NCBI RefSeq assembly: GCF_900143535.1
Contig: NZ_FRFA01000003.1
Location: 248,001 to 312,000, forward strand
Direction: 5' to 3'
DNA from: Tateyamaria sp. Alg231-49
GTDB lineage: Bacteria; Pseudomonadota; Alphaproteobacteria; Rhodobacterales; Rhodobacteraceae
Length of the DNA stretch: 64,000 bases
This document shows, one piece after another, positions 1 through 64,000 of this stretch (the stretch's first letter is position 1; each line of letters starts with the position of its first letter). A program made the position numbers and the translations under genes. The notes under the pieces are model-generated. The model saw only the letters and a list, made by a program, of their open reading frames with translations, was not told where the DNA came from and did no database searches.

Positions 1-1676
1 CGCAGGAGCTTTTCGCGCTCACCTTCCAGCATCTTGGCAACCGGGATGCCGGTCCAACGCTCGACAACAGAGGCGATTTGCTCAGGCCGTACAGCCTCAG
101 CCACCATCGCGTCACTTTCGGCACCTTCGGCCTCGCCCAGCTTGCGCTCAAGCTCAGGGATCACACCGTAGGACAGCTCACCCGCCTTGCCGAGGTTGCC
201 CTCGCGTTTGGCGATGTCGAGCGCTGCACGCGCCTGATCCAATTGCTCTTTCAGATCACGAGCACCGGCCAGCTTGTCCCGCTCACCCTGCCACTGCGCG
301 GTCATTTCGGAACTGCGCTGGGACAGGTCAGCCAGATCTTTTTCGAGTGTCTCGAGCCGATCCTTGGACGCGGTATCATCCTCAAGGCGCAGCGCCTCGA
401 CTTCGATCTGCATTTGCAGGATCTGACGATCGAGCGCGTCCAGCTCTTCGGGTTTGCTGTCCACTTCCATCCGCAAACGGCTTGCCGCCTCGTCCATCAG
501 ATCGATGGCCTTGTCGGGCAAGAAACGGTCGGTGATATAGCGGTGGCTGAGCGTGGCCGCAGTCACCAATGCGCTGTCCGAAATCCGCACACCGTGGTGC
601 AGTTCGTACTTTTCCTTGATGCCGCGCAGGATGCTTACCGTGTCCTCGACCGTCGGTTCTTCGACCAGCACGGGCTGGAACCGACGGGCAAGGGCCGCGT
701 CTTTTTCGACGTATTTGCGGTACTCGTTCAAGGTGGTCGCACCGACACAGTGCAATTCACCCCGCGCCAGCGCAGGTTTGATCAGGTTGGCCGCGTCCAT
801 CGCGCCCTCAGAGGCACCTGCCCCAACCAGAGTGTGCATCTCGTCAATGAACAGGATCACTTCACCAGCAGCTTCGGTGACTTCTGTCAGAACAGCCTTG
901 AGCCGCTCTTCGAACTCGCCGCGATACTTTGCGCCCGCGATCAGTGCACCCATGTCGAGCGCAAGCAAGCGTTTGTTGCGCAAGGATTCAGGCACGTCAC
1001 CATTAACGATACGCAGCGCGAGGCCTTCGGCAATCGCGGTTTTACCGACGCCTGGTTCACCGATCAGCACCGGGTTGTTCTTGGTCCTGCGAGACAACAC
1101 CTGCATGGCACGGCGAATTTCTTCGTCACGACCGATAATCGGGTCAATCTTGCCCGCCTCGGCCCGCTCTGTCAGGTCCATCGCGTACTTTTTAAGGGCG
1201 TCATAGCCATCCTCGGCGCTTGCCGTATCGGCCGTGCGCCCCTTGCGGATGTCGTTGATGGCAGAGTTCAGGGACTGCGGGTTTACCTTGCCCGCCTCCA
1301 AAGCGTCCTTGGCACCGGATTTCACCATGCCAAGCGCCATCAGCACCCGTTCGACAGGTACAAAACTATCGCCTGCCTTTTTGGCAAGCCCTTCGGCCTC
1401 GGCCAGCACTTTGCCCGTAGCCTGATCAAGATAGACCTGCGCCGCATCCCCACTAACTTTGGGCAGTTTTGCCAAAAGTTGATCAACGTGGGTCAGTACG
1501 CGGGCAGGATCACCACCGGCGCGCGTGATCAGGTTGGCCGCGAGGCCCTGATCGTCGTCCATCAGTGCTTTGAGTAGATGTTCGGGGGTCAGCCTTTGGT
1601 GGCTGTCTCGTGTCGCAATTGTCTGCGCAGCCTGCACGAACCCGCGCGACCGCTCCGTGAACTTGCTCAAGTCCAT
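1..1676 (-). CDS. clpB: ATP-dependent chaperone ClpB (N-terminal ~558 residues, runs off the left edge)
   Basis: Hsp100 disaggregase that works with DnaK to dissolve heat-aggregated protein in the cytoplasm. The visible part starts [13 protein letters not shown] and holds the Clp N-domain, the first AAA+ module with Walker [10 protein letters not shown] and Walker [10 protein letters not shown], and most of the coiled-coil M-domain, ending in the linker region [11 protein letters not shown]. The second AAA+ module lies outside the window. The ATG at 1676 follows a clear AAGGAG ribosome site. A heat-shock-type promoter lies about 80 bases upstream. Family assignment is certain; only completeness is unknown. 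Confidence 0.97.
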
Positions 1677-1752
1677 GGTCATTCTCCTTTTACAGCGCCC
1701 ACTTTTTCGCGCCCTCAGATAGGCACGCGAAGGTGTAGGCCTTACGCGTAAA

Positions 1753-1781
1753 AGATGGGTGTGCAGGTGCCCGTTCGCAAG
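1753..1781 (-). promoter_or_regulatory. RpoH (sigma-32)-like promoter of clpB
   Basis: On the minus strand CTTGCGA (1781-1775), a 14-base spacer and ACCCATCT (1760-1753) match the sigma-32 pattern CTTGAAA-N14-CCCCATNT in both elements and spacing. It sits about 77 bases before the clpB start codon. clpB is a classical RpoH target, so the context supports it. Confidence 0.6.
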
Positions 1782-2121
1782 ACCCTCTGCACCTCAATCC
1801 GACCAAAAAACGTGTAGCAGTCGTCACGATACCCGGAAAATCAGGAAACAACCTCGGTCAACTAACCCACAGCCATTTTTTACACCGTATCAAAATGTCA
1901 TGGCGGTTTTCCGCCGAAGATCTCCGGTGTTCAATCGCATTGGATGCAAATGCAAAATTAGATATATTTGTTTAATACCAACCAGTTAATAAAGATCAAG
2001 CTCCACCTTCACGCGCACTGCACAGGGTTGTGACGCCACGTCCGCCTATCTCCCCCTTTTTTTCCAAACGGCAGCGTCCACATACTTATCCACAAGAGCA
2101 GAGACATAAAAAGGTGTCAAA
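1782..2121. other. Intergenic region upstream of clpB and the 2122 gene, with one perfect DnaA box
   Basis: No convincing gene is present. An AT-rich stretch lies at about 1950-1995. A perfect DnaA box TTATCCACA lies at 2086-2094 on the plus strand, 28 bases before the start of the gene at 2122. Promoters for that gene should lie here but none is clear. Confidence 0.5.
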
Positions 2122-2412
2122 ATGTATACCATCCCACTGCAATTCAGCGACGTGATCTACAACGCTGCGAACCAGACGTTTGAAGCATTGGTAACCGTGC
2201 ATGACCGGTCCGGAGCGCGCCGCTATGCCTGCGCAATCTCAGCACCGATCGAAATGGAATTCGAGGAAGCCGCCAAAGGGTTGTCCACGCAAGCGATGCG
2301 CCGACACGGTCGCGGCGACTTAGGATCAATCCTCAAATTCTCGCGGACGTATGCAAATGGCCAAGGGCCGCAGGCAGATGCCATTCCGCAAGACCACCAG
2401 CAAGCAGCCTAA
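2122..2412 (+). CDS. Conserved small hypothetical protein (96 aa)
   Basis: I do not recognise a characterised function. The protein is small, soluble-looking and polar, with no signal peptide or membrane segment. It begins MYTIPLQFSDVIYN, carries a basic patch MRRHGRGD around residues 59-66 and ends in a low-complexity Gln/Ala tail. The start follows the ribosome-site-like AAAAAGGTG. A Rho-independent terminator follows at 2456, so it is a separate transcription unit from pyrF. It looks like one of the short Rhodobacteraceae-restricted families, which is an impression only. Confidence 0.75.
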   Translation: MYTIPLQFSDVIYNAANQTFEALVTVHDRSGARRYACAISAPIEMEFEEAAKGLSTQAMRRHGRGDLGSILKFSRTYANGQGPQADAIPQDHQQAA

Positions 2413-2455
2413 GCACTCCGCCTTACCTCGGTTGCACTTAAGGAAGCAGCTTCAG

Positions 2456-2492
2456 AACGCCCGAATGCGTCCTTATGCATTTGGGCGTTTTC
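2456..2492 (+). terminator. Rho-independent terminator after the 2122 gene
   Basis: Stem AACGCCCGAATGC (2456-2468) pairs with GCATTTGGGCGTT (2477-2489) with one G-T pair, followed by TTCGTT. It separates the small gene from pyrF. Confidence 0.75.
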
Positions 2493-2555
2493 GTTGATGG
2501 ATTTTGCCCATGTCCTGCCGTATGACCCCGTGGCAGCACATTGAGGGGCATAGAC

Positions 2556-3272
2556 ATGGCAGATGACAGACTAATCGTGGCGATGGACGTGCCAAACGCC
2601 GTGGCGGGGCTCGAATTGGCGACCACCCTAGGGGACAGCGTCAGTTTCTACAAAATCGGCCTCGGAATGCTTACGGGCGGCGGCCTCGCGCTGGCCAACG
2701 AACTGAAACAGGAACACGGCAAGCGTATCTTTCTGGATATGAAACTGTTCGACATCGGTGCCACGGTTGAGGCGGCGGTGCGAGGTCTCGCTCAATTCGA
2801 TCTCGACTTTCTCACCGTTCATGGTGATCCGCATGTGGTACGCGCCGCCAAAGAAGGTGCGGCAGGTTCCTCTCTCAAAATCCTGGCCGTCACCATTCTG
2901 ACATCGCTGGATCGCGACGATTTGGACAGCTGCCTGATCCAGCCGGGTGAAATCAGCGATCTGGTGCCCGAACGGGCCGCACGCGCGTTCGAAGCGGGTG
3001 CCGACGGCGTCATCGCCTCACCACACGAAGCGGTTGCGATCCGGGCCCTGCCTGAGTCGGAAAATCGACTGATTGTGACCCCAGGAGTGCGCCCTGCAGG
3101 AGCCGATACTGGGGATCAGAAACGCATCGCGACCCCCGCAAATGCCATCGCAAACGGGGTTGACCACATCGTAGTGGGCCGTCCGATCTGGCGCGCACCA
3201 GATCCGAAAAAGGCCGCTCAGAGCATTCTGGACGAGATTGTCAGCCCGCAAGCGCACAACCCAAATCGCTGA
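2556..3272 (+). CDS. pyrF: Orotidine 5'-phosphate decarboxylase
   Basis: Catalyses the last step of de novo UMP synthesis, OMP to UMP plus CO2, in the cytoplasm. The 238-residue product has the TIM-barrel signature: Asp11 in IVAMDVPN, the catalytic Lys/Asp cluster FLDMKLFDIG, and the phosphate-binding end VTPGVRP with VVGRPI. Length is normal for bacterial PyrF. I chose the ATG at 2556 because GAGGGGC lies just upstream; an in-frame TTG at 2541 is also possible. It appears to be a single-gene unit, with DnaA-box-like sites directly downstream. Confidence 0.96.
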   Translation: MADDRLIVAMDVPNAVAGLELATTLGDSVSFYKIGLGMLTGGGLALANELKQEHGKRIFLDMKLFDIGATVEAAVRGLAQFDLDFLTVHGDPHVVRAAKEGAAGSSLKILAVTILTSLDRDDLDSCLIQPGEISDLVPERAARAFEAGADGVIASPHEAVAIRALPESENRLIVTPGVRPAGADTGDQKRIATPANAIANGVDHIVVGRPIWRAPDPKKAAQSILDEIVSPQAHNPNR

Positions 3273-3292
3273 CAAACAACGCATTTTTGCAG

Positions 3293-3312
3293 TTATCCAC
3301 GACTTATCCATA
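3293..3312 (+). promoter_or_regulatory. Two tandem DnaA-box-like 9-mers downstream of pyrF
   Basis: TTATCCACG (3293-3301) and TTATCCATA (3304-3312) each differ by one base from the DnaA box TTATCCACA, point the same way and are two bases apart. A perfect box lies at 2086-2094 on the other side of pyrF. Function is not established; no dnaA or other origin-linked gene is next to them. Confidence 0.4.
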
Positions 3313-3379
3313 GGTTGTATTGCGCCGAATGTTTCATCAACTGATTGTGCCTTAGGCGCAACAGGACACTCTATATTGC

Positions 3380-3508
3380 AAGGTATGGATTTCCTGACTG
3401 TGCCAAAACCCGCCCTAGTGGTAAGTTGACCTTAGGTGATACTCCCCGACGAACCATTTCTTCCTGAGGTTCGTCACCTCCCCCCGCTCGAGTGCGGGGG
3501 GTTCTTTT
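3380..3508 (+). ncRNA. Candidate small RNA or processed 3' UTR downstream of pyrF
   Basis: A TATATT hexamer at 3372-3377 could be a -10 element. About 70 bases on comes a perfect hairpin, GACGAACC (3449-3456) with GGTTCGTC (3467-3474), then a CCTCC-containing linker and a very strong terminator (3480-3508). No plus-strand gene lies downstream, as the next gene is convergent. A stable two-hairpin RNA with an anti-Shine-Dalgarno-like CCUCC between the hairpins fits a trans-acting small RNA. It could equally be only the pyrF 3' end. Confidence 0.35.
3480..3508 (+). terminator. Strong Rho-independent terminator
   Basis: CCCCCCGC (3480-3487) pairs perfectly with GCGGGGGG (3494-3501) around a six-base loop, followed by TTCTTTT. 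It ends pyrF transcription or the candidate small RNA. Confidence 0.85.
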
Positions 3509-3528
3509 GAGGGGTAGGCCCATCCGAT

Positions 3529-3957
3529 TCACTCAAAATTGACGGACGCGACTCCGGCCAGATAGTCACCCAAACGGGGCTTGAATTGCGGGACCACCAT
3601 GTCGTTTTGCAAGAAGCTTTCTACAGACATCAAGGCCCACCCTTGCCCCTCGTCACCCAGCACGATTTCGTCCTCGATTTCGCTGGAAACCTGGGCTGCA
3701 AAAAACCACGAAATATCTCCGCTGGACGTGCCGTAGTCGCGTCCCCAACTTACGAGACCGGGATCAATGACAAGGCTCAGTTCTTCGTGGGTTTCACGCA
3801 GAACACATTGCAGGGGGGTTTCGCCCGCTTCAATCCCACCGCCGGGCAGGTCCCAGTACCCCGCCCACAACAATCCCGGCGTGTCGTCGCGCTGCAAAGT
3901 CGCCAGTTGATCCCCGACAAACAGCGCAAGCTTGGCCCCAATCACCCGTCCCGCCAT
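3529..3957 (-). CDS. Nudix (MutT-type) hydrolase
   Basis: Hydrolyses a nucleoside diphosphate linked to another moiety; the exact substrate cannot be read from sequence. A complete Nudix box GX5EX7REUXEEXGU-like motif is visible (GGIEAGE, then RETHEEL) around residues 43-65, with Mg-binding glutamates intact. The protein is 142 residues, normal for small MutT-like enzymes. The ATG at 3957 is preceded by AAAGGA at good spacing; an upstream GTG at 3975 is less likely. It converges with pyrF and is divergent from dinB, only 55 bases away. A housecleaning role against damaged nucleotides would suit that neighbour but is inference. Confidence 0.88.
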   Translation of the reverse strand: MAGRVIGAKLALFVGDQLATLQRDDTPGLLWAGYWDLPGGGIEAGETPLQCVLRETHEELSLVIDPGLVSWGRDYGTSSGDISWFFAAQVSSEIEDEIVLGDEGQGWALMSVESFLQNDMVVPQFKPRLGDYLAGVASVNFE

Positions 3958-4012
3958 GTTCAAATCCTTTGCCACCCGCTAGAGTGCCTAACACGAGCAA
4001 CAAAGCCTGCCC

Positions 4013-5266
4013 ATGCCCAGCCTCTGCCGCGAATGCCTGACTGAATTTGACACAGCACCGCGCTGCCCGTCCTGCGGCAGCCCGCGCGTCGTCGCGCATC
4101 CCGAACTCTTCGATCTGACAATCGCTCATATGGATTGCGACGCCTTTTACGCTTCGGTGGAAAAGCATGATAACCCCAGCCTCGAAGGCAAGCCGGTCAT
4201 CATCGGCGGCGGGCGGCGCGGCGTGGTGTCGACTGCCTGCTATGTGGCGCGCATAAGGGGCGTGCGCTCGGCCATGCCAATGTTTCAGGCGCTCAAACTG
4301 TGCCCTGATGCGGTGATCATCAAACCCCGGATGGACGCCTATGTTGACGCCTCCCGCGCAATCCGCGCATTGATGGAGGAACTGACGCCTGCGATCGAGC
4401 CGCTGTCCCTGGATGAGGCCTTCATGGACCTGTCCGGCACGACGCGGCTGCACGGCGCCCCGCCTGCTGTGATGCTGGCCCGGCTGATCAAGCGGATGCG
4501 CACCGAATTGGGGCTGACGGGCTCCATTGGCCTCAGCCACAACAAGTTCCTCGCCAAGGTCGCCTCTGATCTGGAAAAGCCCCACGGGTTCTCGGTGATC
4601 GGCAAGGGCGACACCGACGCCTTCCTGCGGGACAAACCGGTGCGGTTGATCTGGGGAATTGGCCCCGCGGCCCAAGCCTCTCTGGAAAAAGCGGGGATAC
4701 GCACCTTTTCGGATCTCCTGCGGTGGGAGCAAACCGATCTGGTCGCGCGATTTGGATCGATGGGAGACCGGTTGTGGCATCTGGCACGCGGGCAGGACAA
4801 GCGGCGCGTATCGCGGAATGCACCCATGAAGTCGATCAGCAACGAAACCACCTTTGGCGAAGATACGAACGATCCAGACATCCTTGACGGGCACCTGTGG
4901 CGCATGGCCGAAAAGGTCTCGGACCGGGCCAAGGCCAAGGGGCTGGCGGGGCGTGTCGTCACGCTCAAACTCAAGCGACGCGATCATTCATCGCTCACAC
5001 GACGGCTGTCGCTGCGGGATCCTGCGCAACTGGCCGACACCGTCTACCGGGTTGCACGGGGGCTGTTCGATCAGGTTGGGGACGAGGGCCCATATCGGCT
5101 ATTGGGCTGCGGGCTCAGTGATCTGTGCAGTGCCGATCAGGCCGATGCCTCAGGCGATTTGCTGGACCCGGACGCCCACAAGCGAGGTCAGGCAGAACGG
5201 GCCGCAGATGCGATCCGAGATCGCTTTGGGCATGACGCGATCATGAAAGGGCGAGCGCTGCGCTAG
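4013..5266 (+). CDS. dinB: DNA polymerase IV (Y-family) with N-terminal zinc ribbon
   Basis: Translesion, error-prone DNA polymerase. The 417-residue product opens with a CxxC-x9-CxxC zinc ribbon (Cys5, Cys8, Cys18, Cys21), then the Y-family palm with IAHMDCDAFYASVE (first catalytic Asp) and the SLDEAFMD motif (Asp and Glu), followed by helix-hairpin-helix IWGIGPAAQASLEKAG and the little-finger domain. E. coli DinB is about 350 residues and lacks the ribbon, so the extra 35 N-terminal and about 50 C-terminal residues are notable. All catalytic carboxylates are present. Confidence 0.95.
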   Translation: MPSLCRECLTEFDTAPRCPSCGSPRVVAHPELFDLTIAHMDCDAFYASVEKHDNPSLEGKPVIIGGGRRGVVSTACYVARIRGVRSAMPMFQALKLCPDAVIIKPRMDAYVDASRAIRALMEELTPAIEPLSLDEAFMDLSGTTRLHGAPPAVMLARLIKRMRTELGLTGSIGLSHNKFLAKVASDLEKPHGFSVIGKGDTDAFLRDKPVRLIWGIGPAAQASLEKAGIRTFSDLLRWEQTDLVARFGSMGDRLWHLARGQDKRRVSRNAPMKSISNETTFGEDTNDPDILDGHLWRMAEKVSDRAKAKGLAGRVVTLKLKRRDHSSLTRRLSLRDPAQLADTVYRVARGLFDQVGDEGPYRLLGCGLSDLCSADQADASGDLLDPDAHKRGQAERAADAIRDRFGHDAIMKGRALR

Positions 5267-5269
5267 GCT

Positions 5270-6130
5270 CTATTCGGCGGCCAGAGGCACCCGCGTCTGC
5301 CCAATCGCGGCGATCTCTGCAATCACCGACTGCAAACGCGCCTGAACCTGCGCGAACCCGGCATTGGGCGTAATCTGCCGCTCGTCCATATAAAGGGAAC
5401 GATCAATCTCGACCTGAATAGCGTGCTGATTGCGAGACGGACGGCCATAAGCCTGTGTAATGTAGGCACCCGCAAACGGTGCATTGCGCACAACGGCAAA
5501 GCCAGCTGCCGCAAAGGCCGCTTCGACCCGTTCCATCACGTCGCTGCCCGCTGCGGCCCCGAAACGATCCCCCAGAACAACGTTCGGGCGCGCTATTCCG
5601 CCACGTGCGATACCGTCCATCGCCTCATGCGGCATCGAATGGCAGTCAATCAGGATCGCCTGCCCGTGATACTGATGCGCACCGTCCAGCAGCGTCTGCA
5701 ACATGCGATGATAGGGGCGCCAATACAAATCAATGCGCCGCTCGGCTTCGGCGCGGTCCAGCTTGCCGCGATATATCGCACGCCCATTCGCCACCACACG
5801 GGGAATCACACCAAGGCCGCTGGCAATACGCGGATTGTGACCCTGCCGGCGCACGCCTTCGATCAGGGCCGGGTCCAATTCGTCAGAACTGCGGTTGAGG
5901 TCGATGTAAGCGCGCGGCGCACCCGCCTTGAGCAACGGCGCACCTGCACCGGGGGCCGAGGCAAACAATTGATCCACGAACGCATCCTCAGAGGACCGCA
6001 CCGTCCTTTCATCCAAAACCGTCTTGCTCAAAAAGGTCCACGGATAGTCGCGCCCGGAATGGGGCGATGCAAACACCACGCAACTCGTACGTCTTTCGGG
6101 GTGTTCAACGTCATAGGCGACTTTTGGCAT
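5270..6130 (-). CDS. N-formylglutamate amidohydrolase family protein
   Basis: Belongs to the HutG/N-formylglutamate amidohydrolase family, zinc enzymes that release formate from N-formyl-L-glutamate in histidine degradation. Family motifs visible are ASPHSGRDYP near residue 20, DLNRSSDELDP near residue 80 and LIDCHSMPH, which carries likely metal ligands. The 286-residue length fits. The ATG at 6130 has the ribosome site AGGAGG just upstream. No other hut gene is nearby, so the true substrate could be another N-acyl amino acid. It converges with dinB. Confidence 0.85.
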   Translation of the reverse strand: MPKVAYDVEHPERRTSCVVFASPHSGRDYPWTFLSKTVLDERTVRSSEDAFVDQLFASAPGAGAPLLKAGAPRAYIDLNRSSDELDPALIEGVRRQGHNPRIASGLGVIPRVVANGRAIYRGKLDRAEAERRIDLYWRPYHRMLQTLLDGAHQYHGQAILIDCHSMPHEAMDGIARGGIARPNVVLGDRFGAAAGSDVMERVEAAFAAAGFAVVRNAPFAGAYITQAYGRPSRNQHAIQVEIDRSLYMDERQITPNAGFAQVQARLQSVIAEIAAIGQTRVPLAAE

Positions 6131-6280
6131 GGATCCTCCTGTTGGCTGGTAACATAACCCATGAACCGGGAAAGCCAAAAGCCCTTGATCCTGCCATCGA
6201 CTCCTTTTATAGCCCCCCTACCCGGCGCGGATTTCCGCGCCCACTTTTATTGTGGGCCGCTAAAATGTGCAGGGTAACGT

Positions 6281-6355
6281 GCGGGATTAGCTCAGCGGTA
6301 GAGCACTTCGTTGACATCGAAGGGGTCACAAGTTCGATCCTTGTATCTCGCACCA
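6281..6355 (+). tRNA. tRNA-Val (anticodon GAC)
   Basis: 75-base cloverleaf with encoded CCA. Acceptor GCGGGAT (6281-6287) pairs with ATCTCGC (6345-6351). Anticodon stem CTTCG/CGAAG encloses loop TTGACAT with anticodon GAC at 6313-6315. The T-arm carries GTTCGATCC. Confidence 0.95.
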
Positions 6356-6464
6356 CCGCATTCCGCTGAAGGGCAATCGCCCTGACGCATATTACACCGG
6401 CATCTCAGGTGCCAAAACGAAACCCGGCGCTGCTTCGCGCCATGAAACATGAGGAAGAAGCGCC

Positions 6465-6590
6465 ATGAAGGTTCGCAACTCGCTCCGTTCGCTCAAAAAC
6501 CGGCACCGTGATTGCCGCGTTGTGCGTCGCAAAGGCCGCGTATACGTCATCAACAAGACGCAACGCCGGTTCAAAGCACGCCAGGGTTAA
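6465..6590 (+). CDS. rpmJ: 50S ribosomal protein L36
   Basis: The 41-residue product starts [17 protein letters not shown] and ends RRFKARQG, the typical alphaproteobacterial L36, a small basic protein of the large ribosomal subunit. It belongs to the C-minus or long L36 type, since only one of the four zinc cysteines (Cys17) is kept. The start follows GAGGAAGAAGCGCC. Its terminator is at 6612. A decayed second copy of the same gene and terminator lies about 870 bases downstream. Confidence 0.96.
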
Positions 6591-6611
6591 GACCCAAGCG
6601 ACAGACTTTTG

Positions 6612-6645
6612 AAAAAGCCGCCCTCACTCGGGGCGGCTTTTTTGT
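6612..6645 (+). terminator. Rho-independent terminator of rpmJ
   Basis: AAAAAGCCGCCC pairs with GGGCGGCTTTTTT around a short loop. The same element is repeated, slightly diverged, at 7456. Confidence 0.9.
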
Positions 6646-6877
6646 TGGCAGATTTGCAATCCCTACATAGGCCGCAAACGACCCCTGTACGGGAAAATCC
6701 TCCGTTGGGTGCCCCTGCATCACTCGTAAAAATGCCTGATTGAGGTGCACCAAACAGAGAGAATTGACGCGTGATTGTTAATTTACGACAGTAAGGGGCG
6801 CCTGAACGAGTATTCTTTGAAATGTTTTGCGAGCGCGGCGCGCGCAAATTCGGATTTGATTACAAGCAGGAATAGCC

Positions 6878-7273
6878 ATGAACTCCATGAAAACAGCGGC
6901 CCGAACAGTTCTATCAAAATACGCCACGTTCAGCGGTCGAGCATCCCGATCAGAATTCTGGTGGTGGATCCTTGCCGTGTTCATCGTCCTTTTCATCTGT
7001 CAGATAATTGACGGCGTCCTCATCTTGCCGCTGCTCGGATTTGAAGCGTTCCAAGCCGAAGGCGGCACTCCGCTGTCATTTATTGTCTCGCTACTTGTGA
7101 TTCTTCCAAACATCGCCGTCGCAGTACGGCGCCTGCACGACACTGGTCGCGTTGGATGGTGGCTACTGATCGGGCTCATACCGGTCATCGGAGCGCTTAT
7201 CCTTATATACTTCTACGTCCAACCAAGCGAAGAAGAGACCAACCAGTTCGGCCCACCACAGCCCTTTAGTTGA
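6878..7273 (+). CDS. DUF805 family membrane protein
   Basis: The 131-residue inner-membrane protein has the DUF805 layout: an N-terminal FSGRASRSEFWWW motif, three to four hydrophobic segments (about residues 29-50, 65-83 and 95-115), the conserved VRRLHDTGRVGWW motif, and a hydrophilic tail. Members have no firm biochemical role. It has its own upstream region (6646-6877) and lies between the rpmJ gene and the rpmJ relic, so the duplication event may have involved this segment. Confidence 0.88.
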   Translation: MNSMKTAARTVLSKYATFSGRASRSEFWWWILAVFIVLFICQIIDGVLILPLLGFEAFQAEGGTPLSFIVSLLVILPNIAVAVRRLHDTGRVGWWLLIGLIPVIGALILIYFYVQPSEEETNQFGPPQPFS

Positions 7274-7332
7274 ACGGCAAGGATCGTCCCTGGGCTTGAT
7301 CGCTCCCGGACTGGGGCGGTTAAAAGAGCGCT

Positions 7333-7436
7333 GAGAAGGTTCGAAAATTGCCCCGTTCGCCCAAAACCGGCGCCGCAATTGCCGCGCATACATCATCAAC
7401 AAAACGCGGCGCCGGTTCAAAGCTCATGAGGGTTAA
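7333..7436 (+). pseudogene. Decayed duplicate of rpmJ
   Basis: Aligning with 6465-6590 shows the same gene: AAGGTTCG near the start, CCAAAACCGGCGCCG, ATTGCCGCG, CATCATCAACAAAACGC and CGCCGGTTCAAAGC, then GGGTTAA. The start codon is lost. One A is missing from the AAAAA run, giving a frameshift. Exactly 21 bases are missing between two GCCGCG repeats that flank the segment in the intact gene, which is a classical slippage deletion. The matching terminator follows at 7456. Confidence 0.85.
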
Positions 7437-7455
7437 GGCCCTAACAACAAGATTT

Positions 7456-7488
7456 GAAAAAGCCGCTCCGATCCGGGGTGGCTTTTTT
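7456..7488 (+). terminator. Terminator copy behind the rpmJ relic
   Basis: TTTGAAAAAGCCGC...GTGGCTTTTTTGTT closely repeats the rpmJ terminator at 6612. The stem now contains G-T pairs but can still fold. The stretch from 7489 to 7691 holds nothing recognisable. Confidence 0.75.
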
Positions 7489-7691
7489 GTTTTGGGTAGG
7501 AAGAGGTGGGGATAAACGCCCGCTGTGCGTACTTGTTTTGCTTTCGATACGGCTGCACCGATGACTGTTTTAGAGTTGGAAAATCGGGTTGGAACGGTCG
7601 TTTTTGCCTTAGATATGCGCGTGACCAATACGTGCACTGGTGTTTTACAGAGGGGATCTGGCGCTGGGTTTGGCTGTGAAAGAGACCTGCC

Positions 7692-8291
7692 TTAGTTTGC
7701 TTTTGCGAAGGTTCGGTCGACGATGGCATCGACCATAAAAGCCGTTGTTTCGCGCGCTTGCTTCTGCGTCGCGCCTGCGACATCGGTCAGGGCGATCATA
7801 GCTTCCAAACCCGTTGAAGCAGACAAGGCGCGCACAAGGGTGTCTCTTTGTTGGCGAGACAAACCGGTATCGTGTTCTGACAATGCCTGCCGAAACATTT
7901 TTACGCGGCGACCACCACGGGCAGTTGTCGTGCTTCCGGCCCGCCATTCGGTCATCGCTGCTGCCAGAAACTGCCGAAAACCGGCTTCGTTTTCCAAGGA
8001 AAGATCCAGAAAATACAGGCAAATTGCCTTTAGCTTTCCGCGCAAATCCTGCGCTCCGGCAACCACTGCATCATAAGGCTTTACCGAAACATCGAGAACG
8101 GCCTCGGCGACAAGAACGCTTGCGTCGGAAAAGTACCGATAGCTCGTTGCCTTGGACACGCCATTTACCGCAGCGGCCGCAGTGACCGTTACGGTTTTCC
8201 CTTCGGACAACAACTGTCTGGCACCCTCAAGGATCGCTTGCCGTGTTCGTTCTCGCTGTGCGGTTCGGTCGTAAGATTTTGTCATGTTCAT
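7692..8291 (-). CDS. TetR/AcrR-type transcriptional regulator
   Basis: A 199-residue one-component repressor. The N-terminal helix-turn-helix is clear: RERTRQAILEGARQLL, then VTAAAAVNGVSKATSYRYFSD at about residues 38-59, followed by an all-helical ligand domain with no recognisable ligand signature. It is divergent from a cupin gene and a small oxidase-like membrane gene. Inverted repeats in the shared promoter region (8307-8329) could be its operator. The likely targets are itself and the cupin unit, which is inference from position. Confidence 0.9.
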   Translation of the reverse strand: MNMTKSYDRTAQRERTRQAILEGARQLLSEGKTVTVTAAAAVNGVSKATSYRYFSDASVLVAEAVLDVSVKPYDAVVAGAQDLRGKLKAICLYFLDLSLENEAGFRQFLAAAMTEWRAGSTTTARGGRRVKMFRQALSEHDTGLSRQQRDTLVRALSASTGLEAMIALTDVAGATQKQARETTAFMVDAIVDRTFAKAN

Positions 8292-8306
8292 CTTTTCGAG
8301 GCTACA

Positions 8307-8340
8307 GTCTCTTTATGAGACACTTGTCTTACAATGAGAC
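8307..8340. promoter_or_regulatory. Candidate TetR operator in the divergent promoter region
   Basis: Overlapping inverted repeats: GTCTC (8307-8311) with GAGAC (8317-8321), and AGACA (8318-8322) with TGTCT (8325-8329). The heptamer ATGAGAC also recurs directly at 8315 and 8334, 19 bases apart, so the sites would lie on one helical face. Confidence 0.45.
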
Positions 8341-8387
8341 TCGACGTATCAGTGATGTCAGAATCAGTCAAGCAAGTGAGGATTGAC

Positions 8388-8843
8388 ATGGCGAGTCGCC
8401 CGCGCACCTACAACGTTCTGAATATTTTGACGAAGTTTCACGCCTTTCCATCGGAGGTCGACGGAAAATTCTGTCTTGTCGAGTGCACCGTACCGGTCGG
8501 CGCCGGAGCACCGCCGAACCACCATGCAGGCGAAACCGAAGGCTTCTTTGTTCTGGACGGCGAGATTAAGTTCACAATCGACGGTAAAGAAAGTTCTGCT
8601 GGGCCAGGCGATTTCGTGGCAATCCCGGACGGCGCAGTACACGCATTTCAAGCAATTGGAGACCGCCCTGCGCGGCTCCTCGTTTTAAACGCACCCGGGC
8701 ATATGCACGAAGCGTTTTTCACAGGACTTGGCGCCGTTCTTCCTGAGGGCCAGCGCGAACTGCCAGACCCTGCAGCGCCGGATATCAGTGCCGTACTAAA
8801 GGTCGCCGGCGAAGTCGGAATGACAATCGTCGCCCCACAGTAA
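8388..8843 (+). CDS. Single-domain cupin protein
   Basis: A 151-residue cupin_2-type beta barrel. Cupin motif 1 is seen as PPNHHAGETEGFFVLDGEIKF, giving the metal-ligand pattern HH...E, and motif 2 as PDGAVHAFQ with the third His. Relatives include quercetinase-like and polyketide-associated cupins, so the substrate is open. The ATG at 8388 follows GTGAGGA; upstream in-frame starts lack a site. It is 53 bases ahead of the small membrane gene at 8897 and probably co-transcribed under the TetR regulator. Confidence 0.85.
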   Translation: MASRPRTYNVLNILTKFHAFPSEVDGKFCLVECTVPVGAGAPPNHHAGETEGFFVLDGEIKFTIDGKESSAGPGDFVAIPDGAVHAFQAIGDRPARLLVLNAPGHMHEAFFTGLGAVLPEGQRELPDPAAPDISAVLKVAGEVGMTIVAPQ

Positions 8844-8896
8844 GTGCAAAACAACCTGATCTAGGCACACCAGCCCCAAGCGAAAAGGAACGAGAA

Positions 8897-9319
8897 ATGA
8901 CAAAACTACCGACATGGTTCTTCGCAACAGCCGCAATTTTTGCACTGTGTGGTATGGTATGGGGCATCCAGATGTCTGCAACCCACGATCATACGTTGTC
9001 GCCAGCGCATGGGCACTTGAACCTGATCGGGTTTGTCTCAATGTCGGTGTTCGGGTCTTACTATGCCTTGACGCCGAAAGCCGCTGAAAGTCCGCTGGCC
9101 GCTGTCCATTTCGTGCTTACAGTCGCAACTGTCGTCGTTCTCACACCTGGCATCGCAATGGCAATCACAAGTCAGGGTGAAACGTTGGCCCAGGTTGGCT
9201 CTGTTCTGGCTGTAGTATCCATGGCTGTCTTCGTTTTTACCATTCTTCGCCACGGCGTCGGGAGTGTAGACAGTCAACCGATCCAAGGACACGAGGTTCA
9301 ACCACAACCCGCAGAATAG
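8897..9319 (+). CDS. Small membrane protein resembling a fragment of haem-copper oxidase subunit I
   Basis: A 140-residue protein with four predicted membrane helices (about residues 5-25, 41-60, 70-90 and 97-117). The stretch HDHTLSPAHGHLNLIGFVSM resembles the His-containing helix of cbb3/NorB-type subunit I proteins. The rest of the 12-helix oxidase core, including the Cu-B histidines, is absent, so it cannot be an oxidase alone. Such short stand-alone relatives occur in many Proteobacteria and have no assigned role. Redox or haem binding is possible but unproven. The start has GAACGAGAA upstream. Confidence 0.7.
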   Translation: MTKLPTWFFATAAIFALCGMVWGIQMSATHDHTLSPAHGHLNLIGFVSMSVFGSYYALTPKAAESPLAAVHFVLTVATVVVLTPGIAMAITSQGETLAQVGSVLAVVSMAVFVFTILRHGVGSVDSQPIQGHEVQPQPAE

Positions 9320-9681
9320 GCCACGTCTTCAGAGAGTTTCTCGACACCGAAGCGCCACACACGGATATTACCCCGGTTCTCAAACCAATTGTCAAAATCG
9401 GGCAGCTTCTGACACAGGCAGCGCTGTCACCAAACCAAAGTTTCGCTTCGATCCTGTCGCGCAACTATCAGATGCAGTTCCGAGAACCATTCTTGAACGA
9501 TCCTAGTCAGGAATTGGTCTTGCAATCCAGCAGCGCCAAATGACCCCTGCCCAGTTTCACGGGCCTGCTGCCGTAACGGGCAGCACAGAGGTATCTGCCC
9601 GGATGCACAGGCCCATCCCTTGCACGTCCGCCCGATTGGCATAGGTTTCACAACAACCGCAAAATTCAAAAGGCAGAACCG
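9320..9681. other. 362-base gap, possible coding relic
   Basis: No gene with a start codon is supported. One plus-strand frame from the end of the preceding gene to a TGA at 9541-9543 stays open for about 75 codons with a protein-like composition but has no usable start, so a decayed gene is possible. The ribosome site and promoter of the GST gene lie at the right end. Confidence 0.3.
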
Positions 9682-10560
9682 ATGAGCGATCCAACCTACA
9701 CGCCCCCCGCAAAATGGACATGGGACAAAGCATCAGGCGGCACATTCGCCTCGACCAACCGTCCCATCGCAGGTGCGATGAAGGACAAGGAACTGCCCGT
9801 CGGCAAACATCCGTTCCAGCTTTATTCGCTTGCTACGCCCAATGGGGTCAAAGTTACTCTGTTGTTCGAAGAATTGCTGGCCGCCGGTGTGAGTGGCGCA
9901 GAATACGATGCGTGGCTGATCAAGATCGGAGATGCGGATCAGTTTGACTCCGGCTTTGTTGAGGCAAACCCAAACTCAAAAATCCCGGCCCTTGTGGATC
10001 ACACCGGCGACACGCCGCTACGGGTGTTTGAATCCGGATCGATCCTGATCCATCTGGCCGAAAAGTTTGGAATGTTCCTGCCTGCCTCCGGCCCCGCACG
10101 CACCGAAGTCATGAACTGGCTGATGTGGCAAATGGGCTCTGCCCCGTTTCTTGGCGGTGGGTTCGGGCACTTCTACGCTTACGCGCCAGAGAAGTATGAA
10201 TATCCCATCAACCGCTACGCTATGGAAACCAAACGGCAACTGGACGTCTTGGACCGCGAACTGGCGACCCGGCCCTATATCGCAGGCGACGAGTATACCA
10301 TCGCGGATATGGCGATCTGGCCATGGTACGGACAGTTGTGCTTGGGACGTCTCTATTCAGCAGCGGAGTTCCTCGACGTAGAGAGCTATACCAACGTGAT
10401 GGCATGGGCGAAAAAGATCGACGCGCGCCCGGCAACCTTGCGTGGGCGCATGGTGAACCGCGTGTTTGGAGAGCCTGAATTGCAACTGCACGAACGCCAT
10501 GATGCATCGGATTTTGACACGCAAACGCAGGACAAGATCGGCACGGCAGAAACCGACTAG
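9682..10560 (+). CDS. yghU: YghU-type glutathione S-transferase / disulfide-bond oxidoreductase
   Basis: The 292-residue protein starts MSDPTYTPPAKWTWDKASGG, the extended N-terminus typical of YghU/Yfcg-like GSTs, followed by the thioredoxin-like domain (PFQLYSLATPNGVKV, then NPNSKIPAL and ESGSILIHLA for glutathione contact) and an all-helical C-domain from about residue 130. Family members reduce disulfides or organic peroxides with glutathione in the cytoplasm. Monocistronic by position, with a terminator at 10584. Confidence 0.92.
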   Translation: MSDPTYTPPAKWTWDKASGGTFASTNRPIAGAMKDKELPVGKHPFQLYSLATPNGVKVTLLFEELLAAGVSGAEYDAWLIKIGDADQFDSGFVEANPNSKIPALVDHTGDTPLRVFESGSILIHLAEKFGMFLPASGPARTEVMNWLMWQMGSAPFLGGGFGHFYAYAPEKYEYPINRYAMETKRQLDVLDRELATRPYIAGDEYTIADMAIWPWYGQLCLGRLYSAAEFLDVESYTNVMAWAKKIDARPATLRGRMVNRVFGEPELQLHERHDASDFDTQTQDKIGTAETD

Positions 10561-10583
10561 GCGCGCCACAGGTACGGCTGACA

Positions 10584-10612
10584 GAAGGCGGAGATACCCT
10601 CCGCCTTCCCCT
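10584..10612 (+). terminator. Rho-independent terminator after yghU
   Basis: GAAGGCGGAG (10584-10593) pairs with CTCCGCCTTC (10599-10608), followed by CCCTTTT. Confidence 0.8.
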
Positions 10613-10660
10613 TTTCAGATTCCGCGCTAAGTGCAGAGCGAACCTGAAACGGAGATCATC

Positions 10661-11143
10661 ATGCGCCTGCCCCTTTTCATCGTTGCCTTATGTGTTGCGT
10701 CACCCGCCCTGTCTGCAGACCTCATCGTCAGTTTTCGCGACGGTGCGCCCAAAGACAGGTTTACGCTGACCTATGAGGGATCCTGCGCATCGCAAGCCAC
10801 ACAGGTCGACATCGACCTTGGCACAGCACCAGCCGGGCTCATCTTTGACATCACCGGCGCGGGCGCCGGGGTCGAAGTGTTTCAGCCGCTGGAATGGGTT
10901 GTCGGGTCTGCACGCACCACTGCCGTGACAGACGGCGACACGGTCGTGAGCCTCGAGCTCGAACCGCTCGCACCCGGTGAAACGCTGGCCTTTACCGTCG
11001 ACATCGACGACACGACAAGTTCGCGCCAGATCACAGTGAACGGGTCTGAAATGGTTGGTGCCACATTGCGTGCAGATGGACAGGAAGTTCTGTTTGACGC
11101 CACTGGCACCGCACGGGTCGCACTGGCCAAATGCCAGTCCTAA
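10661..11143 (+). CDS. Secreted protein resembling 'aggregation factor core' proteins
   Basis: A 160-residue exported protein. A classical signal peptide (MRLPLFIVALCVASPALSA) is followed by a beta-rich domain DLIVSFRDGAPKDRFTL with two cysteines (one near residue 38, one near the C-terminus) that could form a disulfide. I recall Rhodobacteraceae proteins of this length and sequence style annotated as aggregation factor core; the name says little about function. The ATG at 10661 is chosen because it begins the signal peptide and follows GGAGATC. It converges with the iron-permease gene. Confidence 0.7.
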   Translation: MRLPLFIVALCVASPALSADLIVSFRDGAPKDRFTLTYEGSCASQATQVDIDLGTAPAGLIFDITGAGAGVEVFQPLEWVVGSARTTAVTDGDTVVSLELEPLAPGETLAFTVDIDDTTSSRQITVNGSEMVGATLRADGQEVLFDATGTARVALAKCQS

Positions 11144-11161
11144 GACGCATTCCAATGCGCG

Positions 11162-12811
11162 TCAGCGGCGACCGACCTGACGGCAGATCAGAATAACGGG
11201 CAGTAGGCCCACTGCCACGATCACAAGGCTGGGAACTGCTGCGCCGTCCAACCGTTCGTCCGAGGCAAGTCGATAGGCTTGCACCGCCAATGTGTCGTAG
11301 TTGAAGGGGCGCATGATTAGCGTCGCCGGCAGCTCTTTCATCACGTCCACAAAGACGATCAGCAATGCGGTCAGCAAGCTGGGTGTGAGGATGGGCAAAT
11401 GGATGCGGCGCAAGGTGGCAAAGGGCCCCTTGCCCAGCGATCTGCTGGCTGCATCCATATTGGCATGGACGCGCGCTTGCCCGCCCTCATAGGCACCAAG
11501 GGCAGCGGCAAGAAACCGGACCATGTAAGCAAAGACCAAAAGCCAGATGGACCCCGTGATCAAAAGCCCGGTCGAGATATCAAATGTGGCGCGCATCCAT
11601 GCGTCCAGCGCGTTGTCAAAGGCGGCAAAAGGCACCAACAGTCCAACCGCAATAACCCCCCCCGGCACGGCATAGCCAAGCCGCGCGATATAGCTTGCCG
11701 CTCCGGACATACGCCCGGGCTGGGTCCGCTGGAAAAAGCCAAGGATGACCGCGGCCGCCAACGTCAGAGCCGCAGCGAGAGCAGCAAGCGTAAGAGAATT
11801 GCCAATGAAGGCCAGATAGCGTGGGCTGAGCAAATCCTGCCCTGAGCCAACGCCAAGCGAGATCAGCGCAATCACAGGAATGATTGCGCCAAACAAAACA
11901 GGCAGCCCGCACAGGATCATCGCGGCACTCACCTGCCAGCCTGTCAGATCAATCGGTGGATGCTCTTTCTGACCACGGCTCGGATCATGGTATTTGGCCT
12001 GTCCGCGCTGTTTGCGCTCAAGCATCGCCAAGAGCAGGGCAAAGGACAAAAGGCACAATGCAAGCTGCGCCGCGCCCGCCCGGTCCGCGAACGAAAACCA
12101 GCTGGTGTAAATGCCAGTAGCAAAGGTCTGCACCCCGAAATAGGCGACCGTGCCGAAATCCGCGATCGTCTCCATCACTGCCAGCAGCGCACCGGCAGCA
12201 ATCGCGGGGCGGGCTAGCGGCAAGCTCACACGCCAGAACGCCACCCATGGGCGCGAACCAAGCGCCCGGGCTGCCATAAAAGTCGATCCGCTTTGCTGTA
12301 GGAAAGAGGCCCGCGCCAGCAGGTAAACATACGGATAAAGTACAAGGACAAGCATGACTGCCGCCCCGCCCAGACTGCGGATCTCGGGAAACCAGTAATC
12401 GCGCGGCCCCCATCCCATCATGCTGCGCAATGTGGTTTGCACGATGCCGGGATGATCAAGAACATGGGTATAACCGTAGGCCAGCACGTAAGCCGGAAAG
12501 GCGAGCGGGATGACCAGTGCAATCTCGAACACGCGCACGCCGGGAAAACGGGTCATGGTGACCAGCCACGCCGCACCTACACCGATGGCGAAGGTGCCCA
12601 GCGAGACCAACACTACCAACAAACCAGTGTTGGCGACATAACGGCCCAGCACGCTGCTCGCGAGGTGCACAACCGTGTCGGTGCCCCCGGTCAGCGCCGC
12701 GATGGCCACAGCAAGCATCGGCAACAGGCAGATCACGGCAATCCCGAGTGCCGTCCAAGACAGTAGGCGCGGTGTGGTTCGCAATCGTGGAATTGTGGAG
12801 GTGACTGACAC
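11162..12811 (-). CDS. Iron(III)-type ABC transporter permease (fused two-domain)
   Basis: A 549-residue inner-membrane protein with about 12 hydrophobic segments in two homologous halves, each with a binding-protein-dependent permease module (EAA-loop-like stretches RPWVAFWRVSLPLARPAIAA and GPFATLRRIHLPILTPSLL). This arrangement matches FbpB/AfuB permeases of ferric-iron or related transporters. The cognate binding protein and ATPase are not adjacent, so they must lie elsewhere. The upstream gap 12812-12937 shows no clear iron box. Confidence 0.88.
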   Translation of the reverse strand: MSVTSTIPRLRTTPRLLSWTALGIAVICLLPMLAVAIAALTGGTDTVVHLASSVLGRYVANTGLLVVLVSLGTFAIGVGAAWLVTMTRFPGVRVFEIALVIPLAFPAYVLAYGYTHVLDHPGIVQTTLRSMMGWGPRDYWFPEIRSLGGAAVMLVLVLYPYVYLLARASFLQQSGSTFMAARALGSRPWVAFWRVSLPLARPAIAAGALLAVMETIADFGTVAYFGVQTFATGIYTSWFSFADRAGAAQLALCLLSFALLLAMLERKQRGQAKYHDPSRGQKEHPPIDLTGWQVSAAMILCGLPVLFGAIIPVIALISLGVGSGQDLLSPRYLAFIGNSLTLAALAAALTLAAAVILGFFQRTQPGRMSGAASYIARLGYAVPGGVIAVGLLVPFAAFDNALDAWMRATFDISTGLLITGSIWLLVFAYMVRFLAAALGAYEGGQARVHANMDAASRSLGKGPFATLRRIHLPILTPSLLTALLIVFVDVMKELPATLIMRPFNYDTLAVQAYRLASDERLDGAAVPSLVIVAVGLLPVILICRQVGRR

Positions 12812-12937
12812 GTATAGGGCGCCCTTGGGTCGTACCCACTGCTTATCTTACGTTTTCGCTCGGGTTTCCAGCCCTCTGCAACGCGACCTCGGTGATCCGT
12901 TCAACCGTCATACTCAAACAGCCGCTGTTTCCTCGGG

Positions 12938-14143
12938 TCAGTCGTATGTGCGCTGATCCTCGATCACCAATCCGTCTTTGGGCAGGCTGTCTGGCGCGTG
13001 GAGCTCCACTGTACCTTTGAGTTTCAGCGTATCCGTGATGCTGCCGGCATAGGCCTCGGCGCTGTCAGAGGTGGTTTCCAGCTGAACCAGCATCGTGTCT
13101 TGTTGCCCGTCCCGACCTGCGATCACACGGGCGCGGGTCACTTCAGGGTGCTTGGCCACAAGGGCTGCGACCTGTTCGGGACGCACAAACATGCCTTTGA
13201 TCTTAGTCGTCTGATCGGCGCGCCCCATCCACCCCTTGATGCGCACATTGGTACGTCCACAGGGGCTTTGGCCTGATAGAACCGCGCTCATGTCCCCTGT
13301 CGCAAAGCGGATCAGAGGATAGTCGGGATTGAGCGATGTGACGATCACCTCACCCACTTCTCCTTCCGGCACCGGATCGCCGGTGCCCGGGGTGACGATT
13401 TCGACGATCACACCTTCGTCCACAACCATGCCTTCCAAGGCTGGCGTTTCGTAGGCGATGTTACCAAGGTCGGCCGTCGCATAGGACTGCATGCAAATGA
13501 TTCCGCGATCTGCGTATTCCTGACGCAAACTGGGGAACAGGGCCCCGCCACCCACAGCGGCCTTGGAGAATTTGAGGGCCACGCCCATCTCGTCTGCCTT
13601 GTCGAGGATCACTTTCAGATAGTCCGGCGTCCCCGCATAGGCCGTCGTGCCAATGTCTCGGGCGGCAGTCACCTGCAATTCAGTCTGACCAGTGCCTGCC
13701 GGAAGAACGGCAGCACCGACAGCCCGAGCGCCAGATTCAAAAATCATACCCGCAGGCGTCAGATGATACCCGAAACAGTTCTGAACGATATCATCCGCGC
13801 CAAATCCAACCGCATGCAAAAAGCGGCCCATGCGCCACCAGTCATGGCTGATCCCACCGGGTTCGTAAATCGGGCCGGGGGATTGGAACACATGCGCGAG
13901 GTTAGACACGGGTATGCCGCCGAACGGAGGCCTCTCGGCCTGCCATTTGGCGAGTTCAGATTTGCGCAGAATGGGTAGAGTGCGAAGATCATCCAGCGTC
14001 TTGAGATTGCCCACGTCAGGAAGGCAACTGTCCGCAGCTGCTGCGACGCGCGCAATCTGTTCGTTGACAGCTGCCAACTGTTGCACAGCTCGGGCATCGG
14101 CAGAGCGGGTTTCTAAATCGTCAAAGTAAGTCGTGTCAGGCAT
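12938..14143 (-). CDS. Phenylacetate-CoA ligase-like AMP-forming ligase
   Basis: An adenylate-forming enzyme of the PaaK-like branch, 401 residues (PaaK is about 430). Family features include the adenylation-domain stretch HVFQSPGPIYEPGG in place of the usual Ser/Thr/Gly-rich P-loop, YAGTPDYLKVI, RFATGDMSAV and the GRADQTTKIKGMFVRPEQ hinge. The P-loop is unusual: the common SSGTTG motif is not seen, so activity is not certain. It is the last gene of the liv-type cluster and probably loads CoA onto the imported acid. Confidence 0.82.
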   Translation of the reverse strand: MPDTTYFDDLETRSADARAVQQLAAVNEQIARVAAAADSCLPDVGNLKTLDDLRTLPILRKSELAKWQAERPPFGGIPVSNLAHVFQSPGPIYEPGGISHDWWRMGRFLHAVGFGADDIVQNCFGYHLTPAGMIFESGARAVGAAVLPAGTGQTELQVTAARDIGTTAYAGTPDYLKVILDKADEMGVALKFSKAAVGGGALFPSLRQEYADRGIICMQSYATADLGNIAYETPALEGMVVDEGVIVEIVTPGTGDPVPEGEVGEVIVTSLNPDYPLIRFATGDMSAVLSGQSPCGRTNVRIKGWMGRADQTTKIKGMFVRPEQVAALVAKHPEVTRARVIAGRDGQQDTMLVQLETTSDSAEAYAGSITDTLKLKGTVELHAPDSLPKDGLVIEDQRTYD

Positions 14144-14198
14144 CGCAAGACCCGCTCCTCTTTAAATACAGTAAGTCAAACGTGGCATCCGCCGCCGA

Positions 14199-15023
14199 TC
14201 AACTGAGCCAGCGTTTGCGGCGCCGATAACTGCGCACATCGCGGAAGGATTTGCGCCCCTCATCGGACATGCCCAGATAGAATTCCTTCACATCCGGGTT
14301 CTCACGCAACTCGGCTGCGGGGCCGTCCATCACAACGCGGCCCGATTCCAGAATGTATCCGTAATGGGCAAAGCGCAGGGCGACGTTGGTGTTCTGTTCA
14401 GCAAGGAGGAAGGTCACGCCCTCACTCTCGTTGATCGACTTCACAATCGTGAAAATCTGTTCAACCAACTGCGGGGCCAACCCCATCGAAGGTTCATCCA
14501 GCAGGATCGTTTCAGGGCGGGACATCAGCGCGCGGCCAATGGCCGTCATCTGTTGCTCTCCACCCGAGGTATAGCCAGCCTGCGATTTGCGCCGTTCACG
14601 CAGACGCGGGAAGTAGTTGTACACCATCTCAAGGTCGGCCGAAATCGCACCCTTGCCGTCGGTGCGGGTATAGGCGCCTGTCATCAGGTTTTCCTCGACG
14701 GTGAGGTGCTCGAAACAGTGGCGCCCCTCCATCACTTGCACGACGCCGCGTTTAACCAGATCGGCAGGGTCGGCATGAGCGGTATTTTCACCGTGATAAT
14801 GGATTGTGCCCTTGGTGACTTCGCCCCGCTCGCTTGCGAGCAGGCCAGAGATGGCCTTGAGCGTCGTGGTCTTGCCCGCGCCATTGCCACCCAGCAAAGC
14901 GGTGATGCCGCCCTTGGGCACCTTCAGGCTGACGCCTTTCAGCACGAGGATCACGTGATTGTAGATCACCTCGATATTGCTGACCTCTAGAACAGTCTCT
15001 GTCTTGGCCTCGGCGTCCAGCAT
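14199..15023 (-). CDS. livF: Branched-chain-type ABC transporter ATPase, LivF-like
   Basis: A 274-residue ABC ATPase with Walker A GGNGAGKTT, signature YTSGGEQQM, Walker B ILLDEPSMGL and switch His region LLAEQNTNVAL. It is slightly longer than typical LivF (about 235) because of a short N-terminal extension (MLDAEAKTETVLEVS) and an Arg/Lys-rich tail. It couples ATP hydrolysis to import with LivG, LivH and LivM of this cluster. A strong hairpin lies between it and the preceding binding-protein gene. Confidence 0.93.
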   Translation of the reverse strand: MLDAEAKTETVLEVSNIEVIYNHVILVLKGVSLKVPKGGITALLGGNGAGKTTTLKAISGLLASERGEVTKGTIHYHGENTAHADPADLVKRGVVQVMEGRHCFEHLTVEENLMTGAYTRTDGKGAISADLEMVYNYFPRLRERRKSQAGYTSGGEQQMTAIGRALMSRPETILLDEPSMGLAPQLVEQIFTIVKSINESEGVTFLLAEQNTNVALRFAHYGYILESGRVVMDGPAAELRENPDVKEFYLGMSDEGRKSFRDVRSYRRRKRWLS

Positions 15024-15053
15024 GGCGCACCCTTGTGTCTTGAAAATGCAATT

Positions 15054-15080
15054 CCCCGGCGGCCAGATCAGCCGCCGGGG
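15054..15080 (-). other. Perfect 10-bp hairpin between the binding-protein gene and livF
   Basis: CCCCGGCGGC (15054-15063) and GCCGCCGGGG (15071-15080) pair perfectly around a 7-base loop, 12 bases after the binding-protein stop codon and with no T-run on either strand. Such hairpins often protect the binding-protein mRNA 3' end and reduce readthrough into downstream genes. Confidence 0.6.
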
Positions 15081-15092
15081 ACAGTGATAGGC

Positions 15093-16367
15093 TTAGCAGC
15101 CCGCTTCGATGCCAGATTCGGCCGCATAGGCCGCGCTGTCTTCGTCGATCAGCGGCTGGATGACGTCCATGTCCGATTCCGAGAATTCGGAAATCAGCGA
15201 CCAAGTCTTGGCCGACGCATCCCACTGGGTCACGCCAACAAGGCCGTTGCCGCCATGGTTTTCACAGGACACATTGAAGGACGGACCAAAGCCGGGCAGA
15301 CCCAGTTCGGTCATCTTGGCTTCGGTGATCTCCAACGCCTCCATCCCGTCGCGCATCATCGCAGGGGTGATGTCGGCAGTGCCGTGGATGCCTTGGGCGG
15401 TTTTGGCCGCTTCGGCAGCCAGCATCGCAGCATAGAGACCACGGTTATAAAGAACCGTACCGATCTGATCGCCAGACCCGGCGGCCAGTCCCTTGTCAAC
15501 AACGTGGGTCTTGATGTCGTCAAACACTGGGAAATCGCTGCCCACACCGTGGAACGTCAACGCTTTGTAGCCGTTGGCCGCATCGCCCGCAGGCAGCACG
15601 TCGTTTTCCGAACCGGACCACCAGATGCCGATGAAATTCTCCATCGGGAAGCGGATGTTGGCAGCTTCTTGAACGGCGACCTGGTTCATGACGCCCCAGC
15701 CATACATGATGACATTGTCAGGACGCTCGCGGCGGATTTGCAGCCACTGCGATTTTTGTTCCTGACCGGGGTGATCCACGGCAACCAGCATCAGTTCAAA
15801 ACCGTGCTTCTTGGACAGTTCTTCCAGCGTGCGGATTGGTTCCTTGCCATAGGCAGAGTTGTGATAGACCAACGCGATTTTCTTACCCGCGATGTCGCCT
15901 TGGCTCATCAGGTAGTTGATGGCACCAGAGGCCCCGTTCCAGTAGTTGGCAGGGTAGTTGAACACGTGGCTGAACACTGCGCCATTGGCGGCAGACGTCC
16001 GGCCATAACCCATCGAGTGGATCGGAATGTCGTCAGCCGTCGCTTTGGGGATCAGCTGATAGGTGATACCTGTGGACAGAGGCTGATAGACCAGCGCGCC
16101 CGCACCTTTGGTGGACTCATAGCATTCCACACCCTTTTCGGTGTTATAGCCCGTTTCGCATTCCAGCACGTTCGCCATTACGCCGCCGATGCCGCCATCA
16201 CGCTCGTTGAGCATTGTGAAATAATCGGCATACCCATCCGCAAACGGAATACCACCCGCCGCGTAAGGGCCTGTGCGATAGCTAAGGGATGGGAACACAA
16301 GGTCCGCCATCACAGGGCTTGCGGCCATCATGGCGGCTGTTGCCCAGGTTGCGATCTTCATCTTCAT
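15093..16367 (-). CDS. Periplasmic substrate-binding protein of the liv-type transporter
   Basis: A 424-residue type I periplasmic binding protein of the Leu/Ile/Val or amide-binding family. A signal peptide (about residues 1-22, MKMKIATWATAAMMAASP) leads into FPSLSYRTGPYAAGG, then a two-lobe fold with VYHNSAYGKEPI and MYGWGVMNQVAVQEA. It has several cysteines (about 4) and is longer than E. coli LivJ (367). The ligand is unknown; the two ligases in the cluster suggest a carboxylic acid rather than an amino acid. GGAGGAAAAACC precedes the ATG. Confidence 0.9.
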   Translation of the reverse strand: MKMKIATWATAAMMAASPVMADLVFPSLSYRTGPYAAGGIPFADGYADYFTMLNERDGGIGGVMANVLECETGYNTEKGVECYESTKGAGALVYQPLSTGITYQLIPKATADDIPIHSMGYGRTSAANGAVFSHVFNYPANYWNGASGAINYLMSQGDIAGKKIALVYHNSAYGKEPIRTLEELSKKHGFELMLVAVDHPGQEQKSQWLQIRRERPDNVIMYGWGVMNQVAVQEAANIRFPMENFIGIWWSGSENDVLPAGDAANGYKALTFHGVGSDFPVFDDIKTHVVDKGLAAGSGDQIGTVLYNRGLYAAMLAAEAAKTAQGIHGTADITPAMMRDGMEALEITEAKMTELGLPGFGPSFNVSCENHGGNGLVGVTQWDASAKTWSLISEFSESDMDVIQPLIDEDSAAYAAESGIEAGC

Positions 16368-16425
16368 CGGTTTTTCCTCCCGTTGGTTTTATCCGATATG
16401 CGGCCCCTCACGGACCATTCCGTAG

Positions 16426-16443
16426 GGCGGGGTTCACCCCGCC
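16426..16443 (-). other. Hairpin between livM and the binding-protein gene
   Basis: GGCGGGGT (16426-16433) and ACCCCGCC (16436-16443) form a perfect 8-bp inverted repeat with a 2-base centre. No T-run follows. It lies in the 96-base gap upstream of the binding-protein start and may separate livM from the more strongly expressed binding-protein transcript. Confidence 0.45.
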
Positions 16444-16463
16444 ATTGTTGGTGATCGCCCCGC

Positions 16464-17540
16464 TTAGTGCGGGAACGGCCACAATCTCAATTTCTCCTTG
16501 GCCACGCGCCACAGCTGCGCGATCCCGTGAGGTTCAAGGATCAAAAACATGATGATCAACCCACCCACAATCACAAGCTGGAAATGCGCCACGATGTCCG
16601 TCGGCCATCCCATCAAGTCCACTCCGACAAGCTTCAACAACACAGGCAAGACCACCAAAAAGGCAGCCCCTGCAAAGGCGCCAAAGATGCTTCCAAGGCC
16701 CCCGATGATGATCATGAACAGCACCAGGAACGACTTCTGAATGCCAAACACCTCGCCCACTTCGACAGCGCCAAGGTAAACGGCAAAGAATAGTGCACCT
16801 GAAATGCCAACAAAGAACGAACTGACAGCAAAAGCCGTCAACTTGGCCTTCAGCGGGTTCACCCCGATGATCTCGGCGGCGATGTCCATATCGCGGATCG
16901 CCATCCACTGGCGGCCAACCGACCCCCGCGTCAGGTTGCGCGCGACAATCGCCGCGCCAATGGTAAAGACAAGGCAGAAAAGATACGTCGCCCACGCTTC
17001 GGTATTGGGGCCCGTTACCTCAATTCCAAACACAGTGCGCTCAGGCGCGTTGATCTGACCAGATGCGGAATAGTTGTAAAACCACGCCACCTTGTTGAAG
17101 AGCCAGACAAGGAAGAACTGCGCCGCCAGAGTGGCAACGGCCAGATAGAACCCCTTGATCCGCAAAGACGGCAGACCAAAGGCCGTGCCGACCAGCGCTG
17201 TGATCCCCCCTGCAATGATCACGTGGAAAAAGATGTTCACATCCGGAAATGCAGTCATCAGCTTGTAACAAGCATAGGCACCCACAGCCATGAACCCACC
17301 GGTCCCAAGGCTCACTTGCCCGCAATACCCCGTCAGGATGTTCAAACCTATGGCGGCGATTGCATAAATCAAAAACGGCAGAAAGATCGAATTGACCAGA
17401 TAATCGTTCATCACAAACGGCATCACAAACACGGCCACAACCAGAACAAAGTAATAGCGATAACGGTCAAACCGGATCGGAAATGTCTGGCTGTCCTGCG
17501 GATAAGTCGTCGAAAAATCGCCAGCCTCACGATAAAGCAT
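16464..17540 (-). CDS. livM: Branched-chain-type ABC permease, LivM-like
   Basis: A 358-residue inner-membrane permease with eight to nine hydrophobic segments and the LivM signature stretches LNILTGYCGQVSLGTGGFMAVGA (residues about 64-86), PSLRIKGFYLAVATLA and the cytoplasmic coupling loop REDIAAEIIGVNPLKAK-like segment (here RDMDIAAEIIGVNP). It pairs with LivH. The upstream region 17541-17732 carries two palindromes and is shared with a divergent small gene. Confidence 0.93.
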   Translation of the reverse strand: MLYREAGDFSTTYPQDSQTFPIRFDRYRYYFVLVVAVFVMPFVMNDYLVNSIFLPFLIYAIAAIGLNILTGYCGQVSLGTGGFMAVGAYACYKLMTAFPDVNIFFHVIIAGGITALVGTAFGLPSLRIKGFYLAVATLAAQFFLVWLFNKVAWFYNYSASGQINAPERTVFGIEVTGPNTEAWATYLFCLVFTIGAAIVARNLTRGSVGRQWMAIRDMDIAAEIIGVNPLKAKLTAFAVSSFFVGISGALFFAVYLGAVEVGEVFGIQKSFLVLFMIIIGGLGSIFGAFAGAAFLVVLPVLLKLVGVDLMGWPTDIVAHFQLVIVGGLIIMFLILEPHGIAQLWRVAKEKLRLWPFPH

Positions 17541-17601
17541 CAGTGTTTTCCTCTACTTGCGCGGTCGCGCGTTTCTTCTGACCGAAAATACCACGGGGTG
17601 A

Positions 17602-17634
17602 ATTGCGCCGTTGGCGCAATAGGGGCTGGCCCCT
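17602..17634. repeat. Two adjacent perfect palindromes upstream of livM
   Basis: ATTGCGCC-GTT-GGCGCAAT (17602-17620) is an 8-bp-arm inverted repeat. It is directly followed by AGGGGC-TG-GCCCCT (17621-17634). They could be an operator or mRNA hairpins in the livM leader. No T-run follows, so termination is unlikely. Confidence 0.5.
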
Positions 17635-17732
17635 CTCCTCCGGTCTTAACCAACACTTCAGGTTCTGCGGTTTCGCCACATTTGGCCCCAATCCCCATGC
17701 CAGCTTGGGCGCGGGAAAATGGAGTGGGAACT

Positions 17733-18056
17733 ATGACTGCCATACTTGACGACATGCGTCGTCTGGAGGCCGCGTATGCGCGCGGCGACCTGAGCGCAAT
17801 TGATCTTGCCGCCGCCAAAGCGGAGTTGCTCGAATCCGTACCTGACGCTGACGAACCGGTACACGCGGTCGAGCATGCACCCTCGCGCATTACCCGGGTC
17901 ACGATCTGGCCGATGCTTTTGCTTTGCGTTCTGGTGGTGACCGTCTGCGCTGGGGTAGCCCTGATGCTGACAGGTGATCTCATGCTGTCAGCGACGCTTG
18001 CCATCACGGTGCTTGCCGCGATCACGGTCATGCTGTTCCGGCAACTCGACAGTTGA
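17733..18056 (+). CDS. Small SHOCT-like membrane protein antisense-oriented inside the liv cluster
   Basis: A 107-residue protein. Residues 1-36 (MTAILDDMRRLEAAYARGDLSAID, then AAKAELLES) resemble the short C-terminal SHOCT-type helical motif, here at the N-terminus. Two membrane helices follow at about residues 58-79 and 82-101. It is encoded on the opposite strand to all liv genes and its stop codon abuts the livH stop codon (18057), so the two converge. GGAGTGGGAACT precedes the ATG. Function unknown. Confidence 0.72.
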   Translation: MTAILDDMRRLEAAYARGDLSAIDLAAAKAELLESVPDADEPVHAVEHAPSRITRVTIWPMLLLCVLVVTVCAGVALMLTGDLMLSATLAITVLAAITVMLFRQLDS

Positions 18057-19088
18057 TTATACCCGTTCAATGATCTTCTCCCCGAACAGGCCCTGCGGGC
18101 GGAACACAAGGAAGATCAGCGCGAGCACATAGGCAAACCAGTTCTCGGTCGCGTTCATGGTAAAGCCAAACAAGGCCCCGGCGAGATCGCTCGAGGACAT
18201 GAAGAACTCAAACAGCTTTTCGCCCACGCCAATGATCAACCCGCCCACAATGGCGCCGGGGATCGAGGTAAACCCACCCAGCATCAACACCGGCAATGCC
18301 TTGAGCGCGATCAGAGACAGCGAAAACTGCACGCCCGATTTCGCGCCCCACATGATGCCAGCCACGAGGGCAACAAAGCCCGCCACCGACCACACCAAAA
18401 TCCAGATGTAGTTGAGGGACACACCCACCGACAAAGCGGCCTGGTGGTCGTCGGCCACGGCGCGCATGGCCCGGCCCTGTTTGGTGTACTGGCTGAACGC
18501 CACCAGCACGGCGACCAACAAAATCGCGATGATCGTTGCGGTAATATCCAGATTATCAATGAAGAACCCGTAGCCAAAAATGTTGAACGTCGCCTCATCA
18601 ATAGCAAGGTTGATGCCTTGGGGCAGACAGGTGGTATCGGTCAGACACACATCCAGCTTTTTGATCTCGGACCCCCACATAAGGTCCGCGACCCCTTCCA
18701 GAAGGTAGGCAAGGCCAATGGTGGCCATGAACAGAATGATGGGCTCCTGCCCGACCAGATGTTTGAAGATGAACCGCTGCACCGCCCAAGCAAGGCCAAT
18801 CATCACCACCACTGTAAAGATGATCGCGATGATCGAATGAATCTCCCACCCAAAATAGTGGATGTTGGTTCCAAAGACCGCGTTGATCAGATGGTAAAAC
18901 GGTACCTGCCCCGTCTGAATGCCGACCAAAGTCATCGCCGCAAACAGGGCCATAACCCCTTGGGCAAAATTGAAGATGCCGCTCGCCTTGAAGATCAGTA
19001 CGAACCCAAGAGCGACAAGGGCATACATCACCCCGGCCATCAGGCCGTTGAGGAAGACTTCCATGGCGTAGATCAGTTGGTCAGGCAT
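18057..19088 (-). CDS. livH: Branched-chain-type ABC permease, LivH-like
   Basis: A 343-residue inner-membrane permease with about eight hydrophobic segments. LivH hallmarks are LNGLMAGVMYALVALGFVLIFK at residues about 10-31, FNFAQGVMALFAA, and the coupling loop YTKQGRAMRAVADDHQAA. The central extracytoplasmic loop DVCLTDTTCLPQG has two cysteines and is an insertion compared with classical LivH. The ATG at 19088 follows GAGGAG; an in-frame start further upstream is weaker. Confidence 0.93.
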   Translation of the reverse strand: MPDQLIYAMEVFLNGLMAGVMYALVALGFVLIFKASGIFNFAQGVMALFAAMTLVGIQTGQVPFYHLINAVFGTNIHYFGWEIHSIIAIIFTVVVMIGLAWAVQRFIFKHLVGQEPIILFMATIGLAYLLEGVADLMWGSEIKKLDVCLTDTTCLPQGINLAIDEATFNIFGYGFFIDNLDITATIIAILLVAVLVAFSQYTKQGRAMRAVADDHQAALSVGVSLNYIWILVWSVAGFVALVAGIMWGAKSGVQFSLSLIALKALPVLMLGGFTSIPGAIVGGLIIGVGEKLFEFFMSSSDLAGALFGFTMNATENWFAYVLALIFLVFRPQGLFGEKIIERV

Positions 19089-19203
19089 TAACGGCACTCC
19101 TCGGGCCACTGTTCACATGACGCAGCGGGCTGCGGCAGTTTGATCGCGGTTAGAACGGCGATGTTGGTATCGTCCAACGAAAAGGCGGCAGCGGGAGCGT
19201 GCA

Positions 19204-19812
19204 TCATTTCAACGCCACCCCCATCAGATCAGCCGTATGATCGCGCAACGGCTGATAGCTCACGCGCAGACGCGTCAGCCCCTCAAAGGTCAGGTTCCAG
19301 TTCAGCGTGATCTCGGTCACACGTCCATCTCGACGCGGTGCCGCCAAAAAGGCCGCCGCATAAGCGCGCGGCATTGTCATCCGGCTCACCGGCTCAAACC
19401 CAGTGGTCGAAACAAACCGCGCTCCCGCTCCCTGTCGCCACTCCATAAAGGCCACAAGCAATTCAGAATAGCTGAGGCCGCTGGAAATGATTTCGCAGGC
19501 CGGTTCATCATACATGAACACAACCAATGTGCGGTCCAGATCGGTTTCCTGATAGCCCAGCGCATAGGTGTTCAGCGTGCTTTCGAAATAGCGCCGGAAC
19601 GTGCGCGGGATCGGCATGATGTCACGGGGCGACAGGCTGGCTGGGTCCTCAAGATAGGGCAGGCACCGGGTTTCAATGACATTGCAAAGGTCTGCCATGC
19701 CAGGTTGAGCCGCGTCACAAATCGCCGGCTCATCGGCCAAGGCCGGGCTCGCCCAGAGGGCGGCACATATGGCAAGCGCCTTAACTCTCAAGGTCAGTTT
19801 CCACCATCTCAT
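19204..19812 (-). CDS. Secreted protein of unknown function, 202 aa
   Basis: Signal peptide MRWWKLTLRVKALAICAALW with cleavage near ASPALADEP (about residue 27). The mature part has four cysteines early or mid chain (AICDAAQ, DLCNV, TRCLPY, PACEI), probably disulfide-bonded, and no recognised domain. Its start overlaps the end of the next upstream secreted gene by about 32 bases, so the two are translated from one mRNA. The position between livH and livG suggests a role linked to the same imported compound; this is inference. Confidence 0.75.
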   Translation of the reverse strand: MRWWKLTLRVKALAICAALWASPALADEPAICDAAQPGMADLCNVIETRCLPYLEDPASLSPRDIMPIPRTFRRYFESTLNTYALGYQETDLDRTLVVFMYDEPACEIISSGLSYSELLVAFMEWRQGAGARFVSTTGFEPVSRMTMPRAYAAAFLAAPRRDGRVTEITLNWNLTFEGLTRLRVSYQPLRDHTADLMGVALK

Positions 19813-20281
19813 AGACCGTACGCGCGGCCGTTGCCTTGCTGCGCATCTTGACCCGCGGTTCGATCCACTCGTTGCTGATCAACCAGCCCCCATTAGGGAC
19901 ATAACGCCCTTGGCTCGTTTGCACCGCGCGCCATTCAGTTTCGGCCTGCGACACTTCCTTGCCAGCCACTTCGACCAGACAGGCCCGCTCACCCTCTCGC
20001 GGGGCGACATCCAGCACCAAAAGGTACCCTTCAGCTGTCGGCCCATAAACCCGGCGCGCTTCGTGCATTTGATCGATCGGCTGGGCCTTCAGGCCGTCCA
20101 CCACCGGAAGGCTCAAGTGCTCAAATGGGTCCAGGCAACGCGCAACAAACAATTCCCACGCCGTGCCCGCCTGAGCCGCATTTGCCCCAAACGCCAACCC
20201 AAGGCACACCATTGGTGCACACATAGTGCTCAGCCTGCGCATACGCAGTGCATGACGTATTCCGGCCAGCGCCTTAGTCAT
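19781..20281 (-). CDS. Secreted protein of unknown function, 166 aa
   Basis: The ATG at 20281 overlaps the livG stop codon, so translation is probably coupled. The N-terminus MTKALAGIRHALRMRRLSTM is basic, followed by a hydrophobic stretch and AQAG, a likely signal-peptidase site near residue 38. The mature region has two cysteines (ARCLDP, ACLVEV). No domain recognised. It resembles the following secreted gene in size and position, and the two may function together in the periplasm. Confidence 0.72.
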   Translation of the reverse strand: MTKALAGIRHALRMRRLSTMCAPMVCLGLAFGANAAQAGTAWELFVARCLDPFEHLSLPVVDGLKAQPIDQMHEARRVYGPTAEGYLLVLDVAPREGERACLVEVAGKEVSQAETEWRAVQTSQGRYVPNGGWLISNEWIEPRVKMRSKATAARTVYEMVETDLES

Positions 20282-21092
20282 GCGCAACGCCCAGATAGGC
20301 ATCAATAACCGCCTGATTGTTGCGCACTTCATCCGGTGTACCGTCGCCAATCTTCTTGCCGTAATCCATCACAACAACTCGATCGGATAGGTCCATAACC
20401 ACGCCCATATCGTGTTCGATCAGGGCAATCGTGGTGCCAAATTCGTCGTTCACATCAAGGATAAAGCGGCTCATGTCCTCTTTTTCCTCTACGTTCATGC
20501 CTGCCATCGGCTCGTCCAGCAACAACAGCGATGGCTCAGCGGCCAGTGCCCGAGCCAATTCTACCCGCTTTTTCAAACCGTACGGCAGACGGGCAACAGG
20601 TGTCTTGCGGATGGCCTGAATTTCAAGGAAATCAATAATCTTTTCAGCGACTTCCCGGTTGGCAGTCTCTTCGGCTTCGGCCTTGCCCTTCCACAGGGAT
20701 TGGGCGAACAGCCCCGTTTTCATGTGTGTCAGCCGCCCGGTCATCACATTGTCCAGAACGCTCATCCCCTCAAACAGGGCAATGTTCTGAAACGTGCGTG
20801 CAATCCCTTGTCGTGCCACCTCAAACGGCTTCATCGCCGGGCGCGGCGCGCCTTTGTAGAACACTTGGCCTTCCTGGGGGATGTAGAAGCCCGAGATGAC
20901 GTTCAACATGGACGACTTTCCCGCCCCATTGGGGCCGATGATGGCGCGAACTTCGCCTTCACGAATGTCAAAGGAGATATCCTTGATCGCCTCAACCCCA
21001 CCAAATCTCAGGGTAATATTCTTCATCTCCATCACGACGCCGCCAATTTTGCGACCATCTGCGGTGGTGTAGCCTTCGGTCTGATCAAGCAT
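20274..21092 (-). CDS. livG: Branched-chain-type ABC transporter ATPase, LivG-like
   Basis: A 272-residue ABC ATPase: Walker A IGPNGAGKSSM, Q-loop RTFQNIALFEGM, Walker B LLLLDEPMAGM and the LivG-type C-terminal DRVVVMDYGKKIGDG. The usual LSGGQ-type signature is changed to ARLPYGLKKRVELARAL, a variant known in this branch. The ATG at 21092 follows GGAGAC and overlaps the stop of the 88-residue gene upstream. It is the partner of livF in the same cluster. Confidence 0.93.
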   Translation of the reverse strand: MLDQTEGYTTADGRKIGGVVMEMKNITLRFGGVEAIKDISFDIREGEVRAIIGPNGAGKSSMLNVISGFYIPQEGQVFYKGAPRPAMKPFEVARQGIARTFQNIALFEGMSVLDNVMTGRLTHMKTGLFAQSLWKGKAEAEETANREVAEKIIDFLEIQAIRKTPVARLPYGLKKRVELARALAAEPSLLLLDEPMAGMNVEEKEDMSRFILDVNDEFGTTIALIEHDMGVVMDLSDRVVVMDYGKKIGDGTPDEVRNNQAVIDAYLGVAHD

Positions 21093-21351
21093 AAACCGTC
21101 TCCATCGTCCGACCTTTCGGCCAGATATTAACCATTTTCTGCGCACGCGTTTCCCACGCCGGTTCGGAGGGCCAAAGATGCTTGAAAAAATGGAACGTCG
21201 TCATCTGCTGAAGCTCGCCTATAACCGTCACCAAGAAGGACTGAGCGCGCGCGCTACCCGCAAAATCATGCGCAGCTTTATCGGTGCGTTCATCAACGAC
21301 AACCGTCTGCGCTGCGCTGAAAGGCATGTGTTTGAAGGTCACTGAAATCAC
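21085..21351 (-). CDS. Small conserved-context protein between the acyl-CoA ligase and livG
   Basis: Up to 88 residues, overlapping both neighbours: a GTG at 21351 shares GTGA with the ligase stop codon, and its own stop overlaps the livG ATG. An internal ATG at 21327 (MPFSAAQTVVVDERTDKAAH) would give 80 residues. No membrane segment or signal peptide. The tight double overlap is good evidence that it is a real, translationally coupled gene. Function unknown. Confidence 0.6.
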   Translation of the reverse strand: MISVTFKHMPFSAAQTVVVDERTDKAAHDFAGSARAQSFLVTVIGELQQMTTFHFFKHLWPSEPAWETRAQKMVNIWPKGRTMETVYA

Positions 21352-23318
21352 TCTGCCGCCATCTTTTGCGGCGCGGCCGCGGTTTGCGCAGACTGGATCA
21401 GCAACGTCGCCGAAATCGAGCCTTTGCGCCCGTCCTCATAAGTAACTTCTGTGGTGGTCGAGATTTGCTCGGACCCATCGTACAGCGCGGCAATGATATC
21501 GCCGTACTTCTCTTCGATGATCCGGCGGCGCACTTTCAATGTGCGGGTCAATTCCCCATCATCGGCATCCAACTGTTTGTGCAGCACGACAAAGCGATGC
21601 ACCTGACAGCTCGACAACATCTCGTCCTGCGCGACGGATGCGTTCACGTCTTCCACATGTCCTTTGATCGTCGCCAACACCTGCGGATGCTGTGCCAATT
21701 CCTGATAGGACGCGTAGCCAATGTTGTTGCGCTCGGCCCAGTTCCCAACAGCTGTCAGATCAATATTGATGAATGCCGTGCACTCATCCCTGCCATTGCC
21801 AAAGACAACCGCCTCAAGGATATTAGGGAAGAACTTTAGCTTGTTTTCAACGTATTTTGGCGCAAACAACGCGCCCGACGCCATCTGTCCCACGTCCTTG
21901 GCCCGGTCGATGATGCGCAAGTGCCCGGTGTCTTCCTCGATGAACCCCGCATCACCCGTTGCAACCCAACCCTCTGGGTCCTTGGTGTCAGCCGTGCTTT
22001 CGGGGTTCTTGTAATACTCCACAAACACGCCGGGTGAGCGGTAAAACACCTCTCCATTCTCGGCAATCTTCAACTCCACTCCGGGGCATTTCACACCCAC
22101 TGTGTCGCTGCGCACCTCACCATCTGGTTGCGCGGTGATGAAAACCGTGGCCTCTGTCTGACCGTAAAGCTGTTTGAGGTTGATGCCCAAAGACCGATAG
22201 AAATCAAAGATTTCCGGGCCGATCGCTTCACCGGCCGTATACCCCACTCGCACCCGGCTAAATCCCAGCGTATTCTTCAATGGGCCAAAAACCAGCAACT
22301 CGCCTAGGCGGTATTTCAGCCGATCCCCAAAGCTCACATCCTTGCCGTCCAAAATCGCAGGACCCACCTCGCGCGCGTGCGCCATGAAATAATGGAACAT
22401 GCGCTGCTTGAGCGCGCTTGCATCCTCCATCCGGATCATCACCCCGGTCAGCTGGTTCTCAAAAACCCGAGGTGGCGCAAAGTAGTAGGTCGGCCCAATC
22501 TCGCGCAGGTCCACATGCATGGTCTCCGCACTTTCGGGGCAGTTGGTACAAAACCCGGTCCAAAGCGCCTGACCAACGGAAAAGATGAAATCCCCAACCC
22601 AGGCCATCGGCAGATAGGCGAGAATGTCATCACTCTGGCGCAGCCCATCAAAGTCGGACGACGACTTCGAAGTCTCGATCACGTTCCGGTTGCTCAGCAC
22701 TACGCCCTTGGGTTTGCCAGTGGTTCCAGAGGTGTAGAGCATCACGCAGGTGCTGTCATAGTCCAGCTTGGCAATGCGCCGCGCCATCTCGGGCGCCAGT
22801 TCATCCCGCTTGGCCCGGCCGGCATCCTGAACATGAGAATATTGGTGCAGCTTGGAATGGTCGTATTTCCGCAAACCGCGGGGATCGAGGTAAATCATCT
22901 GCTCAAAGTTCGGCAGCTCGGCCTGCACTTCGATCACCTTGTCCACCTGCTCCTGATCGCCAACGATCACAAAGCGCGCGCCGCAATGCGAGAGTGTATA
23001 GGCCATCTCTTCGGCGGCCGCGTCCTGATACAGCGGCACAGGAATCGCACCACACATCTGCGCCGCCATCATCGACCAATAAAGCGTGGGCCGATTGCGC
23101 CCGATCACAGCAATAAAGTCACCCTCGGCGACGCCAAGGTCGATCAGACCCAATGCCAGCGCTTCGATCTCTTCATGGGTTTCGGCCCAGGTCCAGCTTT
23201 GCCAGATGCCGAATTCTTTCTCTCGGTACGCAGGCGCATTCGCAAACTGCGTTGCGTTGCGGTGAAGCAATGCGGGGATGGAGTCCATTCCCGTCGGATT
23301 GGCCATTTCGGCAGTCAC
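21348..23318 (-). CDS. Long-chain acyl-CoA synthetase-like AMP-forming ligase
   Basis: A 656-residue adenylate-forming enzyme of the FadD/long-chain fatty-acid-CoA ligase type. Motifs: the P-loop YTSGTTGKPKG near residue 196, GYTAGEAIGPEI, YGQTEATVF, and the hinge VATGDAGFIEEDTGHLRIIDR ending in KDVGQMASG. It activates an acid with ATP and CoA in the cytoplasm. It is first in the minus-strand cluster and so close to the promoter; palindromic sites at 23424-23453 separate it from the divergent regulator. The substrate may be the acid carried by the Liv-type transporter. Confidence 0.92.
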   Translation of the reverse strand: MTAEMANPTGMDSIPALLHRNATQFANAPAYREKEFGIWQSWTWAETHEEIEALALGLIDLGVAEGDFIAVIGRNRPTLYWSMMAAQMCGAIPVPLYQDAAAEEMAYTLSHCGARFVIVGDQEQVDKVIEVQAELPNFEQMIYLDPRGLRKYDHSKLHQYSHVQDAGRAKRDELAPEMARRIAKLDYDSTCVMLYTSGTTGKPKGVVLSNRNVIETSKSSSDFDGLRQSDDILAYLPMAWVGDFIFSVGQALWTGFCTNCPESAETMHVDLREIGPTYYFAPPRVFENQLTGVMIRMEDASALKQRMFHYFMAHAREVGPAILDGKDVSFGDRLKYRLGELLVFGPLKNTLGFSRVRVGYTAGEAIGPEIFDFYRSLGINLKQLYGQTEATVFITAQPDGEVRSDTVGVKCPGVELKIAENGEVFYRSPGVFVEYYKNPESTADTKDPEGWVATGDAGFIEEDTGHLRIIDRAKDVGQMASGALFAPKYVENKLKFFPNILEAVVFGNGRDECTAFINIDLTAVGNWAERNNIGYASYQELAQHPQVLATIKGHVEDVNASVAQDEMLSSCQVHRFVVLHKQLDADDGELTRTLKVRRRIIEEKYGDIIAALYDGSEQISTTTEVTYEDGRKGSISATLLIQSAQTAAAPQKMAAE

Positions 23319-23423
23319 GTGCTTTCCTCCCTGAATGCCGGTGTCCGGCTTATTTTGGCGGGCGACGCGAATCCCGCATTTAAATCGTCGCGGGAACGTC
23401 TGGACGTGTCAAATCTTTCTTAA

Positions 23424-23453
23424 TACATTCTGAAATGTAGCAAAATGTTACAT
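23424..23453. promoter_or_regulatory. Candidate operator: nested ACAT/ATGT palindromes
   Basis: TACATT-CTGA-AATGTA (23424-23439) is a perfect inverted repeat. It is followed by ATGT-T-ACAT (23445-23453), and ATGTA (23435-23439) also pairs with TACAT (23449-23453). The sites lie between two divergent starts, 106 bases from the ligase gene and 18 from the regulator ATG, so the regulator is the natural binder. Confidence 0.5.
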
Positions 23454-23470
23454 CTTTGAAAGACGGTCAA

Positions 23471-24688
23471 ATGCAGTCGCCAGAAATCCTGCACCGGTCG
23501 CGCGATACCTCGGTCCTGTTGCGCTCCGGGCTCAACATGATCCAGCAGGCGCTGTCGATCTACAGCGAAGATCTGCGCCTCATCGTGGCTAACCAGCGCT
23601 TCCGCGCAATGTTCGGACTGCCCGCGCACCTGTGCGAGCCCGGTGCCGCATTTTCCGAGACCATTCGCTATCTCGTCGATTCAGGTGAGTACGGACAGGT
23701 CGGCGACAAGGAAGCGTTCATCACGGCCCGCGTGAATCAGGCCCTGACCTTCGAGCAGCATTACGTCGAACGCAAGCGGGCCAACGGGCGGTGGTTGTCA
23801 GTTGAAGGCGGCCCTTTAAGGCAGGGCGGCTGGATCGCCGTTTATACCGACATCACCGAAATCAAACAGCACGAGGACATGTTGCGCGCACGCACCGATG
23901 AACTCTCGGGTCGGTTGCTTGACCGCTCCGAAGAACTTGCCAGAGCCAACCGCGCATTGGAGGCCACGATCAGCCGCCTGCATGAAACCCAACAACACCT
24001 CGAAGCGGCAGAGGCACGCGTCCGCCTTGCAGCCGAAACAACACCGGCCCACATCGCCCGGTTAGATCTGCAGGAACGCTACACCTACACGAACCGGCGG
24101 TTGCCACTGGTGCCCTTCAACGGTGCGGATAACATCGTAGGCCACACAGCCCAGTCTGTACTTGGACAAGACATTTACGCCGAGATTTTGCCCGCCCTCC
24201 ACTCGGCCTTTGATGGCAGTGCAAAAGTAGTGGAGTTCACAGTGCCTCAGGATGGCCGCCACATCCGGGCTGCTTTCACGCCGGATACCAATTCTGCGGG
24301 GGCAGTGACGGGTGCTTATGTCCTGTCAGTAGACACCACCCTGTCACAAGGCAGCGATCCGTCGCCCCGCCGTGCAGCGCAGTTCGGCGTCTGGACTGTA
24401 CAATTTGACCGGCTGGACCTCATGGCAAAAGGGGCTGACGCCGCGATCCCACTATCTGTTTCCGAGGCAGCGTTGCTGCGTGTTTTTCTGTCTGCCGCGA
24501 ACAGGCTCATATCTCGGGACGAAATATTTGCCGCCCCCGGTCTGCACCCGACATCTGCGCGCGCACTCGATGTGCGCATATCGCGCCTGCGCAGCAAGTT
24601 GGGCGATGACCCAAAGGCGCCAAAGCACATTCGTACCATCTATGGCGCGGGCTACATCTTTGTCGGTGATGTCACCTGGTTGGCCTGA
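23471..24688 (+). CDS. PAS-domain one-component regulator with C-terminal OmpR-type winged helix
   Basis: A 405-residue cytoplasmic protein. A PAS domain lies at about residues 20-130 (LNMIQQALSIYSEDLRLIVA...AVYTDITEIKQHE), a coiled coil at about 130-185 (LLDRSEELARANRALEATI), a second PAS-like domain at about 185-285, and a winged-helix DNA-binding domain at about 310-400 ending RTIYGAGYIFVGD, the classic OmpR/PhoB C-terminus. There is no receiver or kinase domain and no membrane segment. It appears to sense a small ligand directly and to control the divergent ligase/transporter genes; the link is positional. ATG at 23471 preferred over TTG at 23456. Confidence 0.82.
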   Translation: MQSPEILHRSRDTSVLLRSGLNMIQQALSIYSEDLRLIVANQRFRAMFGLPAHLCEPGAAFSETIRYLVDSGEYGQVGDKEAFITARVNQALTFEQHYVERKRANGRWLSVEGGPLRQGGWIAVYTDITEIKQHEDMLRARTDELSGRLLDRSEELARANRALEATISRLHETQQHLEAAEARVRLAAETTPAHIARLDLQERYTYTNRRLPLVPFNGADNIVGHTAQSVLGQDIYAEILPALHSAFDGSAKVVEFTVPQDGRHIRAAFTPDTNSAGAVTGAYVLSVDTTLSQGSDPSPRRAAQFGVWTVQFDRLDLMAKGADAAIPLSVSEAALLRVFLSAANRLISRDEIFAAPGLHPTSARALDVRISRLRSKLGDDPKAPKHIRTIYGAGYIFVGDVTWLA

Positions 24689-24691
24689 TGC

Positions 24692-27454
24692 CTATTCGGC
24701 GACCATCGCCTGAACCGCCTCAACTTTTACAGCTGAAAACTTGAATTCCGGGATCTTGCCATAGGGGTCCACAGCCGGGTTGGTCAGGATGTTGGCCGCT
24801 GCCTCAACAAATGCAAAGGGCAGGAACACCATGTCTGGCGATACCGCACGATCCTCACGTGCCATGATCTCGATCGAGCCACGTTTCGTTGACAAGCGCA
24901 CCACGCCACCCGGGACCACACCCAGCTTGCGCAAGGTGGATGGGTGCAACGAACAGTTTGCTTCCGGCTCTACGGCATCCAGCACAGTGGCGCGGCGTGT
25001 CATCGAACCGGTATGCCAATGCTCCAGCTGCCGTCCAGTTGTCAGGATCATCGGATAATCTGCGTCCGGCACATCATCGGGCGCAATCACAGCCGCAGGC
25101 GTGAAACGCGCGCGCCCCTCAGGGCGAGGGAACCCATCGCCAAACACAATCGCCTGCCCCGGATCTTCGGGGGACAACGACGGATAGGTGACCGCGTTCT
25201 GCGCCTCAAGCCGGTCCCATGTGATATTGGCCAGCGACTTCATGTTTAGCTTCATTTCGGCAAACACATCCGCCGGGCTGTCATAAGTCCAATTGAGGCC
25301 AAGCCGCTTGGCCAGTTCCACCTCGATCCACCAGTCTTCGCGCGCATCGCCGGGGGGCGGCAACGCAGGGCGACCCATTTGCACCTGACGGTTGGTATTT
25401 GTGACCGTGCCAGACTTTTCTGCAAAGGCGGACGCAGGCAGTATCACATCCGCATAGTTCGCCGTCTCGGTGATAAAGATATCCTGCACCACCAGGTGAT
25501 CCAGCTTTGCCAAAGCGTCGCGTGCGTGTTCGACGTCTGGGTCCGACATGGCCGGGTTTTCACCCAGCACGTACATCGCCTTGATGTTGCCAGCATGCAC
25601 GTCATCCATGATTTCGGTCACCGTCAGACCTTTCTCATTGGAGAAGTCGCCCGAGTTCCAGACATCGGTAAAGGCCGAGCGCACGCCATCGTCCGTTACG
25701 GGTTGATAATCCGGCAGGAACATCGGGATTAGACCGGCGTCCGATGCCCCCTGCACGTTGTTCTGCCCGCGCAGCGGGTGAAGGCCCGCACCGGGCCGCC
25801 CAACCTGCCCACACATCAGCGCCAGCGAAATCAGGCAACGCGAGTTGTCCGTTCCGTGGATGTGCTGAGACACGCCCATCCCCCAGAAGATCATCGCCGA
25901 TTTGGCGCCGGCAAAGGTCCGTGCCACGTCGCGCAGCACTTCGGCCTCGATCCCGCAAATCTCAGCCATCTTTTCAGGCGCAAAGTCCGCCAGATGCGCC
26001 TTTTCAGCTTCCCAATTCTCGGTATAGGCGTCGATATATTGCTGGTCGTACAGGCCCTCTTCTACAATTGTGTGCATCATTGCGTTCAGCATGGATACAT
26101 CCGCACCCGGGCGGAATTGCAGCATATGGCTGGAAAAACGTTTGAGCGCCTGCCCGCGCGGATCCATCACGATCAGCTTGCCACCGCGCTTGGTGAATTG
26201 CTTGAAATAGGTGGCCGCGACGGGGTGGTTTTCGATGGGGTTACAGCCAATGGCAATGGCCACATCCGCGTTTTCGATTTCGTTGAACGTGGCGGTGACT
26301 GCGCCGGAGCCCACGTTCTCCATCAAAGCCGCAACAGAACTGGCATGACACAACCGGGTACAGTGATCGACGTTGTTGTGGCCAAAGCCTTGTCGGATCA
26401 TCTTTTGAAACAGATAGGCTTCCTCGTTCGTGCACTTGGCCGACCCAAAGCCCGCCACTTCACGCCCGCGCCCCTTAAGACCATTGGCGGCGAAATCCAG
26501 CGCCTCGTCCCATGTGGCCTCACGGAACACTTCCTGCCAATTGCCAGGGTCCACGTTCAGCCCTTTGGCTGGTGCATCGTCGCGACGGATCAACGGTTTG
26601 GTCAGGCGGTGATCGTGGTGGATGTAGTCAAAGCCAAAGCGCCCCTTGACGCAGAGCCGCCCTTCGTTCGCGGGGCCATTGATGCCCTCGACATATTTGA
26701 CCTTGTTGTCCTTCACTTTCAGAGAGATCTGACAGCCGACGCCGCAGAATGGGCAGATGCTCTCAACTTCGCTATCAAAATCTGCACTGTCCCCAATTTG
26801 GGCGTCATCAACCACCGATGACGGCATCAACGCCCCAGTCGGACAGGCCTGCACACATTCGCCGCAGGCCACACAGGTGCTGTCGCCCATCGGATCGGCC
26901 AGATCGAATGTTGGATAGCTGTCATGCCCACGCCCTGACATCCCAATGACATCGTTGACCTGTACCTCGCGGCAGGCGCGTACGCACAGACCACATGAAA
27001 TGCAGGCATCCAAATTGACCGACATCGCCACATGGCTGTCATCAAGCAGAGGAATGCGCCCCTCTTCCAACTTGGGAAAACGGCTTTCCGAAACGCCATT
27101 GGCCTCGGCCATGTCCCACAGATGGGCGGATTTGTCGTGCGATACATCACGCTCGGGTTGATCGGCGACCAGCATTTCGACCACCATCTTGCGCGCCGTT
27201 TCGGCGCGGGTTGAATTGGTGGTGACAACCATGCCTTCGCTGGGTTCGCGGATGCAGGATGCGGCCAGCACACGCTCGCCTTCAATCTCGACCATACAGG
27301 CGCGGCAGTTGCCGTCCGGGCGGTATCCGGGGCTCGGTTTGTGGCACAGGTGCGGGATCACAAGGCCGCGCCCGTTGGCAACCTCCCAGATGGTCATGCC
27401 CGCTTCGGCCTCAACCTCGGCCCCGTCCAGCGTAAATGTCACCTTGTCCGTCAT
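24692..27454 (-). CDS. Formate dehydrogenase alpha subunit (molybdenum/tungsten enzyme)
   Basis: A 920-residue FdsA/FdhA-type catalytic subunit. In order: a [2Fe-2S] domain (Cys37, Cys50, Cys53, Cys67), a His/Cys [4Fe-4S] segment near residues 106-160, two ferredoxin clusters (Cys151/154/157/161 and Cys194/197/200/204), the [4Fe-4S] site of the molybdopterin domain (Cys234, 237, 241, 268) and the active-site pair Cys369-His370 in CTRLCHASSV. Formate is oxidised to CO2. The NAD-linked beta and gamma subunits and the FdhD/FdsD accessory gene are not adjacent, unlike fds operons. GAGGGAG precedes the ATG. Confidence 0.93.
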   Translation of the reverse strand: MTDKVTFTLDGAEVEAEAGMTIWEVANGRGLVIPHLCHKPSPGYRPDGNCRACMVEIEGERVLAASCIREPSEGMVVTTNSTRAETARKMVVEMLVADQPERDVSHDKSAHLWDMAEANGVSESRFPKLEEGRIPLLDDSHVAMSVNLDACISCGLCVRACREVQVNDVIGMSGRGHDSYPTFDLADPMGDSTCVACGECVQACPTGALMPSSVVDDAQIGDSADFDSEVESICPFCGVGCQISLKVKDNKVKYVEGINGPANEGRLCVKGRFGFDYIHHDHRLTKPLIRRDDAPAKGLNVDPGNWQEVFREATWDEALDFAANGLKGRGREVAGFGSAKCTNEEAYLFQKMIRQGFGHNNVDHCTRLCHASSVAALMENVGSGAVTATFNEIENADVAIAIGCNPIENHPVAATYFKQFTKRGGKLIVMDPRGQALKRFSSHMLQFRPGADVSMLNAMMHTIVEEGLYDQQYIDAYTENWEAEKAHLADFAPEKMAEICGIEAEVLRDVARTFAGAKSAMIFWGMGVSQHIHGTDNSRCLISLALMCGQVGRPGAGLHPLRGQNNVQGASDAGLIPMFLPDYQPVTDDGVRSAFTDVWNSGDFSNEKGLTVTEIMDDVHAGNIKAMYVLGENPAMSDPDVEHARDALAKLDHLVVQDIFITETANYADVILPASAFAEKSGTVTNTNRQVQMGRPALPPPGDAREDWWIEVELAKRLGLNWTYDSPADVFAEMKLNMKSLANITWDRLEAQNAVTYPSLSPEDPGQAIVFGDGFPRPEGRARFTPAAVIAPDDVPDADYPMILTTGRQLEHWHTGSMTRRATVLDAVEPEANCSLHPSTLRKLGVVPGGVVRLSTKRGSIEIMAREDRAVSPDMVFLPFAFVEAAANILTNPAVDPYGKIPEFKFSAVKVEAVQAMVAE

Positions 27455-27671
27455 CGCGCGCAACTCCCTCGCTCTCGCAGCACCCTAAACCAGCCCGAAC
27501 ATCAAGAGGACTCCCATTCCCGACACCAAAACCCGCTTTCGCGTCTCGGGTGTTTCCGATCCACGCCACCGCGCCTCATGTCTGTTTCAAAAATTGCGCC
27601 CCTTAGGGGCCAGCACTTTCCACCGCGCCAACGCTGCCCTAGAACAAACCAAACACCAGCCAAAGGCACAC

Positions 27672-28325
27672 ATGTCCCACATCACCCTTATCCGGCACGG
27701 TCAGGCCAACTCTCAGGCCAAGGACGAAGCCAGCTATGACCAGCTCAGCCCCCTTGGCCATCAACAGTCGGCTTGGCTGGGCGAGCACATGCGCGCCACG
27801 CATCAGCATCACTTGCGGCTCTACACCGGCACTCTGCGCCGACACCGCGAAACTGCGGCCGGGATGGCGACAGGGCTTGAACCTGTTGAGGATGCGCGTT
27901 TGAACGAACTGGAATATTTCACCCTCGCCACAGCGCTTCGCGACGAACATGGTGTTCCCTTGCCGGATGGGCCCGGTGACTTCACAGCCCATTTGCCGCA
28001 AGTCTTTGCCGCGTGGCAGGATGATCGCCTGAAAGGTGCGCCGGAAACATTCGCAAGCTTTGAGGACCGCGTTCAGGGCGCGTTGCGCGAGATTTCTTCT
28101 GGGGATGGCCCCGCATTGGTGGTCACGTCCGGCGGATTGATTTCGATGGCGATGCGTCAGCATCTGGGCCTCAGCATCGAGGGCATGGCCAATATCGCGC
28201 TCGCCATTATGAACACCTCGATCCACCGCCTGCACCCAATCGGCGGCACCTGGGCACCGGTTATGTTCAACGCCATCCCGCATCTGGAAACGCCAGATCG
28301 CCACCACGCCCAAACCCACGTTTGA
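27672..28325 (+). CDS. Histidine phosphatase superfamily protein
   Basis: A 217-residue member of the phosphoglycerate-mutase-like family, with the RHG motif LIRHGQAN at residues about 6-13 (phospho-accepting His) and the second His region VVTSGGLISMAM, where the usual SHGG is replaced by TSGG. The second catalytic His therefore appears missing, so activity could be altered. Acid-phosphatase, sugar-phosphatase or regulatory roles are possible. It precedes the GST gene by 10 bases and is probably co-transcribed with it. Confidence 0.82.
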   Translation: MSHITLIRHGQANSQAKDEASYDQLSPLGHQQSAWLGEHMRATHQHHLRLYTGTLRRHRETAAGMATGLEPVEDARLNELEYFTLATALRDEHGVPLPDGPGDFTAHLPQVFAAWQDDRLKGAPETFASFEDRVQGALREISSGDGPALVVTSGGLISMAMRQHLGLSIEGMANIALAIMNTSIHRLHPIGGTWAPVMFNAIPHLETPDRHHAQTHV

Positions 28326-28335
28326 AAGGCAGTCC

Positions 28336-28947
28336 ATGAAGCTCTATTTCGCCACTGGCACCATTTCCATCGCCGTTGCCGTTGCTCTGAACGAAGCGGG
28401 AGTGTCCTACGACACCCACCAACTTAACTTCGCAGCTGGCGAGCAGCGCGGTGACGGCTACGCCGCCATCAACCCCAAAGGCCGCGTGCCTGCGTTAGAA
28501 GTGGGCGACACCATCCTGACGGAGACGGGTGCAATCCTTGACTATGTGGCCACACTTGCCCCCGGCCTGATGCCTACTGACCCAGTGGCAGCGGCGCAGG
28601 CGCGCGGCATCATGTACTATTTGGCTTCGACCATGCATGTGGCTCATGCCCACGGAAGGCGCGCAAATCGTTGGGCGGATGAAGAGGCCAGTTGGGCCGA
28701 CATGATCGCCAAAGTGCCCCAGACCATGACCGAATGTACGGCGTTTGTTGAGGCAAAGTGCCTGACCGGACCGTTCATATTCGGCGATACGCTTTGTGTT
28801 GCAGATGCCTACCTATTCGTTGTGTGCAGCTGGCTGACAGGCGACGGTGTTGATCTTGCCCCCTTCCCGAAAGTACGCGCTTTTCTGGCCGCCATGGAGG
28901 AACGACCCAGCGTTCAAGCCGTGCGCGCAAACGGGATGTTGCCATGA
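28336..28947 (+). CDS. Glutathione S-transferase family protein
   Basis: A 203-residue GST: N-terminal thioredoxin-like domain (MKLYFATGTISIAVAVALNE, GYAAINPKGRVPALEV, LTETGAILDYVA) and helical C-domain with a typical FIFGDTLCVADAYLF N-capping motif. The N-terminal Ser/Cys position (GTIS) fits beta-class-like enzymes. Its stop overlaps the saccharopine dehydrogenase start (ATGA), so the two are translationally coupled. The substrate is unknown. Confidence 0.88.
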   Translation: MKLYFATGTISIAVAVALNEAGVSYDTHQLNFAAGEQRGDGYAAINPKGRVPALEVGDTILTETGAILDYVATLAPGLMPTDPVAAAQARGIMYYLASTMHVAHAHGRRANRWADEEASWADMIAKVPQTMTECTAFVEAKCLTGPFIFGDTLCVADAYLFVVCSWLTGDGVDLAPFPKVRAFLAAMEERPSVQAVRANGMLP

Positions 28948-29999
28948 CCCATCTATGGGTGCGCGCCGAGCAGCGGGACAATGAAACGCGCGTCGGGGTG
29001 ACCCCTGACGGTATAGCCAAGTTGATCGCTTCAGGGATCACAGTGACGGTCGAGGATAGCCCGACCCGCTGCATTTCCACTGACAGATACGCAGCTGCAG
29101 GTGCCGAAATCGCACCAGCACATAGTTGGCCCGCGGCACCAAAGGATGCCATCATCTTTGGGCTGAAGGAACTGCCCGAAGACGACACACCCCTGCCGCA
29201 CCAGCACATCATGTTCGGCCATGCGTTCAAGGGCCAGCCCGCTGGGCAACGCCTGCTCCGTCGGTTTGGCGCTGGCGGTGGCACGCTGTTTGACCTTGAG
29301 TATCTGGTAGACGCCAACAATCGCCGCGTGGCCGCCTTTGGCTATTGGGCGGGCTACGCCGGAGCGGCGGTGGCCCTGAAATGCTGGGTTGCCCAGCAAA
29401 ACGGGCAGATCGCTGGCCCCGTTGCGCCCTATTCCAGTTCAAACCATCTGCTTGCCGACCTGCAATCCGATCTGGTCGCGACCGGGCCGCACAGGCCAAC
29501 GGCACTGATCATCGGCGCGTTAGGCCGGGTCGGAACAGGGGCCGCAGATTTGTGCACCGCAATGGGTGTGCCCACCACCCGTTGGGACATGGAAGAAACC
29601 GCCCACGGCGGCCCATTCCCCGAAATTCTGGCGCACGACATCTTTTTCAATTGCATCCTCGCGCGTCCCGGCACGCCGGTGTTCGTCCCGTCAGATGCGT
29701 TGCACAAGCCCCGTCGGCTCAGCGTCATTGGCGACATTGCCTGCGATCCAGACAGCGATTTCTCCCCAATCAAGGTCTATGACCGAACCACAACATGGGA
29801 TGCGCCCGCGCTTCGGGTGCATGACGCGCCAGTGCTGGACGTCACGGCCATCGATAATCTGCCATCGATGCTGCCCGTCGAATCCTCAGAGGATTACGCG
29901 GATCAGTTGCTGCCCAGTCTGCTTACGTTGGAGGATCTGGACGCAGGGGTTTGGGCGCGCGCAAAGGCTACCTTTGAACAGGCAATGGCCAATACGTGA
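28944..29999 (+). CDS. Saccharopine dehydrogenase (NAD+, L-lysine-forming type)
   Basis: A 351-residue protein of the LYS1/alanine-dehydrogenase fold. It starts with RAEQRDNETRVGVTP, and carries Lys75 and His93 (GLKELP, FGHAFKGQ) that match the catalytic Lys77/His96 of the yeast enzyme, then the nucleotide-binding ALIIGALGRVGTGA. The enzyme interconverts saccharopine with lysine and 2-oxoglutarate. Bacteria of this group make lysine by the DAP route, so it more likely serves lysine breakdown or another opine-like substrate. No partner (glutamate-forming) dehydrogenase is in the window. Confidence 0.87.
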   Translation: MTHLWVRAEQRDNETRVGVTPDGIAKLIASGITVTVEDSPTRCISTDRYAAAGAEIAPAHSWPAAPKDAIIFGLKELPEDDTPLPHQHIMFGHAFKGQPAGQRLLRRFGAGGGTLFDLEYLVDANNRRVAAFGYWAGYAGAAVALKCWVAQQNGQIAGPVAPYSSSNHLLADLQSDLVATGPHRPTALIIGALGRVGTGAADLCTAMGVPTTRWDMEETAHGGPFPEILAHDIFFNCILARPGTPVFVPSDALHKPRRLSVIGDIACDPDSDFSPIKVYDRTTTWDAPALRVHDAPVLDVTAIDNLPSMLPVESSEDYADQLLPSLLTLEDLDAGVWARAKATFEQAMANT

Positions 30000-30001
30000 A
30001 A

Positions 30002-30025
30002 AAGGCGTGGAAAACCCCGCCTTGC
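30002..30025 (+). terminator. Weak hairpin after the saccharopine dehydrogenase gene
   Basis: AAGGCG and CGCCTT pair around a loop of about ten bases, shortly after the stop codon and ahead of the convergent chrR end. The T-run is poor, so this is only a possible terminator. Confidence 0.35.
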
Positions 30026-30051
30026 GTTCAATTAGGAACAATTTGATCTGA

Positions 30052-30708
30052 TCAGATCCGCGCGAACCGCTGCGCGATTTTCGGGATCAGACCCTGGAAC
30101 TGCAACGGCGCGTCGGTGACGGCCAGACAAATACAATCCTCGTGTATGTCGGCGACGGGCGTGTGGTGCGTGTCACTGTCCGCCATTTCAACATCGCCGC
30201 GCGCGAAATAGTCGCCTTCATCCTGGAAGGCACCCTGCAACACCATCGTCATCTCGATACCGTTATGCCCGTGATCAGGCATTGCAGCGCCCGCCGGGAT
30301 GAAAAGCAGGCGCGCAGACGCCTCGCGCGATGTAGGCAAGATCGCCTGTTTTACCCCAAGGCCAATAGCGCGCCATTTGATGCTGTCCAAATCGCCGCCC
30401 ACGTAGTCCTGCAAAGGACCGGGCAGAATAGAGCCAGGCGCTCGCACGACGGGCGTTTCTTGGACGGGACCGCCCGCAATAAGCGCCATCGTTGCCGCAA
30501 AGCTGCCCGGCGCCAGAGCCACGTCATCTGGCACGTCAAGCGCAAGCACTTCGCCGCCCACAGCGTCATAGCTTTCAACCTCTGCCCGGCATGCGTCACA
30601 AAGTGACACATGCGTGGCAACCATCAGGTTGAATGCCTCGGGAAGAGTGCCCGCCGCATAGGCCATCAGGATATCGTCGGTCAGGTGGTGTTTTATGTCG
30701 TATTCCAT
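30052..30708 (-). CDS. chrR: ChrR-type zinc anti-sigma factor
   Basis: Anti-sigma factor that holds RpoE inactive until singlet oxygen or related stress. The 218-residue protein has the N-terminal zinc anti-sigma domain with His7/His8, His33, Cys37 and Cys40 (ATHVSLCDAC), and a C-terminal cupin domain with HGHNGIEMTMVLQGAF and HTPVADIHEDC. Both parts match R. sphaeroides ChrR, including the ending PKIAQRFARI. ATG at 30708 gives the R. sphaeroides-like N-terminus; a GTG at 30720 overlapping the rpoE stop is an alternative. It follows rpoE in one operon. Confidence 0.95.
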   Translation of the reverse strand: MEYDIKHHLTDDILMAYAAGTLPEAFNLMVATHVSLCDACRAEVESYDAVGGEVLALDVPDDVALAPGSFAATMALIAGGPVQETPVVRAPGSILPGPLQDYVGGDLDSIKWRAIGLGVKQAILPTSREASARLLFIPAGAAMPDHGHNGIEMTMVLQGAFQDEGDYFARGDVEMADSDTHHTPVADIHEDCICLAVTDAPLQFQGLIPKIAQRFARI

Positions 30709-30716
30709 CACTTCAA

Positions 30717-31265
30717 TCACTTCATTGCGTGGCGCAACCGTTCCAGCGCCAATCGTATCCGACTTTTGATCGTGCCAAGTGGCAGACCGGTTTTCTGAGC
30801 GATTTCACTGTGGGACATGTCCCCGAAATACGCCTGTTCTATCAATTCCCGCTGGGCGGCGGGCAATTCTGCAATTGCCTGACCCAACAGTTCGCTTTCT
30901 TGCTGCAAGGCCATCACATCGGCCTGATCAGGTTCTTCTTCTGGGCCCCAAGTCAGTTCTTCGGGCTCGGGGCGGCGCTGCTTGCGCAGCACGTCAATCT
31001 TTCGGTTCCGCGCGATGGTGAAGATCCAGGTCGCCACCGAAGCCCGCGCGGGGTCAAACATGTGCGCTTTGTGCCAACAGGTCGCCAAGACTTCCTGCGC
31101 GCATTCTTCGGCCAGTGATGCGTCGGACCCCGATTTTATCAGGAACCCTTTGACCCGCGGGGCAAAGTGTTCGAACAGTTCGGCAAAGGCCGCCTGATCC
31201 TGATTGTCTCGGATGCGAACCATGTGGCTTACCCACAACATCCGCTTGCCGTCACTGTCATTCAT
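30717..31265 (-). CDS. rpoE: ECF sigma factor RpoE (ECF11, ChrR-controlled)
   Basis: A 182-residue ECF sigma factor. Region 2 is seen in AFAELFEHFAPRVKGFLIK to TWIFTIARNRKIDVLRK, and region 4 in LPAAQRELIEQAYFGDMSH with the helix-turn-helix HSEIAQKTGLPLGTIKSRIR. It directs transcription of the singlet-oxygen response. The ATG at 31265 fits the R. sphaeroides length and has AGGA upstream; longer in-frame extensions lack a ribosome site. chrR follows immediately. Confidence 0.94.
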   Translation of the reverse strand: MNDSDGKRMLWVSHMVRIRDNQDQAAFAELFEHFAPRVKGFLIKSGSDASLAEECAQEVLATCWHKAHMFDPARASVATWIFTIARNRKIDVLRKQRRPEPEELTWGPEEEPDQADVMALQQESELLGQAIAELPAAQRELIEQAYFGDMSHSEIAQKTGLPLGTIKSRIRLALERLRHAMK

Positions 31266-31352
31266 CTTTGCAGGTCCTGTCACCGCCTCTGAGACCATTC
31301 CCATGGGCGGCTGTGCATCTTGATGCATTGTTTCTAGACCTGCGTACATGAA

Positions 31353-31383
31353 TGATCTACGGCCCCTCGTCGCATTTGGATCA
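31353..31383. promoter_or_regulatory. Candidate bidirectional RpoE-dependent promoter
   Basis: On the minus strand TGATCC (31383-31378), an 18-base spacer and TAGATC (31359-31354) resemble the RpoE pattern TGATCC-N18-TAAGNN. On the plus strand TGATCT (31353-31358), 18 bases and TGGATC (31377-31382) occupy the same bases. Both start codons are about 85 bases from the predicted start points. Confidence 0.55.
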
Positions 31384-31473
31384 AAAAATAAATCTCTGGC
31401 ATTTGTACATCCGTTTCGGGCACTGAACCGTACACTGTAGAACAGCCAAGACACACAGGGACTCCCGCCGCTT

Positions 31474-32772
31474 ATGCCTTTTGAACATTCTGCCGCCATC
31501 CGCAAACGTATCGCAGTGATCGGAGGGGGCATTTCGGGGATGGGCGCCGCCCATATGCTCGCCGCCGACCACACTGTTACCCTGTTTGAATCTGAACGCC
31601 GTCTTGGCGGTCACGCGCGCACGATCATGGCGGGCAAGAACGGCGATCAGCCTGTAGATACAGGCTTTCTCGTGTTCAACTACGCCAACTATCCGCACAT
31701 GGCCGCACTGTTTGATGAACTGAGTGTGCCGGTCGTGAAATCAAACATGAGCTTTGGAGCCTCTATAGATGGAGGTCGCCTTGAGTATGGGTTGGCCAGC
31801 CTTGACGCGCTGTTTGCGCAACGCACGAACGCCTTCAATCCTCGTTTTCTCGGCATGGTGCGGGATATCGTGCGCTTTAACCGCAACGCTTTGCGCGTCG
31901 CGAACGAAGATCGGACGCGCACGGTTGCGCAGTTCTTGGATGTTTTGGGCACAGGCCATTGGTTCCGGGACTACTACTTGCTGCCTCTCAGCGGCGCGAT
32001 CTGGTCAACACCAACCGAAAAAATCATGGATTTCCCGGCCCATGCGATGATCCAGTTCTTTGAGAACCATGCGCTGCTTAACACGACTGGCCAACACCAG
32101 TGGTACACAGTCAACGGGGGGTCTATCGAATATGTCCGCCGGCTTGAGGCCGCGATGCGGGCAAATGGTGTCGACATCCGTTTGGGGGCCCCCATTCAGT
32201 CGGTGCGCCGCACTGGGGCGGGTGCTCATGTCAAAGCTTGGGGCGGAGAGTGGGAAGACTTTGACGAGGTCGTCTTTGCGACCCATTCTGATGACAGCCT
32301 GTCGCTGCTGGAAGACCCATCGGACGCCGAAAGCGCCGCGCTGGGTGCTGTAAAGTACCAGCCCAACGATATTGTCCTGCATCGCGACGAAAGCATCATG
32401 CCCAAACGGCGCCAGACCTGGTCCAGCTGGGTCTACACCGAAGACGCCCACACTCAAAGCGATCGAATTGACCTCACCTACTGGATCAATTCGCTACAGC
32501 CTGTGCCAATGGATGACCCCCATTTCGTGACGTTGAATTCCAACCGCGAGATCAAGGACGAGCTGATCTATGATCAAACAGTCTTACGTCACCCTGTCTA
32601 CGATCTGGCCGCACTTGCCGCTCAAGACACCCTGCGTGCCATGAATGGTTCAAAAAACACGTGGTTCTGCGGCGCATGGATGCGTCACGGGTTCCACGAA
32701 GACGGGCTGTCCAGTGCTGTGGACGCGGTGCGTGCGATCAACCGGACCCCCAGCCTGCTGGTGGCTGCATAA
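31474..32772 (+). CDS. FAD-dependent amine-oxidase-like oxidoreductase of the RpoE operon
   Basis: A 432-residue flavoprotein: Rossmann motif IAVIGGGISGMGAAHML, then LFESERRLGGHARTI (second FAD contact), and a C-terminal FAD-binding segment NTWFCGAWMRHGFHEDG. It is the first gene of a five-gene operon whose order matches RSP_1091 to RSP_1087 of R. sphaeroides, genes controlled by RpoE-ChrR. Published work places RpoE-regulon enzymes in conversion of phospholipid acyl chains to furan fatty acids; this flavoprotein could be the desaturase step, but which gene does which step I cannot fix from sequence. Confidence 0.85.
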   Translation: MPFEHSAAIRKRIAVIGGGISGMGAAHMLAADHTVTLFESERRLGGHARTIMAGKNGDQPVDTGFLVFNYANYPHMAALFDELSVPVVKSNMSFGASIDGGRLEYGLASLDALFAQRTNAFNPRFLGMVRDIVRFNRNALRVANEDRTRTVAQFLDVLGTGHWFRDYYLLPLSGAIWSTPTEKIMDFPAHAMIQFFENHALLNTTGQHQWYTVNGGSIEYVRRLEAAMRANGVDIRLGAPIQSVRRTGAGAHVKAWGGEWEDFDEVVFATHSDDSLSLLEDPSDAESAALGAVKYQPNDIVLHRDESIMPKRRQTWSSWVYTEDAHTQSDRIDLTYWINSLQPVPMDDPHFVTLNSNREIKDELIYDQTVLRHPVYDLAALAAQDTLRAMNGSKNTWFCGAWMRHGFHEDGLSSAVDAVRAINRTPSLLVAA

Positions 32773-33531
32773 ATGGCCGCGACGGTCGATCATATTTCTG
32801 GCGTTACCTATCACGGGCGCAAAGGGGCAATCACAAACGCCTTTCGCTATTCCGTGGACTACATGCTGTTGGATGCCGAGGCCTCTGTCACGACCCCATC
32901 CTTGTTTGCCCGCAATGGGCGCAATTTGATGGCGCTGGATGACATCGACCATGGCGGACCGCCCAAGGATGGGCGTGGGGCCGCTTGGGTGCGCGATGTT
33001 TTGCAATCCCATCAAGTGACCGGCGTCGCCCGAATTGAACTGCTCGCCCAGCCCAAAGTGCTGGGCCACGTTTTTAACCCGGTAAGCTTTTGGTTGTGTC
33101 GGCGGGATGACGAGGCGTTGATCGCGGTGATTGCAGAGGTGACCAACACGTTTGGGGACCGTCACAGCTATCTTGTGCATCATTTCGACCTGCGCCCCAT
33201 TGCGCCGGAAGATCGGTTGCAGGCGACCAAGATCCTGCATGTGTCTCCGTTTCAGCCTGTCGAGGGCGGGTACGAATTTCGTTTTGACATCCGGGACGAC
33301 CGTATCGGCGTTTGGATCGACTATTCCCGCGGCCAAGGTGGTCTGATCGCCACTTTGACAGGCAATCGCACTGCACTCACAAACGGCTCGATCCTGCGCG
33401 CCGCTGTGCGCCGCCCGCTCGGCGCGCGCCGGGTCCTGGCGCTGATCCACTGGCAAGCCCTGAAATTGTGGATCAAGCGTGCAGTCTATCGTGCGCGCCC
33501 GTTGCCGCCATCGGATGAGGTGTCGCGGTGA
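32773..33531 (+). CDS. DUF1365 family protein
   Basis: A 252-residue soluble protein of the DUF1365 family, the usual neighbour of the flavin oxidoreductase and often of cyclopropane-fatty-acid-synthase-like enzymes. Family landmarks are YHGRKGAITNAFRYSVDYM, the stretch VLGHVFNPVSFWLC and FHVSPFQP-like LHVSPFQPVEGGYEF. It starts at once after the previous stop codon and overlaps the next gene by four bases. A role in modifying acyl chains is inferred from context and from the R. sphaeroides regulon. Confidence 0.9.
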   Translation: MAATVDHISGVTYHGRKGAITNAFRYSVDYMLLDAEASVTTPSLFARNGRNLMALDDIDHGGPPKDGRGAAWVRDVLQSHQVTGVARIELLAQPKVLGHVFNPVSFWLCRRDDEALIAVIAEVTNTFGDRHSYLVHHFDLRPIAPEDRLQATKILHVSPFQPVEGGYEFRFDIRDDRIGVWIDYSRGQGGLIATLTGNRTALTNGSILRAAVRRPLGARRVLALIHWQALKLWIKRAVYRARPLPPSDEVSR

Positions 33532-34763
33532 GCAACACGCGACACCATGGCCTATCGGCCTATGCGGTGTTTGCCGCATTGCTCGCTTCGGCGGGTCTGC
33601 CGATCTATATCCACGCGCCAAAGTACTACGTGGATGAATACGGCGTGTCGCTGGCCGCGTTGGGGGCCGTGTTGTTTGGCCTGCGCCTGCTTGACGTGGT
33701 GCAGGACCCGCTATTCGGACGTCTTAGTGAGGCTCTGCGCAGCCGTCGGGGTCTGGGCGTGCTGATTGGGTGTACTGTCATGGCGCTGTCGATGCTGGGC
33801 CTGTTCGCGGTGCAACCTCTGCTGCCGCCACTGATCTGGTTCGCACTTATGCTGACGGGGGTCTTCTCTGCCTTCAGCTTCCTCACCATCAACTTTTATG
33901 CCCAAGGGGTGGTCAAGGCTGATCACCTGCCCGGCAACGGCCATTTGTCGCTCGCGCGCTGGCGGGAAACTGGGGCGCTTTTGGGCGTGTGTGTCGCAGC
34001 CATCGCACCGGTCATGCTGGGCGGGATCATGGGTGCACCCTTTGCTGGGTTTGCGGTCGGGTTTTGCGTTCTTGCCCTCGCCGCTGTCGTTATGATGCGG
34101 GGCGAATGGGTGAACGACGGCCTGCCACCGTCTGTAGGTTTTCGTGCCGTGTTGAACGACACACTGGCCCGTCGCCTGCTCCTGATCGCACTGGTCAATG
34201 CAGCACCGGTTGCAGTGAGTTCGACGCTATTCCTGTTTTTCGTCGAAAGTCGCCTTTTGGCACCGGGGTTCGAAGGACCGCTCTTGCTCCTCTTCTTCCT
34301 CAGCGCTGCTGCTGCTGCACCCGTCTGGGGCAAGCTGGCAGAGCGCTACGGCACCAAGCCTGTGTTGCTTTTCGCCATGGTTCTGGCCATCGCGGCCTTT
34401 GGAGGGGCGATGACCCTTGGGCCGGGCGACTGGGCAGCCTTTGCAGTCATATGCGTGCTGTCTGGGGCGACACTGGGGGCAGACCTCACGCTTCTTCCGG
34501 CCGTGTTTGCGTCGCGTATGGCGCGCATCAGCCCATCGGCCGCAGAAGGTTTTGGCCTGTGGTCCTTTGTTTCGAAATTCACGCTGGCCTTTGCCGCTGT
34601 CACCCTGCTTCCGCTTTTGGAAAACGCAGGCTTTGACAGCGCGGCGGCCAGCAACACGCCCGAGGCGCTTGCGCTTCTCACGCTGCTTTATGCAGCCGTG
34701 CCTTGTGGCCTCAAACTTGTCGCCATCCTGCTGTTGGCGACCACAGATTTAAAGGAGACGTGA
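33528..34763 (+). CDS. MFS transporter of the GPH-like type (RpoE operon)
   Basis: A 411-residue inner-membrane protein with 12 hydrophobic segments, resembling the glycoside-pentoside-hexuronide:cation symporter branch of the MFS. The loop after the second segment reads RLLDVVQDPLFGRLSEALRSR, with the D-P-x-x-G-R-x-x-D/E-like pattern of this branch. Despite the sugar-symporter name, its conserved place in the RpoE operon makes lipid or another stress metabolite a plausible substrate. GTG start overlaps the DUF1365 stop. Confidence 0.85.
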   Translation: MSNTRHHGLSAYAVFAALLASAGLPIYIHAPKYYVDEYGVSLAALGAVLFGLRLLDVVQDPLFGRLSEALRSRRGLGVLIGCTVMALSMLGLFAVQPLLPPLIWFALMLTGVFSAFSFLTINFYAQGVVKADHLPGNGHLSLARWRETGALLGVCVAAIAPVMLGGIMGAPFAGFAVGFCVLALAAVVMMRGEWVNDGLPPSVGFRAVLNDTLARRLLLIALVNAAPVAVSSTLFLFFVESRLLAPGFEGPLLLLFFLSAAAAAPVWGKLAERYGTKPVLLFAMVLAIAAFGGAMTLGPGDWAAFAVICVLSGATLGADLTLLPAVFASRMARISPSAAEGFGLWSFVSKFTLAFAAVTLLPLLENAGFDSAAASNTPEALALLTLLYAAVPCGLKLVAILLLATTDLKET

Positions 34764-34764
34764 C

Positions 34765-35346
34765 ATGGACGGACTGACCTATGCACTGATCGGTGCTGGC
34801 GTGATCCTCGCGCTCAACTGGGCGTGGACGCGCTATGCCGGTTTTCTTGCGCAAGCGCCCGAAGACTACGCTGCAGACGGCACGGTGTTCGACATTCGTA
34901 CCCACCTGAACGGCCCGATCATCTGCGAAGGTGTCATTTACGGTCCAACTGGCCGGGTATCATCGCGTTTTGTGGGCGAGTTTGACTGCAACTGGGACGG
35001 CAATCGTGGGGTCATGAAAGAACACTTCCGCTATGACGATGGGTCCGAACAATCCCGCGCATGGGACCTGACGCTTGGCAATGACGGGCGCATCCGCGCG
35101 CTGGCTGAAGACATTCAGGGCGAAGGAAGCGGTCAGCAAAAGGGCAATGCCGTACAGCTGAAATACCGCTTTATCCTGCCCGAAAAATCCGGTGGACACG
35201 TGCTGGACACTGTCGATTGGATGTATCTGGCGCCCAACGGGACCATCGTTAATCGCTCACAGTTCCGCAAATACGGGATTAAAGTGGCAGAGTTGGTCGC
35301 AACCATGCGCCCAGCCCCGGCAGCAGAAATGAAAGAAGCGGCATGA
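34765..35346 (+). CDS. DUF3833 family protein
   Basis: A 193-residue protein. The N-terminal hydrophobic segment (residues about 4-22, YALIGAGVILALNWAWTRYA) probably anchors it or acts as a signal sequence, and is followed by a lipocalin-like beta-rich domain: FDIRTHLNGPIICEG, RVSSRFVGEFDCNWDG, YRFILPEKSG. DUF3833 is the usual fourth gene of the RpoE operon. A lipid-handling role fits but is not shown. One base separates it from the MFS gene, and it overlaps the SDR gene. Confidence 0.85.
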   Translation: MDGLTYALIGAGVILALNWAWTRYAGFLAQAPEDYAADGTVFDIRTHLNGPIICEGVIYGPTGRVSSRFVGEFDCNWDGNRGVMKEHFRYDDGSEQSRAWDLTLGNDGRIRALAEDIQGEGSGQQKGNAVQLKYRFILPEKSGGHVLDTVDWMYLAPNGTIVNRSQFRKYGIKVAELVATMRPAPAAEMKEAA

Positions 35347-36080
35347 GCAACACTGATTTGCACGGCAAACGCTACTGGATCGTCGGGGGTGGCGACGGGC
35401 TGGGCAAGGCGCTGGCCCATCATATGAGCCGTGCAGGTATCGAAGTCGTTGTTTCATCACGCGGAGAAGACAAACTGACCGCGCTGGTTGATGAATTGCC
35501 GGGCAAGGCATCATACCAAGTCGTCGACATTGCCGACGATGCAAGCGTCAAAGCCGCCGCCAAAGCGGTTGGTGATATCGATGGTGTGGTATTGTTGGCG
35601 GGCGTGTACTGGCCATTCTCTGCGCGCAAATGGAATGCGGAACAGGCTGTCGCCATGGCCGACATCAATTTCACAGGTTTCATGCGCGTGTTGGGTCAGA
35701 TCGTGCCGAAGTTTGTGGAAAAAGACGCGGGCCATATCGTGATTACCTCGTCCCTGACCGGGTTTCGCGGCCTGCCCGGATCCATCGGCTACACCGCGTC
35801 CAAGGCCGCCACGATGTCTTTGGCCGAATGCATGCACGCCGATCTTCGCAAAACTGGTGTGCGGGTGCAGGTGGCCAACCCCGGCTTTATCAAGACACAG
35901 CTGACCGAGAAAAACGATTTCAACATGCCCTTCATCATGGAACCCGAAGATGCAGCGCGTGAAATGTTCGAATTGATGCTGACGGATCGGTTCAAGAAGA
36001 GCTTTCCAACGCTGTTTTCGCTGCTGTTCCGAGGATCGCAATTCTTGCCGGATTGGGCCTACTACCGACTGTTTTCCTGA
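35343..36080 (+). CDS. Short-chain dehydrogenase/reductase of the RpoE operon
   Basis: A 245-residue classical SDR: cofactor motif WIVGGGDGLGKALA, with the variant GGGDGLG in place of TGxxxGxG, catalytic Ser in VITSSLTG, and YTASKAA with catalytic Tyr and Lys. NAD(P)-dependent, substrate unknown. It ends the five-gene block shared with R. sphaeroides. A gap of 92 bases separates it from the PhyH gene, without a clear terminator. Confidence 0.9.
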   Translation: MSNTDLHGKRYWIVGGGDGLGKALAHHMSRAGIEVVVSSRGEDKLTALVDELPGKASYQVVDIADDASVKAAAKAVGDIDGVVLLAGVYWPFSARKWNAEQAVAMADINFTGFMRVLGQIVPKFVEKDAGHIVITSSLTGFRGLPGSIGYTASKAATMSLAECMHADLRKTGVRVQVANPGFIKTQLTEKNDFNMPFIMEPEDAAREMFELMLTDRFKKSFPTLFSLLFRGSQFLPDWAYYRLFS

Positions 36081-36172
36081 TCAGAACCGACGCCCTGACG
36101 TCGTGCACAGAACAGAATTTGCGCCTTGATCAAGGGACCCTGACGACCCGACCGGACGTTAAGGGATCCGTC

Positions 36173-37051
36173 ATGCTTGATACTATGACACTGAAGAACG
36201 GGCGTCTGACACAGCCCCAAACTGAAAACTACTGGCGCGATGGATTTCTCTTCCCCCTGCCAGCGATCAACCCAAAGGCCGCCAGCGCGGCGCGCGCCGA
36301 GTTGGAAGAGATTGAGAACACCTGGCGTACCGCCGACCTGCCCCATCCCTTAAACACCTACAAACGCGTCAACGCGCATGTCGTCATGCCAATGGCCGCT
36401 CGCCTCGCACGCGACCCCGCCGTGCTGGACGTCATCGAGGGCATCCTTGGTACTGACATTCTGATCTACTCCACAGAGTTTTTCATCAAAGAGCCCAACA
36501 CACGCCAGATCGTCTCTATGCATCAGGATCTCACCTATTGGGGGCTGGGAGCCATAGATGGACTTGTGACCGCATGGATCGCGCTATCACCCGCAACGCC
36601 CGCTTCGGGCTGCATGGACTTCGTAGCCGCAAGCCACAAGAACGCCATTCTTGAACACGAAGACAGCTTTGACCCCGATAACCTGCTTAGCCGGGGGCAG
36701 GAGGTCAAAGTGGATGTTGCGGAATCCGACAAGACCTCGATCGAGATTCACCCCGGCCAGATGAGCCTGCATCACGGGCTGACCATTCATGGCTCTGGTC
36801 CAAACACAACAGATGACCGACGCATCGCCTGCGTTGTGCGTTACATCCGCCCGGACATGGCCCAACAAGTCGGCGGTCAGGACTTTGCCATGCATGCACG
36901 TGGTGATGACAAATTCGGCAATTTCACTCATGTACCAGCGCCGGCACATGCCTTTGCACCCGAGGCACTGGCGCTCTATGACCGGATACGCAATGTTCAG
37001 GCGCAGATCATGATGAAAGACGCCAAGGGCTCAACGGAGATTTACGCATGA
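36173..37051 (+). CDS. PhyH-family Fe(II)/2-oxoglutarate dioxygenase
   Basis: A 292-residue non-haem iron oxygenase of the phytanoyl-CoA dioxygenase superfamily. The facial triad is visible: His117 and Asp119 in MHQDLTYWG and a distal His (His206 in LTIHGSGPN), with Arg217 or nearby for 2-oxoglutarate. The style of the sequence (AWIALSPATPASGCM, LLSRGQE) resembles TmpA-like phosphonate hydroxylases more than EctD. It overlaps the HD-domain gene by four bases, as expected for such two-enzyme pairs. ATG at 36173 follows AAGGGA. Substrate is not proven. Confidence 0.83.
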   Translation: MLDTMTLKNGRLTQPQTENYWRDGFLFPLPAINPKAASAARAELEEIENTWRTADLPHPLNTYKRVNAHVVMPMAARLARDPAVLDVIEGILGTDILIYSTEFFIKEPNTRQIVSMHQDLTYWGLGAIDGLVTAWIALSPATPASGCMDFVAASHKNAILEHEDSFDPDNLLSRGQEVKVDVAESDKTSIEIHPGQMSLHHGLTIHGSGPNTTDDRRIACVVRYIRPDMAQQVGGQDFAMHARGDDKFGNFTHVPAPAHAFAPEALALYDRIRNVQAQIMMKDAKGSTEIYA

Positions 37052-37665
37052 TGGACCACGTAAAATTCACCGCGATGAAGGATGGCGATCGCGAGGATTA
37101 TACCTTTCTGACAGAACACGAAGTGGCGTTCACAAAAGGCACGGCGGATCGTCTGCTGACAGCGCTTGAAACGCTGGACGAAGGGTTGTCAGGCTATCAG
37201 ATCACGCGGCTGGGTCACTCGCTGCAATCTGCCACGCGCGCATGGCGTGATGGGGCGGACACGGACTGGGTGGTGGCCACGTTGCTGCACGACATCGGCG
37301 ATATCTTTGCCCCCTATAATCACGACGAATACGCCGCGAGCATCATTAAACCCTTTGTGCGTGAACAATGCACATGGGTCGTAGAAAAACACGGCGATTT
37401 CCAGATGGTCTATTACGGACACCATGTGGGCGGCAATCAGCACAAGCGTGACGCTTATGCGGGACACGCCTATTTCGACGACTGTGCGACGTTTTGCGAA
37501 CGCTGGGACCAGTCCAGTTTCGATCCGGACTACGACATGCTGCCACTGGATCACTTCCGCCCAATGGTACGCGAGGTGTTTGCGCGCAAGGCATATGATC
37601 CGGCCGTGATGCAGCCCGGCGTTCGGGTGCCATTGGTGGATGCCGAGGTTGCCAGCGAGCGATAA
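37048..37665 (+). CDS. HD-domain protein of the PhnZ/TmpB-like diiron oxygenase type
   Basis: A 205-residue HD-superfamily protein with ligands spaced as in the mixed-valent diiron oxygenases: His57, His81-Asp82 (LLHDIGD), His92, His115, His125 and Asp154 (CERWDQSSFDPDY). Characterised relatives PhnZ and TmpB cleave the C-P bond of alpha-hydroxyphosphonates made by a partner 2-oxoglutarate oxygenase. Here the partner gene is directly upstream and translationally coupled. Phosphate transport or phosphonate uptake genes are absent nearby, so a non-phosphonate substrate stays possible. An HD hydrolase is the alternative. Confidence 0.75.
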   Translation: MMDHVKFTAMKDGDREDYTFLTEHEVAFTKGTADRLLTALETLDEGLSGYQITRLGHSLQSATRAWRDGADTDWVVATLLHDIGDIFAPYNHDEYAASIIKPFVREQCTWVVEKHGDFQMVYYGHHVGGNQHKRDAYAGHAYFDDCATFCERWDQSSFDPDYDMLPLDHFRPMVREVFARKAYDPAVMQPGVRVPLVDAEVASER

Positions 37666-37731
37666 CTTTAGGCGAAGGCACCACGTGCAGTTAGTGTTTC
37701 AGGCAAAGCGTCCCGCTTGCTCAAGGCGATA

Positions 37732-37767
37732 AACGCCAAGTTCGCGCCCATTTTGGCATTTGGCGTT
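37732..37767 (+). terminator. Possible terminator hairpin after the HD-domain gene
   Basis: AACGCCAA (37732-37739) pairs perfectly with TTGGCGTT (37760-37767), followed by CTTAAAGC. The loop is long (20 bases). It lies between convergent genes and could serve both. Confidence 0.45.
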
Positions 37768-37785
37768 CTTAAAGCAAAACTGTGC

Positions 37786-38250
37786 TTATTGGCTTTCCGG
37801 AGCAGGTCCTACGGTCAGTAATCTGTCGTTGCTCCAAACAAGCGCTTCGTAACAGACCTCAGCACCAGCACCGCCGCACCAGCCTCCATCCCGGCCAATC
37901 AAGAGGATCCGATCCGGGCCCCAGTCGACAAGTCTCCAGCCGGTTGCCTGCCATGCCGTTACCGTCCCATCAACGATCAGGTTCAACATACAGCCACCCG
38001 AACCGCAGTAGAGCGAAGCAGCCGAAGAACAGGCGTATTTGCTTTCATCAACGAGCTCCGCCGACACCTTGCCAAATTGTGAGCCAAGTTCGATCTCGCT
38101 CACGGCTTCACCCACATTGAATTCACCATTTTCGAATGAACTGCAGTCAGCCGCTGCGCGGTCGATCAAACCTTGAGCCTCAGGCGAGACTGCAAACGCT
38201 GAAAGCGTGCTCAAAATGACTGCAAAAAATGCGCCAAAACCTACTCGCAT
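37786..38250 (-). CDS. Secreted hypothetical protein with multiple cysteines
   Basis: A 154-residue exported protein. The ATG at 38250 follows GGGAGGC and opens a signal peptide (MRVGFGAFFAVILSTLSAFA). The mature part holds six cysteines (ADCSSF, YACSSA, LYCGSGGC, GWCGG, EVCYEA), probably disulfide-bonded, and no domain I recognise. Its neighbours (HD oxygenase and rmuC) give no hint. Function unknown. Confidence 0.78.
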   Translation of the reverse strand: MRVGFGAFFAVILSTLSAFAVSPEAQGLIDRAAADCSSFENGEFNVGEAVSEIELGSQFGKVSAELVDESKYACSSAASLYCGSGGCMLNLIVDGTVTAWQATGWRLVDWGPDRILLIGRDGGWCGGAGAEVCYEALVWSNDRLLTVGPAPESQ

Positions 38251-38396
38251 TGCGAACGCCTCCCTGAATAATTCTGACAGCATATTGGGGCGTGCGCGGA
38301 GCTATCGCAAGTCTTGCTGCCATTCTCAGTTCCGGAAGCGACAGGCCATCGGGTCGAACTTAGATCCCGCTAGTCGTCAAAACGGCCAAACCGCCT

Positions 38397-39629
38397 TTAC
38401 TCCGCAGCAGTATCCTTGAGCGGCAACACAGGTTGTTCTTCCAATTCCTCAAAGTCAAAGTTGTCGAGTCGATTGGCCCGTTTGCCCGCCTTATCGGCAC
38501 TGATCTTTATGTCTTCGATGTCCTTGGACGCCTGCGAAAAGTGGCGATCCAGATTTCCAACCCGTGTACCAAGACGATCAACGTCTTGCACCAACATCGA
38601 CAGTTCTTTTCGGATTGCCCCAGCCTGTTCACGCATCCGCGCATCCTTGAGAATGGCGCGCATCGTGTTCAGCGTGGCCATGCAAGTGGTCGGCGACACG
38701 ATCCAGACACGCGCGTCGAACCCGGCGCGCACAAGGTCCGGGAAATTCGCGTGCAACTCGGCATAGACCGCCTCAGACGGCAGGAACATCAGCGCGCCAT
38801 CTGCGGTTTCGCCCTCGATGATGTATTTTTCCGAGATGTCAGAGATATGCTTTTTCACCGCCACCTTCATCTGAGCGACAGCAGCCTTAAGCGCATGATC
38901 AGAGTCTGCCGCGCGCAAGGCCTCGTAGGCCTCCAGCGGGAATTTGCTGTCGATCACAATGGGTCCGGGCGGGTTTGGCAGGTCAATCAAGCAGTCCGCA
39001 CGTTTCCCGTTCGACAGGGTGTGTTGCAGCGAATAGCTGTCGCTCGGCAGCGCCTTGGACACGATGTCGCGCAGTTGGATTTCGCCAAAGGCGCCCCGTG
39101 TTTGTTTGTTGGACAAGATGTCCTGCAGGCTCAGCACATCGCCGCTCAGCTTGGTGATATTGTCCTGCGCCTTGTCGATGGCGGCCAATCGTTCCTGCAG
39201 CTGGGTCAGACTGGTCGTGGTCTGTTTGGACGATCCGTGCAGCGTCTCTTTCATACGCTCTTGCATGTCGGTCATGCTGCGCTGACTGCGCAGCGCATTG
39301 TCGGCCAGCCTGTCCTGCATCTGTTGCTGGACGACCGCCAGCCGGGCCTCAACCGTTTGTGCAAGCTGCGCCTGCCCAATGGTGGCAGTGTCTGACACAG
39401 TCTGGATCGAGGCGCGCAGCCCTTCCTGGCCCTGTGCCAGACCCTGCACATGCTGGCCAAGATAGCCCAACTGCTGGGCCAATGGTTCAGAGGCGCGCGC
39501 CGAGCGTCCAGCCGCACGCAATGCCGCAATCAGCAGAACAACGATGAGCAATAGCACGGCGGCACCGATTAGAGCTGCCAAGACAAGCGGATCACTCATG
39601 CCCAGCGTTATGTTGCCAATCTGGATCAT
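38397..39629 (-). CDS. rmuC: DNA recombination protein RmuC
   Basis: A 410-residue RmuC-family protein. An N-terminal membrane helix (about residues 14-36, [19 protein letters not shown]), a long coiled coil (about 40-170) and the PD-(D/E)XK-like nuclease core with [26 protein letters not shown] and the conserved [17 protein letters not shown]. Family members limit inversions at short inverted repeats. The ATG at 39629 overlaps the mutL stop (ATGA), so repair genes mutL and rmuC are coupled; a second ATG at 39599 is possible. Confidence 0.93.
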
Positions 39630-41422
39630 GTACGCCCAAACAACCGTTCGATGTCGGCCAATTTGAGTTCGACATAGGTGGGCCGCCCATGGTTGCACTG
39701 GCCAGAATGGGGTGTTGCCTCCATCTCGCGCAACAGCGCGTTCATCTCTTCACCCCGCATCCGGCGGCCTGAACGGACAGAGCCGTGACAAGCAACGCGG
39801 GATAGGATTGCTTCAATCCGCGCCTGAACAGACTGGCTGGACCCAAGGTCAGACAGCTCGTCCAGAATGTCGTGGATCATGGCAGACGCATCGACCTCGC
39901 CCAAGATGGCCGGTGTTTCGCGCACGGCAATCGCGTCCCCGCCGAATGGTTCGATGCCAAGGCCTGCTTGCGCCAGCCCGTCCGCTATTTCTAGCAATGC
40001 CTCTCTGCCCCCCGGTGACAGCGTGACGATTTCCGGGATCAGCAAGGCCTGCGCCGCGACACCGTTTTCGGCCATCTGGCGTTTGAGTTTTTCATAGACC
40101 AAGCGTTCGTGCGCGGCGTGTTGATCCACGATAACCATACCCGTCGCTGTCTGCGCCACGATGTAATTCTCGTGCACCTGCCCGCGCGCCACGCCAAGGG
40201 GCAGATCGGTCGGGTCCACCTCAATCGGCGTTTCGACGACCTGAGCACTGAAATCCTGTGCCATCTCGGCAAAGCCTGTTGATCCGCGCGGACCAAGGCT
40301 GGGCCGGTCCATCTGGTAGACGCGTGGGGCCATCGGTTCGGGCTGCATTGCGCCAAGGGTGGCGCTGGCCACCGTCGAGGAGGCTCGGTGTCCAGCTTCT
40401 GCCAGAGCATGGCGCAAACCAGACACGATAAGCCCACGTGCCAGACCCGGATCGAGGAACCGCACCTCTGATTTGGCGGGGTGGACATTGACGTCGACGA
40501 GTTGCGGATCGCAGTCAACGAACAGCGCTGCCGCCGGGTGGCGATCGCGGCTGAGGAAATCGAAATAAGCGGCGCGCAAGGCACCCGTCAGCAGCTTGTC
40601 TTTGACGGGGCGCCCGTTCACGAACAGAAACTGCGCCACCGCTGCGCCGCGCGAATAGGTAGGAAGGGCGGCGTATCCTGTCAGGTGCAGCCCCTCGCGC
40701 TGTGTATCGATGGGAATAGAGTTTTCAGCAAACTCGCCCCCCAGTACGTCAGCCAGTCGCGCACGCAAGGCGGCCATTGGATTGCCTGTCTGCGCCTCTG
40801 TCTTGAAAACGGTGCGCGGATCGCCGCTCACGTCACGCAATTCGAACCGGATAAATGGTTCAGCCATGGCCAAGCGCTTGATCGCATCCGTGATCGCCTG
40901 TGCTTCAGCGCGGTCAGTGCGCAGGAACTTCAGGCGTGCAGGCGTGGCGTAAAACAGATCACGCAGAGTGATCACGGTGCCGGAGTTCAGGGCCGCCGGT
41001 TTGACCGTAGATGTGACGCCTCCTGCCACCGTTATCTCTGCGCCGGGCTCGCCGGGCACCCGGCTGGTGATCGTCAAACGGCCCACCGCGCCAAGGCTTG
41101 GCAGTGCCTCACCACGAAATCCGAAAGTGTGGATGTTGAGCAGATCAGACCCATCGATCTTTGACGTCGCGTGGCGGCTCAGGGCAAGCGGCAGGTCGCT
41201 GGCGGCAATCCCACACCCATCGTCGGTGACACGGATCAGGGTTTTTCCGCCACCCGAGACATCAATAGCGATCCGGCGCGCGCCCGCATCTATTGCGTTT
41301 TCAACCAGTTCCTTGACGGCGGATGCAGGTCGCTCGACCACTTCACCTGCGGCGATGCGGTTGACGGCTGCGGTATCGAGTTGCCGGATCACAGGACGTA
41401 TGTTGGGGGTCTGGTCGTTCAT
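39626..41422 (-). CDS. mutL: DNA mismatch repair protein MutL (endonuclease type)
   Basis: A 598-residue MutL. GHKL ATPase motifs [17 protein letters not shown] and [10 protein letters not shown] lie in the first 100 residues. The C-terminal domain has the endonuclease motif [12 protein letters not shown] (DQHAxxExxxxE) plus [11 protein letters not shown] and [11 protein letters not shown], so it nicks DNA itself, as expected for bacteria lacking MutH. The ATG at 41422 starts [15 protein letters not shown]; upstream in-frame codons look non-coding. Confidence 0.96.
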
Positions 41423-41498
41423 CCCACAAGACTTAGCATGAGTGGGCGCGATTCGACCACACCTAGCAGCAGGACAGACGACACATCGGCCTTGCGGT

Positions 41499-42707
41499 TC
41501 ACCCGTCGATGGCGGCCTTGTACCACGCGACAATTGCGGCGCGCTCCGCGTCTTCCATGTAGCTCAGATTGGCGGGCGGCATGGCATGGCTGATCCCAGA
41601 TTGCAGGTAAACGGCGCGGGCGTTGCGGGTCAGATCCGCTTCTGTTTCCAGCGCCACGCCTTTTGGTGCCCATAGCAGTCCCGACCAGACCGGTTCGGCG
41701 GCATGGCACATGCTGCAACGCCCCAGCACGATTTCGTGCACCTCTTCGAACCCTTCGGCTTGCGCAAACCGTGCAACCCGCTGCGCCTCTTGGTTTGGGC
41801 TGGGGGCGACACTCAGCCAGACAATCGCGATAAAGATCAATGCGGTCACTGCCCACGTCCAGTGCGGATTGCCCTGACGGGAATGGTGCGTGTTGAACCA
41901 GTGCCGGATCGTGACCCCCATGAGGAAAACAAGGCTCGCGATGATCCAATTGTACTCACTCGCAAAGGACAGCGGGTAGTGGTTGGACAGCATCAGGAAG
42001 ATCACCGGCAGGGTGAGATAATTGTTGTGGGTCGAGCGTTGCTTGGCAATTTTGCCGTACTTTGCGTCTGGGGTGCGTCCCTCCATCAGATCCGACACAA
42101 CGATTTTTTGGTTGGGGATGATGATGAAAAAGACGTTGCCCGACATGATCGTGGCCGTGAATGCACCCAGATGGAGCAAGGCCGCGCGCCCTGTAAACAC
42201 CTGCGTGTAAAACCACGCCATGGCCACCAGAACAGCAAACAGGGCCACCATAAGGGTGGTCTGATTGGCGTTTACGAACAAGTTGCACAGCTGCGTATAG
42301 GCCAGCCAGCCAAAAGCGAGCGAGGCGAGCGAAATGCCAACCGCCTGCCAAGGCGCGAGGTCCATAACGTTGGGGTCAACCAGATAGAATTCAGCACCGA
42401 GGTAGTAGACTAACACAAGCAGGACAAAGCCGCTCATCCACGTCCAGTAGCTTTGCCATTTATGCCAGATCAGCCCGTCGGGCATGCCTGCCGGCGCCAC
42501 GAGGTACTTTTGAATGTGGTAGAACCCGCCCCCGTGGACCTGCCATTCTTCGCCATCTGCGCCGCTGGACAGGTTGCGATCCCGGTGCAGCCCAAGATCA
42601 AGCGCGATGAAATAAAATGAAGACCCGATCCAAGCGATGGCCGTAATGACGTGCAACCAACGGACAGCGAATTCGGCCCAAGCGCCCAGTGCGGCCAGAT
42701 CGTACAT
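41499..42707 (-). CDS. puuD: Membrane-bound urate hydroxylase PuuD with C-terminal cytochrome c
   Basis: A 402-residue protein of the PuuD type, which oxidises urate to 5-hydroxyisourate and passes electrons to a cytochrome chain, replacing soluble uricase. Eight hydrophobic segments (start [20 protein letters not shown]) are followed by a cytochrome c domain with CSMCH (haem attachment) and a candidate distal Met in [10 protein letters not shown]. It belongs to the purine cluster, though a cydB relic now lies between it and the permease gene. Confidence 0.93.
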
Positions 42708-42772
42708 GTTGTGTTACCCCTTTGCTCTTGCATAGCAGAATAGCAGGGGTACGCGGAGACGAAAGGGCTGAA

Positions 42773-42815
42773 GGGGCTCTGCCCCCGGCCTTCGGCCTCC
42801 CCCGTGGTATTTTTG
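42773..42815 (+). repeat. GC-rich intergenic repeat of the type common in Rhodobacteraceae
   Basis: GGGGCTCTGCCCC and GGCCTTCGGCC form two small hairpins followed by TCCCCCGTGGTATTTTT. This arrangement recurs between genes in many Rhodobacteraceae genomes (from memory). Here it lies between puuD and the cydB relic, so it may mark the rearrangement. Confidence 0.55.
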
Positions 42816-42816
42816 G

Positions 42817-43478
42817 TCAAGAGATGCTCAATCGTAGCGCTGCCCGACCGCTTTTCCCCTGAACACCCAGCGCTGTGTATCCGCCGATCATCGGCAGTAC
42901 GAACACTGTGCCGACAAGGATTATGAACAGGCTTTCCGGTGCGCTCGCTGCCTCATAGATCGTCAGTTTTCCGGGACCACGTAAAGATAAAACGAGTATG
43001 CGAGCCCGCCAAACGCCAGAATAAACAGGCTGATGGCATAGCAGAACGGTGCCCGCGCACCTTTGCCCGTCGTGTTGGGCAGGCGTTGCAGGGATCGCCA
43101 CGGCATCCAGACCAGCACAGCCGACAAGAGCGGCATTGGCGTCTGCAGAACGATTTCCGGGTAGGTGAACCATTTGTCGAAAACCCCGGGGCTGACCAAA
43201 GGTTTCGCGAGCGATACCGCCCCAAGAACAAGGGCCAGACCCCAGATCCTGCCTTGTGCCCAGTCGACCGCCTTGGCTTGAAGGGTGTATTCGGTTTTCA
43301 GGATCAGCCAGCATGCGCCGATAATGGAATAGGCCACCAGCAGCAGACCAATGGCGAGTACCAGCCATGTTTCATTCGCGTTCCAGAATGAGCCAATGGT
43401 CGCAACCATCATGTCCTTTTCTTCATTCGAGGCGAAAGGGAATAAAATCTCCACACCCAGTTCAAAGCGGAAAAAGCT
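42817..43478 (-). pseudogene. cydB: cydB relic (cytochrome bd-type oxidase subunit II)
   Basis: Reading on the minus strand gives FELGVEILFPFAS (the DxGxGILFPF region at the end of helix 1), FWNANETWLVL, then directly GLLLVAYSIIGACWLILKTE, WFTYPEIVLQTPMPLL, and after a frameshift near 42968 the C-terminal LTIYEAASAPESL and LPMIGGYTALGVQ. These are CydB/CioB landmarks in order. The first helix and roughly 120 central residues are missing, so there is an internal deletion, a start loss and a frameshift. No cydA is nearby. Confidence 0.85.
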
Positions 43479-43601
43479 TTATTCGATGCACTACAAATAA
43501 CAAATGGATCGTCGATATCAGCGCAGCTGCGACAGCATGCCGATGCCACACCGGTGCGCGTTTCGTCGCGGCGTTTTAAAAGCGGCCAGTGGTCCAAATG
43601 C

Positions 43602-43630
43602 AAAGAGCGGAGGCGTTGCCCCCGCTCTTT
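43602..43630 (-). terminator. Rho-independent terminator of the purine permease gene
   Basis: AAAGAGCGG (43602-43610) pairs with CCGCTCTTT (43622-43630). It lies 22 bases after the permease stop, so transcription of the purine operon probably ends here before the cydB relic and puuD. Confidence 0.8.
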
Positions 43631-43651
43631 AGACACAGCATGAATGCTGTC

Positions 43652-44971
43652 TTAGATCTCTTCTGGCAGGACCAGATTGAGGATGATGGCCACCGCAGCC
43701 GTTGGAGCCACAGCAGATGTCATCAGAGTTTTGACCACACCGGGCAGGTACTGGACTGCCGATGGGACAAGGTTCAGGCCTAGACCGGCTGCAAGTGACA
43801 CGGCGATGATCACCATGTTGCGGCGGTTCATCTTGACCTCGGTCAACACGTTAAGGCCAGCGGCCGCCACCATGCCGAACATCACGATCACACCACCCCC
43901 CAGCACGGGCAACGGCATGGAAGCAATCACGGCACCAATCTTGGGGATCAGACCACACAGGATCAGGAACAGCGCGCCGATGGTGACGACATGGCGTGAC
44001 ATGATACCAGTCATGCCAATGATGCCGACATTCTGGCTGAAGGATGTGTTTGGCAGGCCACCAAAGACCGCAGCAACAGCGGTGCCTAAACCGTCCGCAT
44101 ATGTCGCACCGGCGATTTCCTTGTCCGTCGCATCACGCCCGGCACCGGCCTTGGTCGTCGCCGACGCATCACCCACCGTTTCAATGGCGGACACAACGCT
44201 AACAAGGACCACAGCGATCACCGCGCCAAGGTTGAACTCAAAGCCATAGGGCAACGGCTGTGGCGTGACAAATAGCGCAGCATTCGCGACCGCACCAAAG
44301 TTCACCATGCCCAAGGCAATGGCGAGCAAATAGCCGACGACCAGACCAATCAGAATACCCGCATTTGAAAGGATACCCTTGGTGAAGAATTTAAACAGCA
44401 AAGCGACAACAACGACTGTGAGGGCAACGCTCCAATGCATAAGCGAGCCAAAGCTCTCGGCCTCCATTTGGAAGGGTGCCGCCCCACCAGCCGCGTATTT
44501 GATCGCAACCGGAATAAGATAAAGGCCAATGGCCAAGATCACGAGGCCGGTCACCAACGGTGGAAAGAGGAAACGCAGGTGCTGAATGACGGAGCCAAGA
44601 AAGAAGTGGACCACTCCGCCGATCAGGCACGCAGTAAGCGCGACGCCCAGACCTTGGGTGGCGGCGATCCCTGCGAGCACACCTACAAAGGCAAAGCTGG
44701 TGCCCTGCATAATCGGCAACCGCGCGCCCACAGGGCCAAAACCGACGGTCTGGAACAGCGTCGCAATGCCTGCAAACAGCATCGCCATCTGGATCAGATA
44801 GACCTGCTCTGGCCCACCAAACGCAAGGCCCGCAGCCCCCGCCACGATGATCGAGGGCGTCACATTCGATGCGAACATGGCCAGCACGTGTTGCAGGCCC
44901 AGCGGCACCGCCTCGGCCAGAGGCGGCGTATCATTTGGGTCTGAGTAATACCCATCAGTCATGTTAGTCAT
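43652..44971 (-). CDS. Purine/xanthine:cation symporter (NCS2 family)
   Basis: A 439-residue inner-membrane permease with about 12-14 hydrophobic segments. The NCS2 signature QNVGIIGMTGIMSR is present (segment 10 region), as are PIMQGTSFAFVG and the GDASATTKAGAGRDAT loop. Members take up xanthine, urate or uracil. Position within the urate/allantoin genes favours urate or xanthine. The start context is MTNMTDGYYSDPND with modest ribosome site. Confidence 0.92.
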   Translation of the reverse strand: MTNMTDGYYSDPNDTPPLAEAVPLGLQHVLAMFASNVTPSIIVAGAAGLAFGGPEQVYLIQMAMLFAGIATLFQTVGFGPVGARLPIMQGTSFAFVGVLAGIAATQGLGVALTACLIGGVVHFFLGSVIQHLRFLFPPLVTGLVILAIGLYLIPVAIKYAAGGAAPFQMEAESFGSLMHWSVALTVVVVALLFKFFTKGILSNAGILIGLVVGYLLAIALGMVNFGAVANAALFVTPQPLPYGFEFNLGAVIAVVLVSVVSAIETVGDASATTKAGAGRDATDKEIAGATYADGLGTAVAAVFGGLPNTSFSQNVGIIGMTGIMSRHVVTIGALFLILCGLIPKIGAVIASMPLPVLGGGVIVMFGMVAAAGLNVLTEVKMNRRNMVIIAVSLAAGLGLNLVPSAVQYLPGVVKTLMTSAVAPTAAVAIILNLVLPEEI

Positions 44972-45018
44972 TGTTCATTGTCCCTGTTTCTCGCCGTCTT
45001 ATATGCGGCTGAGAAAAG

Positions 45019-45507
45019 TTATGAGACGACGCGATAGGGCGGATCAAGTGAAAACTCTTGCAGGTTCGCGCCGGGGCCAATCCTGTCCACTACTGCAAAC
45101 AATCCGGGCGCATGCAGCGGAGTGAGCACGCCATGCCACGTCCCACGATGCAGATTGATGCCCTGACCGGGGGCCGTCAGGAACGCCACAGGCTGGCCAG
45201 GCACGCCGTGGTCGTCCAAAGCGACCGTGACCAGAAATGAGTGCTCGGACATTGGAATGAACGCCTGACTGCCCTCTGGGTGCCGTTCCAGCAGATCAAG
45301 TGTATAGGGCAGTGCACGTGGCGTGGCCTTGAACAGGCTCACGCCTGCCTGCCCGTCCCCAAAATCCATGCGCGCACGGTCATGAAAGCGGCCGCACATG
45401 CCCGCATTGATCAACTTGTCCGGGTCTCCGACACACTCAAGCACGTCACCAAAGGGCGCAAATGCCTCTGCGGTCAAAGGTTGGCATTGAATATCAGAGC
45501 GGAACAT
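45019..45507 (-). CDS. allA: Ureidoglycolate lyase
   Basis: A 162-residue AllA: starts with MFRSDIQCQPLTAEAFAPFGDVLE, includes HPEGSQAFIPMSEHSFLV and the C-terminal HRGTWHGVLTPL, the usual family landmarks. It splits ureidoglycolate to glyoxylate and urea. Its start overlaps the stop of the upstream allE gene by 14 bases. Confidence 0.95.
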   Translation of the reverse strand: MFRSDIQCQPLTAEAFAPFGDVLECVGDPDKLINAGMCGRFHDRARMDFGDGQAGVSLFKATPRALPYTLDLLERHPEGSQAFIPMSEHSFLVTVALDDHGVPGQPVAFLTAPGQGINLHRGTWHGVLTPLHAPGLFAVVDRIGPGANLQEFSLDPPYRVVS

Positions 45508-46306
45508 GCCGGTTCACATCTTTGTAGAGCATGTAGCGAAAAGGCTCCGTTCCTGTTGCGATACAGGCCTGTGGGCAAAACGCACGCAACCACATGAAGT
45601 CACCGGGGCCCACACTGACCCAATCCGTGTTCAGCAGGTATTCGGCAGTGCCTTGCAACACATATAGCCCGTGTTCCATCACGTGCGTTTCGGCAAACGG
45701 AATGCGAGCGCCTGGCAGAAAGTTCACCAGATTGACGTGGCAATCGTGGCGCAAATCCAGAGGATCGACAAAACGCTGCGTGGCCCACGCGCCATTGGTG
45801 CCGGGCATGGGCACTGCCTTGACGTCCGTCTCGTGCGTCACAATAGGTTCAGGCAGCGTCAGCCCGTCCCCCTGCACATAGCGTTTGCGAACCCAATGGA
45901 CGCCGCAGGGCACGTCGCCCCGGTTGAAAAGAGTCCATTGGGCCCCCGAAGGGATATAGGCGTAACTGCCCGGCGTCATAACGTGCACGGTCGCCCCAAT
46001 GGTCAAATGCGCTGTCCCCTTGGCGACGAACAGGATCGCCTGTGCATCCTTGTCAGGTTCGGGATCATTGCTGCCTCCCTCGGGCGCAAGCTCGATGGCA
46101 TATTGGGCAAAGGTTTCAGCAAAGCCCGAGAGGGGCCGCGCTAGTATCCATGCACGCGTGCCAGCCCAACCAGGCAAGAAGGACGTCACGATATCCCGCT
46201 GGGTCTCGGCAGGGATCACAGCATAGGCTTGGGTGAAAACTGCAGTGCCCACAGGTGATTTATCTTGAGCCGGATGGCCTCCGGGCGGAAAAGCATAAGT
46301 GCTCAT
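45494..46306 (-). CDS. allE: (S)-ureidoglycine aminohydrolase (bicupin)
   Basis: A 270-residue two-cupin protein of the YlbA/AllE type. The second cupin holds the metal site FAETHVMEHGLYVLQG. The first cupin (AILFVAKGTAHLTIG) is degenerate for metal binding. It converts ureidoglycine to ureidoglycolate plus ammonia, feeding AllA downstream. The substrate is normally made by AllC, which is absent in this window. Overlaps the allantoinase fusion gene by four bases. Confidence 0.93.
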   Translation of the reverse strand: MSTYAFPPGGHPAQDKSPVGTAVFTQAYAVIPAETQRDIVTSFLPGWAGTRAWILARPLSGFAETFAQYAIELAPEGGSNDPEPDKDAQAILFVAKGTAHLTIGATVHVMTPGSYAYIPSGAQWTLFNRGDVPCGVHWVRKRYVQGDGLTLPEPIVTHETDVKAVPMPGTNGAWATQRFVDPLDLRHDCHVNLVNFLPGARIPFAETHVMEHGLYVLQGTAEYLLNTDWVSVGPGDFMWLRAFCPQACIATGTEPFRYMLYKDVNRHVPL

Positions 46307-47724
46307 TCCATGTCCTCCAATCGCAATCGCGCGATGCGTTCGACCTGCTTGCAGGCCTCTGTGAATTCGGTCGCGGAATCATTGCCGATCCGGCGCTCAA
46401 AAGCGCGCAGAATGCCCGCCTTGTCATGATCCTTTACCGCGATGATGAAGGGAAAGCCGTGTTTGGCCACATAGGCGCTGTTTTGGGTGTCGAACTGGTG
46501 GCGTTCGTCATCCGTCAGTGCATCAAGGCCCGCGCTCGCTTGCTCGGCCGTACTCTCATCCGTCAGCCGCTTGGCCGCTGCCAACTTGCCCGCGAGGTCG
46601 GGGTGGGCCCGCAGAACTTCCAACCGCTGATCGTCGCTCGCGGCACGAAACACGCGACACAGGGCGTTATGCAGGCCCTGAGCAGAATCGTGCGCTGGCC
46701 CAAGTTCCAGCGCCCATGCGCCTTCGGCAATCCAAGGCGAGTGTTCAAATATCCCGCCAAAGGTCGACACGAAGGCCTCTTGCCCCAACAGGTGCCAGTT
46801 GTGACGGCGTTGAGGGGGATGCGTGGCCGCCCAATGCGCCGCAATATCTGTGCGACGGGCGCACCAGACCCCTTCAAACCCATTTATGTACTCAATGAAT
46901 TTGCGTAGCGCCTGCACCCGACCCGGACGCCCTATAAGGCGACAGTGCAGACCGATGCTCAGCATTGCTGGGCGTCCTGACGTGCCTTCGGCATACAGCG
47001 CATCAAAACTGTCCCGCAGGTAGGCAAAAAACTGATCCCCTGCATTAAACCCCTGCGGTGTGGCAAAGCGCATGTCGTTACAATCAAGCGTGTAGGGGAT
47101 GATCAGCTGATCGCGCCCATCGGCGTCGATCCAATAGGGCAGATCATCGTCATAGGTGTCGCTGATCCAGTCAAAGCCCCGCTGCGCAGCCAAGGCCACC
47201 GTGTTCACCGAACAACGCCCGGTGTACCATCCCATCGGACGCGCGCCGGTGACTTCGGTGTGCAGTTTGATGGCCGCATCCATATCGGCGGCTTCGTCTT
47301 CAGGTGTGTGATCCTTGTAGTCGATCCATTTCAATCCGTGGCTGGCGATTTCCCAGTCGGCCTGCTGCATCGCCTCGACCTGCGCCGGATTGCGCGCCAG
47401 GGCTGTTGCGACGCCGTAGACCGTGACCGGCACGCGGGTTTCGGTGAACAGCCTGTGAAGCCGCCAGAACCCCGCGCGCGCGCCGTAGTCATAGATGCTT
47501 TCCATATTCCAATGGCGTTGTCCGGGCCACGGGGCGGCGCCTACAATCTCTGAAAGGAACGCTTCGGACGCCGCATCGCCGTGCAACAGGCAGTTTTCGC
47601 CGCCTTCTTCATAGTTCAGCACAAAAGACACAGCGATCCGCGCCCCACCGGGCCACGCCGCATCGGGTCGATCGGCCCCGTGCCCATGAAAATCGCGCGG
47701 GTAACGGGGGCTCTTTTCAGCCAT
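46303..47724 (-). CDS. Allantoinase PuuE fused to OHCU decarboxylase (UraD)
   Basis: A 473-residue fusion. Residues about 1-300 are a polysaccharide-deacetylase-like allantoinase (PuuE): YPRDFHGHGADRPDAAWPGG, ASHGLKWIDY, WYTGRCSVNT. Residues about 310-473 are 2-oxo-4-hydroxy-4-carboxy-5-ureidoimidazoline decarboxylase: FGGIFEHSPWIAEGAW (catalytic His), LRAHPDLAGK and YVAKHGFPFI. The two steps bracket allantoin: OHCU to (S)-allantoin, then to allantoate. AAAGGGAAG precedes the ATG at 47724. Similar fusions are known in Alphaproteobacteria. Confidence 0.95.
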   Translation of the reverse strand: MAEKSPRYPRDFHGHGADRPDAAWPGGARIAVSFVLNYEEGGENCLLHGDAASEAFLSEIVGAAPWPGQRHWNMESIYDYGARAGFWRLHRLFTETRVPVTVYGVATALARNPAQVEAMQQADWEIASHGLKWIDYKDHTPEDEAADMDAAIKLHTEVTGARPMGWYTGRCSVNTVALAAQRGFDWISDTYDDDLPYWIDADGRDQLIIPYTLDCNDMRFATPQGFNAGDQFFAYLRDSFDALYAEGTSGRPAMLSIGLHCRLIGRPGRVQALRKFIEYINGFEGVWCARRTDIAAHWAATHPPQRRHNWHLLGQEAFVSTFGGIFEHSPWIAEGAWALELGPAHDSAQGLHNALCRVFRAASDDQRLEVLRAHPDLAGKLAAAKRLTDESTAEQASAGLDALTDDERHQFDTQNSAYVAKHGFPFIIAVKDHDKAGILRAFERRIGNDSATEFTEACKQVERIARLRLEDME

Positions 47725-47786
47725 GGACTTCCCTTTGAAATCAGAGTGAGATGCGCACAATCTGGGCGATGATGAGGCGGGATGCA

Positions 47787-48146
47787 ATGGCTACAGGATA
47801 TCTGACGACGCATGTACTTGATACGGCGCGCGGTGTGCCTGCAAACGGGATCACAATCGCGCTTTACCGGGTATCGGGCAATTCACACCGCAAAATTGCC
47901 GAAGCCGTCACAAATGTGGACGGGCGCACAGACACACCCATCCTGCCCGAGGGCAAGATGACGGCGGGCCAGTACGAACTGATCTTTTTCTGTGGTGATT
48001 ATCTGGATGCCCACGAACTGAATAGTGACCCGGTCAAGTTCCTCGACCAGATTCCGATCCGCTTTGGGATCACGGATGAGGACGCCCATTACCACGTGCC
48101 ATTGCTGTTATCGCCCTATGGCTATTCGACCTACCGCGGCAGTTAA
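47787..48146 (+). CDS. uraH: 5-Hydroxyisourate hydrolase (transthyretin-like)
   Basis: A 119-residue HIU hydrolase. It starts with [19 protein letters not shown] (signature His in TTHVLD), ends with the invariant YRGS, and has [13 protein letters not shown] before it. It converts 5-hydroxyisourate from PuuD to OHCU for the UraD domain. It is divergent from the allantoinase fusion gene, 62 bases away, and its end overlaps rsmD by four bases. ATG at 47787 preceded by GAGGCGGGA. Confidence 0.96.
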
Positions 48147-48688
48147 ACGCGTTCAATCAGCGTGATCTGAGATGTTCCAAAACTGCGCTGATCAACCGGC
48201 CCGAACCCCTCTGGAGGGACCATTGCCGCGCTTTCTTCCCAAACCACCAGTGCCCCGGGATTGAGCCAGTCGCGCACAGCAATGAGCGCACGTTCCCCCA
48301 AGCCCTTGCCATAGGGTGGATCAAGAAAGACAAGATCAAACGGTGCCCCGTTCCATGCGGCAAGACGAGTGGCGTCGCCGCGCATCACCTGTGTCTCATC
48401 CTGCGCTTTCAACTTGGCGATATTGTCTGTGATCAACCGCTGCCCCACACGACCGTTTTCAACAAAGACTGCAGCCGCTGCCCCCCGCGACAATGCCTCT
48501 AAGCCCAGCGCGCCGGTACCCGCAAACAGATCAAGCACATGTGCACCATCAATCACGCCGCGGCTCGCCAGCATCGAAAACAGCGCCTCACGCACGCGGT
48601 CGGGAGTGGGGCGCAGGTGCGCGCCCGGATCGCCTTTGCCAACGCCAGTCAAAGGCACCCCACGCCAACGCCCGGCGATGATCCTCAC
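48143..48688 (-). CDS. rsmD: 16S rRNA (guanine(966)-N(2))-methyltransferase
   Basis: A 181-residue methyltransferase that modifies G966 of 16S rRNA. SAM motif [18 protein letters not shown] and the catalytic motif FLDPPYGKG are intact, preceded by the family start [10 protein letters not shown] and [12 protein letters not shown]. Its ATG overlaps the stop of the upstream oxidoreductase gene by four bases; the end converges with uraH. Confidence 0.95.
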
Positions 48689-49887
48689 TTGAGCAGTGCC
48701 TTCAGGTCACTGGAGGGATCGGCGATGACATCCGCGTCAGGGCTTTTGCCAGCCTCAATCAAACGTTTGCCAATCATATACCCGCGCGGGTCGTTGGCCG
48801 CATCCACCGCCAACAGCGTTTCGCCTTGATAATACCAGAACGACTTGGCGCTGCCGCCATCACGGGTCACCACGCGGTCATAGCCGGTGTTCAGGCCTGC
48901 GATCTGCAGTTTTACGTCATACTGATCCGACCAGAACCATGGACGGGCGGCATAGTCTTTGCCCGCCCCAAGGATGTTTTCAGCGACACATTCCGCCTGA
49001 TCAATGGCGTTGGGCACGCTTTCTAGCCGGATACGCCCACCGCGGTACGGGAACGAGGCGCAATCGCCTGCGGCCCATACATGGGGGGCAGATGTGCGCC
49101 CGTGAGTGTCGGTCGCAATGCCGTTGTCGATTTCGATACCAGCAGCCTCAGCCAGCGCTGTGCCGGGAGCAATACCGACACCGACAATGACGAAATCCAA
49201 ATCCAAGGAAGTGCCGTCTGACAAAACAGCGCCAGACACCGCGCCGTCGCCCGTCAGATGGTCAAGGCCGACCCCTTCACGGATATCGACACCATGCTCA
49301 CTGTGAAGCGTTCGGAAAAAATCACTTGTCTCAGGCGCGGCGACCCGCTGCAGGATACGGTCCGCCATCTCGACCAGCACGACCTGCAACCCCAGCTTGG
49401 ACGCGACCGAAGCGGCCTCAAGCCCGATATACCCGCCGCCCACAATCAACACCCGTGCGCCAGAGGTAAAGCGAGGGGCCATCGCATCAACGTCCGACAA
49501 ATCGCGCACCACAAAAACACCTTCCAGATCGCCGCCAATGGCGGCTGGCAAATGGCGCGGGACGGACCCTGTGGCCAGCACAAGATCTGAATAGGTCAGC
49601 ACATCGCCATCAACGGTGACGGATTGAGCGTCGGTATCAATGCCCGTCACTTCAGTGCCCAAACGCAGGTCAATGGACTGATCCGCATAGAACGCTTCGG
49701 GGCGCAAGAACAGACGCTCCAACGGCATGTCGCCCATAAGATAGGCCTTGGACAAAGGTGGGCGCTGATAGGGGGGCACAGGCTCGGCCCCGACAAGAGT
49801 CACTTGCCCCTCAAACCCACCATTGCGCAGCTTGGCGACACAGGATGCTCCTGCCTGCCCGGCCCCGATCACAACCACATGATCCAT
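48685..49887 (-). CDS. Ferredoxin/rhodocoxin-reductase-like FAD-dependent oxidoreductase
   Basis: A 400-residue pyridine nucleotide-disulfide-type flavoprotein. FAD motif VVVIGAGQAGASC, the family stretch PYQRPPLSKAYL, NAD-binding LIVGGGYIGLEAA and WAAGDCASF (second FAD contact) are all seen. It resembles reductases that pass electrons from NADH to a [2Fe-2S] ferredoxin for monooxygenases. No ferredoxin or P450 gene is adjacent. It is divergent from the peroxiredoxin gene. Confidence 0.9.
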   Translation of the reverse strand: MDHVVVIGAGQAGASCVAKLRNGGFEGQVTLVGAEPVPPYQRPPLSKAYLMGDMPLERLFLRPEAFYADQSIDLRLGTEVTGIDTDAQSVTVDGDVLTYSDLVLATGSVPRHLPAAIGGDLEGVFVVRDLSDVDAMAPRFTSGARVLIVGGGYIGLEAASVASKLGLQVVLVEMADRILQRVAAPETSDFFRTLHSEHGVDIREGVGLDHLTGDGAVSGAVLSDGTSLDLDFVIVGVGIAPGTALAEAAGIEIDNGIATDTHGRTSAPHVWAAGDCASFPYRGGRIRLESVPNAIDQAECVAENILGAGKDYAARPWFWSDQYDVKLQIAGLNTGYDRVVTRDGGSAKSFWYYQGETLLAVDAANDPRGYMIGKRLIEAGKSPDADVIADPSSDLKALLK

Positions 49888-49973
49888 CTATTTTACCTTT
49901 GTTCTCGCCCTTTGCCGACGCTCAACTATATCGCAGATCAGTAGCGAAGCAATTCCAAGAAAGGCCTGATTAC

Positions 49974-50462
49974 ATGGCAATCTCCCAAGGCGACACACTT
50001 CCCGAGGCAACTCTGGTCTATATGGGCGACGAAGGTCCGGCGACAGTCGCGCTAAGCGACAAGACAAAAGGGCGCAAAGTTGTAATTTTCGCCCTGCCCG
50101 GCGCCTTTACCGGGACGTGCAGTACCGCCCACGTCCCCAGTTTTATCCGCACCAAGGACGCGTTTGCAGCCAAAGGCGTCGATGAAATCATCTGTATCTC
50201 TGTCAATGACCCTTTCGTGCTGAAGGCGTGGAGCGAGTCTACCGGCGCAGGTGAAGCCGGGATCACGATGCTTGGGGATGCCGAAGCGGTCTTTACCAAG
50301 GCGATGGGGCGAGATTTTACTGCGCCGCCCGCAGGCATGATCAACCGTTCGAAACGCTATGCGATGTTAGTCGAGGACGGCATCATCACGCTATTGCAGG
50401 AAGAAGAAAACCCTGGCGTCTGCAATGTTTCTGCCGGGGAAGGCATGCTTGACGCCATGTGA
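49974..50462 (+). CDS. Peroxiredoxin, Prx5-like
   Basis: A 162-residue peroxiredoxin. The peroxidatic Cys49 lies in PGAFTGTCSTAHVPSF (the P-x3-T-x2-C motif). A second cysteine near residue 145 (NPGVCNVS) may resolve it, as in atypical two-Cys Prx5 enzymes. It reduces hydrogen peroxide and alkyl peroxides using glutaredoxin or thioredoxin. ATG at 49974 begins MAISQGDTLPEATL; a terminator follows. Confidence 0.94.
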   Translation: MAISQGDTLPEATLVYMGDEGPATVALSDKTKGRKVVIFALPGAFTGTCSTAHVPSFIRTKDAFAAKGVDEIICISVNDPFVLKAWSESTGAGEAGITMLGDAEAVFTKAMGRDFTAPPAGMINRSKRYAMLVEDGIITLLQEEENPGVCNVSAGEGMLDAM

Positions 50463-50487
50463 GGCAGAGCCAATTCAAACATATAGC

Positions 50488-50513
50488 AAAAGGCCCCGGA
50501 TCGGGGCCTTTTT
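50488..50513. terminator. Bidirectional Rho-independent terminator
   Basis: AAAAGGCCCCG-GAT-CGGGGCCTTTTT folds as a perfect hairpin with A and T runs on both sides. It can end the peroxiredoxin transcript and the convergent pterin-dehydratase transcript. Confidence 0.9.
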
Positions 50514-50521
50514 CCTTTGGA

Positions 50522-50815
50522 TCAGACCAGCCCGTCCATCTTGCGTGCCAGCTTGACGTCCAGCGGGCTGAGTCCATCGACATCATGGGTGGTCAAAGTC
50601 ACCTCAACGGTCTTGTAGACGTTCGACCATTCGGGGTGATGGTCCCACTTTTCCGCCCACAGCGCGACACGGGTCATCCAGCCAAAAGCATCCACGAAAT
50701 TGCCAAATTGAAAGGTCTTGTGGATCGCATCCCGGCCGTCAACTGTAGTCCAGCCTGTCTCGATCAATGGCGCAAGCAACGTGTCCCGGGTTTCTTCGCT
50801 TAAACGTTCTGTCAT
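50522..50815 (-). CDS. Pterin-4a-carbinolamine dehydratase
   Basis: A 97-residue PCD/DCoH protein with the conserved core [18 protein letters not shown] and [10 protein letters not shown]. It dehydrates 4a-hydroxytetrahydrobiopterin in pterin recycling for aromatic amino-acid hydroxylases, and some members have other pterin roles. No phenylalanine hydroxylase gene is adjacent. The start overlaps the stop of the upstream acyltransferase-like gene by four bases. Confidence 0.94.
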
Positions 50816-51999
50816 TGCTGTTCCTCTATCTCGACCCGCTTGAAGGGGCCGTACTCTGTCAGAATTTCGATCTCTTCCTCGACCGCCTCCCGCTCGGCTT
50901 GCAGGTAGTTGGCGATGGCGTCAGCAAAACCGGCGTCATTGACCCAATGCAAGCTGTACGTCTGCGTTGGCAAATAGCCGCGCGCCAGTTTGTGTTCACC
51001 CTGCGCTCCGGCCTCGACCCGCGCCAATCCTTGGTTAATGGCGATGTCGATGGCTTGATAGTAACACAATTCGAAATGCAGGCACGGGTGATGCTCGGTG
51101 CAGCCCCAATATCGGCCGTAAAGAGTCTGCGCGCCTATAAAGTTCAACGCCCCAGCCACATATCGCCCATCGCGTTCGGCCAGAACCAGCGCCATATCAT
51201 CGCGCAGTGTTTCCTGAGCGATGCGAAAAAATCTCCTTGTGAGGTACGGCGTTCCCCATTTTCGTGCGCCCGTGTCCTGATAAAACTCCCAGAACGCATC
51301 CCAGTGTTCAGGTCGCAAATCGTCCCCGGAAAACGTCTGGATGGAACCGCCAAAGGCCTGCGCCTGCGCGCGTTCTTTCCGCATGTTCTTACGCTTGCGA
51401 CTGCTCAGGGTCGCCATGAAAGCATCGAAATCCGCATACCCATCGTTTAGCCAATGAAACTGCTGTGTGGTGCGCGCCATCAGTCCCAAATCTGCGCCCG
51501 CGTCACGCTCGGCTTCGGTGCAAAAGGTCACGTGCAGTGAACTAAGGCCGTTGTTGTCCGCCAGCTGCACCGCCCCCTGCACAAGGGCCGACAACCCGGT
51601 CTCGGCAAAGTCTGGATGGGTCAAAAACCGCCGCCCCGTAGCAGGGGTATGAGGCACTGCGATCTGTAGCTTCGGGTAATACCGACCACCTGACCGTTCG
51701 TAGGCATGGGCCCAGTTGTGATCAAAGATGTATTCGCCCTGAGAGTGCCCCTTGGCGTACATTGGGGCCACGCCAATGGTCTGGCCCTGCATGATCGCCT
51801 GTAGGTACTGTGGCTGCCATCCAGTACCGGGACCGACCGAATTGCTGTCCTCCAACGCTTTGAGAAAACGGTGAGTTGTAAAAGGATCATTGGGGCGGCC
51901 ACCCTCAACCGCCTCCGGACAAGCGCACGCATCCCACGTCTCCGCGTCGATGGCGTCAAGGCTGGGCAGGACCCGAATTTCGATCTCTTGCTCGGACAC
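50812..51999 (-). CDS. GNAT/FemAB-like acyltransferase-fold protein (DUF482-type)
   Basis: A 395-residue protein of the peptidogalycan-type family (PF04339), related to FemAB/GNAT transferases. Landmarks: [14 protein letters not shown] near the start, [19 protein letters not shown], and the C-terminal [20 protein letters not shown] with [14 protein letters not shown]. Function is unknown; links to cell-envelope modification are guesses. ATG at 51999 preceded by GAACC. Directly upstream lies the duplicated GDPD 3' end. Confidence 0.87.
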
Positions 52000-52030
52000 G
52001 GAGGTTCCTTATGGGCTTTCGCTATTCAAA

Positions 52031-52106
52031 ATGTGTCACGGGTGCGAAGGATCAACCGGGATGGGCCGCCAAGTACCCTTCAAGCTTTATCTTTTGTTCG
52101 ATACGG
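52031..52106 (+). repeat. Left copy of the GDPD 3'-end repeat
   Basis: A 23-base core (52059-52081) is identical to 53073-53095, and flanking bases are similar for about 75 bases. Read on the minus strand it ends in LEGYLAAHPG-stop, the same C-terminus as the glycerophosphodiesterase at 53066. Further upstream the coding match (SPK, then IEQKIKLEG versus IAQNVTFEG) is partial, so it is a diverged or decayed gene end. Confidence 0.8.
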
Positions 52107-52202
52107 GGCAAGTAGTTTTTCGGGGAAGATGGCCTCCACACGTTGCGTTGCTTGGACCAATTATCTACGTTAATTAGCCAAGAATATTGAGGCGCATTTA
52201 TC

Positions 52203-53015
52203 ATGACAATGCATCGCATATCAGCCAAAACCGCATTCAAAAGTCGACCTTTTGCGTATGTCTTCAGCCGAATGGTGAAAATATTTGCCAATGTGATGAA
52301 GCAATTTTTTCGCCTTCATTTCTGGATGTTTCCTGACAAGCGGTTTGAAATCCCGTCTTACAGCCCCCCGATTTGGCGATCGAAAAAGGCTGTCGGAATT
52401 CCGAGGACGGTCTGGCAGACAAACTACTCTGACAAGGTGACCTTGGCGGTTTACTTCGCCAACCGTTTCAACCGACTTCTGGCACCGACTTTTGAGTTCT
52501 GTTTCATTAACGATGATGAGCAGATCGCATTTATTGCTGAAAACTACCCCGAAGAGGTGAACGCCGCATTCACACGGCTTCAAATCGGAGCCGCAAAGGC
52601 GGATTATTGGCGCGTTCTGACGTTGATCAAAAAGGGTGGCGTATACTTGGACATCGACGCGAACCTAGCTTCGCCCCTGGAATGGACGCTTCGAGACAAC
52701 TCGAGTGAGCTGTTTATCATTGACCGCAAAGGCCTGGTAACGAACAGCTTCCTAGCTACGGTGCCAGAAAATCCGATCTTTCACCGCATTGCGGACCAAA
52801 TACGCCAGAATATCGCTGACCCTAAGCAATCTGATGTCTTTCACATGACCGGTCCGGGCGCCGTGTGGCAAGTCCTTGAAGACTGTTCCTACAACTCATG
52901 CTCGTACCGATGCGTCAGTCATCAGGGACAGTTCAATAACCCCACTTTGCAATACCCGGACAAAGGTCGGGGCAAATGGTGGCAAGAGCAAAACGAGCGA
53001 GACATCCGAAAGTAG
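52203..53015 (+). CDS. Glycosyltransferase with DXD motif (GT32-like)
   Basis: A 270-residue sugar transferase. IPRTVWQTNYSDKV opens the catalytic domain, RLQIGAAKADYWRVLTL precedes the GGVYLDIDANL stretch whose DID is the DXD metal/sugar-nucleotide site. A basic, hydrophobic N-terminus (residues 1-45) may bind the membrane. The gene is clearly more AT-rich than its neighbours and lies alone between two copies of the GDPD gene end, which points to recent gain. Acceptor unknown; capsule, LPS or glycolipid are typical. Confidence 0.83.
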   Translation: MTMHRISAKTAFKSRPFAYVFSRMVKIFANVMKQFFRLHFWMFPDKRFEIPSYSPPIWRSKKAVGIPRTVWQTNYSDKVTLAVYFANRFNRLLAPTFEFCFINDDEQIAFIAENYPEEVNAAFTRLQIGAAKADYWRVLTLIKKGGVYLDIDANLASPLEWTLRDNSSELFIIDRKGLVTNSFLATVPENPIFHRIADQIRQNIADPKQSDVFHMTGPGAVWQVLEDCSYNSCSYRCVSHQGQFNNPTLQYPDKGRGKWWQEQNERDIRK

Positions 53016-53043
53016 CCGCGCGGCATTTAGCTGTCGCGCTTCA

Positions 53044-53120
53044 ATGTGGGACGCGGGTGCGCAGATCAGCCAGGATGGGCCGCCAAGTACCCTTCGAACG
53101 TCACATTTTGGGCGATCTTG
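53044..53120 (+). repeat. Right copy of the GDPD 3'-end repeat
   Basis: Overlaps the last about 55 bases of the GDPD gene and the sequence just beyond its stop codon. The 23-base core 53073-53095 is identical to 52059-52081. The two copies enclose about 1 kb containing only the glycosyltransferase gene. Confidence 0.8.
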
Positions 53121-53833
53121 CGCGCCTCTGCCTCTGCTTTCGGCGATTTGATGGTCCAGCACAGAATATCCGCCCCTGCTGCCTTCAATTCCGCCACGCG
53201 CGGGCGGGACAAGTCCGCAGCGTCGTGGCTGACAAAGCTGGCTTTGACACGGTCGTAGTCCGGGATAGCACGCAAAGCCTCGCACGTCGCCCGAGACAAG
53301 GGCCAGTCTTTGGGATTATAGCCACTGGTTACCAGACCCCGCGGGACATCGGGGCAAAGTTCAGCCATGCGGGCGACAGAGTGCGGATTGAAAGACATCA
53401 CAGCCACAGGGCCCGCGTAGGCCTGCAATGCCTTCGCCACCGCTTCCTCAAGCGGACCGATCTGCTCTCCCATTGCGCCGTCCTGATCCTTGATCTCAAT
53501 CAGCACCGGAACCTGTCCTGCGACCAAAGCAAGAATTTCCGGCAAGGACGGTATCCCTTCTGATCCGCCGCGCAAAGTCGTTTGCGCAAGGACAGATGCC
53601 GTCCGTGCGCGCACTGAACCACTGGCTTCAGCCAACCGGTCAAGGGCATAGTCGTGAAAGACCATGGCGGCGCTGTCCGCTGACAGTTGCACGTCGATCT
53701 CAATGCCATAACCATGGGCAATGGCCGCCGAAATCGCCGCGCGGCTGTTTTCGGGTCGCCCGTCGGTCACATCATGCAAGGCACGATGCGCCAACGGTGT
53801 GGTCAGAAAAACGGGATCGAGTCGGGGCCTCAT
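53066..53833 (-). CDS. Glycerophosphodiester phosphodiesterase
   Basis: A 255-residue GDPD/UgpQ-type TIM-barrel enzyme that releases glycerol 3-phosphate from glycerophosphodiesters. Motifs: AHRALHDVTDGRPENS (catalytic His, Glu), GIEIDVQLSADSAAMVFHD (metal-binding Glu/Asp and second His) and VLIEIKDQ. It has no signal peptide, so it is cytoplasmic. Its ATG overlaps the RidA-like gene stop by four bases. The 3' end has been duplicated on the other side of the glycosyltransferase gene. Confidence 0.93.
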   Translation of the reverse strand: MRPRLDPVFLTTPLAHRALHDVTDGRPENSRAAISAAIAHGYGIEIDVQLSADSAAMVFHDYALDRLAEASGSVRARTASVLAQTTLRGGSEGIPSLPEILALVAGQVPVLIEIKDQDGAMGEQIGPLEEAVAKALQAYAGPVAVMSFNPHSVARMAELCPDVPRGLVTSGYNPKDWPLSRATCEALRAIPDYDRVKASFVSHDAADLSRPRVAELKAAGADILCWTIKSPKAEAEARKIAQNVTFEGYLAAHPG

Positions 53834-54288
53834 TTGATCTGAAAGATGCCTTCGATCTCGACCGCGACGCCAAGGGGCAAAGACGCCGCAGACACCGCCG
53901 AGCGGCTGTGACGGCCCGCATCGCCCAGTGCTTCGACCAGAAAGTCAGAGGCGCCGTTGATCACTTGTGGTTGTTGTGTGAAATCTGCCGTGGAATTCAC
54001 AAAACCGGTCAGTTTCACAACCCGCACAAGGCGGTCAATGTCGCCACCGCATGCCGCTTTGACTTGCGCCAAAAGGCTGATGGCACAGGTTTTGGCCGCG
54101 GCCGCCCCGGCCTCGACTTCCATATCCGCGCCCAATTTCCCCGTGATCAGCCCATCCGCTCCGTTCGAGATCTGACCCGAAACATAGACAATGTCGCCGA
54201 TCTGCACGAAGGGCACATAGTTGGCGGCGGGCGCTGGCGCGTCAGGCAAAGTGACGCCAAGGTCGGCAAGGCGAGCGGCAATAGACAT
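53830..54288 (-). CDS. RidA/YjgF family protein
   Basis: A 152-residue RidA-type protein: VPFVQIGDIVYVSGQIS near residue 25, then VVKLTGFVNSTADF and the C-terminal VAVEIEGIFQ. RidA hydrolyses reactive enamine/imine intermediates made by PLP enzymes; the typical Arg105-type residue is replaced in VNSTADFTQQPQVINGASDF by other residues, so deaminase activity is uncertain. It is longer than classical RidA (about 128) and belongs to the extended-N-terminus subgroup. Coupled to the GDPD gene. Confidence 0.87.
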   Translation of the reverse strand: MSIAARLADLGVTLPDAPAPAANYVPFVQIGDIVYVSGQISNGADGLITGKLGADMEVEAGAAAAKTCAISLLAQVKAACGGDIDRLVRVVKLTGFVNSTADFTQQPQVINGASDFLVEALGDAGRHSRSAVSAASLPLGVAVEIEGIFQIK

Positions 54289-54753
54289 GGGTTGATCCTT
54301 TCTGGCGATCTGGGTTTGGCGCAGACGCTAGACTCAAGCCATCACCGCGAAAAGGGCGAAAGATCAGGATTCGCGAAATGCCTTGTAGAAATAGCCCCCA
54401 TCAGTTTGATCAAGTAGATCAAAGGCGCGCGCTCAAAGGACAAACGCAGCCCGCGACTTCGGTGTCGAGCATCTGATCAACTGTGACCGCAGCACGTCGG
54501 ACTAGATTACATTGATGCGCTGCTTGGACCCTCGCGTGACGGGCAAGTTCGCCTAAACAGCCATCCGATGCGGCCACCTGGCGTTGCGTCAGCATCTTTT
54601 CGCTTTCATGAGGATCATTCTTGCCAAAAACGCCTGCTTCCAACCCGGTTTTGTGTAACGCAACAGACACATCCCCATAAATCGGCGTTGCACGCACTGT
54701 GCATTTTGCAGACAAACACTAGGTAGTTGTTACGAAATTGCCGGAGATTTTGA
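54289..54753. other. 465-base gap upstream of mlaA
   Basis: No gene can be supported. A minus-strand open frame (54419-54715, 98 codons) has no recognisable sequence, no ribosome site and an atypical composition, so I treat it as chance. The mlaA promoter should lie at the right end. Confidence 0.4.
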
Positions 54754-55518
54754 GTGACCCTATTTTCCCGCCTGCACCGTGCCACTGTGCTCGTGCTTGT
54801 TGTGTCCCTTTTGGGCGCGTGCGCGGGGTCCAATGGCACAGCGATCACGCCCGAAGGGATCAATGACCCCAACGAGAAAGCGAACCGCGGCGTACATGAA
54901 TTCAATCGCAGCCTCGACCGGGCCTTTATCCGGCCAGCAGGCGTTGGATATACCAACTTTGTGCCCGACGGGCTAGAAGACGGCATCACCAATTTTGCGC
55001 TTAATCTGGAAGAGCCCAAAAATGTGGTGAATAGCTTGTTGCAGGGCAATCTGCGCGGCGCGGGCCTGTCTCTTTTCAGCTTTGTAACCAACACAACGCT
55101 GGGGTTTGGCGGGATAATCGACGCTACTCGAGAACTCGGCATTCCTGAAAATGACACCGATTTCGGTGAAACGTTGTATGTCTGGGGCGTCGGTGAAGGC
55201 AACTATATCGAATTACCGTTTGTGGGACCATCCACCCATCGCAGAACGGCAGGCTTGGTTGTGGACCTGTTTACGAACCCGCTCAGCGCCGTTTTTGACG
55301 GCCGTAGCAGATTTTTCTATCTGACCCCGGCCGGCTTCGCATCAGGTCTGTCGGCACGGGGTCGCTTTACAGACACAATCGACTCGGTGCTGTATGAAAG
55401 TGCGGACAGCTATGCTCAAGCGCGGCTGATCTATTTGCAAAACCGCAGGTTCAAGCTTGGCGACGCAGAGTCGAGCACCGAAATTGACCCGTTTGAATTG
55501 GACACCGAGGGGTTCTGA
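54754..55518 (+). CDS. mlaA: MlaA (VacJ) outer-membrane lipoprotein
   Basis: A 254-residue MlaA. A signal peptide with lipobox LLGAC (Cys near residue 23) is followed by the VacJ domain: DPNEKANRGVHEFNRSLDRAF, VGEGNYIELPFVGPS and RFTDTIDSVLYE. It extracts misplaced phospholipids from the outer leaflet and passes them to MlaC. GTG start at 54754. mlaC follows one base after the stop codon. The inner-membrane mlaFED genes are not in the window. Confidence 0.95.
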   Translation: MTLFSRLHRATVLVLVVSLLGACAGSNGTAITPEGINDPNEKANRGVHEFNRSLDRAFIRPAGVGYTNFVPDGLEDGITNFALNLEEPKNVVNSLLQGNLRGAGLSLFSFVTNTTLGFGGIIDATRELGIPENDTDFGETLYVWGVGEGNYIELPFVGPSTHRRTAGLVVDLFTNPLSAVFDGRSRFFYLTPAGFASGLSARGRFTDTIDSVLYESADSYAQARLIYLQNRRFKLGDAESSTEIDPFELDTEGF

Positions 55519-55519
55519 T

Positions 55520-56107
55520 ATGCAGAGACGAAACTTTTTGGCGATAACTGGCGCATCCGCCCTTTTGCCTGCCTTGCCAGCGTGGGCGTTGACCGATGCC
55601 AGCGCAAAGAAGTTGGTGGATGCATTGGTGAACGACGTGAACAAAGTCATCACCTCGGGCAAGAGCGAACAGGCAATGTATTCCGAATTTGCCCGCATTT
55701 TTGCGCGTTACAGTGACACATCTTACATCTCTGCTTACGCGATGGGGGCTGACGGGCGTACAGCCTCGAAGTCCCAAAAACGAGCCTTTTCCGACGCGTT
55801 TCAGAGTTATATCGCGCGCAAGTACGGGCGCCGTTTCCGCGAATTCATCGGCGGGCGGCTTGAGGTGAAATCCGTGCGTCGGGTCAAAAACTGGTACGAA
55901 GTCGACACCACCGCGTTCCTGCAAGGAGAGGCGCCTTTCACGGTGACCTTCCACGTGTCGAACCGGACCGGGCGTGATCTGTTCTTCAACATGTTCATCG
56001 AGGGCATCAATCTGCTGTTGACCGAACGGGCCGAAGTCGGCGCGTTGATCGACCGCAATGGCGGAAATATCGATGGCATGATCCGCGACCTTAAATCGGC
56101 GGGCTAA
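55520..56107 (+). CDS. mlaC: MlaC-like periplasmic phospholipid carrier
   Basis: A 195-residue Ttg2D/MlaC-family protein that ferries phospholipid across the periplasm. The start MQRRNFLAITGASALLPALP has an RR-x-F-L twin-arginine-like motif, so Tat export is possible, unlike E. coli MlaC. The mature domain shows ARIFARYSDTSYISAYAMG and RRFREFIGGRLEVKSVRRV. It is directly downstream of mlaA and converges with the PBP1A gene. Confidence 0.9.
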   Translation: MQRRNFLAITGASALLPALPAWALTDASAKKLVDALVNDVNKVITSGKSEQAMYSEFARIFARYSDTSYISAYAMGADGRTASKSQKRAFSDAFQSYIARKYGRRFREFIGGRLEVKSVRRVKNWYEVDTTAFLQGEAPFTVTFHVSNRTGRDLFFNMFIEGINLLLTERAEVGALIDRNGGNIDGMIRDLKSAG

Positions 56108-56117
56108 GCCGGCGCGC

Positions 56118-58337
56118 TCAGCGATCACGCACGCCCAGTATATCGCGCAACAGTTTTTCGACCAGGCCCTCAGTGGTGCGAGGGATGTCCCTACCTCTTG
56201 GTTGGGACGAAGGAGTGTTTTGTTGCTCCGGTCCCTTGGTCTGCACGCCGTCAGGTTCACGCATTGGCAAGGGGCGTGCAGGCACCCCTTCGTGGACACG
56301 CACCATCGTTTCGCGCCAGATTTCAGCCGGAAGACCACCGCCCGTCACACCAGTTAGCGGGGTGTTGTCATCATACCCCATCCAGACTCCGGCCACGTAA
56401 TCGGCTGTGAACCCGACGAACCACGCGTCACGCGCGGCCTGCGTTGTCCCGGTCTTACCCGCAATTTCGCGATCTCCGAACTGAGCCCGCTTACCAGTGC
56501 CCTGGCTGACCACTTTTTCCATCATCCAGATTAACTCTGCCGCCGCCTGATCCTGAATGACGCGCTCGCGGATACCACCGCCGGTGCCCATCAGAGGGGC
56601 GTCATCCCCCTGCAGGCGCAAATCCACCAGACCATAGGGCGTCACGGATGATCCGCCATTTAGAATACCTGCATAGGCGCCGGTCATATCCAAAAGCGTG
56701 CTTTCGGATGCACCAAGCGCCAGTGCAGGCCCATCGGCCAGATCGCTCACGATCCCAAAGTCGCTGGCCACACGGCGCACCAGATCTCGTCCCACACTTT
56801 CCGACACTTTAACGGCTGGGATATTCAACGAGTCCTGTAGCGCCTCGGTCAGGGTGACTCTGCCGCGGTAGTCGTTGGTGTAGTTGCGCGGGGACCAGGG
56901 ACCTGAGCCGGGGATATCAATGGTGAGCGGTTCATCCACAACCGTGGCAAGCGGTGAATACCCCAGTTCGAGCGCTGCGGCGTAGACAAAGGGTTTGAAG
57001 GCAGACCCGGTTTGGCGTTCGGCCTGAATGGCACGGTTGAACACGCCAGACGCGCGGGTTTCGCGCCCGCCCACCATGGCGCGCACCGCGCCGTCCGCAC
57101 TCATCACCACAACGGCGGCCTGCGCCTTAGACCCTTCGCGTACCTTGTTCTCAAAAACGTAAATCAACGCCTCTTCTGCTGCGCGTTGCAGGCGCTGATC
57201 CAACGTGGTGCGGATGATCACATCTTCTTGCGTGTTTCGTGTGAAGAACTCGGGTCCCGTCGACATCACCCAGTCGGCAAAATATCCGCCAGCATTGCGT
57301 CTGGCCGCAGGGGCAAGGCCAGCGGGGTTCTGTTGCCACTTGGTAACCTCTGCCTCCGACAAATACCCTTGTTCACCCATTAGGCGCAGAATAGTTGCTG
57401 CGCGGTCATGTGAGCGTTGCAAATTTGTGGTTGGCGCATCACGCGATGGCGCCGTCAAAAGCCCGGCAATCATCGCAGCCTGAGATGGGTTCAGATCGGA
57501 TGCAGGAACCCCAAAATACCGCTGAGCGGCCGCCTCTGCCCCATAGGCGCCACCACCCATATAAGCCCGGTTGAGATAGATCGACAGAATCTCATCCTTG
57601 GAATACTTCACTTCCATCGCCAGCGCATAGACCGCCTCTTTGGCCTTGCGTTGGATAGACCCACGGCGGCAATCAGCGACGTAGGCTGCCTCGTTTTCCC
57701 ATTCAGAGGCGACGTATTCCTCGCCCAGACACAGCAGTTTTGCAGTTTGCTGGGTGATCGTTGAACCGCCGTGACCTGACAGCGGGCCGCGCCCTTCGCT
57801 AAGATTGATGCGCACCGCACTGGCTACACCGCGTGGGCTGATGCCGAAATGGCGGTAAAACCGCTTGTCCTCGGTCGCAACCACCGCGTTTTTAAGCGCG
57901 GGAGAGACTGTTTGCGCAGTCACTGGCCCGCCGAACTGATCGCCACGACGGGCAAATATCTGTTCATCACGATCCAGCAGGGTGACGGACCCACGTGCCC
58001 GGCCGTCCACCAGTGCTGATGCATCTGGCAAAGTCGTCCAGTAAAAGCCGACAAAGAGCGCCAGAACGGCACAAGCAGCGGCAGTGACCCGCCAAGTGAT
58101 TTTCCAAATGAGGCGAAGGAACCAGCGGATCACGCGGGTGAAAATGTTGCCTTTGGGCTTTTTGCGCAGAGCCCGTTTGCGCTTGGCCGGAGCAGCCTTT
58201 TTCGGACTCGGCTTTTGGGCCTTGGAACCATAGCGGCGTTCAGCCACCAAAGGCCGCTTGCCCTTTTTTGAATCACGCATCTGACGACCCCTGCCCGGCC
58301 TGTTCTTTGGCGCTACCATATCGACTTTGAACTGCAT
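56118..58337 (-). CDS. Penicillin-binding protein 1A (bifunctional)
   Basis: A 739-residue peptidoglycan glycosyltransferase/transpeptidase. A long basic cytoplasmic tail (residues 1-65, rich in Lys/Arg) and one membrane helix (about 75-100) precede the GT51 domain with ATEDKRFYRHFGI (catalytic Glu) and GGSTITQQTAK. The transpeptidase domain has TGSAFKPF (Ser nucleophile, S-x-x-K), SLN and KTGTTQ. C-terminal tail is Pro/Gln/Arg-rich. ATG at 58337 preferred over GTG at 58343. Confidence 0.94.
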   Translation of the reverse strand: MQFKVDMVAPKNRPGRGRQMRDSKKGKRPLVAERRYGSKAQKPSPKKAAPAKRKRALRKKPKGNIFTRVIRWFLRLIWKITWRVTAAACAVLALFVGFYWTTLPDASALVDGRARGSVTLLDRDEQIFARRGDQFGGPVTAQTVSPALKNAVVATEDKRFYRHFGISPRGVASAVRINLSEGRGPLSGHGGSTITQQTAKLLCLGEEYVASEWENEAAYVADCRRGSIQRKAKEAVYALAMEVKYSKDEILSIYLNRAYMGGGAYGAEAAAQRYFGVPASDLNPSQAAMIAGLLTAPSRDAPTTNLQRSHDRAATILRLMGEQGYLSEAEVTKWQQNPAGLAPAARRNAGGYFADWVMSTGPEFFTRNTQEDVIIRTTLDQRLQRAAEEALIYVFENKVREGSKAQAAVVVMSADGAVRAMVGGRETRASGVFNRAIQAERQTGSAFKPFVYAAALELGYSPLATVVDEPLTIDIPGSGPWSPRNYTNDYRGRVTLTEALQDSLNIPAVKVSESVGRDLVRRVASDFGIVSDLADGPALALGASESTLLDMTGAYAGILNGGSSVTPYGLVDLRLQGDDAPLMGTGGGIRERVIQDQAAAELIWMMEKVVSQGTGKRAQFGDREIAGKTGTTQAARDAWFVGFTADYVAGVWMGYDDNTPLTGVTGGGLPAEIWRETMVRVHEGVPARPLPMREPDGVQTKGPEQQNTPSSQPRGRDIPRTTEGLVEKLLRDILGVRDR

Positions 58338-58380
58338 TGCCACGCCTCGACAAATGCGGCGTGCGATTCTTATTTGCTAA

Positions 58381-58872
<492 letters not shown>

Positions 58873-58899
58873 GCGCTCCAACAAAGGGAAAAACGGAAT

Positions 58900-60210
58900 A
58901 TGAAACTCACGAAATCTCTCCTCGTTGGCGCAGGTTTGAACGCACTGCCGACGCTGGCGCTGGCACAGGATGCCGCTCCGGGCTTTGACGAGATCGGCCC
59001 GTATATCATGACAACTCTGCTGTTTTGTATGGCAGGCTTTCTTGTTTTCTTCATGGCCGCAGGCTTTGCGATGCTCGAAGGCGGTCTGGTCCGCTCCAAG
59101 AACGTCACAATGCAGATGACCAAGAACATCGCTTTGTTCTCTATTGCTGCGATTATGTACTGGTTGGTCGGTTTCAACACAATGTATCCCGGCGACTTCA
59201 ACGGTTACTTCGCGATCGGTGGTCAGACAGTCCTTGATGCAGTGGGTGTATCGGCGGCTGACGCAGCACTCGACTATGCGTCAGTTGGTTCTGACTTCTT
59301 CTTCCAGCTGGTGTTTGTCGCAGCGACAGCCTCCATCGTGTCGGGTGCCGTGGCTGAACGCATCAAGCTGTGGCCCTTCCTGATATTCGTCATCGTTCTG
59401 ACCGGTTTCATGTACCCCATCTCCGGGTCATGGCAGTGGGGCGGCGGCTGGTTGTCCGAAGCAGGCTTCTCCGACTTTGCTGGTTCGACAGTCGTGCACT
59501 CTGTGGGTGGCTGGGCTGCTCTGGCTGGTGTGATTGTGCTTGGCCCGCGCCTTGGCAAATACAAGGACGGCAAGGTTAACCCAATGCCCGGTTCGAACCT
59601 GGCACTTGCCACACTGGGTACGTTTATCCTGTGGCTGGGTTGGTTTGGCTTTAACGGTGGCTCGCAGCTCGCAATGGGCACAGTGGGCGACGTGTCCGAC
59701 GTGTCGCGCATCTTTGCCAACACCAACATGGCCGCCGCGGCCGGTGCTGTCACAGCGCTGATCCTGACTCAGGTTCTTTACAAAAAACCTGACCTGACCA
59801 TGGTGCTGAACGGTGCGCTTGCGGGGCTGGTGTCGATCACGGCTGAACCCCTCGCGCCCACACTGTTTGGCTCGCTGTGGATCGGTGCTGTGGGTGGTAT
59901 CATCGTGGTCCTGTCCATTCCGATGCTCGACAAGTTCAAGTTGGACGACGTCGTCGGCGCAATCCCGGTCCACCTGTTCGCAGGTATCTGGGGTACAATC
60001 GCGGTGGTCTTCTACAACTCCGACGCGTCGTTGTTTACACAGATCAAAGGCATCTTGGCCTACGGTGTGTTCACCTTCGTCGCCTCGTTGATTGTGTGGT
60101 TCATCCTCAAGGCAGCCATGGGTATCCGTGTCAGCGAGGAGGACGAGATCAACGGTCTCGACATGGCCGAACTGGGTATGGAAGCCTATCCTGAGTTCTC
60201 GAAGGGTTAA
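58900..60210 (+). CDS. amtB: Ammonium transporter AmtB
   Basis: A 436-residue ammonium channel. It has a probable signal peptide (about residues 1-22, LPTLALAQDA) and 11 hydrophobic segments. Family landmarks are ALLEGG-like FAMLEGGLVRSKN, FAGSTVVHSVGGWAAL (pore His), and FAGIWGTIAVVFY (second pore His region is HLFAGIWG). The hydrophilic C-terminus contacts GlnK. A strong terminator follows. Confidence 0.96.
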   Translation: MKLTKSLLVGAGLNALPTLALAQDAAPGFDEIGPYIMTTLLFCMAGFLVFFMAAGFAMLEGGLVRSKNVTMQMTKNIALFSIAAIMYWLVGFNTMYPGDFNGYFAIGGQTVLDAVGVSAADAALDYASVGSDFFFQLVFVAATASIVSGAVAERIKLWPFLIFVIVLTGFMYPISGSWQWGGGWLSEAGFSDFAGSTVVHSVGGWAALAGVIVLGPRLGKYKDGKVNPMPGSNLALATLGTFILWLGWFGFNGGSQLAMGTVGDVSDVSRIFANTNMAAAAGAVTALILTQVLYKKPDLTMVLNGALAGLVSITAEPLAPTLFGSLWIGAVGGIIVVLSIPMLDKFKLDDVVGAIPVHLFAGIWGTIAVVFYNSDASLFTQIKGILAYGVFTFVASLIVWFILKAAMGIRVSEEDEINGLDMAELGMEAYPEFSKG

Positions 60211-60237
60211 CGCCCAAACGAAAGACCAAAAAATTGG

Positions 60238-60267
60238 AAAGGCCGGGCATCGCTGCCCGGCCTTTTT
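60238..60267 (+). terminator. Rho-independent terminator of glnK-amtB
   Basis: AAAGGCCGGGCA (60238-60249) pairs with TGCCCGGCCTTTTT around TCGC. It also stands between amtB and the convergent aminotransferase gene. Confidence 0.9.
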
Positions 60268-60293
60268 CATGTCCAGTTCGCAAGGGCGACGCG

Positions 60294-61475
60294 TCAGACG
60301 CCAGCGGCGATAATCGCATCCGCAAGAATTGGTATCGATTGCTCGTTCAGGCCCGCAATGTTCATGCGACTGTCGCCAACCATATAGATCCCATGATCTT
60401 CCCGCATCTTCACCACCTGTTCAGGTGTCGCCCCAATGCCGGAAAACATGCCCCGGTGTTCGGCGAGAAATCCAAAGCGGTCGGACCCGGCCCGTTGCTG
60501 CAAAGCATGTGCCAACTGTTCACGCAGGCCCAGCATCGACAGGCGTACTTCTTCTAACTCGGTCATCCATTCGGCGCGCAGATCATCGTCGTTCAGGATC
60601 ATCGTGACCAAGCGCGCGCCGTGATCTGGGGGAAAAGAAAAGTTCTGGCGGTTGAGGTAAGCAAGCGTGCCTTGGGAGATTGCCCTATCCGTGCCGCTGG
60701 CAACCATCATCAGGATGCCAGTACGCTCGCGGTAGATGCCAAAGTTCTTAGAACAACTCGCCGCGATCAGGCATTCGGGCACAGCCGCTGCAACGGCCCG
60801 CGTGGCCGCCGCATCTGCATCCAGACCATCGCCAAACCCTTGATAGGCGATGTCGATCATCGGCACAGCGCCCGTTTCCAGCAGAACAGCAATAACGTCC
60901 TGCCACTGTGCCATGGTCAGGTTCGCACCTGTCGGGTTGTGACAACAGCCATGCAGCAGCACGACATCTCCGGCGCGTGCCGTTTTGAGATCAGTGATCA
61001 TTCCGTCAAAATCGACACCGCGCGTGGCGTCATCAAAATAGCGATACAACGCTGTTTCGATCCCAAGGTGGTCAAGGATCGACAGGTGGTTTGGCCATGT
61101 CGGGTTCGACACAAAAATCTTTGCATCGGGTCGCGCCATTTGGACCAACTCGAACGCCTGACGCACGGCCCCGGTGCCACCGGGAGTGGCCGCCGCGGCG
61201 ACATCCTCACGCGCGACCGCATCGCCCAGAACCAGTTTGATCATCGCATCCGAAAAGGCAGGGTCACCAACCAGCCCAACATAGGACTTCGACGTTTCGG
61301 CCTCCCACAATTGCTGCTCGGCCGCTTTAATCGCGCGCATGATCGGTGTGTTGCCGCTGGCGTCTTTGTAGACACCCACGCCAAGGTCGACTTTGTCGCT
61401 GCGCGGGTCTTCGCGGTACATCTGCATCAGCATCAGGATGCCATCGGGTTTCTGGGCAGTTAGGTGTTCAAACAT
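60294..61475 (-). CDS. Aromatic/aspartate aminotransferase (class I)
   Basis: A 393-residue PLP aminotransferase of the AspC/TyrB branch. It shows GVGVYKDASGNTPIM, the active-site motif LIAASCSKNFGIYRERTG (PLP-binding Lys in CSKNFG), and the C-terminal DSRMNIAGLNEQSIP (substrate Arg in SRMN). It transfers amino groups between aromatic or dicarboxylic amino acids and 2-oxoglutarate. ATG at 61475 follows GGAGACGC and shares a base with the sulfurtransferase stop (TGATG). Confidence 0.93.
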   Translation of the reverse strand: MFEHLTAQKPDGILMLMQMYREDPRSDKVDLGVGVYKDASGNTPIMRAIKAAEQQLWEAETSKSYVGLVGDPAFSDAMIKLVLGDAVAREDVAAAATPGGTGAVRQAFELVQMARPDAKIFVSNPTWPNHLSILDHLGIETALYRYFDDATRGVDFDGMITDLKTARAGDVVLLHGCCHNPTGANLTMAQWQDVIAVLLETGAVPMIDIAYQGFGDGLDADAAATRAVAAAVPECLIAASCSKNFGIYRERTGILMMVASGTDRAISQGTLAYLNRQNFSFPPDHGARLVTMILNDDDLRAEWMTELEEVRLSMLGLREQLAHALQQRAGSDRFGFLAEHRGMFSGIGATPEQVVKMREDHGIYMVGDSRMNIAGLNEQSIPILADAIIAAGV

Positions 61476-62329
61476 CAGGCGTCTCCTGTGGCGACGGGCA
61501 CGGTGGGGAACATCCCCCATTCGGCCCATGATCCGTCATAAAGCGACCAGCTGTTATTGCCGAGCCGCTCAAGCGCAAGTGACAAGATGGCCGCCGTGAT
61601 TCCTGACCCGCATGTGGTAATCACCGGTTTGGTCACATCCACGCCCGCAGCCTCAAAAACCGCGCGGGTTTCGTCAGGCGTTTTCATGGTCTTGTCGCTG
61701 TTCAAAAGCCCGGTGAAGGGCACATTGCGCGACCCTGGCACGTGGCCAGCACGCAGGCCTTCACGCGGTTCAGGCGCATCGCCGCGAAACCGGCCGGCAG
61801 CGCGGGCATCTACGATCTGGGTAGACCCAAGCTTGGCAGCCTGCGACACCTGCGTCACATCGCGGACCAGGTAGTTCTGAAAGCGCACGGTCAAGTGGCG
61901 GTCCTTGACGACGGGGGGCATGTCCTCGACCGCGCGACCTTCGGCTTGCCACTTGGGCAAACCGCCATCCAGAACCGCGACATCACGGTGCCCCATCAGA
62001 CGGAACAGCCACCACACGCGCGGGGCGCTCTGTATGCCTGCGCCATCATAGACAACGATCTGGTGTCCATCGCCCACGCCCATGGCGCGCATGCGGCTCA
62101 TAAACTTTTCTGCAGGCGGCGCCATATGTGGCAAGTCAGAGCGGGCGTCGCTGATTTCATCTATGTCAAAGAAGCGCGCGCCGGGGATGTGTGCCGCGTC
62201 ATACTCCGCACGGGGATCACGTTCTACACCCGGCAGGTACCAGGACGCATCCAGAATGCGCAGGTCAGGGTCCTTAAGGTGGGCGGCCAGCCAATCGGTC
62301 GACACAAGTGTTCTGGGATCATCGGACAT
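61475..62329 (-). CDS. sseA: 3-Mercaptopyruvate sulfurtransferase
   Basis: A 284-residue double-rhodanese protein. The catalytic loop CGSGIT (Cys near residue 232) matches mercaptopyruvate sulfurtransferases rather than rhodanese CRKGVT. The N-terminal rhodanese domain has IVVYDGAGIQSAPRVWWL. It moves sulfur from 3-mercaptopyruvate to thiol acceptors. It is directly upstream of the aminotransferase gene; cysteine transamination yields mercaptopyruvate, so the pair could form one pathway. Confidence 0.93.
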   Translation of the reverse strand: MSDDPRTLVSTDWLAAHLKDPDLRILDASWYLPGVERDPRAEYDAAHIPGARFFDIDEISDARSDLPHMAPPAEKFMSRMRAMGVGDGHQIVVYDGAGIQSAPRVWWLFRLMGHRDVAVLDGGLPKWQAEGRAVEDMPPVVKDRHLTVRFQNYLVRDVTQVSQAAKLGSTQIVDARAAGRFRGDAPEPREGLRAGHVPGSRNVPFTGLLNSDKTMKTPDETRAVFEAAGVDVTKPVITTCGSGITAAILSLALERLGNNSWSLYDGSWAEWGMFPTVPVATGDA

Positions 62330-62430
62330 ATGCGTGCTCCGCGGCGCTATCAAAAACGCCCTTGGGTACCGCTCTGCGCCGTTTGTGACAAGGGGGCGTC
62401 GGCGACGAAACCCACGACTCAGAGGCTAAG

Positions 62431-62904
62431 TCAGCCCTGTTTCAACAAGCGCTGTTTCTGGCGGCCCCAGTCGCGCTTGGCGGACGTGTCCCGCTTATCA
62501 TGCAGCTTTTTGCCCTTGGCGATGCCGATTTTGATCTTGGCCATGCCTTTGTGATTGAAATAAAGGACGAGCGGCACCAGCGTCATGCCTTTGCGCTGGG
62601 TCTGGTTCCAGAGGTTGCTCAACTCCTTGCGGCTGACCAGCAGTTTGCGCCGCCGACGTTCCTCGTGCTTGAAGGATTTCGCCTGCAGGTAGGGCGCGAT
62701 GTAAGAGTTGACCAGCCAGAGTTCGCCATCTTCGACGGCGGCATAGCTTTCGGCAATGTTGGCCCCACCGACGCGCAGTGATTTGACCTCGGACCCTTCG
62801 AGGATGATGCCGCACTCGATGTCATCATCGATGGCATAGTCATAGCGCGCCCGCTTGTTTTCGGCCGCGATCTGGTAGTTTGGGTCTGATTTACCTTGTG
62901 CCAT
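62431..62904 (-). CDS. smpB: SsrA-binding protein SmpB
   Basis: A 157-residue Smp[40 protein letters not shown] and the C-terminal [19 protein letters not shown] tail that reads the empty A site. It binds tmRNA for ribosome rescue. The tmRNA gene itself is not in the window. Start ATG at 62904. Confidence 0.96.
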
Positions 62905-63264
62905 GGGCTGGGGATGTAGGCGGTGAGGGGGGGCGGTGCAAGAGGGCCCCGGCGGTGTCCCACGCTGGGACAGGTTTCGGGTGCAAGTAATTCAATGGGT
63001 TACAGAGGCGGATTAACCATATGTTTAGAATGGGCAGGGGCGCCCTGCATCGATGTCTCGTCAATCCAAGCCCCTTAGAACCCGCGCATTACACGTGATC
63101 CTTGACCTTGGGGCCCACATAGAGCCTGTGTGTCCAACAGTCCGCTAACAAGCCCCAAGACAGCGGGGGGCGACTTTGTTCACAGCTATTCAGGCGCCTG
63201 TCGCAGAAATGCTTTGAGGATGCGCCGCTGTTGCTGAATAGTGTTCAGCAATCGGAGGTGCTCA
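62905..63264. other. 360-base gap between smpB and the adenylate cyclase gene
   Basis: No gene or RNA is supported. A 31-codon frame at 63053 has no ribosome site. tmRNA, a common neighbour, was searched for by eye and not found. The cyclase promoter must lie in the right part. Confidence 0.4.
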
Positions 63265-64000
63265 TTGGAACGGAGACTGGCTGCCATACTCGCCGCTGAT
63301 GTTGTGTCATTTTCTTCATTGATGACCGAAGATGAAAGCGGCACGCTGCACGACCTCCAAGTCCACCGAAAAAACCTCTTTTTTCCCAAAGTGGAGCAGT
63401 ACAAGGGTCGCCTTGTGAAACTGATGGGTGACGGCGCATTGGTGGAATTCACTTCGGTTATGGATGCGGTGCAGTGCGCCGTTGACATTCAAACGCAAAT
63501 CAAAGCCGAGAAATCAACGCTGAAGCTTCGCATAGGTATCCATCTTGGTGATGTGATCGTAGATGGCGATGACGTCTATGGGAATGGCGTCAACCTTGCC
63601 GTGCGACTGGAGGGCTGCGCAAAAGTTGGTGGTGTTTGCATCTCGTCAATTGTGTTTGAAAGCCTTGGAAACAAGTTAAAAAGCAGTTTCGTGGATGGTG
63701 GCGAACAAAACGTCAAAAACATTTCCCCATCCGTGCATGTTTATCACTGGCCATCTGAAACAGCGGCTGCGTCGCCGCCAATACAGTCAGGGCGAGAGAA
63801 ACCATCCGTCGCAGTATTGCCATTCGCCAACATGAGCGGCGACGAAGACCAACAGTTCTTTAGCGATGGTATCTCTGAAGACATCATTACGGGCCTCGCA
63901 CGCTTTCGGACACTGTTCGTCGTTGCGCGGAACTCTTCATTTCACTTCAGAGACTCGGACCTGACCGAAGGTGAAATCGCAGCCAAGTTGGGCGTTCAGT
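63265..64000 (+). CDS. Class III adenylate/guanylate cyclase (partial, runs off the right edge)
   Basis: First about 245 residues of a cyclase. TTG start at 63265 with GGAGG nine bases upstream. The catalytic domain begins LERRLAAILAADVVSF (first metal Asp), then MGDGALVEF (second Asp) and VYGNGVNLAVRLEG with the transition-state Asn and Arg. After about residue 180 PSVAVLPFANMSGDEDQQFF begins the TolB/FlgO-like segment that usually precedes TPR repeats in this type. The protein is cytoplasmic at its N-terminus. The 3' part is outside the window. Confidence 0.88.
   Translation, partial: MERRLAAILAADVVSFSSLMTEDESGTLHDLQVHRKNLFFPKVEQYKGRLVKLMGDGALVEFTSVMDAVQCAVDIQTQIKAEKSTLKLRIGIHLGDVIVDGDDVYGNGVNLAVRLEGCAKVGGVCISSIVFESLGNKLKSSFVDGGEQNVKNISPSVHVYHWPSETAAASPPIQSGREKPSVAVLPFANMSGDEDQQFFSDGISEDIITGLARFRTLFVVARNSSFHFRDSDLTEGEIAAKLGVQ

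Follow-up and report, generated by a model that had tools for sequence, protein, structure and literature searches.

Two overlapping genes, encoding a PhyH-type oxygenase and an HD-domain protein, form a real and conserved pair which likely constitutes a two-step oxidative module, and its substrate would most likely belong to the trimethylammonium (quaternary ammonium) compounds; this reading as a whole is held with moderate confidence. Cleavage of a C-P bond by the pair is unlikely and an action on lipids is unsupported. The pair is located in a 64,000-nucleotide stretch of DNA from Tateyamaria sp. Alg231-49 (the window), part of a 4.5 Mb genome, and the nearest named relative of the window is an uncultured Tateyamaria (L149). 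The HD family is widespread and apparently uncharacterised (98 of 295 genomes in the bacterial family of the window). If the reading is true, the chemistry of HD oxygenases extends beyond inositol and phosphonates and an O2-dependent route is added to carnitine/betaine turnover.

The gene pair and its surroundings

The original prediction placed an overlapping oxygenase and HD gene pair at 36173-37665, and both open reading frames were found there (Table 1), the two genes sharing the overlap ATGA. The gap behind the RpoE/ChrR-type operon was confirmed as well.

Table 1. Features of the gene pair and of its upstream context in the window
Feature	Position	Strand	Remarks
PhyH-type Fe(II)/2-oxoglutarate oxygenase	36173..37051	+	ATG start, 292 aa; H117, D119, H206, 2OG Arg217; PF05721
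HD-domain protein, likely diiron oxygenase	37048..37665	+	ATG start, 205 aa; H57, H81, D82, H92, H115, D154
SDR gene-PhyH gap	36081..36172	+	92 bases; scanned for promoter, terminator and motif
ChrR-type anti-sigma factor (context, outside the pair)	30052..30720	-	TIGR02451 205.4 bits, cutoff 124.5
RpoE-type ECF sigma factor (context)	30717..31574	-	ORF start probably too far upstream
FAD oxidoreductase - DUF1365 - MFS - DUF3833 - SDR operon (context)	31474..36080	+	Pfam; cf. PMC7380195, available part

The upstream operon resembles RSP1091-1087 of R. sphaeroides, an operon of the RpoE/ChrR type (PMC7380195, available part), and a gene-by-gene equivalence of the two is probable from the gene order and DUF1365. 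A pathway for a lipid head group or a damaged lipid under RpoE/ChrR control, as had been suggested, would agree with the position of the pair 92 bases behind this operon on the same strand and with a simple scan in which no forward terminator was found in between, but it is very improbable. When the 167 loci were compared, only L037/L149, a single contig from the genus of the window, shared with it the location behind an RpoE operon, and in R. sphaeroides two operon genes together with ufaM are enough to form the furan fatty acid, as described in the available part of PMC7380195. Simple scans revealed no sigma-70-like promoter in the gap and no clear common motif in eight aligned upstream stretches of PhyH genes. 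With the neighbourhood confined to one genus and neither promoter, terminator nor common upstream motif found in these scans, the lipid idea was dropped.

No phosphonate gene was found among 20 window proteins scanned with Pfam (PhyH and HD included), in line with the earlier statement that none is nearby; that statement does not extend to the contig, on which the one phnJ of the genome lies 38 kb left of the window. A BLAST search of the other called genes of the window gave no match to carnitine- or choline-type markers. Two window genes we take to encode RmuC and MutL. Elsewhere in the genome, on another contig, a carnitine dehydrogenase gene stands beside a BKACE relative with no HD called between them. 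A second HD-like match (E 0.12) did not correspond to any HD-type ORF at that place, and a search of the genome for TmpA/BBOX gave no match, which is no sign of absence, as the control genomes gave none either.

The HD protein

None of the six ligands of the HD protein varies in an alignment of 160 rows (160 of 160), nor do F118, Q119, R134, F158 and F170, and at the level of sequence the six-ligand site is complete, so that the lack of a second iron site, named earlier as a ground for rejection, was not borne out at this level. A diiron state and an oxygenase activity are attributed to the protein conditionally, as probable properties. The structure model (pLDDT 96.4) was compared with PhnZ and TmpB, as had been proposed, and the predicted fold came closest to these two (Z 17.2 and 16.4), followed by MIOX (11.2), the other rows listed staying at or below 8.0; PhnZ was superposed on the model at 3.0 A over 153 residues. 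The general profiles were narrowly missed (PF05153 MIOX, 21.4 bits, cutoff 25; PF01966 HD, 21.1 bits, cutoff 22).

PhnZ acts with PhnY on 2-aminoethylphosphonate in C-P cleavage, and TmpB acts with TmpA on trimethylaminoethylphosphonate. The window pair shares with PhnY/PhnZ the order of a 2OG hydroxylase and an HD oxygenase, the fold and the six ligands, and with TmpA/TmpB the fold and the trimethylammonium theme; in addition, TmpA-family TauD oxygenases precede some HD relatives. The differences are substantial. The YxxE loop carried by PhnZ (Y24/E27) and TmpB (Y30/E33), but not by MIOX (PMC8177086, available part), is absent, the aligned residues in the window HD being L47 and Y50; at the position of PhnZ Y24 a Tyr is found in 6 of 160 rows, and that of E27 is occupied by Tyr or Phe in 159 of 160 and by Glu in none. 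At position +4 from the HD His, occupied by His in PhnZ and TmpB, there is Asp in 157 of 160 rows (D85 in the window HD), so that HDIGD stands for HDxGH, and the Arg found in PhnZ and TmpB three residues before the last Asp is kept in a single row of the 160. The replacement by D85 possibly argues against an anionic substrate at that site; H62, K108 and R158 of PhnZ presumably bind the phosphonate, and K127 we take to be a residue of MIOX. The curated NCBIfam models were missed widely by the window HD (TIGR03276, 36.7 vs 214.6 bits; NF049941, 23.8 vs 300; NF052439, 25.2 vs 300), and all 11 scanned HDs, the window and 10 relatives, were far below the phosphonate-HD cutoffs.

The missing YxxE loop, the replacement of two common basic residues and the missed cutoffs place the HD protein outside PhnZ and TmpB. 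By the tests made it is a member neither of these two families nor of MIOX, and it probably represents a further clade of HD oxygenases beside them. The ligand set, the absence of YxxE (PMC8177086, available part) and the weak PF05153 match are shared with MIOX, but the HD protein is below the PF05153 cutoff, and MIOX needs no 2OG partner according to the same part of that source.

A C-P cleaving pair of the PhnY/PhnZ or TmpA/TmpB type, in which PhyH would hydroxylate a phosphonate (e.g. trimethylaminoethylphosphonate) and HD would release phosphate, is in keeping with the closest folds, with PhnY likewise being a 2OG oxygenase and with the phnJ in the genome, but it is judged unlikely in view of the loop, the two residues and the cutoffs described above, the lack of phosphonate genes among the 20 scanned proteins and the lack of association with phnJ (see below). 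The likelihood of the strict C-P reading was lowered on these grounds. Of the make-up originally assigned to the pair, the two-step order of a 2OG hydroxylase and an HD protein was retained and membership in PhnZ/TmpB was not; the suspicion that the substrate is other than a classic phosphonate was supported.

The PhyH protein

The PhyH protein matches PF05721 with 92 bits (cutoff 22) and has the HxD..H iron triad and the 2OG arginine of oxygenases of this type. H117, D119, H206 and R217 are invariant in an alignment of 26 out of 26 relatives which, together with the HD ligands, upholds the earlier claim that the HD-type ligands and the Fe triad are all present. The Asp among the iron ligands is more in keeping with a site of the hydroxylase type than with one of the halogenase type.

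The best PDB match of the AlphaFold model of PhyH (pLDDT 90) was ThoJ (6zyl, E 9.1e-26, TM 0.82/0.91), which was also matched by phmmer with E 6.1e-34; a separate search for 6ZYK/6ZYL yielded chance matches only. ThoJ and TsaJ are PhyH-family histidine beta-hydroxylases of thioamitides and, although nearest to PhyH among solved structures, they are only 28-29% identical to it and modify a peptide during RiPP biosynthesis. We know of no HD partner of ThoJ or TsaJ. TsaJ, the homologue of ThoJ, hydroxylates histidine only once it is bis-N-methylated and permanently charged (PMC8153245, available part), and this requirement in a homologue of the nearest solved relative is in favour of the trimethylammonium reading.

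Linkage of PhyH and HD across genomes

The family sample comprised 295 genomes from 294 genera; the HD-positive count was obtained after dropping 3 of 101 genomes (two with weak matches only, one with a broken copy). PhyH was present at E <= 1e-40 in 56 of the 295 genomes and 53 of these also had HD, in comparison to 45 of the 239 genomes without PhyH (Fisher 2e-27, with no correction for phylogeny). In 39 of 60 PhyH rows the gene lies directly before HD, with gaps of -1 to 71 bases. PhyH is thus adjacent to HD in 39 of the 98 HD genomes, which bears out the expected linkage of the pair in other genomes. Among the 46 strongest PhyH rows one lies 1.5 kb from HD and six are not beside it (one being at a contig end), and none of the 14 weakest is adjacent to HD. 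In G043, PhyH occupies its usual place without HD, and the sole HD, 43% identical, is found elsewhere. PhyH is thus rarely without HD, and HD is often without PhyH.

A phosphohydrolase or other hydrolase function of HD, with PhyH merely as a frequent neighbour, is quite unlikely. HD is without an adjoining PhyH in 59 of the 98 genomes, relatives are annotated as phosphohydrolase or HD domain protein, and the HD superfamily consists mostly of phosphohydrolases, some of them dinuclear (PMC8177086, available part). It is opposed by the rarity of PhyH without HD, by the occurrence of TauD, a second 2OG family, directly before HD, and by the fold comparison, in which the three known HD oxygenases outrank all other rows.

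At other places the pair is often situated between a molybdopterin dehydrogenase gene and valS. HD occurs also in SAR11, rhizobia, gammaproteobacteria and others. In the HD tree (built with FastTree alone; branches are long and many of the forks weak) the PhyH-linked, unlabelled and carnitine-operon HDs fall together into a 79-row clade with 99% local support.

Neighbourhoods of the HD relatives

Two sets of 80 and 86 loci were fetched, mostly as stretches of 15-17 kb, giving 167 with the window, and genes were called with our own script. HD was called in 161 of the 167 and the other six were left out of the counts. Some loci repeat one genome (e.g. L037/L149, L047/L156, L059/L186, L067/L196), and in one gene-calling round hardly any genes, or none, were called in several loci of lower GC. 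From one further set of loci, the claims rest on L235 and L237 only.

HD was found between BKACE and carnitine dehydrogenase in 13 loci (L051, L104, L105, L153, L157, L158, L159, L163, L168, L172, L176, L178 and L190), in operons that continue with genes for an acyl-CoA dehydrogenase, a CoA ligase and a crotonobetainyl-CoA-hydratase-like protein; L172, L176, L178 and L190 have a small extra ORF beside HD. The hosts are Mesorhizobium, Hoeflea, Tabrizicola, Pseudotabrizicola and other relatives, and their HDs are 72-76% identical to that of the window. The dehydrogenase passed the carnitine 3-dehydrogenase cutoff in all six loci tested. Near-identical operons of the Mesorhizobium type account for 7 of the 13 loci, and the HD tree requires at least two separate arrivals in the carnitine operon.

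A TauD oxygenase of the TmpA/BBOX family precedes HD directly on the same strand in 5 of the 161 loci (L110, L111, L134, L144, L204). A choline-binding protein is encoded next to TauD-HD in L134 and L144, and the latter locus, from a P. aeruginosa plasmid, also has choline dehydrogenase and aldehyde dehydrogenase genes. Members of the TmpA/BBOX group were judged likely to act on N-methylated substrates (PMC9296572, available part). Only the TauD partner in L134 scored above the curated cutoff for TmpA (423 vs 400 bits). In the partners from L134, L144 and L110 an Arg is retained at the position of TmpA R288, described as phosphonate-binding in the available part of PMC9296572, and Asp is found at the position aligned with TmpA N187. 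The kept Arg and the L134 score count in favour of C-P cleavage; taken with the Asp, the kept Arg leaves an acid-binding site that fits neither TmpA nor BBOX. In the window HD is paired with PhyH instead of a TauD protein. BBOX (gamma-butyrobetaine hydroxylase) would carry out the reaction proposed for PhyH, and on TIGR02409 the TauD proteins next to HD family members reach 215-326 bits, but all of these are under its cutoff of 414.75 and PhyH belongs to a different 2OG subfamily. The TauD partners were rejected as plain BBOX, since none of those scanned reached the BBOX cutoff and the acid-binding residues differ.

Other markers near HD were MTTB-superfamily genes (L107, L118, L175; 282-306 bits to the trimethylamine methyltransferase model, cutoff 525) and sarcosine oxidase genes over cutoff (L112, L118). 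In all, a quaternary-ammonium marker was present in 26 of the 161 HD loci and in none of the remaining 135, counts to which no genome-wide background is attached; among the marker loci, L076 (25% identity), L189 and L227 (a lone sarcosine-oxidase-like match each) and L201 (divergent) are weak. In none of the fetched, gene-called loci was PhyH itself seen beside such a marker.

A class II aldolase adjoins HD in seven loci, six of them in one 25-row branch. Together with the RefSeq name of a close relative, L143 (inositol oxygenase family protein), and with MIOX being another HD oxygenase without the YxxE loop (PMC8177086, available part), this speaks for a MIOX-like cleavage of a nitrogen-free vicinal diol or polyol, the pair then serving sugar, polyol or carboxylate catabolism. 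Such a function is distinctly unlikely, as the 79-row branch of the window HD has no aldolase-labelled member and 13 carnitine-operon members, and the PF05153 cutoff was missed.

Proposed two-step catabolism of a trimethylammonium compound

The substrate is placed among the trimethylammonium compounds because the HD relatives are found amid carnitine, choline, MTTB, sarcosine oxidase and TmpA/BBOX-like genes; its class and the product are conclusions from these neighbours, and the exact substrate is a guess. In the preferred two-step reading PhyH, as an Fe/2OG oxygenase, would hydroxylate the substrate, and HD, as an oxygenase of the mixed-valent diiron type, would cleave the bond adjacent to this hydroxyl with O2 and no outside reductant, yielding glycine betaine or a precursor of it. 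By comparison with the known HD oxygenases (PMC8177086, available part), the substrate hydroxyl would bind one iron and O2 the other. Where a hydroxylated compound is already available HD could act alone, PhyH being an optional hydroxylase.

In its simplest version the pathway would convert gamma-butyrobetaine to carnitine and the latter to glycine betaine and glycolate, the second step balancing with one O2. The scheme draws on the biology of trimethyllysine and BBOX, and the carnitine reaction is written by analogy. By this analogy alone, the carnitine version would be chemically parallel to TmpA/TmpB: both HD substrates can be written as trimethylammonium-CH2-CH(OH)-X, where X is phosphonate for TmpB and CH2COO- for carnitine. 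The carnitine operons do not need HD to form glycine betaine, for which another route is already encoded in them.

The neighbourhood evidence is slightly strengthened by the tested sarcosine oxidase, purF (see below) and carnitine dehydrogenase calls, and slightly weakened by the PhyH rows that lie apart from HD and by how seldom, in the window's family, a carnitine dehydrogenase gene directly adjoins HD.

A more far-reaching proposal is offered tentatively, as a possibility on the doubtful side. Carnitine-like trimethylammonium compounds with a beta-hydroxyl would be cleaved at a C-C bond by the HD family, a new kind of HD-domain oxygenase using O2, and glycine betaine would arise in a single step that takes no CoA, NAD or reductase; PhyH would be a new non-TauD hydroxylase making the substrate of HD from gamma-butyrobetaine-like precursors; and SAR11 would use HD alone, its genes maybe being counted as phnZ in ocean surveys in which phnZ is named as the dominant phosphonate route. 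Among the matches listed in a search of the open-access literature, no paper was found that links an HD-domain oxygenase to carnitine/betaine catabolism.

Co-occurrence and SAR11

Carnitine dehydrogenase was present in 93 of the 98 genomes with HD and in 122 of the 197 without (p 1e-10), in comparison to 46 of 98 and 100 of 197 (p 0.54) for the control phnJ, which thus showed no association; these tests are uncorrected for phylogeny and genome size. In the window's family a carnitine dehydrogenase gene adjoins HD in at least two genomes (G008, G010) among the matches listed, few pairs having been compared.

HD was also found in 14 Pelagibacteraceae rows (55-58% identity). The gene directly before it belongs to one cluster in all 14, and proved to be purF in L208, the one tested. 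Twelve SAR11 genomes, chosen as HD carriers, were searched: no carnitine dehydrogenase over cutoff was found in any of the 12, three having matches of 283-295 bits, and a PhyH relative was present in two. The missing carnitine dehydrogenase argues against a fixed tie between HD and carnitine genes, and a strict carnitine-only reading was made less probable by SAR11 and by the many loci without markers.

According to the available part of Lockwood et al. (PMC9381506), Pelagibacterales account for 45% of marine phnZ sequences and phnZ is called the dominant route; the phnZ set came partly from GORG-Tropics single-cell genomes and was filtered by conserved residues. Marine phnZ counts may be affected if such sets include the HD family. 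In 11 of the 12 SAR11 genomes the sole match to the Phn-HD model was weak (36-40 bits, cutoff 214.6) and lay at the coordinates of the HD gene, and since these genomes gave no other match, this argues against the SAR11 HDs being PhnZ. The remaining genome encodes a second, more PhnZ-like protein, which scored 173.6 bits, also below the cutoff.

Gene neighbourhoods of the HD relatives

A class II aldolase gene adjoins the relative of the predicted HD-domain oxygenase gene in seven loci from other genomes (L071, L120, L126, L133, L135, L146 and L148) and lies five genes from it in L147. Six of the seven direct cases fall within one branch of the HD tree, and this adjacency suggests that the aldolase-linked relatives act on a different substrate there.

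The cluster on the P. aeruginosa plasmid pF045_1 (locus L144, listed below) is a possible catabolic island. In two Mesorhizobium loci (L174 and L175) and in L107, HD comes after an amidohydrolase gene and the gene of a small Rieske-type protein, as judged by a domain test in L175 only, and genes for an MTTB-superfamily protein and an FMN oxidoreductase are close to HD in L107 and L175. HD is directly followed by a sterol-desaturase/fatty-acid-hydroxylase-type gene in four loci (L054, L061, L143 and L191; Pfam test in L061 only). A DUF1761 gene, tested in L069 and assigned by clustering in L067, L070 and L072, was found one or two genes from approximately 60 % identical HDs; the block common to these four loci offers no obvious partner enzyme.

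SAR11 relatives and marine phnZ counts

In SAR11 single-cell genomes (L198, L202, L206, L208, L209, L211, L212, L214, L215, L217, L224, L225, L226 and L228) HD is directly preceded by a gene of one cluster, identified as purF by a check in L208 only. The HD-bearing SAR11 genomes mostly lack PhyH and mostly lack carnitine dehydrogenase. Such HD-family genes could inflate marine counts of phnZ.

The window also carries genes of purine/urate degradation.

Coordinates of the plasmid cluster and of the purine/urate genes
Feature	Location	Strand	Content
pF045_1 cluster (P. aeruginosa)	L144:6872-12829		TauD-HD-choline-binding protein-choline dehydrogenase-aldehyde dehydrogenase
Purine/urate degradation genes	window 41499-47622	minus	urate oxidase, xanthine/uracil permease, OHCU decarboxylase
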